Of a stretch of 30,704 nucleotides of DNA, positions 1 through 30,704 are shown piece by piece. Position 1 is the stretch's first letter; each line of letters opens with the position of its first letter. Location of the stretch: positions 1 to 30,704 of the IMG/VR virus record IMGVR_UViG_3300020468_000042; one strand, 5' to 3'. The notes under the pieces are model-generated. The model did not search any database, had not been told where the DNA came from, and saw only the letters and a program-made list of their open reading frames with translations. A program made the translations under genes and the position numbers. This DNA comes from a virus.

Positions 1-2
1 CT

Positions 3-146
3 TACAATAGTATATTAGCTAGTTTATTATCATGGGGTGAGGGTTGGCACAACTATCATCACAATAAGTCAAAAGATTATAGACATGGACACAAATGGTG
101 GGAACTAGATCCTCCTGCATTTTTTATAGAAAGGATTTTTAAATGA
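3..146 (+). CDS. Fatty-acid (acyl-lipid/acyl-CoA) desaturase, C-terminal fragment
   Basis: This is an open frame from the left edge to a TGA at 144-146, giving the last 47 residues of a membrane di-iron fatty-acid desaturase. The visible stretch has the third histidine box of the delta-9/stearoyl-CoA desaturase family, GEGWHNYHH, followed by an H-x-x-KWWELDP segment and a short C-terminal tail. This matches the family layout of HNxHH, then WWE(I/L)D. The histidines would ligand the di-iron centre that inserts a double bond into an acyl chain. The first two His boxes and the TM helices lie outside the window. Its stop overlaps the next start (ATGA), so it belongs to the same + operon as the lysis-like genes. 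Desaturase genes are known as auxiliary metabolic genes in cyanophages; the phage here looks different. Family assignment is firm; substrate is unknown. Confidence 0.85.
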
Positions 147-307
147 GAACAGTAACTAATTCACAAATACTAGATAAGCTAGAATCTCTGGAAGAGAGGA
201 TCACTAAACTTGAAGAGGCTATTAACAAAGGCAAGGGTGCTATTACATTTATAGCATGGCTAGGTGGTATAGCTGCAATAGTCGGAGGCTATTTTTATAA
301 CTCATGA
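143..307 (+). CDS. Small coiled-coil/single-TM protein, possible lysis accessory protein
   Basis: A 54-residue protein with two parts. Residues about 8-30 form a charged amphipathic coiled coil ([19 protein letters not shown]). Residues about 33-52 form one hydrophobic segment ([19 protein letters not shown]). It was found by reading between neighbours. It starts at an ATG overlapping the desaturase stop (ATGA), and its own stop overlaps the next ATG, so three genes are translationally coupled. The coiled-coil-then-TM layout resembles XhlA-type and other small phage membrane proteins that sit beside holins, and the next gene is a holin candidate. A function in lysis or holin regulation is inference from architecture and position; there is no recognisable catalytic motif. 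Confidence 0.65.
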
Positions 308-738
308 TACCTATGGAATTACTATCAATGCTCACATCCACAGTACTAGGTGGTGTATTGAGCATCATGGCTCAGAAGTCTAAAGACAAAGCTGAGCAAC
401 AAAATATGCTGATGCAACGAGCTGAGTTTCAAGCACAACAGTTTGACAAAGCAAGAGAAGTAACCGATTCATTTACTAAAAATACTAGGCGATGGATTGC
501 TTTGATGAGTGTGTTCGCTATACTTATCATACCAAAACTGGCTCCCTTTATAGATCCATCGCTACCCATTTATGTAGGATATGTTGAAACTGTACAAACA
601 GGTTGGTGGATATTTGCATCAGACATGGATATGACACAGTGGAAACCTCTAACAGGATTAGTAATTACACCATTAGACACCCATGTGGTAAGTTCCATAA
701 TAGGATTGTACTTTGGTGGTTCATTAGTAAGGAGATAA
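304..738 (+). CDS. Putative 3-TM holin-like membrane protein
   Basis: A 144-residue protein with three hydrophobic segments at about residues 5-22, 64-84 and 127-141. A soluble, Gln/Lys-rich helical stretch at 24-60 lies between the first two. The C-terminus (IIGLYFGGSLVRR) resembles the end of the 3-TM holin family found in gene transfer agents and phages, where the last helix reads like FYFGAR. A holin would open the inner membrane at the end of infection to let endolysin out. The gene is coupled to the upstream coiled-coil protein by a 4-nt overlap (ATG inside TCATGA). No endolysin is seen in the window; it may lie in the unseen part left of position 1. The holin call rests on topology and the C-terminal pattern. 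A structural membrane protein is the alternative. Confidence 0.55.
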   Translation: MIPMELLSMLTSTVLGGVLSIMAQKSKDKAEQQNMLMQRAEFQAQQFDKAREVTDSFTKNTRRWIALMSVFAILIIPKLAPFIDPSLPIYVGYVETVQTGWWIFASDMDMTQWKPLTGLVITPLDTHVVSSIIGLYFGGSLVRR

Positions 739-739
739 C

Positions 740-895
740 ATGGCAAAGAAAGGGTTATACGCAAACATACATGCTAAACGTAAGAGAATAAAAGGAGGTT
801 CAGGTGAAAAAATGAGAAAGCCTGGAAGTAAAGGCGCACCAACAAATGCTAATTTTAAACGAGCCGCAAAAACAGCTAAGAAAAAGAAAGCATAA
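740..895 (+). CDS. Small, highly basic conserved phage protein
   Basis: A 51-residue protein starting MAKKGLYANIHAKRKRI and ending in a Lys-rich tail. It has a good RBS (AAGGAGATAAC then ATG). Very similar short proteins beginning MAKKGLYANIHAKRKR are familiar from marine phage genomes, but no function is known to me. The positive charge suggests nucleic-acid or virion-interior binding, which is inference. Its stop overlaps the next ATG (TAATG), coupling it to the following conserved basic protein. The two may act together. Confidence 0.7.
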   Translation: MAKKGLYANIHAKRKRIKGGSGEKMRKPGSKGAPTNANFKRAAKTAKKKKA

Positions 896-1143
896 TGGTA
901 GCTAAGAGATATCAAAACCCAGAGGGTGGACTAAATGCAGCAGGTAGAGCCTACTTCAAACGTAAAGAGGGAGCTAATCTTAAAGCACCTGTTACCGGTA
1001 AAGCACCTAAAGGATCTAAAGCTGCGGCTAGGCGCAAGAGTTTTTGTGCAAGAATGTCAGGAGTTAAAGGACCAATGAAAGATAGCAAGGGAAGACCAAC
1101 ACGTAAAGCGTTGGCATTAAGAAAATGGAAATGTCGCACATAA
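895..1143 (+). CDS. DUF6321-like small basic phage protein
   Basis: An 82-residue basic protein. The pattern NPEGGLNAAGRAYFKRKEG near the start, the central RRKSFCARMSGVKGPMKD and the C-terminal GRPTRKALALRKWKC match a family recalled as DUF6321, widespread in phages and of unknown role. The conserved cysteines (C51 and C80) may bind metal or form a disulfide, which is inference. Its start overlaps the upstream stop (TAATG) and its 3' end overlaps the next gene by 19 nt, so it sits inside a compact operon. A structural or DNA-binding role is possible but not shown. Confidence 0.7.
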   Translation: MVAKRYQNPEGGLNAAGRAYFKRKEGANLKAPVTGKAPKGSKAAARRKSFCARMSGVKGPMKDSKGRPTRKALALRKWKCRT

Positions 1144-1754
1144 AAGGAGCATTAATTGTACTTGCAATAATCATTGCAATGTTAAGTATAGAAAATGCAG
1201 TGTCTGATGTTACCAGCTCAGGTGCTACAACTAATACCCAATCCAATAATGCGGGAAGTAATACTGCAATCACCGGTGGGTACGAATCCAGCACTACTTA
1301 TCAGTCAGGATCCAGCTCAAACTCTACTACATCTAATACAACTAATAACAGCACGAATCAAGAGACAGCAGTTAATGGCTCCTCTGCGCCCAGTATGAGC
1401 GTTTATGGACAAGACAGCTGTGTCATACCACTCGCAGCAGGAGTAACCGTAATAGGGTTCTCAGGTACATTTGGTAGCTATATGAGAGATGATGAGTGTG
1501 AGCGTAGGAAAGCTACTTCAGTACTAGCCAAGCTAGGTATGAAAGTAGCAGCAATATCTTTGATGTGTCAGGAAGAAAATGTATGGCAATCAATGTGGGA
1601 TGCAGGGACGCCATGCCCAATTGATGGATTGATTGGTGAGAAAGCTAAAGCTAGATGGACAGAGATTGGTGGATTCCATCAGCCTCAAGCTGATGAATGG
1701 AATGGTAAACCTATTCCCTCTGGGATGATTGATGATGATGATGAAGAAGATTAG
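1125..1754 (+). CDS. Predicted exported Ser/Thr/Asn-rich protein
   Basis: A 209-residue protein with an N-terminal hydrophobic stretch (residues about 8-21) that looks like a signal peptide or anchor. A low-complexity Ser/Thr/Asn-rich linker follows at about 30-88. The C-terminal domain (about 95-195) contains Cys-containing motifs: DSCVIPLAAG, RDDECERRKA, LMCQEEN and GTPCPIDG. The tail is a run of Asp/Glu. Similar proteins with a TN-rich region followed by D-x-CER and GTPCP motifs recur in marine phages, usually annotated hypothetical or structural. The four cysteines fit an extracytoplasmic, disulfide-bonded fold. The start overlaps the upstream gene by 19 nt; an ATG 6 nt downstream is equally possible. 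Paired with the next gene, which also has a signal peptide. Export is inferred. Confidence 0.7.
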   Translation: MEMSHIKGALIVLAIIIAMLSIENAVSDVTSSGATTNTQSNNAGSNTAITGGYESSTTYQSGSSSNSTTSNTTNNSTNQETAVNGSSAPSMSVYGQDSCVIPLAAGVTVIGFSGTFGSYMRDDECERRKATSVLAKLGMKVAAISLMCQEENVWQSMWDAGTPCPIDGLIGEKAKARWTEIGGFHQPQADEWNGKPIPSGMIDDDDEED

Positions 1755-3429
1755 TACAGTACTGCTGTTGATGATAAGCACAGCTGTTGCTGAGACAAAC
1801 TGTACGACTAACACTCTAGGTGATAGAACTTGTGTTACTACAACAGGCAATATACTTTCCAATTCTACCTTTGGATCAAGCAATACTACGACAACCACAG
1901 GTTGGTTGACAACTGGTTCAGATGGTATACATACACATGGTAACTTCGGTACTTTCCCTTATGGTGCAAATATGGACCAAACAGGGGGCGTTTTAGCTTT
2001 CGAGGGTTATGTAGAAGACAACGTGTTTCAAGATAGTGCATTAGTTAATGATGGACACCTAACACAATCACAAATTAACGAGGGATTTACCTCAACTTTG
2101 TCAGCAGATGTATGGTTTTGGAACAGTATTGAGAATACATTGACCTTAAAACAAACAATTACAGGTGCTGATGGTTCTGTTACTACACAATCAAGAACAA
2201 TAAATGACCACGATCCAACAAGAAACTTTAATGGTGGCACGTTTACAAACTATACAGATAGCTACATACAAAGTCCGAACTCACAAACAGATATTACAAT
2301 AAGAGCCGAGCTATATAATCAGGGCGATGGATCAAACAATGATAGTTATCATAGAGGTCCAGATGTAGATAATGTTGAGCTATCCATTACGACACTAGGA
2401 GAGACTACAAACTGTCAGCAATTAGGTACTTGCACAACTGTTGGTACAGAAATTACTGAAGCATTTGAACAGATAGAAGAAGTGCTAACTGTAGTTACTC
2501 CAGAAGAATTATTTATATACGAAGAATTTATAGTAGAAGAGTTTATACCCTTTGAAGAACCTGAATTAGTTATTGAAATGTTTAGTGAGATATATATAGA
2601 AGAGGTAGCAGTAGAAGAAATCAATGCTGGTGTTGTTAATGTATTTACATTAGCAGTACCTGAAGAATTAATAGAGATGAGTCCTATAGCTATGATAGAA
2701 ACATTTGAAGAGATGCCTATCGTTCCTATGGAAATGTTTGAAGAAATACCAATGGAGGTAACATATGGTAATCAGGAGACAATCGAGGAAATCTCAGCAG
2801 AAGTCGAAGTCCCAGAAGAAAGAGTTGAAGTTGAGCAAGCCGAAAACAACGAGACAAGAATTGAAGGATCTGAAAGCACAGAGGAAATCGCAAGTGAGCC
2901 GGAACAAAATCAACCTGTCGAACGAAACGCTAACGTTGAACGAGGAAGCGAATCAGATACGAGAACAAGCTCAAGCGAAACAGAAACAATTGCAACAGAA
3001 GAACCAAGAGAATCTAACACCGAGACCGATAGGGACATTGGATCTACAGAAGAAGTCGTTGTTGAAAGTAATGTTAGAGAAAATATTCCAGATGTTTCGA
3101 TAGCAGATATACAAAGACAAGTAGAACAAACAACACAATCAATTGATAAACAATTAGTAAATGTACAGTTAGTAGTAGCAAAGGTAATGCAAAACAATAC
3201 TATACTTGAGGCATACTCTAATAAACAGTATAATGATAACAATGAAAGAATGGTTAACATCAACATTGACGAGTATATACTTCAAGACTATACGGATAAT
3301 CGTCAGATATACAGTGACATGCAGGGTATTCCTGTCGACATTGTGGCTCAGTCTGAAACTAGAATATCTGAAGCGGTTTCCGAAAGGATAAGAGCAGAAG
3401 AACACTTGAGAAGAATACGTGGATATTAA
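1741..3429 (+). CDS. Predicted exported protein: N-terminal beta domain, acidic repeat region, C-terminal coiled coil
   Basis: About 562 residues. The signal peptide MKKISTVLLLMISTAVA is followed by ETNC, a good signal-peptidase I site. Residues about 20-215 are Thr/Asn/Gly-rich with beta-strand character and could form a carbohydrate-binding-like sandwich (motifs HTHGNFGTFPYG, ADVWFWNS, GPDVDNVELS). Residues about 220-420 are extremely Glu-rich with a recurring E-E-(F/I) pattern. The C-terminus (about 430-560) is a helical coiled coil. Five start codons in a row are possible (TTG 1729, then ATG 1732, 1735, 1738, 1741) because the Asp-codon run ending the upstream gene reads as ATG repeats in this frame. 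I chose 1741 because it gives the cleanest signal peptide. Function unknown; surface modification or virion attachment are possibilities. Confidence 0.7.
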   Translation: MKKISTVLLLMISTAVAETNCTTNTLGDRTCVTTTGNILSNSTFGSSNTTTTTGWLTTGSDGIHTHGNFGTFPYGANMDQTGGVLAFEGYVEDNVFQDSALVNDGHLTQSQINEGFTSTLSADVWFWNSIENTLTLKQTITGADGSVTTQSRTINDHDPTRNFNGGTFTNYTDSYIQSPNSQTDITIRAELYNQGDGSNNDSYHRGPDVDNVELSITTLGETTNCQQLGTCTTVGTEITEAFEQIEEVLTVVTPEELFIYEEFIVEEFIPFEEPELVIEMFSEIYIEEVAVEEINAGVVNVFTLAVPEELIEMSPIAMIETFEEMPIVPMEMFEEIPMEVTYGNQETIEEISAEVEVPEERVEVEQAENNETRIEGSESTEEIASEPEQNQPVERNANVERGSESDTRTSSSETETIATEEPRESNTETDRDIGSTEEVVVESNVRENIPDVSIADIQRQVEQTTQSIDKQLVNVQLVVAKVMQNNTILEAYSNKQYNDNNERMVNINIDEYILQDYTDNRQIYSDMQGIPVDIVAQSETRISEAVSERIRAEEHLRRIRGY

Positions 3430-3643
3430 AACAATAGCAGGTATTATTGGTTTAGTTATAACTATAGGTGGGTTGTTTGTTTATCAAGGACAATTGATTC
3501 AAAGAGTAGAAGTATTAGAGTCACGTTCTGCTCCAGACATTAAACCATTGGAACAAGATATAGCAATCAATAAAGCTGAGATAGCAGTAATCAATGCAAA
3601 GATTAATGAGATCAAAGCACGCTCTGACAATCCATTAAGATAA
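3419..3643 (+). CDS. Small TM plus coiled-coil protein (i-spanin-like topology)
   Basis: A 74-residue protein starting at GTG and overlapping the previous stop by 11 nt. Residues about 5-24 are a hydrophobic segment (TIAGIIGLVITIGGLFVYQG). The rest is a soluble amphipathic helix with Val/Ile/Ala heptads (residues 28-68). One N-terminal TM followed by a periplasm-directed coiled coil is the topology of an inner-membrane spanin subunit, and holin-like genes lie at the other end of this block. No outer-membrane lipoprotein partner is visible, so the spanin idea is weak. It is the last gene of the + operon, ending directly before the hairpin at 3645-3675. Confidence 0.6.
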   Translation: MDIKTIAGIIGLVITIGGLFVYQGQLIQRVEVLESRSAPDIKPLEQDIAINKAEIAVINAKINEIKARSDNPLR

Positions 3644-3644
3644 G

Positions 3645-3675
3645 CTACTAACAGGACTGCTATCACTGTTAGTAG
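3645..3675. terminator. Bidirectional hairpin between convergent operons
   Basis: A perfect 10-bp inverted repeat: CTACTAACAG at 3645-3654 and CTGTTAGTAG at 3666-3675, with an 11-nt loop. It lies between the + late operon (stop at 3643) and the - early operon. The right arm contains the stop codon of the - strand nuclease gene (TAA, 3671-3669). There is no strong T-tract on either side, so intrinsic termination may be inefficient. It may mainly block RNA decay or act with Rho. Confidence 0.6.
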
Positions 3676-4001
3676 TATTCTTCCCAGTCAATAGACTCAT
3701 ACATTTCTTCCCATGTAGATAACAAATATTCTTCAGTACCATATCTAGCTTCAAAGCTACGTCTACCCATACCATGATAACCTTTGTTACCACGATGATG
3801 GTCAACACATAGAGGTATACACTTTACATTTCTTTGAGACATACCCATACCCTGCCTCAAGTGATGTATTTCAGTAGGTGTAGTTTGTTTCTCTCCTGAG
3901 TCTCGACAAGCAATGCATCCAGTTTCAGCCATCTTTTGATACAAAGCTTGTCTTTTCTTTTTGATTACTATAGATAATTTCTTATCTTTCTTGCTTACCA
4001 T
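3669..4001 (-). CDS. Ref-type HNH nuclease (RecA-dependent nuclease family)
   Basis: A 110-residue protein. A basic N-terminus (1-22) precedes a Cys-x2-Cys (C29, C32). The HNH-like core is EIHHLRQGMGMSQRN (H46, H47) and IPLCVDHHRG (C65, H68, H69), followed by GYHGMGRRSFEARYG. The order of HH, IPLC..HHRG, then HG.G...FE..YG is typical of the phage P1 Ref family, a nuclease that cuts DNA bound in RecA filaments and stimulates recombination. Here it sits at the end of an operon with SSB, an annealing protein and an exonuclease, which fits a recombination role. Its start overlaps the LexA-like gene by 20 nt. Family call is good; RecA dependence is inherited from the family, not seen. Confidence 0.8.
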   Translation of the reverse strand: MVSKKDKKLSIVIKKKRQALYQKMAETGCIACRDSGEKQTTPTEIHHLRQGMGMSQRNVKCIPLCVDHHRGNKGYHGMGRRSFEARYGTEEYLLSTWEEMYESIDWEEYY

Positions 4002-4206
4002 CTTGGCTTAATAAGGTGATATTCCTTTGCATATTTGGTTTCATGTCTACGTATCCTAATACATATAATTTTTTTACTATCTTATGTGCGTGGGATTTAC
4101 TGCTTAGCCCAACCTCATCAGTAATTTCCTGATAGGTTGGACTGACACCATGCGTGTCTAGATAGTTTTCAATATGACTAAGTACTGCCAATTGTAAATG
4201 TGTCAT
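3982..4206 (-). CDS. LexA-like winged-helix DNA-binding protein without peptidase domain
   Basis: A 74-residue protein covering only the LexA N-terminal DNA-binding domain. The pattern MTHLQLAVLSHIENYLDTHG, then SPTYQEITDEVGLSSKSHAH with a wing ending in RNITLL, matches LexA (LTxRQ..vldfI, G.sPT..EIA..LGlsS.S, R.I.L). The Ala-Gly cleavage site and Ser/Lys peptidase dyad are absent; the protein ends where LexA would continue. I chose ATG at 4206, which aligns with LexA's start and follows the ssb stop by 1 nt. In-frame upstream starts at 4221, 4224 and GTG 4227 would add a few residues. It probably binds operators as a repressor not removable by self-cleavage. Candidate targets are the GTTC-N7-GTAC sites at 6116-6135 and 7750-7769 (inference). 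Confidence 0.75.
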   Translation of the reverse strand: MTHLQLAVLSHIENYLDTHGVSPTYQEITDEVGLSSKSHAHKIVKKLYVLGYVDMKPNMQRNITLLSQDGKQER

Positions 4207-4207
4207 T

Positions 4208-4618
4208 TTAGAATGGAACATCATCACCAGATGGCTTGGCTTTGAATGGATCTACACTCTCTTTGCTTGATGATTCTTCATCACGTTTGCCTAGAAAGAT
4301 AACATCATTTATTTTTACACTAGGTACTCTGTTGCCATCTTCTTTTTCCCAGTAGTTAAATGTACCAGATACGTGTACTTGTTTACCTTTGGTTAGATAT
4401 GGCATGACTGCATCTATCCTAGACATAGGGTTCTCTGAATAACTATTAGGGAACATGGCACAGTTGTGCCACATAGGTGCAGTTTGTTTTGTGCTTGGAT
4501 CATAAGTATCAGTAGCTAGGGAGAAGACAAGCATAGAGTTACCATTACGTAAGTCTTTTAGCTCAGCATCTTTACCTAGTCTACCGATAAGTCTAATCTC
4601 ACATAGTGAATTAGGCAT
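4208..4618 (-). CDS. ssb: Single-stranded DNA-binding protein
   Basis: A 136-residue OB-fold SSB. It has the family features NEIRLIGRLGKDAELK-like opening (here CEIRLIGRLGKDAELKDLR), the FSLATD core strand, and the beta strands around KGKQVHVSGTFNYWEKEDG and VKINDVIFLG. A flexible Ser/Lys-rich linker leads to an acidic-hydrophobic tip, DDVPF, close to the bacterial DDIPF that recruits host SSB partners. It coats ssDNA during replication and recombination in the cytoplasm. It lies between an unknown 82-aa gene (8-nt overlap) and the LexA-like gene. The bacterial-type tip suggests it recruits host recombination or replication proteins (inference). Confidence 0.9.
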   Translation of the reverse strand: MPNSLCEIRLIGRLGKDAELKDLRNGNSMLVFSLATDTYDPSTKQTAPMWHNCAMFPNSYSENPMSRIDAVMPYLTKGKQVHVSGTFNYWEKEDGNRVPSVKINDVIFLGKRDEESSSKESVDPFKAKPSGDDVPF

Positions 4619-4859
4619 CTTTCTTTGCCTCCTTTTCTTTAGATACTAGGTTATCTATATGGTCATTGATTTCTAAACATCTGCTATGAGCTATATTTAA
4701 ACGTTTTATTTCATCGCTTATGTAGTGCGTCCATTGTGCTAATCTACTTCTAACTAAAAATCTTGGTAGAGATTCTACCTCATTTGTTATAGGATTAATG
4801 AACTCATAGTCTTGATGGTCTGGATGCTTTTCTTTTTTAATGTTGCTTACTTTGGTCAT
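4611..4859 (-). CDS. Unrecognised small protein in the ssb/exonuclease operon
   Basis: An 82-residue protein I do not recognise. It is mixed-charge: the N-terminal third has a possible short beta segment (YEFINPITNEVESLPRF) and residues 35-80 look helical (LVRSRLAQWTHYISDEIKR). It overlaps the annealing-protein gene at its 5' end by 23 nt and ssb at its 3' end by 8 nt. It is therefore cotranslated with the recombination genes and probably acts with them. No catalytic or metal-binding motif is evident. Confidence 0.6.
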   Translation of the reverse strand: MTKVSNIKKEKHPDHQDYEFINPITNEVESLPRFLVRSRLAQWTHYISDEIKRLNIAHSRCLEINDHIDNLVSKEKEAKKDA

Positions 4860-5307
4860 TTAATTGTGCCTCCGCTACTTTATTTAGTTTGTTATGTGCA
4901 TCAGATTTTACTTTGTTGCCTGTTGGTTCTTTGAAGTCTACAGATTCTGAATCAGAATATATGTATGCATGAGCATTGAGTAGTTTCAAGATACATCTAT
5001 CGACTGCTCTCTTCTCTGCCATAGCATATGGGAATTGACTGACAGTATTCTTGCCTGTGCTTTCACCTAATGATTCAATGACTCTATCACCTGACTGCGC
5101 TATACATTTAACAACGACATCTGGACTATAGTTTAATACTTCTAGTGTCCATGTAATGTTATCTTGTGCAGCGACTTTTTCTAAAGCGTTATGCTTTATT
5201 ATCCACTGACTTTTACCGCCTCGTTTGAGTTGCCAAAAGTCTGTAGCTTCTAGTTTGTATGTAGTTTTAAACTCATTAACTAGACTATCACTATAATTAC
5301 TCTCCAT
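4837..5307 (-). CDS. Probable single-strand annealing protein (Rad52/Sak-like)
   Basis: A 156-residue protein. The central region (about 22-115) alternates strands and helices and ends in FPYAMAEKRAVDRCILKLL (residues 92-110). That MAEKRA..RaILKL pattern, followed by YSDSE, resembles Rad52/Sak-type and related phage annealing proteins, where a similar helix packs against the DNA-binding groove. The C-terminal 35 residues are polar and disordered. It overlaps the exonuclease gene by 11 nt. An annealing protein next to a lambda-type exonuclease and SSB is the classic phage recombination trio. The call combines a partial motif with strong context; the exact superfamily is not certain. Confidence 0.6.
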   Translation of the reverse strand: MESNYSDSLVNEFKTTYKLEATDFWQLKRGGKSQWIIKHNALEKVAAQDNITWTLEVLNYSPDVVVKCIAQSGDRVIESLGESTGKNTVSQFPYAMAEKRAVDRCILKLLNAHAYIYSDSESVDFKEPTGNKVKSDAHNKLNKVAEAQLNDQSKQH

Positions 5308-6100
5308 TATTGGTCTCCTTTATGGTTAGTATGTTACGTTTATTGCGAGTAACAACGATACCCGCACCCTCTGCCTTACGACAATCATCTGGAACAAGTC
5401 CTCTAATTGTTTTCTTGCAGTCATCAAATGCTTTAGCTATTGGTTTACACTTGTTATATGTATCAGCTAAAGCAATCCATTCGACATCAGTATCCATATC
5501 CTTTACAGTCATACCATTAAGAGGTATGTTCTTTGGTGGATCTGGTAACTCAGATTCAAAACCTTTAGGTTCAGTATCTGTTTCAACAAACATCCAGAAA
5601 GCTTTCTCTAATTTGTATAACTTTTTTTGATACTCATGGTCCCAATCAATGACAGCATGTTCATGTCTACTGTTACCAAAGATTACTGACAAATACATAT
5701 ACTCAGTCATACTGTGCATCATGTAATGTTGCAGTTGAGGATAGTAAAACTCTGCTACTTTCTCAAAATTATTTTGTTCGTAAGTATGCTTTGCTTCTAT
5801 AAGAATACCACCATGGTCTCCATCTGTTATGATTCCATCACAATGAGATGCCATAAAGTCATCTTGTAATACATTGTATCCATGTTGTATTCCACAATCT
5901 AATTCATACTGTAAGAATTGTAGATTAACTTTCTCTGTTGCTATGCCTATTTGTACTGCTAGTTTTCTAGATAAATCTTCAGGTTTAGCACGACCTGTTT
6001 TTTCTTGCCATAATGCTAACCAATCACCATTGATTATTCTGCCAGCATCTGATCCACCGATATAACCTTTACGGTCTTTTATATTTACGTTACGTTTCAT
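5297..6100 (-). CDS. YqaJ/lambda-type PD-(D/E)XK exonuclease
   Basis: A 267-residue protein of the viral recombinase (YqaJ) family. The opening IGGSDAGRI (residues 14-22) is the family's N-terminal signature and E56 lies in the QIGIATEKVN helix. The nuclease core has HCDGII (D88) and GGILIEAKH (E102, K104), then the YYPQLQHYM motif (119-127) that completes the PD-(D/E)XK active site. It would resect dsDNA 5' ends to leave 3' ssDNA for the adjacent annealing protein. The ATG at 6100 has a GGAG RBS and lies 15 nt from a promoter/operator-like motif (6116-6135), so it probably starts a transcription unit running down to the Ref nuclease. Confidence 0.88.
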   Translation of the reverse strand: MKRNVNIKDRKGYIGGSDAGRIINGDWLALWQEKTGRAKPEDLSRKLAVQIGIATEKVNLQFLQYELDCGIQHGYNVLQDDFMASHCDGIITDGDHGGILIEAKHTYEQNNFEKVAEFYYPQLQHYMMHSMTEYMYLSVIFGNSRHEHAVIDWDHEYQKKLYKLEKAFWMFVETDTEPKGFESELPDPPKNIPLNGMTVKDMDTDVEWIALADTYNKCKPIAKAFDDCKKTIRGLVPDDCRKAEGAGIVVTRNKRNILTIKETNNGE

Positions 6101-6115
6101 GTTGCTATCTCCATG

Positions 6116-6135
6116 TTGTTCTATAATTGTACTAC
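6116..6135 (-). promoter_or_regulatory. SOS-box-like operator over a -10 element, copy 1
   Basis: On the + strand the sequence is TTGTTCTATAATTGTACTAC. It is 19/20 identical to a second copy at 7750-7769. It contains GTTC-N7-GTAC, one base from the GTTC-N7-GTTC box of many alphaproteobacterial LexA proteins. On the - strand it contains TACAAT (6132-6127), a good -10 hexamer, giving a start near 6120 and a leader of about 20 nt before the exonuclease ATG. No good -35 is seen. Role as promoter plus operator is inference. Confidence 0.5.
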
Positions 6136-6560
6136 TTTTTAGCTATATAATCTACCAAATACTTGCTTGGTTGTATCTTTGCACCTGATTTAATAAAGCG
6201 TTGAAGCTTTATAAATGCATTGGTAATAGAGATAAGCCAGTCTCTATGTTCTTCGTATTCAGGTTTGCACCTATCAACAAATTCTTTGGGCAATGGTAAG
6301 CGTGGATATTTATATTCAACTAATATATCTTGCACACATTTTTGCAGTACAAACATAGGATACTTAGTAAGCTCAGTCAGATATACTTCGATACCTATTT
6401 CATTAGGCACTTGTATCTGGAATGTAGAAGCAATAACTTCTAGTCCCTCAGCTACATCCATACGTGTACATGGTTGCATAAGTTTATTAGCAACAGTTAA
6501 TATATCTAATCCAGCTACATCAATCCCTTTTCTTGTTTGAAATGTTGAGGATATTTCCAT
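6132..6560 (-). CDS. Helicase-loader-like replication protein (tentative)
   Basis: A 142-residue helical protein. The C-terminal half carries a pattern YLTELTKYPMFVLQKCV then EYKYPRLPLPKEFVDRC, reminiscent of phage helicase-loader or replisome-organiser families in which a Y...L.. segment precedes a P-rich 'fPtlpe' motif. I chose the ATG at 6560, preceded by GGAGGAGA about 11 nt upstream. A longer frame extends to 6782 but would run fully inside the upstream gene and has no RBS. It overlaps the DnaT-like gene by 41 nt. Being next to a DnaT-like protein supports a primosome role: bringing the host DnaB helicase to the phage origin (inference). Confidence 0.5.
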   Translation of the reverse strand: MEISSTFQTRKGIDVAGLDILTVANKLMQPCTRMDVAEGLEVIASTFQIQVPNEIGIEVYLTELTKYPMFVLQKCVQDILVEYKYPRLPLPKEFVDRCKPEYEEHRDWLISITNAFIKLQRFIKSGAKIQPSKYLVDYIAKK

Positions 6561-6867
6561 TTGATTTAGAATCTCCTCCTTTCGCAACTCTAACAAGACG
6601 TGACTTTCTGTCTGAAACATCCTTGGTAGACGTTGCAACGTGGCTTGATGGCTTGGATCTCCTACGTTTGTCAAAGTTTTCTGCACACCAGAACTCGAAA
6701 CGAGCGTCCCAATCTGCATATACTTTTCCAGAAGCTCGGAACCATCGTCTGAATTGTTTATGCTCATATTGTATATCCTCAATAGTAGACTCAGGATAAT
6801 CAGACCTGAGATTATTTACAGTGTCTGGGCTTGGCACCCAGTCATTTGGTATTTTAGTTCTTGCCAT
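6520..6867 (-). CDS. DnaT-like/replication-initiator C-terminal domain protein
   Basis: A 115-residue protein starting MARTKIPNDWVPS at 6867 with a clear RBS (GGAAAGG, 5 nt upstream). The motif IPNDW.P followed by a FRRWFRASGKVYADWDARFEFW helix pair is the small helical ssDNA/DnaB-binding domain found in DnaT and at the C-terminus of many phage replication initiators. Here it occurs alone, followed by a Ser/Lys/Arg-rich tail (about 70-115). It probably helps assemble a primosome with the following gene product. Start overlaps the upstream gene by 14 nt. Domain recognition is moderate to good; the exact partner is unknown. Confidence 0.65.
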   Translation of the reverse strand: MARTKIPNDWVPSPDTVNNLRSDYPESTIEDIQYEHKQFRRWFRASGKVYADWDARFEFWCAENFDKRRRSKPSSHVATSTKDVSDRKSRLVRVAKGGDSKSNGNILNISNKKRD

Positions 6868-7171
6868 GTGTACCTTTCCAGTATTGTATATCATCAGCGA
6901 AGTTGTATGTGTCAGCTAGACTGTCACGTGTTTGAAAGAAACCCGGACATGTTCTGTATGTCATATACATCCGCGCGTAATAAGCTTTGTAATTGTTATT
7001 GCATTTGATTTGATCGCCAGTGGTATCAATATCACAATGCCATCTTACACGTTCCCATACCGCAGCAACACCATAGTGTTGATACACTTGTCTTACTTCA
7101 TCTGCAAACTGACAGAAGTATCCAAATACTTTAGGGTTTGCACGATGAAATGTTTTAAAGTTTGTCATCAT
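6854..7171 (-). CDS. Conserved phage protein, W..VRWH...K.NNxYxxYYAR family, unknown function
   Basis: A 105-residue protein. It begins FHRANPKVFGYFCQFADEV and contains VWERVRWHCD, then IKCNNNYKAYYARMYM, and ends with GFFQTRDS. I have seen this overall pattern (FHRxNP, RWxxx, KxNNxYxxYYAR) in phage and prophage proteins of unknown function. It is aromatic-rich and compact. RBS AAAGGAG precedes a TAATG coupled start overlapping the upstream stop. Its 3' end overlaps the DnaT-like gene by 14 nt. A link to DNA replication or modification is suggested only by neighbours. Confidence 0.65.
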   Translation of the reverse strand: MMTNFKTFHRANPKVFGYFCQFADEVRQVYQHYGVAAVWERVRWHCDIDTTGDQIKCNNNYKAYYARMYMTYRTCPGFFQTRDSLADTYNFADDIQYWKGTHGKN

Positions 7172-7455
7172 TACTCCTTTTTGTTTGTTAATTTATCTAG
7201 TTCTTTCCATATCTGGTCAGTAACTATCTCGATTAATTTCTTGTGTGCTATTTGTTTGGCACGTTCTTTGAGTTCATGTCTACCAATAGGTTCATTATCA
7301 CCAAAGAAAGCACTACCATTTACAGTGACTTGCCAGTAATGACCAGTCGATCCATCATGGTGTCTAGGTACTTTAGCTAGTACTAATGTTATATCATGAT
7401 TGATATATACATGAGATGAGTATGTGCTAGATTTACCAGCAACTTTTTTCCACAT
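7171..7455 (-). CDS. Unrecognised small protein with N-terminal beta segment
   Basis: A 94-residue protein I cannot assign. Residues 10-50 look beta-rich (HVYINHDITLVLAKV, GHYWQVTVNG). Residues 55-92 look helical with many Lys and Glu (RHELKERAKQIAHKK). Start ATG at 7455 follows a gap of 29 nt after the 81-aa gene with a weak RBS (GGAGTGGAAA). Its stop overlaps the next start (TAATG). It belongs to the unit apparently driven by the motif at 7750-7769. Confidence 0.6.
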   Translation of the reverse strand: MWKKVAGKSSTYSSHVYINHDITLVLAKVPRHHDGSTGHYWQVTVNGSAFFGDNEPIGRHELKERAKQIAHKKLIEIVTDQIWKELDKLTNKKE

Positions 7456-7484
7456 AGTTTTCCACTCCTGCCTCTCGGCTCTGA

Positions 7485-7730
7485 TTATTTTTGATTCATC
7501 CTCTCTGCCATTTCATCTAACTCACTTGTAATATGTACATCCATATTCTCAATGACTTTGTATATAGTCATGAGACCATCACGATACCCGGTGTCATACG
7601 ATATGTCACACCTTGCCTCGAATGGGACAGAAGTATTTTTATACTTAGGTGGCAACTCACTGATCTTGTTGCGAAGTTTATCCTCACAATACAACATCAA
7701 CTGTTGCGTTAGTTTATAACTTGGTGTCAT
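7485..7730 (-). CDS. Unrecognised small helical protein, first gene of its unit
   Basis: An 81-residue protein, mostly helical, with a central DISYDTGYRDGLMTIYKVI segment and an acidic C-terminus. No family recognised. Its ATG at 7730 has a GGAGAGAG RBS and lies 20 nt from the conserved promoter/operator-like motif at 7750-7769. It is therefore probably the first gene of a leftward transcript that runs through the DnaT-like gene. If the motif is a LexA-type operator, this unit is co-regulated with the exonuclease unit. Confidence 0.6.
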   Translation of the reverse strand: MTPSYKLTQQLMLYCEDKLRNKISELPPKYKNTSVPFEARCDISYDTGYRDGLMTIYKVIENMDVHITSELDEMAERMNQK

Positions 7731-7749
7731 TTTCTCTCTCCACTATTGT

Positions 7750-7769
7750 TTGTTCTATTATTGTACTAC
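7750..7769 (-). promoter_or_regulatory. SOS-box-like operator over a -10 element, copy 2
   Basis: On the + strand the sequence is TTGTTCTATTATTGTACTAC, differing from the copy at 6116-6135 by one base. It keeps GTTC-N7-GTAC and, on the - strand, TACAAT at 7766-7761. The predicted start is near 7754 with a leader of about 24 nt that includes the GGAGAGAG RBS of the 81-aa gene. The same spacing to the start codon as in copy 1 supports a shared control element. No convincing -35. Confidence 0.5.
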
Positions 7770-7776
7770 ATATAAC

Positions 7777-8106
7777 CTATTTGAGGTAGCCCTTTCGCAT
7801 CCATGATTGGATCTGTATTGAATCCAACCAGTCAGATACCTTTGGAATGTAACCACAATCCTCAGTTATATGTCGCTCAGCTATTAATCTTACAGGAACT
7901 TTACGTCCATCACTATTGGTTATCGTAGTGCCGAACACTTGTTCACACATAAAGCAACCCTCAGTGTGATGTCGCAAAGCCCTATGTTTTACAGTAGCTA
8001 TATGTTTTTTACTATCATCAAACCAATCATGAATGGCTTGGTAATCCTCTGGAATTCCGCCCCATTTCTGGACTGATGACAGTGCATGATGATAACAATT
8101 AGCCAT
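7777..8106 (-). CDS. DUF6915-like conserved protein
   Basis: A 109-residue protein starting MANCYHHALSSVQKWGG at 8106, with GAGG upstream. A longer frame from 8184 lies inside the previous gene. The sequence has HALSSVQKWGG, PEDYQAIHDWFDDSK, KHRALRHHTEGCFMCE and FGTTITNSDGRKVPVR, then an RHITEDCGYIP segment. This matches a family recalled as DUF6915, found in phages and mobile elements. The His-rich conserved motifs (RALRHH, E...C) suggest metal binding, possibly hydrolase-like, but no activity is established. It overlaps the upstream DUF6878-like gene by 8 nt. Such DUFs cluster with DUF2958 and DUF6878 in accessory parts of phage genomes. Confidence 0.7.
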   Translation of the reverse strand: MANCYHHALSSVQKWGGIPEDYQAIHDWFDDSKKHIATVKHRALRHHTEGCFMCEQVFGTTITNSDGRKVPVRLIAERHITEDCGYIPKVSDWLDSIQIQSWMRKGYLK

Positions 8107-8665
8107 TGTCTTTTTCCTCAAATACATGAGATTCAGATTCACGATAGTAAGTCTCACATTCAATCGTAAGCACACCATCCTCATAGACTACATCACCACT
8201 ACCACCCTCGTTGTTGTACCAATCAATAGATACATAGTTCATATAGTCACCAATAAACTCAGTGATATAATCAGACAGCGTAGTGCTTCTATGTTCTTCT
8301 GATTCATGTGGTTTATACCAGATGTATTTATGTCCTAATCTCATTGGATCACGATAGAAATCTTCCAATGCAAACAATTTATTTCTTTGCTTTTGGTACT
8401 TTGGATCAGTCCAATCTAAATTCTTTACATCATCTAATCCAGCTTCTTTCGTTATAACTTCTCGGTCTGGTATCTCATCTTGTGAAACAAAATGTACACT
8501 TTCAAAGTCACCGCTGTCACCACCACCATTGAAACTAACAGCAAAGTATGTAACATCATGCTGTTTCATGAACCTATGAAACTCTGGTATTGAACGTTCT
8601 TTGAAAGACTTATTCTGTCTTTCTCTACGTTCTTCCCATGTTTCTTCTTGTTTTGTTGTAGCCAT
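8099..8665 (-). CDS. DUF6878-like protein
   Basis: A 188-residue protein. After a charged N-terminus, VTYFAVSFNGGGDSGDFESV gives a beta strand with the GxGDSG motif. The C-terminal part WYNNEGGSGDVVYEDGVLTIEC, then YYRES, is typical of a family recalled as DUF6878 (fuGgGDSG ... NNdGgyGe...). Function is unknown. The start has a strong RBS (AAAGGAGG) and lies just inside a structured leader: a hairpin at 8681-8719 at the likely 5' end of the RNA, a -10 at 8724-8719 and a palindrome at 8725-8743. It appears to be the first gene of a two-gene unit with the DUF6915-like gene. Confidence 0.65.
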   Translation of the reverse strand: MATTKQEETWEERRERQNKSFKERSIPEFHRFMKQHDVTYFAVSFNGGGDSGDFESVHFVSQDEIPDREVITKEAGLDDVKNLDWTDPKYQKQRNKLFALEDFYRDPMRLGHKYIWYKPHESEEHRSTTLSDYITEFIGDYMNYVSIDWYNNEGGSGDVVYEDGVLTIECETYYRESESHVFEEKDNG

Positions 8666-8680
8666 TACAACCTCCTTTGG

Positions 8681-8719
8681 TTGTGCCTGTCCATCTCAAA
8701 CCATAATAAACAGGCACGA
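8681..8719 (-). promoter_or_regulatory. Hairpin at the predicted 5' end of the leader RNA
   Basis: An inverted repeat, GTGCCTGT at 8683-8690 and ACAGGCAC at 8710-8717, extends by one G-U and one U-A pair to 8681/8719. The loop is about 19 nt. In the - strand RNA it would sit at the extreme 5' end if transcription starts just after the -10 at 8724-8719, and it ends next to the AAAGGAGG RBS. It may stabilise the RNA or control RBS access. Confidence 0.45.
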
Positions 8720-8743
8720 TTATATCTATACACCATGTATAGA
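8719..8743 (-). promoter_or_regulatory. Leftward promoter -10 abutting a palindromic operator
   Basis: The - strand carries a perfect TATAAT at 8724-8719. Immediately upstream is an 8-bp perfect palindrome with a 3-nt centre: TCTATACA (8725-8732), CCA, TGTATAGA (8736-8743). It therefore fills the spacer of the promoter, a usual place for a repressor. The -35 at 17-bp spacing is poor (GAATTC), suggesting activator help or weak activity. Which protein binds is unknown. Confidence 0.5.
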
Positions 8744-8753
8744 ATTCATTAAG

Positions 8754-8807
8754 GATAGATAGAAATTGACTAGCAGAACTAATCGTACACCCTAGTATTT
8801 ATCTATC
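8754..8807. repeat. Composite inverted repeat upstream of the 8724 promoter
   Basis: Outer arms are GATAGATA (8754-8761) and TATCTATC (8800-8807). Inner arms are ACTAG (8769-8773) and CTAGT (8792-8796). It lies directly upstream of the predicted promoter for the DUF6878-like gene and downstream of the gene ending at 8856. It could be an activator site or a weak terminator for the upstream unit. The rest of 8808-8855 shows only a weak 5-bp stem (CCAAG/CTTGG). Confidence 0.35.
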
Positions 8808-8855
8808 TACCCCAACATGCCAAGCACTAGTACCTTACGTCTTGGATTTACAGTA

Positions 8856-9212
8856 TTAAAATAATTTGTGTTGTTGAATGTTAGAGTAAGCAATCTTATC
8901 AATAAGTTTCAGGACACAACCAGTCCATTCATCTCTCATGCTTAGTTTATGATAACTCCAAATGTCTTTATGTCTATGAGGTATAGCACTCCTAAACTGT
9001 AAGCTTGTATCTTTTGGACTTATCGTTGCTTGTATTACATCTGGTAAATGTTCATGTACGATACAACCGCAATGCTCAATACCAGTTGCACTCCAATCAA
9101 CAGCACGAATGTCTACATAAATATCTGACTTAGGTATAGATTTGACTTGCTCAAGTGTGCATCTCATATCTATACCTTGCCATTTTACATAGAGTAGTCT
9201 ATGTATTTTCAT
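8856..9212 (-). CDS. Unrecognised protein with Cys/His residues
   Basis: A 118-residue protein starting MKIHRLLYVKWQGIDMRC at the ATG overlapping the upstream stop (ATGA at 9212). A longer frame to 9242 lies in the DUF2958 gene. The first half looks beta-rich (YVDIRAVDWSATGIEHCGC). The second half has several His residues (IPHRHKDIWSYH). No family recognised; scattered Cys and His could bind metal but do not form a known motif. It is the last gene of the unit that begins at 9644. Confidence 0.6.
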   Translation of the reverse strand: MKIHRLLYVKWQGIDMRCTLEQVKSIPKSDIYVDIRAVDWSATGIEHCGCIVHEHLPDVIQATISPKDTSLQFRSAIPHRHKDIWSYHKLSMRDEWTGCVLKLIDKIAYSNIQQHKLF

Positions 9213-9526
9213 AAGCCTTTTTCTTTTTCTATATCTAAACATTCGCGTAAGCTACAAGGCTTCCAGAATTTATCTCTTTCAATTTTTAGTCCCATACCAA
9301 CAGATGTTTCTTCTATCTCATCTATACTTACAGAACCATACTCTGCGTCAGTGATAGAACATACACCCCATGCTATGTTAGTATCTGGATCTAATTCAGA
9401 TAGATACCAAGTACCTAACCCTACTGGATTGAATAGTTTTACAACACCATCAAATTCTTTAGTACCATCTTGTTGTTGATGGTTCTTAATCATCTTCATG
9501 CGTTGTGCTTTCGTTAGTAGTTTCAT
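9209..9526 (-). CDS. DUF2958 family protein
   Basis: A 105-residue protein. It starts MKLLTKAQRMKMIKNH, followed by VVKLFNPVGLGTWYLSELDP, IAWGVCSITDAEYGSVSIDE and GLKIERDKFW. This is the DUF2958 pattern (kLlT..qr..Ll.N, vvKLf.P...aTWLltElDP, fGlcDlg..ElGyvsl.El, l.vERD). DUF2958 is common on plasmids and phages and has no assigned biochemistry. I chose the second ATG (9526) because it is better spaced from AGGAGG; 9529 would add one Met. It overlaps the upstream 52-aa gene by 41 nt and the downstream gene by 4 nt. Confidence 0.8.
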   Translation of the reverse strand: MKLLTKAQRMKMIKNHQQQDGTKEFDGVVKLFNPVGLGTWYLSELDPDTNIAWGVCSITDAEYGSVSIDEIEETSVGMGLKIERDKFWKPCSLRECLDIEKEKGL

Positions 9527-9644
9527 CATTACCTCCTAGTGTTAATGCAACAAACATTACTTTACCGTTCTTGTCTGTCACGATTTCTTTCTTGACACCA
9601 TTGCCAAGCTGTTCGATTACATTTATTGTCTTATCTAAGCTCAT
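9486..9644 (-). CDS. Small unrecognised protein at the head of the DUF2958 unit
   Basis: A 52-residue protein starting MSLDKTINVIEQLGNGVKKE at 9644, with a strong RBS (GGGAGGAG, 4 nt upstream). The same frame stays open to 9806, but that extension crosses three inverted repeats and has no RBS, so I reject it. The C-terminus is Thr/Asp/Glu-rich and overlaps the DUF2958 gene by 41 nt. Function unknown. It is preceded by the hairpin array at 9657-9766, which may control it. Confidence 0.65.
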   Translation of the reverse strand: MSLDKTINVIEQLGNGVKKEIVTDKNGKVMFVALTLGGNDETTNESTTHEDD

Positions 9645-9656
9645 ACAGCTCCTCCC

Positions 9657-9766
9657 TACTTCATATTCGAAGTAAATAAAATATGTTTCGCAAAACCGAG
9701 AGCATATTTTATTTACGAAGATATCTGACCAGACGATCCATAGTTGAGGTTTCGACAGATATCTTC
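9657..9766 (-). promoter_or_regulatory. Array of three inverted repeats in the leader of the DUF2958 unit
   Basis: Three stem-loops lie directly upstream of the RBS of the 52-aa gene. One is TACTTC/GAAGTA (9657-9662, 9669-9674). The second has perfect 14-bp arms, GTAAATAAAATATG (9672-9685) and its complement (9703-9716). The third has perfect 11-bp arms, GAAGATATCTG (9717-9727) and its complement (9756-9766). The second and third abut exactly. The first and second share three bases, so they cannot both form fully. Arms this long and perfect are not expected by chance. A riboregulator, attenuator or replication-origin structure are all possible. No clear promoter is seen in 9767-9875. Confidence 0.6.
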
Positions 9767-9875
9767 TACACCTTGACTCCTTGGTGCTATACCCAGCCAC
9801 TGTCATAGTGTTTCAGGGTTTAAAATATGTTGATGTGCGTACTGAAAGCGAAACTAAATCAGAGGCACAAGCAAA

Positions 9876-9895
9876 GAGTCGACCGAAGCCGACTC
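9876..9895 (-). terminator. Rho-independent terminator with cUUCGg tetraloop
   Basis: Read on the - strand, the stem is GAGTCGGC, loop TTCG, then GTCGACTC. That is 8 bp including one G-U pair, closed by the very stable C(UUCG)G tetraloop and followed by TTTGCTT. It lies 13 nt after the stop of the 157-aa gene (9909). That gene therefore forms its own transcription unit. Confidence 0.8.
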
Positions 9896-9908
9896 AATGC
9901 AAGATGTG

Positions 9909-10382
9909 TTACTTAAGTAAGTTTTTGACTTCTTGGTAACTCATGCAGTTATCAGGATTGCCTGCCTTTTTCGTATGGTCCTTGATGATAGGATTATACT
10001 CTTTGCCGAACTTATCCTTGTATATAGTTTGTGCGAACACCATGGTTCTTCTACTGACCTCAGCGTTACCAGCTGTATAACCGATGATAGCGCCATGCTT
10101 TTGCATAGCTTCGTCTGTTATGTGGTCGGTAACTGATTTGTGGAAACCCTCTTCTTCGAGGATTTCACGCAATCCAGCTTTGCTTAGTGCTTCAGTGTTT
10201 AACCAATAGTTAAGACTCCTTTTATTGTTGTATATCAGCTTCTCCAAATAGTCTTTCGCAGGACTGAAATCAGAATCTTCCAGACTATATGGTGAGTTAG
10301 GTGAGACACCACACTCGCAGTAGAAGTCGAATTGGACCTTAACTGCTTTTAAAGAGTCACTTAGTGTTAATTGTTTTGCCAT
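9909..10382 (-). CDS. First leftward early gene, unknown function
   Basis: A 157-residue soluble protein I do not recognise. It is mixed alpha, with segments SLKAVKVQFDFYCECG, REILEEEGFHKSVTDHITD and RRTMVFAQTIYKDKFGKEY. It has no membrane segment. It has a near-consensus RBS (AGGAGG, 5 nt before ATG), a TTGACA-containing promoter 45-75 nt upstream (10455-10427) and a strong terminator right after it (9876-9895). It is thus a monocistronic unit closest to the control region. In many phages this is the place for the first host-takeover or regulatory protein. That role is inference. Confidence 0.75.
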   Translation of the reverse strand: MAKQLTLSDSLKAVKVQFDFYCECGVSPNSPYSLEDSDFSPAKDYLEKLIYNNKRSLNYWLNTEALSKAGLREILEEEGFHKSVTDHITDEAMQKHGAIIGYTAGNAEVSRRTMVFAQTIYKDKFGKEYNPIIKDHTKKAGNPDNCMSYQEVKNLLK

Positions 10383-10426
10383 TTTTACCTCCTGCTAGTT
10401 AATCTAGCTGTTAAATGGTGCGAATG

Positions 10427-10455
10427 TATAAACAATGCTCGAAATGATATGTCAA
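10427..10455 (-). promoter_or_regulatory. Leftward early promoter
   Basis: On the - strand a consensus -35 TTGACA (10455-10450), a 17-nt spacer and TTTATA (10432-10427, 3/6 match to TATAAT). The predicted start near 10420 gives a leader of about 38 nt that includes TTAACAGC (10414-10407) and the RBS of the 157-aa gene. The -35 and spacing are good; the -10 is weak. Confidence 0.55.
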
Positions 10456-10487
10456 GGACTCGGTCTTCGACTTTGCGTAGCAAATCC

Positions 10488-10516
10488 TTGACATTCATTC
10501 TCGGCATATGTTTTAC
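10488..10516 (+). promoter_or_regulatory. Rightward promoter, mirror of the leftward one
   Basis: TTGACA (10488-10493), a 17-nt spacer and TTTTAC (10511-10516). The -10 is poor. Two TTAACAGC copies follow at 10529-10536 and 10542-10549, then an RBS-like AAGAGG and a dead-end ATG. If active, it would transcribe terS with a leader of about 265 nt that carries the stem at 10673-10714. Confidence 0.4.
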
Positions 10517-10672
10517 TCGCCAATCCAATTAACAGCTTAGCTTAACAGCAAGAGGTAAAATGGATTAAAACAAAAACACTAAGAGAGGATATTAAAACGT
10601 TAAGTCCAATGAGACTACTGCGAGAGTGTGTGTCTCGGTACCTAACCACTATATAAACCTGAAGTGTGTCTG

Positions 10673-10714
10673 AAGCTTCTGTCAGTCCTGCTTTGTGAAA
10701 GACTGGGGAAGCTT
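10673..10714 (+). promoter_or_regulatory. Two-part stem-loop upstream of terS
   Basis: AAGCTTC (10673-10679) pairs with GAAGCTT (10708-10714). CAGTC (10683-10687) pairs with GACTG (10701-10705), with a small internal loop and a 13-nt hairpin loop. It lies about 75 nt before the terS start. It could be an attenuator or part of the packaging-initiation site recognised by the small terminase. No T-tract follows, so a simple terminator is unlikely. Confidence 0.4.
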
Positions 10715-10787
10715 GATTTACTCAATAAAAGGGGGCATCATTGTGTTAATAAGCTGAAGCACAAGCAAAGATGTGATGAAGTAAGAC

Positions 10788-11189
10788 ATGAAGAAGATAC
10801 AGGATTCCCAAATCAGTAACGACCAGCTACAGACTAAGCTGACTGCAAAACAGAAGCTATTAGTGGATACACTGGTAGCCGAGGGATGTAGTATGAAAGA
10901 AGCTGGTATTCGCGCAGGATACAAGGAAAACTCGGCAAGAATATCCGCACACAAGGCACTACGAATTCCCAAGGTAGCAAACTATTACGCGAATGAGTTA
11001 CGAATAAGTCTAAATCTGTCATCACATCTTGCATTGAAAAGGATTCGGTCCCTCTGCTCTGGTGCCAAGTCTGAATACGTTCAGCTTGAAGCATCAAAGG
11101 ACCTGCTCGACAGGGCAGGACATAAGCCACCAGAGCAACATCAGCATTTAGTCGCAGGGGATTTCTCTATCAAGATAGATTTGAGTTAA
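10788..11189 (+). CDS. terS: Terminase small subunit
   Basis: A 133-residue protein. LTAKQKLLVDTLVAEGCSMKE then AGIRAGYKENSARISAHKALR (about residues 17-57) is the helix-turn-helix DNA-recognition domain of small terminases (LT.kQ..Fv...l..g.s..eAairAGYs..sA...a). A helical oligomerisation region follows (75-115), and the C-terminus would contact the large subunit. It recognises the packaging site on concatemeric phage DNA. The RBS is weak (GAAGTAAGAC). It is the first + strand gene after the control region, but is separated from terL by six ORFs, an unusual spacing. Confidence 0.8.
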   Translation: MKKIQDSQISNDQLQTKLTAKQKLLVDTLVAEGCSMKEAGIRAGYKENSARISAHKALRIPKVANYYANELRISLNLSSHLALKRIRSLCSGAKSEYVQLEASKDLLDRAGHKPPEQHQHLVAGDFSIKIDLS

Positions 11190-11363
11190 GATACCCTGTG
11201 GGAAATGACTGATGTAGGACCGAAACAATTGCATGGGGGTTGAAAAACTGACACACCCAAGATAGCAAACCTATTGCCCACGTAATATTTTCCTTTAAAG
11301 TCCGTTCCACCTGTGGTCAAATAGTAATGGCGAAAAAATATTTTTTACCGTAGGAGGTACATT

Positions 11364-11456
11364 ATGCCAATGGGAAAAGGAACATATGGATCTAAGCGTG
11401 GGAGACCACCAATGAAAAAGACCAATAAAACTCCAATGAAGAAAAAGAAAAAGTAA
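11364..11456 (+). CDS. 30-residue basic peptide MPMGKGTYGSKRGRPP family
   Basis: A 30-codon ORF with a strong RBS (TAGGAGGTACATT then ATG). The product starts MPMGKGTYGSKRGRPP and ends with a Lys-rich tail. Near-identical small peptides (M-P-M-x-K-G-T-Y-G-x-K-x-G-R-P) are familiar from marine phages, usually near structural genes. GRPP resembles an AT-hook core, so minor-groove DNA binding is possible. The stop overlaps the next ATG (TAATG). A 14-bp AT palindrome (11333-11346) lies just upstream of the RBS. The rest of 11190-11363 shows nothing I can name. Confidence 0.65.
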   Translation: MPMGKGTYGSKRGRPPMKKTNKTPMKKKKK

Positions 11457-11887
11457 TGGAGTCTTTACTTAAAAGAGGTAAGAAGTTCTATAAAGATAAT
11501 GAAACTGCTATTAATGTAGGTATGTTATTGATTCCGGGTGTAGGGCTTCTAGGTCAAGGCGTCAAACATGGTATTAAATACGCCCTATCAGCTCAAAGAG
11601 CCACCGATACATTTAAGGCAGTCAATAAGCTGCCAAAGATTAAATACGTAAAACAACCTAAAGGAACCTCTGGTAGCTGGTTAACACAAAATAGATTGAA
11701 CACACAAAGAAGTTTCTTAAAAGAAAGAGATGTCTATAAGGTTAAATACAAACAGTACAGGAAAGAACAAGCGGATCTAGCTCATACAAGCATGAAAAAG
11801 ATGATGAAATATACTGGAACAGGTTTAGCACTTTCAGGTGCTGGTATCTATCAAGCAGGAAAGAAAAATAGGAACAACAGCAGGTAG
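11456..11887 (+). CDS. Unrecognised basic protein with two Gly-rich hydrophobic segments
   Basis: A 143-residue protein. It has a basic N-terminus, then a hydrophobic Gly-rich stretch (INVGMLLIPGVGLLGQGV, residues 19-36). A Lys/Arg/Gln-rich middle follows, and a second short Gly/Ala stretch (TGTGLALSGAGIY, about 121-133) leads to a basic tail. The segments are weaker than true TM helices and could be amphipathic membrane-active helices. No family recognised. It is coupled to the 30-aa peptide upstream (TAATG). Together with the next two large ORFs it forms a series with a similar style (basic, Gly-rich hydrophobic patch), so they may be functionally linked. Confidence 0.6.
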   Translation: MESLLKRGKKFYKDNETAINVGMLLIPGVGLLGQGVKHGIKYALSAQRATDTFKAVNKLPKIKYVKQPKGTSGSWLTQNRLNTQRSFLKERDVYKVKYKQYRKEQADLAHTSMKKMMKYTGTGLALSGAGIYQAGKKNRNNSR

Positions 11888-11904
11888 GGAGTGTATACTA
11901 AGAT

Positions 11905-12633
11905 ATGGCTAAAATCAATAAGAATATATTTAAACCCAAAAATAAAGACACTATTGTCAAAGGCGTTAATCTATCAAAAGGATATAGGGCTGGTAAGAAA
12001 GCTGGAATGTTTGCATTAGGTTTAATCACTAAGATTCACCCAGTAGCACGTGTTGCTAGTTTGCTATACAAAACTGGTAGAGCATTACATCTAAGACATC
12101 AAGCACGTAACCTTAAGCTAGTTACCGACACAATGCTTCGTAGAACGCCTATAAGAGGCAATGTTGTGATTCAGCCTTTCAAGGGTACTAAAATAACAAA
12201 ACGTGCCAAAATCGTCCGCACAACGCCTTTAAAATACCTATCAGGAATTAAACGTACTAGAGCAACTAATCAAAAACTATTGACATACGATAGGAAGATT
12301 CCGGGTGGTACTATGAAACCAGCTGATTATCGTCCATTGAACAAACCTAAAATTACCACCAACAGATCCATAGTCACTCTGGCTAGAAAAAGACGTGCAT
12401 TGAGACAAGAGGCAGGCACAGGTATAGCACTTAAGATTGGTATAGGACTAGGTGCGTACAAAGGTGGTAAGAGATTGACACAAACTAAGTATGGCGCATT
12501 ACCACTAGATAGCACTAAAGCTAGACAAAATTTAATTCTATCAACAGTTAGAAAACCTAAAGTCAAGAAGTATAGGGATTCTAATTTGACTCAAGACCAA
12601 ATGGATTCAATATTTAAAAGGTTAAAACAATGA
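11905..12633 (+). CDS. Very basic protein, unknown function
   Basis: A 242-residue protein with about 59 Lys+Arg against about 9 Asp+Glu. It has short hydrophobic or Gly-rich patches at about 33-56 (AGMFALGLITKIHPVARVAS) and 171-186 (GTGIALKIGIGLGAYKGG). Such charge suggests binding to DNA or RNA, or packing inside the virion. No family is recognised. RBS is poor; the ATG at 11905 follows the previous stop by 17 nt. Its stop overlaps the start of the next small ORF (ATGA). The layout (basic, central hydrophobic patch) resembles the 143-aa and 332-aa neighbours. Confidence 0.6.
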   Translation: MAKINKNIFKPKNKDTIVKGVNLSKGYRAGKKAGMFALGLITKIHPVARVASLLYKTGRALHLRHQARNLKLVTDTMLRRTPIRGNVVIQPFKGTKITKRAKIVRTTPLKYLSGIKRTRATNQKLLTYDRKIPGGTMKPADYRPLNKPKITTNRSIVTLARKRRALRQEAGTGIALKIGIGLGAYKGGKRLTQTKYGALPLDSTKARQNLILSTVRKPKVKKYRDSNLTQDQMDSIFKRLKQ

Positions 12634-12806
12634 CAACTAAAATGGAGAAACGTGCTAAATGCATAATAAAAAACGAGCAAAAGGAAAAAAGGGCAAGAAG
12701 AAACCTTGCTGTGAAAGACTTCATAGAATATAAAATGCTTAGAGGTCACAGTAGAGAAACAGCTAGTAAGATGGCACAATCCTTAATCGATGACAATAAT
12801 TCCTAA
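12630..12806 (+). CDS. Small basic helical protein
   Basis: A 58-residue ORF from an ATG overlapping the upstream stop (ATGA) to TAA at 12804-12806. The first half is a Lys/Arg/Glu-rich helix (KMEKRAKCIIKNEQKEKRAR). The second half reads VKDFIEYKMLRGHSRETASK, loosely like a helix-turn-helix. Its 3' end overlaps the next gene by 17 nt. Coupling on both sides supports it as a real gene. Function unknown. Confidence 0.5.
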   Translation: MTTKMEKRAKCIIKNEQKEKRARRNLAVKDFIEYKMLRGHSRETASKMAQSLIDDNNS

Positions 12807-13788
12807 AAAAAGAATCAAGAACAAAGCTACCCCAGAAGAGATAGCTACGACCAAACGCAATGCAGCAATCATAGGGAATATATTAAGCTTCGCAGTACCC
12901 GTTGGTTATCTGGGCAATGTGGCTAGGATTATCAAACAAAACAAATCATTTGTTAAAAACCTACGTACTAATATCAGAAAGACACAAGATTCAAAAGGAT
13001 TAAGAGAGATGGATTATAACGATCCTCGTATCAAACTAAAAGGCGATGTCTTAGTTAGAAAAGGAAAACTTAATGTCTACAGAGGCGAAGGTACTCCAAC
13101 GATACAAGATGCAATTACTTTATCTTATACAAAAAGTTTTATAAAAAAAGGTCCTACACCAATAGGTAGGCGTCTTAATAAACTATCTGGTAAACAACAA
13201 CGAATTGATTCTTATAGACCACAAATAGCATCTGATATTATGGCACAAAAGATACAAGTATCTCAACTAGGAAGATATGCAACAACAGATCCAAGAAGAG
13301 GTAAGATGTATGGTATTATGAAAAGGAGAGGACAACTAACAGCAGGCGCTGAACCTCAATATGATGCAGTAAGAAAAACATACAGAATTAAAGTATCTGA
13401 TTTTTTTAAAGGTTTAAACGCTAAATCAAGAACAATTCGATTTGTTAATAAATCCTATCCTAAAAATAGAGCAGATGAGATAAAACGAAGAAGAGGAAAA
13501 CTTACAATGAGTAATAGCTGGATGCCTAGTCAAAATCCAGCAACAGACACAAGAAGATTTATTAATGCAACTAAGGTTAATGAAAGTCTTGATGTCAAAC
13601 GCATGTTCAATGTAATACAAAAAAATAGAACATCTGGTAGAACGAGAGCAGGAAATCCGGGAGTCTATACTGTAGCACCAAGAAATCCTTTTACTGGTAG
13701 ACAATTACTTGAGAAAGGATATATCTTGAAAAATGTAGATAAACAATTCTTGATACCTAAAAAACTCGATAGAAAGCTTAGAAAATAA
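12790..13788 (+). CDS. Basic protein with weak ADP-ribosyltransferase-like signature
   Basis: A 332-residue Lys/Arg-rich protein. A hydrophobic patch (about 27-45) follows the N-terminus. Residues about 87-175 contain LVRKGKLNVYRGEG and later GRYATTDPRRGKMYG. A YRG strand followed downstream by G-x-(Y/F)-x-T-x-D-P...Y resembles the NAD-binding core of some ADP-ribosyltransferase folds (vYRG ... GrYFsTdp..a..Y). No clear catalytic Glu motif could be fixed, so this is a weak lead, not an assignment. Alternatives are a virion-internal or DNA-binding protein. It overlaps genes on both sides (17 nt and 1 nt), so it is cotranslated within the terS-terL interval. Confidence 0.55.
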   Translation: MTIIPKKRIKNKATPEEIATTKRNAAIIGNILSFAVPVGYLGNVARIIKQNKSFVKNLRTNIRKTQDSKGLREMDYNDPRIKLKGDVLVRKGKLNVYRGEGTPTIQDAITLSYTKSFIKKGPTPIGRRLNKLSGKQQRIDSYRPQIASDIMAQKIQVSQLGRYATTDPRRGKMYGIMKRRGQLTAGAEPQYDAVRKTYRIKVSDFFKGLNAKSRTIRFVNKSYPKNRADEIKRRRGKLTMSNSWMPSQNPATDTRRFINATKVNESLDVKRMFNVIQKNRTSGRTRAGNPGVYTVAPRNPFTGRQLLEKGYILKNVDKQFLIPKKLDRKLRK

Positions 13789-13994
13789 TGGCACACACAA
13801 TAGAAGCATTAAGAAAATACAATACCCCAGCTATGAAGAAACTTATCATTGCTGTTAAGATGAGCCATATGAAAGGATTGCCAAAGGAAGCAATGACTGA
13901 CAGAGAGGCAGAAAGAGTGCTTGAATCATTAACACCAGTAACACTTGAGAAGTTATATAAACTAGCAGTGGAACATGACCTCCTTAACTTATAA
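13788..13994 (+). CDS. Small helical protein preceding terL
   Basis: A 68-residue protein, mostly helical and amphipathic (TIEALRKYNTPAMKKLIIAV, then REAERVLESLTPVTLEKLYK). The start overlaps the upstream stop (TAATGG), and its end overlaps the terL start by 20 nt, so it is translationally coupled to the packaging motor. No family recognised. Its placement suggests a packaging accessory role, which is inference. Confidence 0.6.
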   Translation: MAHTIEALRKYNTPAMKKLIIAVKMSHMKGLPKEAMTDREAERVLESLTPVTLEKLYKLAVEHDLLNL

Positions 13995-15477
13995 GCCAGA
14001 CGGTAACGTAATCAAACAATTCATGAAAGATGACTCGTTCTTTCGTGGTCTACGTGGTCCAGTAGGTAGCGGTAAATCAGTATCATGTTGCATTGAAATC
14101 CTTAGAAGAGCATTAGAACAAAAGCCCGGAGCTGATGGGATTTCTAGATCCAGATGGGCTGTGATAAGAAATACTAACCCACAACTCAAAACAACTACCA
14201 TAAAGACTTGGATTGATTGGTTTCCAGAACAAGAATGGGGCAAGTTTCAATGGTCAGTACCTTATACTCATGTAATTAAAAAAGGTAAAATGGAACTAGA
14301 AGTTATCTTCTTAGCACTAGATAGACCAGAAGATGTCAAGAAACTACTATCATTAGAGTTAACAGGAGTATGGATCAATGAAGCTAGAGAGATACCTAAG
14401 TCAATTGTTGACGCATGTACTATGCGTGTTGGACGTTATCCTAGTATGCGTGATGGTGGTCCTAGCTGGTATGGTGTTATAGCTGATACCAACCCGCCAG
14501 ATACAGACCATTGGTGGGCAATCCTAGCAGGTGAAACTGTTATCCCAGATTACATTACAAAGCAAGAAGCTAAGATGTTAGTTAAGCCAGATAACTGGTT
14601 ATTCTTCAATCAACCACCAGCAATGGAAGAAGTGTTTACTAAAGAGGGTGAGCTTGAGGGATACAATGATACTGACAAAAGAGAAAATGGTAAGAATCTT
14701 ACAGAAAATTATTATAAAAATATCATCAGAGGTAAAACTAAATCATGGATTGATGTCTATGTACTCAACAAACTAGGGCAAATTGAAGACGGTAAGCCTG
14801 TATATGAGATGTTTAGACGTGATGTACACGTTGCTAAGTCTGATATAGCAGTCATGAAAGAGGCACCAATACATATGGGCATAGACTTTGGGCTTACTCC
14901 AGCATGTGTGTTTGGTCAAAGAGTACGTGGAAGATGGCTTATCATTGATGAATTAGTAGCTGAAGACATGGGTATACTTAGGTTTTCTGATTTGATGAAA
15001 CAAAAGATGGCAGAGTATCTACCCAGAAACTTTACAATATTTGGCGATCCAGCTGGTGACCACAGGGCGCAAACTGATGAATCTACCCCATTCCAGATAC
15101 TTAGAGGTCGTGGTATTAGTGCAAGACCAACACATTCTAACGATGTTACGTTGAGATTAGAGAGTGTTAATGTTACTTTACAAAGAATGATAGATGGCGA
15201 TTCTGGAATATTGATAGATCCAAAATGTATAAACCTTATCAAAGGTTTTGATGGTGGCTATCACTATCGTAGGATGCAAGTATCAGGGGAAAGATATGAA
15301 GAGAAGCCTAGTAAGAATAGATTCTCGCATGTCCATGATGCTCTTCAATACATGTTATTGGGCGCAGGGGAGGGGCGAGCATTGACATCAGGTGCAAAAC
15401 AAAGTAAACCTGTAGTTGCTAGAAAGAATTTTAATGTTTTTGAATTAAAACCAAAAACAATATACGGGAGAAGATAA
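13975..15477 (+). CDS. terL: Terminase large subunit
   Basis: A 500-residue ATP-driven packaging motor and nuclease. The ATPase domain has Walker A GPVGSGKS (residues 28-35), Walker B with catalytic Glu (VWINEARE, E136) and the coupling motif region ADTNPP (170-175). The nuclease domain has MGIDFG (D304), FGDPAG (D358) and HDALQY (D455), the acidic residues of the RNase H-like fold. Length is normal for the family. It docks on the portal and cuts the concatemer. It is coupled by overlap to the 68-aa gene upstream and to the 86-aa gene downstream (TAATG). Confidence 0.95.
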   Translation: MTSLTYKPDGNVIKQFMKDDSFFRGLRGPVGSGKSVSCCIEILRRALEQKPGADGISRSRWAVIRNTNPQLKTTTIKTWIDWFPEQEWGKFQWSVPYTHVIKKGKMELEVIFLALDRPEDVKKLLSLELTGVWINEAREIPKSIVDACTMRVGRYPSMRDGGPSWYGVIADTNPPDTDHWWAILAGETVIPDYITKQEAKMLVKPDNWLFFNQPPAMEEVFTKEGELEGYNDTDKRENGKNLTENYYKNIIRGKTKSWIDVYVLNKLGQIEDGKPVYEMFRRDVHVAKSDIAVMKEAPIHMGIDFGLTPACVFGQRVRGRWLIIDELVAEDMGILRFSDLMKQKMAEYLPRNFTIFGDPAGDHRAQTDESTPFQILRGRGISARPTHSNDVTLRLESVNVTLQRMIDGDSGILIDPKCINLIKGFDGGYHYRRMQVSGERYEEKPSKNRFSHVHDALQYMLLGAGEGRALTSGAKQSKPVVARKNFNVFELKPKTIYGRR

Positions 15478-15737
15478 TGTGTGCAGGACCATTTAAACCA
15501 AGCAGACCAGCACCACCGCCACCGCCAGTAGAGGATAAGTCTGCTAAAGCGATGAGACAGCGTGAAAGAATTAGACAGCAAGAAGAAACTTCTAAACTTA
15601 AAGAACAGCGTTATGAAGAAAGAGTTGCCGCTGCTTATGGAAGAATGGGAAGACGCAGTCTTTTATCTGGCAGAAGAGGTGGAACAGGTTTTCAATTACA
15701 AGAAAATTTAATGAGTAAGAAAACATTAGGAGCTTAA
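15477..15737 (+). CDS. Small Pro-rich/coiled-coil protein between terL and portal
   Basis: An 86-residue protein with three parts. There is an N-terminal Cys and Pro-rich stretch (MCAGPFKPSRPAPPPPP), a charged helix (residues 20-50) and a C-terminal GRMGRRSLLSGRRGGTGF motif. Short proteins with this GRrSLLsGrrGG.GF ending are common between terminase and portal genes in marine podoviruses. Their role is unknown; a head-assembly or connector accessory is plausible. The start overlaps the terL stop; the stop abuts the portal ATG. Confidence 0.7.
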   Translation: MCAGPFKPSRPAPPPPPVEDKSAKAMRQRERIRQQEETSKLKEQRYEERVAAAYGRMGRRSLLSGRRGGTGFQLQENLMSKKTLGA

Positions 15738-17315
15738 ATGCCAGTCCAACCAGCTAATCCGCCAGAGATTAATCCATTAGAGTCTCCTGTACAGCAGTTA
15801 CTCAAAAGATATGAACATGCTCGTTCTATAAAAGACCAATGGAAAGGTATCTTTGAAGAGTGTTATGAGTATGCTTTACCACAAAGAGAGAGTTTTTATA
15901 CCGAAAATCCGGGAAGAAGACGTACGGATCGCATATTTGATGAGACAGCAGTAGTAGGTGTACAAGAATTTGCATCAAGATTACAGGCAGGAATCGTACC
16001 AAACTACACCAGATGGGCTGATTTTACTGCTGGTAGCGAAATACCAGAGGAAGATAAGAAAGAAGTTAACATGATGTTAGACAAGGTTACTGAGTATGTA
16101 TTTGAAATATTACAGAACTCAAACTTCTCACAAGAAATACATGAATCGTTTTTAGATATAGCACTTGGCACTGGTGTTATGTTAGTCGAAGAGGGTGATG
16201 CTGTTGCACCAATTAGATTCAAAGCAATACCATTACCTCAAGTATATATGACCTCTGGTCATGATGATAAAGTGGATCATGTCTTCAGAAGACGTATGAT
16301 TCGCATGAAAGAACTAGCGGTAGCTTATCCAAATGCAGAGATATCAGAGAAAATGGCTATGGATATGGCTAAAAATCCAGACAAAAACTGTGAAATCATA
16401 GAGGTAGTGTATAGAAATCACTACAATTTAAAGGAAGAAGAGAACTTTTTTTGTGCAATATCTAAGGAATATGAGGTAAAAATCTACGAAGAAACGTTCA
16501 AAGGGCAAGGATCTAACCCATTTGTAGTATACAGATGGAGTAAATGTGCAGGTGAAACCTATGGTCGTGGTCCATTAATGAACGCACTACCAGCTATTAA
16601 GACATCAAATCTTACAATGGAACTAATATTGGAAAACGCACAAATGGCTATATCTGGCATGTATCAAGTAGAAGACGATGGAGTAGTCAACGTAGATAAT
16701 ATTCAATTGATTCCGGGAACTATCATACCGAAAGCACCGGGCAGTGATGGGTTACAACCTATTGGTGGTACAGGTAACTTTAATGTTTCAGATTTAGTTT
16801 TAAGAGAAATGAGAACCAATATTAAGAAAGCTTTGTATAATGATATGCTTGGCACACCTAATGAAAAAACACCAATGTCAGCTACTGAGGTAGCAGAAAG
16901 ACAAGCAGATTTGTCCAGACAAATAGGGGCAGCGTTTGGTAGATTACAATCAGAGATGGTAACACCAATATTACAGCGTGTTATTTATATTCTAAAAAAA
17001 CAAGGTAGAGTAAAGATTCCTAAAATAAATGGACGTGAAGTTAAAGTTTCTTCATCTAGTCCATTAGCACAAGCTCAGTTTCAACAAGATGTCGCTACAG
17101 TAGACAGGTTTCTTGGCATGATACAGGGCAGAGTAGGACCAGAATTAGCTAATATTATTGTAGACCAGATGGCTGTTGCAAAATATATAGCTAATAAACT
17201 AGGTATCCCTGAAGAATTAGTACGTTCTCCAGAGGAAATGCAAGCAGCTGCGCAACAAATGGCACAGATGATGCAACAACAACAACCGCAGGAGGATGCA
17301 CCTCCTGAACAATAG
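15738..17315 (+). CDS. Portal (head-tail connector) protein, T7 gp8-like
   Basis: A 525-residue protein, close to the 536 of T7 gp8. It matches the podovirus head-to-tail connector family. The N-terminal wing has W..I.EECYEYALPQRESF, followed by RIFDETAVVGVQEFASRLQAG (residues about 66-86). The central stem and clip region contains YRWSKCAGETYGRGPLMNAL (about 264-283), and MSATEVAERQADLSRQIG (about 377-394) is the conserved late motif. The C-terminus is Gln/Met-rich. It would form the 12-mer ring through which DNA enters and leaves. It starts directly after the 86-aa gene and is followed by the Bbp19-like gene. Confidence 0.92.
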   Translation: MPVQPANPPEINPLESPVQQLLKRYEHARSIKDQWKGIFEECYEYALPQRESFYTENPGRRRTDRIFDETAVVGVQEFASRLQAGIVPNYTRWADFTAGSEIPEEDKKEVNMMLDKVTEYVFEILQNSNFSQEIHESFLDIALGTGVMLVEEGDAVAPIRFKAIPLPQVYMTSGHDDKVDHVFRRRMIRMKELAVAYPNAEISEKMAMDMAKNPDKNCEIIEVVYRNHYNLKEEENFFCAISKEYEVKIYEETFKGQGSNPFVVYRWSKCAGETYGRGPLMNALPAIKTSNLTMELILENAQMAISGMYQVEDDGVVNVDNIQLIPGTIIPKAPGSDGLQPIGGTGNFNVSDLVLREMRTNIKKALYNDMLGTPNEKTPMSATEVAERQADLSRQIGAAFGRLQSEMVTPILQRVIYILKKQGRVKIPKINGREVKVSSSSPLAQAQFQQDVATVDRFLGMIQGRVGPELANIIVDQMAVAKYIANKLGIPEELVRSPEEMQAAAQQMAQMMQQQQPQEDAPPEQ

Positions 17316-17323
17316 GAGTCATA

Positions 17324-17611
17324 ATGGCAGAGAAAAAGCCCAATATGCTTATAGGTTTGGACAATATCCAAAGAAAACCGCAAGATGAGGAGAACTTAAA
17401 TACTTTGTTTTACAAACTGTTCACAACCACAGGTGGATCTCAAGTATTAAAATATCTTAAATCTCTTTCTATCGAGGCAGTAGCTGGTCCAGAAGTATCG
17501 GACCAACAACTACGTCACTTAGAGGGACAGCGTTATCTTGTAGGATTAATCCAAAGAAGAGTTAACAAAGGTATAAGTCAAAACGCAATACAGGAGAAAT
17601 CAAATGGCTGA
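17324..17611 (+). CDS. Bbp19-like small virion/assembly protein
   Basis: A 95-residue protein. The central part FYKLFTTTGGSQVLKYLKSL, then LRHLEGQRYLVGLIQRR, fits the Bordetella-phage Bbp19 pattern (lF.t..G..vL.dL ... REGqR.lv..I). This small protein is found next to portal genes in many podoviruses, role not established. It has a good RBS (AGGAGTCATA then ATG) and overlaps the scaffold gene by 8 nt. Position between portal and scaffold supports a head-assembly role. Confidence 0.6.
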   Translation: MAEKKPNMLIGLDNIQRKPQDEENLNTLFYKLFTTTGGSQVLKYLKSLSIEAVAGPEVSDQQLRHLEGQRYLVGLIQRRVNKGISQNAIQEKSNG

Positions 17612-18383
17612 AGAACAAATACAAACAACTGAAGAGACAACACAAGCAGAAGATGTTTCACGTGAAACATTAGATGTACCTGCACCAACTAGACCAGAAT
17701 ATGTACCAGAGAAGTTTTGGAATGATGAAACAGGTGAAGTAAAAACAGAAGACTTAGCTAAGTCCTATGTTAATCTAGAAAAATTTTCTACTGGTAAGAA
17801 AGAAGAAATGAAAGAACAACTGCTTACTGAATTACAAACAGAAGCAGAAGAGGGACTACCAGAAGATCCAGCAGGTTATAAACTACCATCATTAGTGGAG
17901 GGAATTACTGAAGAAATGGTAGAACAAAACCCATTAACTGATTGGTGGCGTAATCATTGCCATGAATTGGGTTTACCTGAAGAAGTATTTCAATCTGGTG
18001 TTAATAATTACACAGATATTCTTATGCAAAATCAACCAGATTTGGATGCTGAAGCAGAAAAATTAGGTGAAAATGCATCAGAAAGAATAGAAGCTGTAAA
18101 TGCATGGGCATCTTCACAGTTTCCACCAGAGGAATTTGAAGCAATACAGATGATTGGTTCTAGTGCTATAGGTATATCTGCACTTGAAAGAATCATGGAT
18201 ATGCAAAAATCTTCTATGGGTAGATCGAGTGAAGTAGCTAAACCAGCTCAAGAACTAACAATCGATACAGTAAAAGAAATGATGAAAGACAAGAGGTATT
18301 TTGATCCAAGACACAGGGATTCTTCTTATGTAAAACAAGTAGATGACGCGTGGGCTAGATTGAATATGGCTGGCAAAGTCTAA
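17604..18383 (+). CDS. Capsid assembly scaffolding protein, T7 gp9-like
   Basis: A 259-residue acidic protein. A disordered Glu/Thr-rich N-terminus is followed by RPEYVPEKFWNDETGEVKTE (a P.yip.kFwd...gevr.e pattern, residues about 31-50), LAKSYVNLEK and a mostly helical remainder. The C-terminal motif RYFDPRHRDSSYVKQVDDAW is the typical scaffold end. It is required to build the procapsid and then leaves. It lies just upstream of the GNAT-like and capsid genes. An exact parS palindrome is embedded at residues 18-22 (VSRET), positions 17654-17669. Overlaps its neighbours by 8 and 1 nt. Confidence 0.8.
   Translation: MAEEQIQTTEETTQAEDVSRETLDVPAPTRPEYVPEKFWNDETGEVKTEDLAKSYVNLEKFSTGKKEEMKEQLLTELQTEAEEGLPEDPAGYKLPSLVEGITEEMVEQNPLTDWWRNHCHELGLPEEVFQSGVNNYTDILMQNQPDLDAEAEKLGENASERIEAVNAWASSQFPPEEFEAIQMIGSSAIGISALERIMDMQKSSMGRSSEVAKPAQELTIDTVKEMMKDKRYFDPRHRDSSYVKQVDDAWARLNMAGKV
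17654..17669. promoter_or_regulatory. Perfect parS (ParB-binding) palindrome inside the scaffold gene
   Basis: The sequence TGTTTCACGTGAAACA is a perfect 16-bp palindrome identical to the canonical chromosomal parS site bound by bacterial ParB (Spo0J). In the scaffold frame it encodes Val-Ser-Arg-Glu-Thr. No ParA or ParB gene is in the window, so the expected binder is host ParB. Only one copy is seen. The sequence match is certain; use by ParB is inference. Confidence 0.75.
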
Positions 18384-18910
18384 TGCTTTATGTTGAAAAG
18401 TCTACGCCAGAACATGCATTTGCTCTGGCGTTTGACCTTAGACAAGAAGACAAATATGAGGTAGCACTAGCAGGTCATACACCACTAGATGCTTTAATTG
18501 CACCTTTTAGATATACAAGACAGGGTGTAAACACGTATACTGTACTCAATACTGGAATACCAGTAGCTATGTTTGGCGTTATATCCACTCCACAAAACGT
18601 CAAACATGGCGCAGTATGGTTTCTTTCGTCCTACAAATTAGACAATAACATGCGTTATTTTACTAAAAGAACTAAAAAATGGGTAGATTACTTCCTTGCA
18701 GACTACGAATATGTATATAACTACATAACAGTAGAACATAAGAAGAACATAAGATGGCTTAAATGGTTAGGTTTTAAATTTAAAACAGAGAAAATTCTTG
18801 TTAAAAACGTTGAGGTGTTGTATTTTTATAGACAGATACAGGGTGTATCTAAAGATATACAGCCCATAATAGGGGACATCGGTCCTAAATGGATAACCGA
18901 TCTAAGCTAA
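18383..18910 (+). CDS. DUF2833/GNAT-like protein in the head cluster (T7 gp13-like position)
   Basis: A 175-residue protein. GIPVAMFGVISTPQNVKHGAVW and the later FLADYEYVYNYITVEH, then IRWLKWLGFKF, match the acetyltransferase-like (GNAT) pattern seen in phage DUF2833 proteins. There a strand-turn precedes a helix and the C-terminal 'I+WLk.LGF' motif. T7 gp13, once thought an internal virion protein, falls in this group. Here it lies between scaffold and capsid. The acetyl-CoA P-loop (Q/RxxGxG/A) is not clearly present, so catalysis is doubtful. Overlaps the scaffold stop by 1 nt. Confidence 0.6.
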   Translation: MLYVEKSTPEHAFALAFDLRQEDKYEVALAGHTPLDALIAPFRYTRQGVNTYTVLNTGIPVAMFGVISTPQNVKHGAVWFLSSYKLDNNMRYFTKRTKKWVDYFLADYEYVYNYITVEHKKNIRWLKWLGFKFKTEKILVKNVEVLYFYRQIQGVSKDIQPIIGDIGPKWITDLS

Positions 18911-18955
18911 GTTGGACAACTGTTAGTTTAACAATTAACAATTTGGAGGCTTAAT

Positions 18956-19780
18956 ATGGCAACGCAAATTAGTACCGCCTTTATTAAGCAGTTTGAAGCC
19001 GAAGTCCACATGGCTTATCAAAGGATGGGTTCCAAACTGCGCAATACAGTGCGTAATACAAATAACGTTACAGGCAACCAAGCACGATTCCAAAAGGTTG
19101 GTAAAGGTTCAGCGTCTACTAAATCTAGACATGGACAAGTCAACACAATGGAAGTTACACACTCTACAGTAGATGTAACATTGGCAGATTACTATGCTGC
19201 TGATTATGTTGATAGCTTAGATGAGCTAAAAACAAACATCGATGAAAGACAAGTGTTAGCTACATCGGCTGCGGCTGCTTTAGGGCGTAAAATGGATCAA
19301 TTAATTATTGATGTACTTGACGCTGGTTCAAACTCAAACAACGTGGTTCATGGTTCAGCAGCTTTAACATTAGCTAAAGCACTAACCGTATATGAAGCAT
19401 TTGGTGAGGCAGATGTACCAGATGATGGTCAAAGATATTTTGTTGTATCACCAGCTGGATGGGCAGATTTACTACAAATCGACCAATTCAGTAGAGCAGA
19501 ATACGTAGGAGAAACTGATTTACCATACGCTGGCGGAATGACAGCTAAAAGATGGCTTGGTTTCTTATGGTTTACTCATTCTGGACTATCAATTTCTAGT
19601 ACAACTAGGGACTGTCATGCATACCACAGCTCGTCTGTTGGTCTTGCTACTGGTTCTGACGTACGTACAGAAATGAACTATGTACCAGAAAAAGTAAGTA
19701 ATTTAATAACTTCATACTTTAGTGCAGGATCTGTCATGATTGACAATGATGGTGCTATTGAATGTCAGATAACAGAATAA
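18956..19780 (+). CDS. Major capsid protein (HK97-type fold)
   Basis: A 274-residue protein preceded by a strong RBS (TTGGAGGCTTAAT then ATG), as expected for the most abundant virion protein. It starts with ISTAFIKQFEAEVHMAYQRMG and contains the E-loop-like QARFQKVGKGSASTKSRHGQ region. The P-domain follows with ADYYAADYVDSLDELKTNID, then RQVLATSAAAALGRKMDQLI and VVSPAGWADLLQI. It belongs to a capsid family common in marine podoviruses. It forms the icosahedral shell around scaffold. Followed by an 82-aa beta-rich protein and a terminator, as capsid genes often are. Confidence 0.88.
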   Translation: MATQISTAFIKQFEAEVHMAYQRMGSKLRNTVRNTNNVTGNQARFQKVGKGSASTKSRHGQVNTMEVTHSTVDVTLADYYAADYVDSLDELKTNIDERQVLATSAAAALGRKMDQLIIDVLDAGSNSNNVVHGSAALTLAKALTVYEAFGEADVPDDGQRYFVVSPAGWADLLQIDQFSRAEYVGETDLPYAGGMTAKRWLGFLWFTHSGLSISSTTRDCHAYHSSSVGLATGSDVRTEMNYVPEKVSNLITSYFSAGSVMIDNDGAIECQITE

Positions 19781-19790
19781 GGAGGATAAC

Positions 19791-20039
19791 ATGGCTTTAG
19801 ATGCAACAAATCTTAAAAAGATAGCTGGTGCTGGCGACATGAATCTCTTTGTTTATAAGAGTACTGACGCTATTGGAACAATTGTAGCTTCGGGTTATTT
19901 TAATAATTCGACTGATGACTTAAAACAGTTTGATACAATTATAGTAACTGGTGCCACAGGTGGTACAGCTACTGTAGATGTTATTACTGTTTCTAGTGCA
20001 ACAGGTGCTACAACAGTTACAACAACTAACGGAACATAA
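19791..20039 (+). CDS. Small beta-rich protein, probable capsid decoration/head protein
   Basis: An 82-residue protein with a strong RBS (AAGGAGGATAAC then ATG), 10 nt after the capsid gene. It is Thr/Val/Gly-rich and beta-patterned (FDTIIVTGATGGTATVDVIT). Such short beta proteins directly after the capsid gene are usually decoration or head-stabilising proteins. This is position-based inference. It is followed by the hairpin at 20047-20072. Confidence 0.65.
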   Translation: MALDATNLKKIAGAGDMNLFVYKSTDAIGTIVASGYFNNSTDDLKQFDTIIVTGATGGTATVDVITVSSATGATTVTTTNGT

Positions 20040-20046
20040 CGTTCTA

Positions 20047-20072
20047 GGGGCTGGTTCTCATTTACCAGCCCC
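20047..20072 (+). terminator. Terminator-like hairpin after the capsid genes
   Basis: Perfect 8-bp GC-rich arms GGGGCTGG (20047-20054) and CCAGCCCC (20065-20072) with a 10-nt loop, followed by ACTTTAAATT. It lies 8 nt after the stop of the decoration-like gene and 11 nt before the tail gene. T7 has a partial terminator at the same place (after gene 10). Here too it would lower tail-gene expression relative to capsid. Confidence 0.75.
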
Positions 20073-20082
20073 ACTTTAAATT

Positions 20083-20694
20083 ATGACAGACAGTAAATTT
20101 GATATATGTAGTAAAGCCCTAGTTTTAGTAGGAGCCAATACTATTACCTCATTTACTGAAAATACAACAGAATCAACAGTAGCAAATCAACTGTATGAAT
20201 CTACATTAGAAAATATGTTATCTAGATGTAGATGGAGATTTGCAACGAAACAACAACAATTATCAAGAGATACAGAAACACCTACAGCAAGATGGTCTGC
20301 CCAGTATTCAATACCTGCTAATGCATTAATATTACATACTGTTACTGTAGGGGACTCTGTTATTGAATATGATAGATACGAGGACTATGTCTTATGTGAT
20401 GCTTCATCAGGTGATACTGTAGTAGCTGATTTTACATTTCAGCCATCAGAAGCACACTTTCCACCCTATTTCAAACAAGCATTAGTATTCGAACTAGCAT
20501 CTTTATTTGCTGGTGCAATAGCTAGAAACGATAGCTTGTCACAACTGTATCAACAAAGAGCAGTAGCTCAACTTGCTTATGCTAAAGCACAAGACTCACA
20601 AGCACAAACAAGCAGAAGAGTCGATACAACTAGATTTAGAAATAGGAGGAACAGTGGTTCTTTAGGCACAGTTAAAGCCACTGTATCATCATAA
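20083..20694 (+). CDS. Tail tubular protein A (adaptor), T7 gp11-like
   Basis: A 203-residue protein (T7 gp11 is 196). DICSKALVLVGANTITSF then NQLYESTLENMLSRCRWRFA (about residues 7-55) is the conserved helical N-terminus of the family. Later FPPYFKQALVFELASLFAGAI carries the second conserved block. It forms the ring joining portal to nozzle. The start lies 11 nt past the terminator-like hairpin without a strong RBS, so expression should be modest. Its stop abuts the nozzle gene. Confidence 0.9.
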   Translation: MTDSKFDICSKALVLVGANTITSFTENTTESTVANQLYESTLENMLSRCRWRFATKQQQLSRDTETPTARWSAQYSIPANALILHTVTVGDSVIEYDRYEDYVLCDASSGDTVVADFTFQPSEAHFPPYFKQALVFELASLFAGAIARNDSLSQLYQQRAVAQLAYAKAQDSQAQTSRRVDTTRFRNRRNSGSLGTVKATVSS

Positions 20695-23178
20695 ATGCCA
20701 ATTGCCAGATATCACCAAGCAGATTTTGCTACAGGAGAAATAGATCCAAAGTTTATATCTAGAACAGATGTAGAGAAATATCGTTCTAGTCTACAAAAAG
20801 CGCGTAATGTATTACTTAGAACACAAGGTGGTTTTGAAAGAAGACCAGGAACATTATTTAGAGCAGACCTAGGCGCAGCTTCTAGACTTGAACCATTTAT
20901 ATTTTCAGAAGACCAAGAGTATGTGTTTGCATTTCAACATCAAGCATTGAAGATTTATTCAACAGCAGGTGTATTGTTACAAACAATTACAAGTCAACCA
21001 TGGACATCTAGTAACTACAATGAATTAAACTTTACACAACAAGGCGATACTATGATTGTAGTACACTCTACTTTTAATCCTAAAGTTATTAAAAGAACAG
21101 GTGCTACTACATTTACATCTACTGATTTTGCATTTGATTCAAGTGTAAATGGTAAAAGAATATATCAACCTTACTTTAAATTTGCAGATGATACTGTTAC
21201 TTTAGATTGCAACTCAGATACAGCAGGAACCGGCAAAACTATTACAGCTAGTGCATCTTATTTTACATCTGATTATGTAGGAACAACATTAAAAATATAT
21301 GGCACAGAAGCCACAGTAACTGGATATACATCTGCAACACAGGTAACAGTAACATTAAAAGATGATTTAGAAGTAGAATTAGATGAAGATCCATTAGCAA
21401 CGCAAAGTGGTTCTGGTGTAATAAAGGTAACACATGTTGCACATGGACTAAGCACAGGAGCATCAGTCACTATATCTGGTGCAGAAGATATGCTTAATAC
21501 AGAAGATCCTCCAGTTGGATTGACTGCTGGGAATATTAATGGAAGCAAATCTATAACTGTAGTAGATGATGACCATTACGAAATTACAGCTAGTAGTAGT
21601 GATACAGCTTCATCTTCTGAAGATGGGGGTGGTGTAAGAATAGTTATTAAAACACATGCACCTACAAGAGATTGGCAAGAACAAGTACTATCTACTGTTA
21701 ATGGTTTTCCAAAAGCAATAGCATTTCATGAACAAAGATTATTTTTAGGTGGTGTTACTAATTTACCTGACTTAATAGCCGGTTCAAAAGTAGGACAGTT
21801 TTTTAATTTTGATATAGGAGATGCTGAAGATTCTGATTCTATACAAATACAAATTGCCTCAGATGAGATAAACGAGATTAGACATATACTATCTGGTCAA
21901 AGATTAGAAATACTTACTAACACAGCAGAGTGGTATTTGAGACCATCAGTAGGTAAACCTATAACACCAGTAGATATAGCTATAGTTAAACAAAGTAATT
22001 TAGGTTCTCAACTATCTGGTATTACTAGAAAGTTTGATGGAGGTACATTATTTGTACAAACTAATGGTAAAGTCGTTCGTTCATATGAATGGGATGGTGG
22101 TACAGAACAATACACTGCTACACCAATAAGTTTATTATCTAGTCACTTGATACAAAATCCTACAGATTCAGACAGAATAAAAGCACTTAGTGAAAGCGAT
22201 CAACAGTTAGCATTGTTTACAAGTACAGATGGTTCACTTGCTATTTACTCAGCACATAAACTAGAAAACTTAAAAGGATGGGTAAAATGGACTACCGATG
22301 GCACCTTTGCTTCTGTATGTTGTACAACCAATAGCATTTATAGTGCTGTTACCAGAACAATAAATTCAGCTACAGTCTATTATTTAGAACAATTTGCTGA
22401 TACAGCTTTCGATTTACCAACAGATATGACAGTAACAAAAACGGTGTCGGGGAGTTACCAACCTCATGGTTCACCTCTTACAAATGGCGCGGTCTCAAGC
22501 TCCTCGACACTTATAATTGATGGTTGTACACAAGCACCACAAACAGGAGAAACCTTTCAGTTTGCTGGGACAGGCACTGTATACACAATACAATCATCTA
22601 CAGCTACAGGTAATAGCAATGAATATGCTATATCAATAAGTGGTGCAGTTAGTCAATCTGATGGCGTAGCACTACAATTTGTAACAAGCAGAACATTTAC
22701 AGGATTAAATAGCACACCTGATATGCGTGCTAAAACAGTATACGCTACATCAGGATCAACTGAGGGCGGTAATATTAAATACTATGGAAGTGCAACAGTA
22801 GATAGTAATGGGGTTGCAGTATTTGATATTCCTGCAAGTGCTATTGATATTGGTCTAGATTATGATGTCGAAGTACAAACATTGCCACCAATAGTTTTAT
22901 CACAACCAGCGGCAGGTCAAGCTGGGTTAATTAGCTACCCTAGAAAAATAGCCAAAGCTATTTTAGAATTATCATCAACATACAATATCAAAGTAAATAC
23001 TAATGATGTTATAGTACAAACAACATCACAGTTAGATACAAGCACTACTATGAATAGTTATACAGGTAAAAAAGAAATACATCTATTAGGTTATAATACA
23101 GAACCTACTCTAACTATTACTCAAGGTATACCAACACCTATGAGAGTAATTGGCATAACTCAGGAGGTATATTACTAA
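20695..23178 (+). CDS. Tail tubular protein B (nozzle), T7 gp12-like
   Basis: An 827-residue protein (T7 gp12 is 794). The N-terminus has ADFATGEIDPKFISRTDVEKYRSSL split by GGFERRPGT (residues about 45-53), a hallmark of this family. The middle contains IAFHEQRLFLGG and SDEINEIRHIL, and the C-terminal beta part ends in RVIGITQEVYY. It forms the tail nozzle. A GC-rich inverted repeat with atypical codons lies at 22444-22510. It overlaps the next gene by 1 nt (TAATG). Confidence 0.9.
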   Translation: MPIARYHQADFATGEIDPKFISRTDVEKYRSSLQKARNVLLRTQGGFERRPGTLFRADLGAASRLEPFIFSEDQEYVFAFQHQALKIYSTAGVLLQTITSQPWTSSNYNELNFTQQGDTMIVVHSTFNPKVIKRTGATTFTSTDFAFDSSVNGKRIYQPYFKFADDTVTLDCNSDTAGTGKTITASASYFTSDYVGTTLKIYGTEATVTGYTSATQVTVTLKDDLEVELDEDPLATQSGSGVIKVTHVAHGLSTGASVTISGAEDMLNTEDPPVGLTAGNINGSKSITVVDDDHYEITASSSDTASSSEDGGGVRIVIKTHAPTRDWQEQVLSTVNGFPKAIAFHEQRLFLGGVTNLPDLIAGSKVGQFFNFDIGDAEDSDSIQIQIASDEINEIRHILSGQRLEILTNTAEWYLRPSVGKPITPVDIAIVKQSNLGSQLSGITRKFDGGTLFVQTNGKVVRSYEWDGGTEQYTATPISLLSSHLIQNPTDSDRIKALSESDQQLALFTSTDGSLAIYSAHKLENLKGWVKWTTDGTFASVCCTTNSIYSAVTRTINSATVYYLEQFADTAFDLPTDMTVTKTVSGSYQPHGSPLTNGAVSSSSTLIIDGCTQAPQTGETFQFAGTGTVYTIQSSTATGNSNEYAISISGAVSQSDGVALQFVTSRTFTGLNSTPDMRAKTVYATSGSTEGGNIKYYGSATVDSNGVAVFDIPASAIDIGLDYDVEVQTLPPIVLSQPAAGQAGLISYPRKIAKAILELSSTYNIKVNTNDVIVQTTSQLDTSTTMNSYTGKKEIHLLGYNTEPTLTITQGIPTPMRVIGITQEVYY
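22444..22510 (+). repeat. GC-rich inverted repeat inside the nozzle gene
   Basis: GTGTCGGGGAG (22444-22454) pairs with CTCCTCGACAC (22500-22510) at 11/11 positions counting one G-U. Within it is AACC/GGTT with a 4-nt loop. The codons here (acg, gtg, tcg, ggg, gcg) are unlike the A/T-ending codons around it. It may be an RNA structure or an imported patch. I compared it with tRNA and it does not fold as one. Confidence 0.45.
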
Positions 23179-23816
23179 TGTGTGATCCAGTAACATTAAC
23201 AGCAATGCATACTGGGATGACTTATCTGGGTAGTTCTAGTATGTTGGCTGGTACTAGCATAGGTACTGGTTTAATAAATACTGCATCTTTTATTAATACA
23301 TCTAGTGGTATATATAAAGCAAGTCAAGCAGTGACTGGTGTACTATCTAGCCCAATAGCTAGTATAGGTTTAAGTGCAATGCAAGGTCGTCAATCAGGTG
23401 AAGCAGACTTACAAGCAGCACAAAACGCAAGATTACAACAACAACAAGCTAGAGATAATGCTGATAGAGAAAGACTAAAATATAGATCAGAAGAATTAGA
23501 ACGCAGAAAAAAATACATAAGTGACCTAAGTAGTTCCAGAGCATTAATGGCTAAGTATGGTTACACAGCACAAAGTCCATCAGCTAATGCATTACTTAGA
23601 AAAAATAGAGAAACATATATGCTTGACCAAAATGCAATACGTATGACAGGAATAGACCAAGTACTTGCACAAGAAAGGTCAGCACAAACATTTGGTGAAG
23701 AAGCTAAACAACTAACTAAACGTGGTAAACGCGCACCATTAAATGCAACATTGAAAGGTATATCAGATAACTTTAAAACATTTAGAGAAACCGCTGCAAC
23801 CAAACTATTAAAATAA
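23178..23816 (+). CDS. Internal virion protein, T7 gp14-like
   Basis: A 212-residue protein (T7 gp14 is 196) with a strong RBS (CAGGAGG). Residues about 10-70 are Gly/Ser/Thr-rich and moderately hydrophobic. Residues about 72-125 are a Gln/Arg/Glu-rich coiled coil (ARLQQQQARDNADRERLK). In T7, gp14 leaves the head first and makes the outer-membrane channel. The assignment combines position (directly after the nozzle gene and before two long internal proteins), length and composition; sequence similarity itself is weak. Confidence 0.75.
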   Translation: MCDPVTLTAMHTGMTYLGSSSMLAGTSIGTGLINTASFINTSSGIYKASQAVTGVLSSPIASIGLSAMQGRQSGEADLQAAQNARLQQQQARDNADRERLKYRSEELERRKKYISDLSSSRALMAKYGYTAQSPSANALLRKNRETYMLDQNAIRMTGIDQVLAQERSAQTFGEEAKQLTKRGKRAPLNATLKGISDNFKTFRETAATKLLK

Positions 23817-23817
23817 A

Positions 23818-26067
23818 ATGGCACTTAAAGACGAAAGAACAAATAAATATGCAGGAGCAATAGGAGTAGTAAGCCCATCTACTGCACGTATTGATTCAAA
23901 AAGACAAGAAGCAAACCTGTTTGAAAGTCTTGCAGATAGTGTTGCAAAAAATGCGTATTCATCAGCAGTACAAACTGGAAAGATAAAAGCGTCATTAGCA
24001 GCAGATACCTATCAATTTACTAAAGAGAATAGAAAATTTACTATTAATAATCCAAATGGTACGCAAACAGAATATGAAAGAGAAGTACCTATTCCTTATG
24101 AATTTCCACCTGAGTTATCTCAGTATTCAGATACAGCTACATTTGATGTATTTCAAGAAAAAGTTGCTAAAAGATATATAAGCGAATTAGAGACTGTTTC
24201 ATCTGACATAATATTAAAAGAAGAATCTAGAGCCATTATGGATGGCGCAGAACAAATGGTATTTGAACAAGGCGTTAGAGGTGCATTAGGTGATTTTTAT
24301 GAAAGCATACCACCAAATGTAGCGAACGTATTAAAACTATCAGATGAAAGATTAATAATACAAAGAGGTAGAATAGTACAAAATAATTATAATGAAATAC
24401 AGCTAGAAGATTTAAACACGTATTCAACAAATGCACAATTAAAAGCATATAATTATACACATGAATTGTTAACAAATGGTCAATCTACAAAAGAAGCAAT
24501 AGATTTTTATATAGACAAACAAAAAAGTTCTTCTGGATCAAAAAGTTTTAATAAGAAAAAAATAGAAGAAACTACAAAAGTGATACAGGACATGGAAAAG
24601 TTATATAAAATACTTGAGCCACATATTGTACCTCATGCTAATGATGACACAGATAAACTTGCAGATAGCACATTAATAGCAAATGTATTTTTAAATAAAT
24701 CAGGTAAGTCAGTAACTTTATCTACTAACAAAAAATTAGATATAACATTATTAAATGACATAGATAACAAAGCAATTAACCAAATTAAAAACAGATTAAC
24801 AACAGTTAATGGTGCAAATGAACAGTACCAAAAAGTAAGAAAAAATAAACAATTTATAGATAAAGCAATAAAAAGAAACGATATAGATAATTTTGGAATG
24901 ACATCTGGACAATCACCAAAAGATGTAGCTAAAATGTTATTTGAGACACCCGGTTTACTCAAAGATGTATATCAACAATACTTAACAGATATTCCTCAAG
25001 ATGAAGACCATGTACCACAATATGATAATCCTCTAGCTGATACTGGATTTAGAACGACATTATTTAATCAAGGACTTGTACCTAAATTTTTAAGGGAGGA
25101 TATATCTAATGCTATAAATAGTGAGAATCCAGAATTAATATATGGAAATATTACGTACATAAAAGAATTAAAAAATTCAGGTGTTGATTTAAATAAAATG
25201 GGATTTACAGAATCTGATGAAGATATAATTCATACATTAGGTAGAGCAAGACCTACTAGTCCAGATGGCACAGTACAGTCTACAGAAATACTTAGATACA
25301 TAAATAATAGAAAAACAGCAAATGAATTAAAATCTAGAGAAAAACTTACAGAACGATACTTAGCAGATGTAAAAGAAAAATATGGCTCATTAGATAAATT
25401 CGACAGAAAAATATCTGAACGTTTAGATTTAGTTGTAGCTAATCAAACAGAAGAAGTACGTAATACATTAGATGATGTATATTATGGAAGTGTAGTTACA
25501 GGTAGTATAAGAAGAGCAGTCATTAGAAGAATAAATAACGCAGGCGCAGAGTTAGATGACGATATGTTAGATGACGTTATAACTACTGAAGTTCAAAAAT
25601 TGTTAGGTAGCGGACAATATGCATTTAGTACAAGAGGCATAAGATTTAGAAAAGAGGGTAATATAGAAGACGGTTTTACACTAGGCGATGTTATAAGCCC
25701 AGCACAAGCAATTCCTGATTTTATATACAATGCAGATGCTGTAGATAGACAAGGTGTATTTATGTACAATGCACCAGAAGCACATCATGGTATTGATAAT
25801 AGTGTAGAGTATCTTGTACCTTTTGCAGAACAGATGGTAAAAAATCACTTCGATGAATTACAAAAACAATATCCAGATTCTAATATAATACAACCTGAAA
25901 ACATTGCAGATAATATTAGGTTTGAATCTGTTAGAACTGCTAATGGTGTTGATTTTGTAATTGTATTAGTTGCTCCAGATGGTAGCGAACAAATGTTATC
26001 TACGCCTAGTGCTGGTTTGTTAAAAATGGACCATGAAGTAATACAAGATATTAAGGATAGATTGTAA
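23818..26067 (+). CDS. Internal virion protein, T7 gp15-like
   Basis: A 749-residue protein (T7 gp15 is 747) that is mostly helical, soluble and A-rich in codons. No enzymatic motif is visible. In T7, gp15 forms the periplasmic tube that carries DNA to the inner membrane. Position between the gp14-like and gp16-like genes and the nearly identical length support the call. The N-terminal pattern RQEANLFESLADSVAKNAYS resembles other podovirus gp15-like proteins. Start follows the previous stop by 1 nt; end overlaps the next ATG (TAATG). Confidence 0.78.
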   Translation: MALKDERTNKYAGAIGVVSPSTARIDSKRQEANLFESLADSVAKNAYSSAVQTGKIKASLAADTYQFTKENRKFTINNPNGTQTEYEREVPIPYEFPPELSQYSDTATFDVFQEKVAKRYISELETVSSDIILKEESRAIMDGAEQMVFEQGVRGALGDFYESIPPNVANVLKLSDERLIIQRGRIVQNNYNEIQLEDLNTYSTNAQLKAYNYTHELLTNGQSTKEAIDFYIDKQKSSSGSKSFNKKKIEETTKVIQDMEKLYKILEPHIVPHANDDTDKLADSTLIANVFLNKSGKSVTLSTNKKLDITLLNDIDNKAINQIKNRLTTVNGANEQYQKVRKNKQFIDKAIKRNDIDNFGMTSGQSPKDVAKMLFETPGLLKDVYQQYLTDIPQDEDHVPQYDNPLADTGFRTTLFNQGLVPKFLREDISNAINSENPELIYGNITYIKELKNSGVDLNKMGFTESDEDIIHTLGRARPTSPDGTVQSTEILRYINNRKTANELKSREKLTERYLADVKEKYGSLDKFDRKISERLDLVVANQTEEVRNTLDDVYYGSVVTGSIRRAVIRRINNAGAELDDDMLDDVITTEVQKLLGSGQYAFSTRGIRFRKEGNIEDGFTLGDVISPAQAIPDFIYNADAVDRQGVFMYNAPEAHHGIDNSVEYLVPFAEQMVKNHFDELQKQYPDSNIIQPENIADNIRFESVRTANGVDFVIVLVAPDGSEQMLSTPSAGLLKMDHEVIQDIKDRL

Positions 26068-29000
26068 TGGCTGAATATATACCAAGTTATAAAAAGTCTA
26101 CATATGTAGGCAATATGTCAAATAGAACATTCTTAGACAAAGCTAATGATGAGTTTTGGATGACATGGATGGGACAGATGATTGAGAATGAAGTTACTAA
26201 TAGAGGAGTTTATAGTAAAAAAAGAGATCCATCATTTAATGCATTTGATCCAGAATATATAGCAGGGTTTGAAAGATATGCTAATGAATTTCTAGATGTA
26301 AAAAATCAAGAAGAAGCAGACTTTGTTAAAGAAAGAATAAGAAGAAATCAATTGAGAAGAGAAAGACTAGACATGGGTGGTAGAGATATACTTCCGGGTT
26401 TGTTAGCAAACGTAGTCGATCCTATAAATTTTATACCAATACCATTTGTAAAAGGTATGTCATTGATGAAACGAGTAACAGTAGGTGGTAGTGCATCAGC
26501 AGGTTTGATTGCAGCAACAGAACCTATAAGAAGAAATTATGATCCAACGTCAACAGATTTCGAGTCAGCAATGTATATTGGTGGAGGTTTCTTTTTTGGT
26601 GGATTGTTTTCTGGAATACTAGGAAAGTCTGGCACACGTGGATTAGACGCAGAATCAAGATATAAAATTAATCCTAAAAAATTAGGAGAAAACTATTACT
26701 CTGCATTTCATAATACAGAAACAGGTATAGATTGGACTAAGCCATTTACTAAAAAGTTTTATGCAGAAGAACCAGATATAAAATTTGATGTAGCACCTAC
26801 TAATACATTTGTAGATAAGAATGGAGATATAATTACATATCAACAATACATTACTAATACAACAACAAGACAACAAGGTAGAAGTAGAACAGAAAGAAGA
26901 GCAACAAGTATACAGTCATATAGAAAAGATAATGCGTATCAACCAATAAAATATAAAGATGTAGATGGTACAACTACAGTAACTGTCGATACTGCTTTTC
27001 TAACAAAAAAATTTAGAGAAAATTCACATTTAGATAAAAATGGAACCTTGAGACAAAACTCAGTGCCTTTTAATATTGCAACATTAATGAAGAATGAAAA
27101 TGATTACATAGCATATTTAGTAAAAAAAGAAATATATAGAAACAGATATATACAAAAAAACAAAGGTGAAACTAGAGTAGATTATGAAACACGACTAAAT
27201 GAAAAAATACATGAAGATACATTAAAAAAAATAAATGCAGACTTTACAACAGATACAGGAGATTTAGCAATAAATAAAGAAGTATTAAATTTTCTAGATA
27301 AATACACTGATACAGGTGGTGTTGTACAAGCATTACCAAAAGATAACCCACAACTATCAGCATACGTAGGTAGAAAAATATTTGAATTAATAGGTGACTT
27401 TGGTGTACAGACAAGGAGTGATGATGTAGCAATGCCACAGTCAGCACATTTAGAAACAACAACTAGATGGGAAGCTGGATTGCATGAAGCATTGAATGAA
27501 ATTAATGCAGCGTTTGTAGAGTATAGAACAGGATCAACAGAATCTACTATGTTGTCCGGTGGTAATTTATCAGCTAGAGCAATAAGAGCAAAAGATACAG
27601 CTAATGTATACAAGAAAAAATTATTTGGTAAGAAAGAACAAATGCCATCTACTATTAGAAACTCATATGAAGACTTCAATAGGTATATATATAATGGTGT
27701 TGTAGATACAAATGATAAAATATATAACGATCCAAACACACATGAAGCAGTAAAAAAAGGTATAGATGCTGTACGTAAGTTTTTTAAAGAATATGCAGAT
27801 GAAGCAAATGATGTTGGAATATTTGCTACAAAACAAAACATAGCTAATAAAGTAGAATTACAACAAGAATTAGTAGCTATTATAAATACAGAATTAAAAC
27901 GTGCAAAAAATCCATATCAAACTAAACGTTTAGGTAATATAAAAGTACGTATTGAAGATAGATTAAAACGTTTAGAAGCACAACAAAACGAAATAGAAAC
28001 AAAATTTAATCAACCATTTTCTATGAATAAAAACTATGTAACTAGATATTTTAATAGAGAAGCATTACTAGATAATCCAAAAAGATTTAAACAAATATTA
28101 ACAGATTGGTATACCAATAATCCAAGACCGGGTGTTAAAGGAACAATAGAAGAAAGAGTAGAAGAAACCTATGAAACTATATTAAATGATTCTGCTCATA
28201 TGGATTCTGATGGAATACTAGCTATGGGTAGAAACAAGAAGAATCAATTTGTAGCAGGTACAAGACCATTAATGCAAAGAAGTTTAGATATACCATCTGA
28301 ATTATTAGAAGATTTTATAATTAAAGATGTTACAGACATAATGAAAATGTATAAATCACGTATGAGTTACGCTATAGAAATTACCAGAAGATTTGGCGAC
28401 AGACATATGGAAGATTTTTTAAACAGATTAGATATAGATTTAACATTACAAACAGTAAAAAGTTCTGCTACTAATACTAAAGCTACAAAAATTATAAATC
28501 ATTTTGAAGATGCTAAAGATAAATTATATGGCACATTTAACACTGATGATCCAACGTCAACAAATAAAAGAATAGCAGGGTTCATGAGAAACTGGACATC
28601 ACTTACAAGCATGGGACGTGTTGTATACACAGCTCAAGCTGATATAGGTAGACCATTCATGACACATGGCATGTCTAGAATGTGGGATCATTTCTTAAGA
28701 CCATTTTTTACTAATAGAGAACTCTATGAAGAAATGTTTAAACAAGCGCCATACTTAAATCCAGCAGCAGAACTTACAGTACAAGGCGGTGCTATGGATA
28801 GGTATCTTGGTTCGTTCGGTACATCACCAAGAAAAGGTGGAATGTTAGATAAGTATTTAATAGCTCCTGTAAACAATTCACAAGGTCCATGGTTCTGGAT
28901 GAATGGCTTGACTCCATGGACTGTTATGATGAAAAGATTTACAGGATATGTATCACAACATAGATTTATTGAAGACTCTATAAAACTGTCAAACGGTACA

Positions 29001-29861
29001 TTAAACAAACAAGAGATAAAAAGATTAGCCAGTTATGGTATAGATAAAAAAACAGCAGATACTATTGCTAAAATGCCATGGGAATTTACAGATGGTATTT
29101 ATTTACCTAACGCACAAGCATGGGGTAAAACAGGTGCTGGTCGTTCTGCATTACAAAAATACAGACAAGCAATAAAAGCTGATATTGAAAGAACAATTAT
29201 TACACCATCACCCAACGATAAACTAAATATGATGTACGGAAAGATTAGAATAAATGATGAAGAGGGACTCTATTATAAAGCATTTGATAATGATGTTGGT
29301 AGGATGCTTGGATTTACACGAACTAAATATGGTGGTGCTAAATTTGGTAATGCATTTATGGCTCTACCATTTCAATTTTTTTCATGGATGATATCTGCTA
29401 ATAGAAAATTACTTATGTCAGGTTCAGCAGGACGAGACTTTCATTTAGTACAAGGTGCTACTGCAATGGTTATGTTTGCTATGTGGGGTGACTTTCTTAA
29501 AGATCCAGCATTTTGGTATAGAAAAAATAAAGATGAAAAATGGTTAGCAGCAGTAGAAAAGTCAGGTGTTCTTGCAGTATATGGTGATTTAAATCATATA
29601 TTAGAAACTGTAACTGGTGGTGATATGGGCATGAGACCATTGTTTGATATGGAAGATCCATACGGAGAACCAGAAGCACACGATATATTTAGACCATTTT
29701 TAGGTGCAGCACCATTTAATGTGTTAGATGTATTTCAAGCATTTGATAGCGGTTCACCAAGAGAACAAAGAGATTCTATAAGAAGAATGTTGCCATTACA
29801 GAATTGGTTAGTCTGGGACAGGGCATTTAAAAATGTATATAATAGCACCATAGACTATTGA
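26067..29861 (+). CDS. Large internal virion/ejection protein, T7 gp16-like
   Basis: A 1264-residue protein (T7 gp16 is 1318). Hydrophobic segments occur at about 108-128 (ILPGLLANVVDPINFIPIPF), 138-152 and 168-187 (SAMYIGGGFFFGGLFSGILG), with another near the C-terminus (ALPFQFFSWMISANRKLLMS and MVMFAMWGDFL). These could insert in the inner membrane to finish the DNA-ejection channel. I do not see the N-terminal lytic transglycosylase motif that T7 gp16 carries, so cell-wall cutting may come from another protein. The middle is helical and charged. Followed by a 31-nt gap and the tail fibre. Confidence 0.8.
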   Translation: MAEYIPSYKKSTYVGNMSNRTFLDKANDEFWMTWMGQMIENEVTNRGVYSKKRDPSFNAFDPEYIAGFERYANEFLDVKNQEEADFVKERIRRNQLRRERLDMGGRDILPGLLANVVDPINFIPIPFVKGMSLMKRVTVGGSASAGLIAATEPIRRNYDPTSTDFESAMYIGGGFFFGGLFSGILGKSGTRGLDAESRYKINPKKLGENYYSAFHNTETGIDWTKPFTKKFYAEEPDIKFDVAPTNTFVDKNGDIITYQQYITNTTTRQQGRSRTERRATSIQSYRKDNAYQPIKYKDVDGTTTVTVDTAFLTKKFRENSHLDKNGTLRQNSVPFNIATLMKNENDYIAYLVKKEIYRNRYIQKNKGETRVDYETRLNEKIHEDTLKKINADFTTDTGDLAINKEVLNFLDKYTDTGGVVQALPKDNPQLSAYVGRKIFELIGDFGVQTRSDDVAMPQSAHLETTTRWEAGLHEALNEINAAFVEYRTGSTESTMLSGGNLSARAIRAKDTANVYKKKLFGKKEQMPSTIRNSYEDFNRYIYNGVVDTNDKIYNDPNTHEAVKKGIDAVRKFFKEYADEANDVGIFATKQNIANKVELQQELVAIINTELKRAKNPYQTKRLGNIKVRIEDRLKRLEAQQNEIETKFNQPFSMNKNYVTRYFNREALLDNPKRFKQILTDWYTNNPRPGVKGTIEERVEETYETILNDSAHMDSDGILAMGRNKKNQFVAGTRPLMQRSLDIPSELLEDFIIKDVTDIMKMYKSRMSYAIEITRRFGDRHMEDFLNRLDIDLTLQTVKSSATNTKATKIINHFEDAKDKLYGTFNTDDPTSTNKRIAGFMRNWTSLTSMGRVVYTAQADIGRPFMTHGMSRMWDHFLRPFFTNRELYEEMFKQAPYLNPAAELTVQGGAMDRYLGSFGTSPRKGGMLDKYLIAPVNNSQGPWFWMNGLTPWTVMMKRFTGYVSQHRFIEDSIKLSNGTLNKQEIKRLASYGIDKKTADTIAKMPWEFTDGIYLPNAQAWGKTGAGRSALQKYRQAIKADIERTIITPSPNDKLNMMYGKIRINDEEGLYYKAFDNDVGRMLGFTRTKYGGAKFGNAFMALPFQFFSWMISANRKLLMSGSAGRDFHLVQGATAMVMFAMWGDFLKDPAFWYRKNKDEKWLAAVEKSGVLAVYGDLNHILETVTGGDMGMRPLFDMEDPYGEPEAHDIFRPFLGAAPFNVLDVFQAFDSGSPREQRDSIRRMLPLQNWLVWDRAFKNVYNSTIDY

Positions 29862-29892
29862 TAGGATTAAAAAATGAGGGTATTGTTGACAT

Positions 29893-30704
29893 ATGACTAT
29901 AGCTAGTGCAAAGAACACACCAAGAGTATCGTATACTGCGTCTGGTAGCCAGACTGCTTTTACTATTCCATTTGAGTTTTTTAGCACAGGAGATATAAAA
30001 GTATATAATGGGACCTCCTTACTTACGTATAATGCAAGTCCTAGCTCAACATCCCAGTATTCTGTTACTGGTACTGCTTCTGCTAGTGACAGTGCTTTTG
30101 AGTTCGGTGCTGGCGGTACTATTACTCTGGGTGGTAGTGGAGCTACTGCTGGGGACATTATTACTATTGTTAGAGATATTACAATAGAAAGAACAACAGA
30201 CTTTCCAGTATCTGGATCGTTTGATATAACCTCACTTAATACAGATTTAGACAGAATATATGCAAAATTATCAGATGTTAAACAACATACAGATAGAGCA
30301 GTAAAACTTGCTGACACCGATAGTATTGCAGCTGACGTAACCTTACCAGCAAAAGCAACTAGAGCATCAAAGGTCTTATTTTTTGATGCTAACGGTGTAC
30401 CAGAAACAACTTTATCTACTGCAAATCTTACAACACTTGGAGAAAAAACGACTGAAATAACGACAGTCGCAAACAGTATAGCTAACGTAAATACAACGGC
30501 TGCGAATATTGGAGCTGTAAATACTGTTGCTTCTGACCTTGCAACTGTTGCTGCAATTACATCAGACGTTGTTACTGTAGGTAATATAGGAGCAAACGTA
30601 ACTACTGTTGCTGGAGTAGCAGCAAACGTTACAACTGTTGCAACAAATATTAGCTCAGTAAATACAGTCGCTGCTGACATAACAAAAGTAGTAGCTGTAG
30701 CAAA
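29893..30704 (+). CDS. Tail fibre protein, T7 gp17 N-terminal-like (cut by the right edge)
   Basis: The first 270 residues are in view; no stop before the edge. The N-terminal domain (about 1-150) matches the T7 tail-fibre attachment domain: RVSYTASGSQTAFTIPFEFF, then ITIVRDITIERTTDF and a LNTDLDRIYAKLSDVKQHTDRAV helix. It docks on the nozzle/adaptor. From about residue 187 there are seven-residue repeats (V-x-T-V-A-x-N) typical of a trimeric shaft. The receptor-binding tip is outside the window. GAGG lies 13 nt before the ATG, a rather long spacing. Confidence 0.88.
   Translation, partial: MTIASAKNTPRVSYTASGSQTAFTIPFEFFSTGDIKVYNGTSLLTYNASPSSTSQYSVTGTASASDSAFEFGAGGTITLGGSGATAGDIITIVRDITIERTTDFPVSGSFDITSLNTDLDRIYAKLSDVKQHTDRAVKLADTDSIAADVTLPAKATRASKVLFFDANGVPETTLSTANLTTLGEKTTEITTVANSIANVNTTAANIGAVNTVASDLATVAAITSDVVTVGNIGANVTTVAGVAANVTTVATNISSVNTVAADITKVVAVA
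30450..30704 (+). repeat. Heptad-like shaft repeats in the tail fibre gene
   Basis: About twelve short units of 6-8 residues rich in Val, Thr, Ala and Asn (for example ANVTTVA, TNISSVN, TVAADI) continue to the edge. At DNA level the unit is about 21 nt, with recurring ACTGTTGC. This is expected for a fibrous trimer shaft. Repeat number may vary between related phages. Confidence 0.7.

Follow-up and report, generated by a model that had tools for sequence, protein, structure and literature searches.

Why should a phage in which no partition gene is found carry, inside a gene for head assembly, a perfect copy of the bacterial chromosomal parS site? The locus lies in a stretch of viral DNA of 30,704 bp (IMG/VR record IMGVR_UViG_3300020468_000042; hereafter the window), in which the 16-mer TGTTTCACGTGAAACA occurs at positions 17654-17669 as a single copy, with no second match at two or fewer mismatches. 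The earlier note on this DNA had claimed a perfect copy of canonical parS with a chance expectation of 1e-5, and both statements stand: the match to the chromosomal-type consensus is exact, and we recomputed the expectation for an exact 16-mer as ~1.2e-5 from base composition (30.7 kb, 36.2% GC). At three or fewer mismatches, shuffled sequences gave a mean of 0.18 matches for the window. The parS palindrome in this phage is not the product of chance. A three-mismatch match at 19988-20003, which lies within an 82-aa ORF and is found again in relatives at a fixed distance, was set aside as a coding coincidence. With a probability of roughly 0.8, we consider the palindrome to be a host-type parS, that is, a borrowed centromere that is selected as DNA and would load host ParB onto the phage genome.

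The 16-mer reads VSRET on the + strand, as residues 18-22 of the 259-aa ORF at 17604-18383. The label of scaffold gene given to this ORF by the earlier note is correct, since it matches the Pfam family Phage_T7_Capsid (capsid assembly protein, 3.1e-8), and the gene is flanked by portal and Bbp19-like genes and by gp13-like and major head genes. The features on which the argument draws are the following.

3982-4227, - strand: LexA-type DNA-binding HTH protein (PF01726)
13975-15477, + strand: terminase large subunit (phrog_2, 5.5e-23; 80% identity to Hodr)
15738-17315, + strand: portal (head-tail adaptor) protein, used for finding and ordering relatives (phrog_332, 1.3e-98)
17324-17611, + strand: Bbp19-like gene, 95 aa, with the clade B parS just upstream of it (PF25181, 4.7e-7)
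17604-18383, + strand: scaffold (capsid assembly) protein, 259 aa, whose variable N-terminus holds parS (PF05396 Phage_T7_Capsid, 3.1e-8)
17654-17669, read as VSRET on the + strand: parS palindrome TGTTTCACGTGAAACA, an exact match, conserved or relocated in relatives and identical to SAR11 chromosomal parS
18383-18910, + strand: T7 gp13-like internal virion/scaffold-region protein (PF11090, 5.3e-8; phrog_308, 1.4e-28)
18956-19780, + strand: major head protein (phrog_3437, 7.3e-65)

Among isolates, the window phage is nearest to Pelagibacter phage EXVC031P Hodr (TerL 80%, portal 74% and scaffold 54% identical), whose host is the SAR11 strain HTCC1062; from kinship with Hodr only, we take SAR11 to be the probable host of the window phage as well. 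A relative, G023 (34,261 bp, ~95% identical to the window), overlaps itself round the circle and is apparently whole-length. The genome of the window phage is thereby estimated at ~34 kb, and the ~3.5 kb beyond the window, judged from G023, consists of tail-fibre-like ORFs. The earlier note had seen no parA or parB, and profile searches of the window and G023 were likewise negative: ParB_N (PF02195) was not found in 14 phage records, these two included, and was positive in three SAR11 genomes, while the ParA-type AAA_31 (PF13614) was not found in 12 phage records, again with both included. Tyrosine integrase (PF00589) was also not found in 12 family records, window and G023 among them, with HTVC019P as the positive control. 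Because none of the three was found in the apparently whole-length, ~95%-identical G023, parA, parB and a tyrosine integrase are very probably absent from the remaining ~3.5 kb as well. A P1-like phage ParABS system with a private ParB found no support, as ParB_N and ParA were not found in the phage records searched, and an integration site found none either, as tyrosine integrase was not found in the 12 family records. In a phage without a tyrosine integrase, the LexA-type protein could be the repressor of an unintegrated carrier state. On the - strand of the window, at 7777-9526, three proteins of the early side have matches to DUF6915, DUF6878 and DUF2958; DUF6878 and DUF2958 occur in plasmids and other mobile elements.

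Relatives were gathered by two portal-based scans of IMG/VR and ordered in a tree of 75 distinct portal proteins. One parS-like site each is present in 62 of the 75, and it has two mutually exclusive homes that lie 320-350 bp apart: 37 sites are coding (the VSRET codons of the scaffold gene) and 25 are intergenic. In clade A, to which the window belongs, the scaffold N-terminus holds the site in all 30 members, and the same position holds a degenerate form in all seven members of the Hodr subclade (centres CACATG, CACAAG and CAAATG). In clade B, set apart by a branch with a support of 100, the site occupies the non-coding gap between the portal and Bbp19-like genes (25/25); the conserved PEKFW of the scaffold protein follows ~390 nt downstream, and the scaffold N-terminus lacks VSRET there. 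Just upstream of the intergenic parS, most clade B members have a second conserved stretch, AAAGTACCTTTGCTTCC (e.g. L350 4420-4440). No parS-like site is found in two subclades of the tree (6 + 7 members). Whole records of the family hold exactly one parS site or none, and no further match at two or fewer mismatches was found beyond the two homes in 1.31 Mb of family loci, which are partly redundant and overlapping; 16 apparently off-site loci reflect failures of the landmark search, and their sites sit at the clade A or clade B offset.

This distribution bears directly on whether the palindrome is a mere by-product of an N-terminal scaffold peptide, VSRET, that matters in its own right. It can be said for such an explanation that VSxET persists in members with a degenerate palindrome (VSNET in Hodr, VSHET, VSQET). 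However, the residues beside VSRET are hypervariable, and the codons behave otherwise than those elsewhere in the gene. Among 23 dereplicated members of clade A and the Hodr subclade, the codons were GTT in 23/23, TCA in 22/23, CGT in 18/18 where the residue is Arg and GAA in 19/19 where it is Glu; for comparison, Arg codon usage is 13% CGT and 70% AGA. Codon identity between pairs sharing the same residue was 1.00 for V, 0.91 for S, 1.00 for R, 1.00 for E and 0.73 for T, against 0.59 over the rest of the gene, and the third base of the T codon, the only loose one, is the outermost base of the palindrome. Free variation of the synonymous codons among relatives, which the earlier note had named as refuting its claim, is thus not observed; the codons are near-frozen. 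Because of this, and because the clade B palindrome lies outside any clear gene and without VSRET, the protein cannot explain the conservation; the peptide-based explanation is largely refuted, and we hold it to be very improbable. At the level of sequence, then, the palindrome is kept as DNA, whatever the protein read from it.

A conserved palindrome may also act as RNA, here as a hairpin with a 6-bp stem and an ACGU loop on the mRNA, serving for example translation control or mRNA stability. Palindromes do fold, variants at T5/G12 retain a U-G pair, and TGTTCC..GGAACA is a compensatory change, yet the folding energies are ordinary (z -1.1, -0.1 and -0.2), it is the would-be loop that is conserved while the outer pairs are freely broken in clade A, and the distance to start codons is unlike between the clades. 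A search of Rfam gave no match, and no terminator is present at the site. We regard a hairpin as decidedly improbable.

The likely host group carries the site in the same form. In Pelagibacteraceae genomes located with a SAR11 16S probe, the 16-mer recurs on the chromosome, with few exceptions as a single copy, inside rsmG, which lies between mnmG and parA; it reads NVSRET there, and parB follows parA. In a wider sample, a match was present in 81 of 117 genomes (mostly incomplete), nearly all a single GTTTCACGTGAAAC. By these genomes, the likely host group has ParB, and its usual single parS is this very 16-mer. Natural host variants either have an outer base altered or take the asymmetric form GTTTCACGTGGAAC, and both kinds recur in the phages; GTTTCACGTGGAAC lies in rsmG adjoining parA in 5/5 host cases and is common in clade B phages. 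Three SAR11 ParBs retain Arg173 and Gly201, the parS-specific pair, and half-site positions 1 and 6 decide between ParB and Noc specificity (Jalal et al. 2020, PMC7383237). The bases concerned, G2/C15 and A7/T10, are kept in 60-62 of the 62 phage sites. Taken together, the codon test, the non-coding clade B copy and the identical host site support a selected site of host type, and in this part the interpretation of the earlier note holds; the binding of host ParB that it proposed, with genome coating, effects on location, ParB titration or late-gene regulation as outcomes, stands as a prediction.

Two further explanations must contend with this likeness to the host. The site might be a parS-like operator for a phage-encoded DNA-binding protein, either a repressor or a late regulator; palindromic operators are usual, and the phage does have the LexA-type HTH protein and many unassigned small proteins. 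However, the sites match host parS exactly, its natural variant included, no ParB-like phage protein was found, no other ParB-type DNA-binding domain was present among the window proteins scanned, and the site is a single copy remote from any promoter-like match. We consider an operator of this kind improbable. Alternatively, the shared 16 bp and the shared reading frame (VSRET) could mark a residue of host rsmG, left by gene transfer or at an attachment site. Here, the flanks compared by eye show no visible homology past the 16 bp, the phages have no tyrosine integrase, and the site changes position and lies within or next to essential head genes, all of which render this origin extremely improbable.

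It is reasonable to postulate, under the preferred reading of a borrowed centromere, that host ParB, for which the 16 bp are enough, would during infection load as CTP clamps on the phage genome, that these clamps would slide off the site across the surrounding late genes, and that host ParA, possibly with condensin, would handle the phage DNA like a chromosome origin. ParB loading and all that would follow from it we infer from the sequence comparisons. A lytic cycle can physically accommodate such loading: in engineered phage lambda carrying parS, ParB loads on the DNA and development is not blocked (PMC13190303). The lambda-parS / CFP-ParB reporters thus offer a lytic genome with parS that is coated by ParB from the cell; there the site was inserted artificially, whereas here it is natural and conserved.

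As to what a borrowed centromere would be used for, we tentatively favor, at somewhat less than an even chance, the idea that host ParABS positions or partitions the phage genomes, because one centromere is enough for that; this use would include phage DNA that persists unintegrated as a carrier plasmid. The organization of concatemers for replication or packaging is possible and less likely; slightly less likely still is the titration of ParB off the host's usually single parS, and control of late genes would be a doubtful use. Set out as an alternative in its own right, titration would have many replicated phage copies act as decoys that strip ParB from the host parS, so that segregation is arrested or the nucleoid is released for takeover. 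With almost every SAR11 genome limited to one parS, a handful of phage copies would already exceed the host site in number. A decoy, however, should be present several times in each phage genome, and exactly one copy is observed; we think this variant of ParB loading unlikely.

Some observations speak against a general need for the site. Hodr, the sole isolate of the group, has the degenerate site TGTTTCAAATGAAACA and nonetheless infects HTCC1062, and the site was not found in 11 further isolates, of which ten are pelagiphages of other types and one is the Methylophilales phage MEP301. Given these isolates and the two subclades without a site, parS is not generally needed for SAR11 infection. 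From the degenerate site of Hodr and the subclades without one, it follows that some lineages, at least, can infect without the element; it may instead matter while the phage persists or is carried, or in certain hosts.

Among known systems, the closest in sequence is the SAR11 rsmG-parA-parB locus itself (an alphaproteobacterial ParABS/parS), which has the same 16 bp, coding as VSRET, usually once per genome; unlike that chromosomal locus, the phage site stands without parA or parB and in a head-assembly region. Plasmid prophages such as P1, N15 and the extrachromosomal mycobacteriophage prophages encode their own ParA/ParB, or an analogue, and a private centromere (in part PMC7157519). In both cases a centromere is borne on phage DNA, but here the cis site is alone and in host form. 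Phages that use dif/XerCD mimic a host chromosome-maintenance site in cis, for integration, without a matching phage protein. They are likewise cis mimics lacking a phage partner, with dif leading to integration and parS to putative ParB loading. No description of natural phage parS sites without ParAB was found in the open-access literature searched, including that on SAR11 and Hodr.

The exact 16-mer has at least 120 matches in IMG/VR, while the reversed (mirror-image) palindrome occurs once, so that exact parS is at least 100 times commoner than this control. Outside the window's family, the IMG/VR stretches listed have no match to SAR11 ParA, ParB or RsmG, and 48 of 50 parS-bearing contigs tested gave no ParB_N match. 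In six viral contigs, unrelated by these searches and of GC 0.27-0.70 (L117, L151, L080, L111, L132 and L144), exact parS lies in head or packaging genes: a ClpP-like head protease, a head scaffold, and terminase large and small subunits. The position is mostly N-terminal, and the reading often VSRET. Two viral contigs, L080 and L053, are short and hold exact parS in arrays of five; neither gave a ParB_N match. It may be that phages widely carry host-form parS without partition genes, with host ParB, ParA and SMC organizing their genomes and the SAR11 group as one case; we see the odds of this as balanced, and the contigs may include misassigned host DNA. On that broad reading, the sites that unrelated phages have in head and packaging genes would be independent cases, and they share in the even judgement.

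The case is open to testing, as codon-neutral changes would erase the site and leave the scaffold protein unaltered, and nature supplies relatives in which the site is exact, degenerate, relocated or absent. SAR11 phages rank among the most abundant viruses. Our observations suggest that this group of marine phages borrows or disturbs the chromosome-segregation machinery of its hosts. If this is true, a 16-bp site in cis would by itself let phages exploit that machinery.
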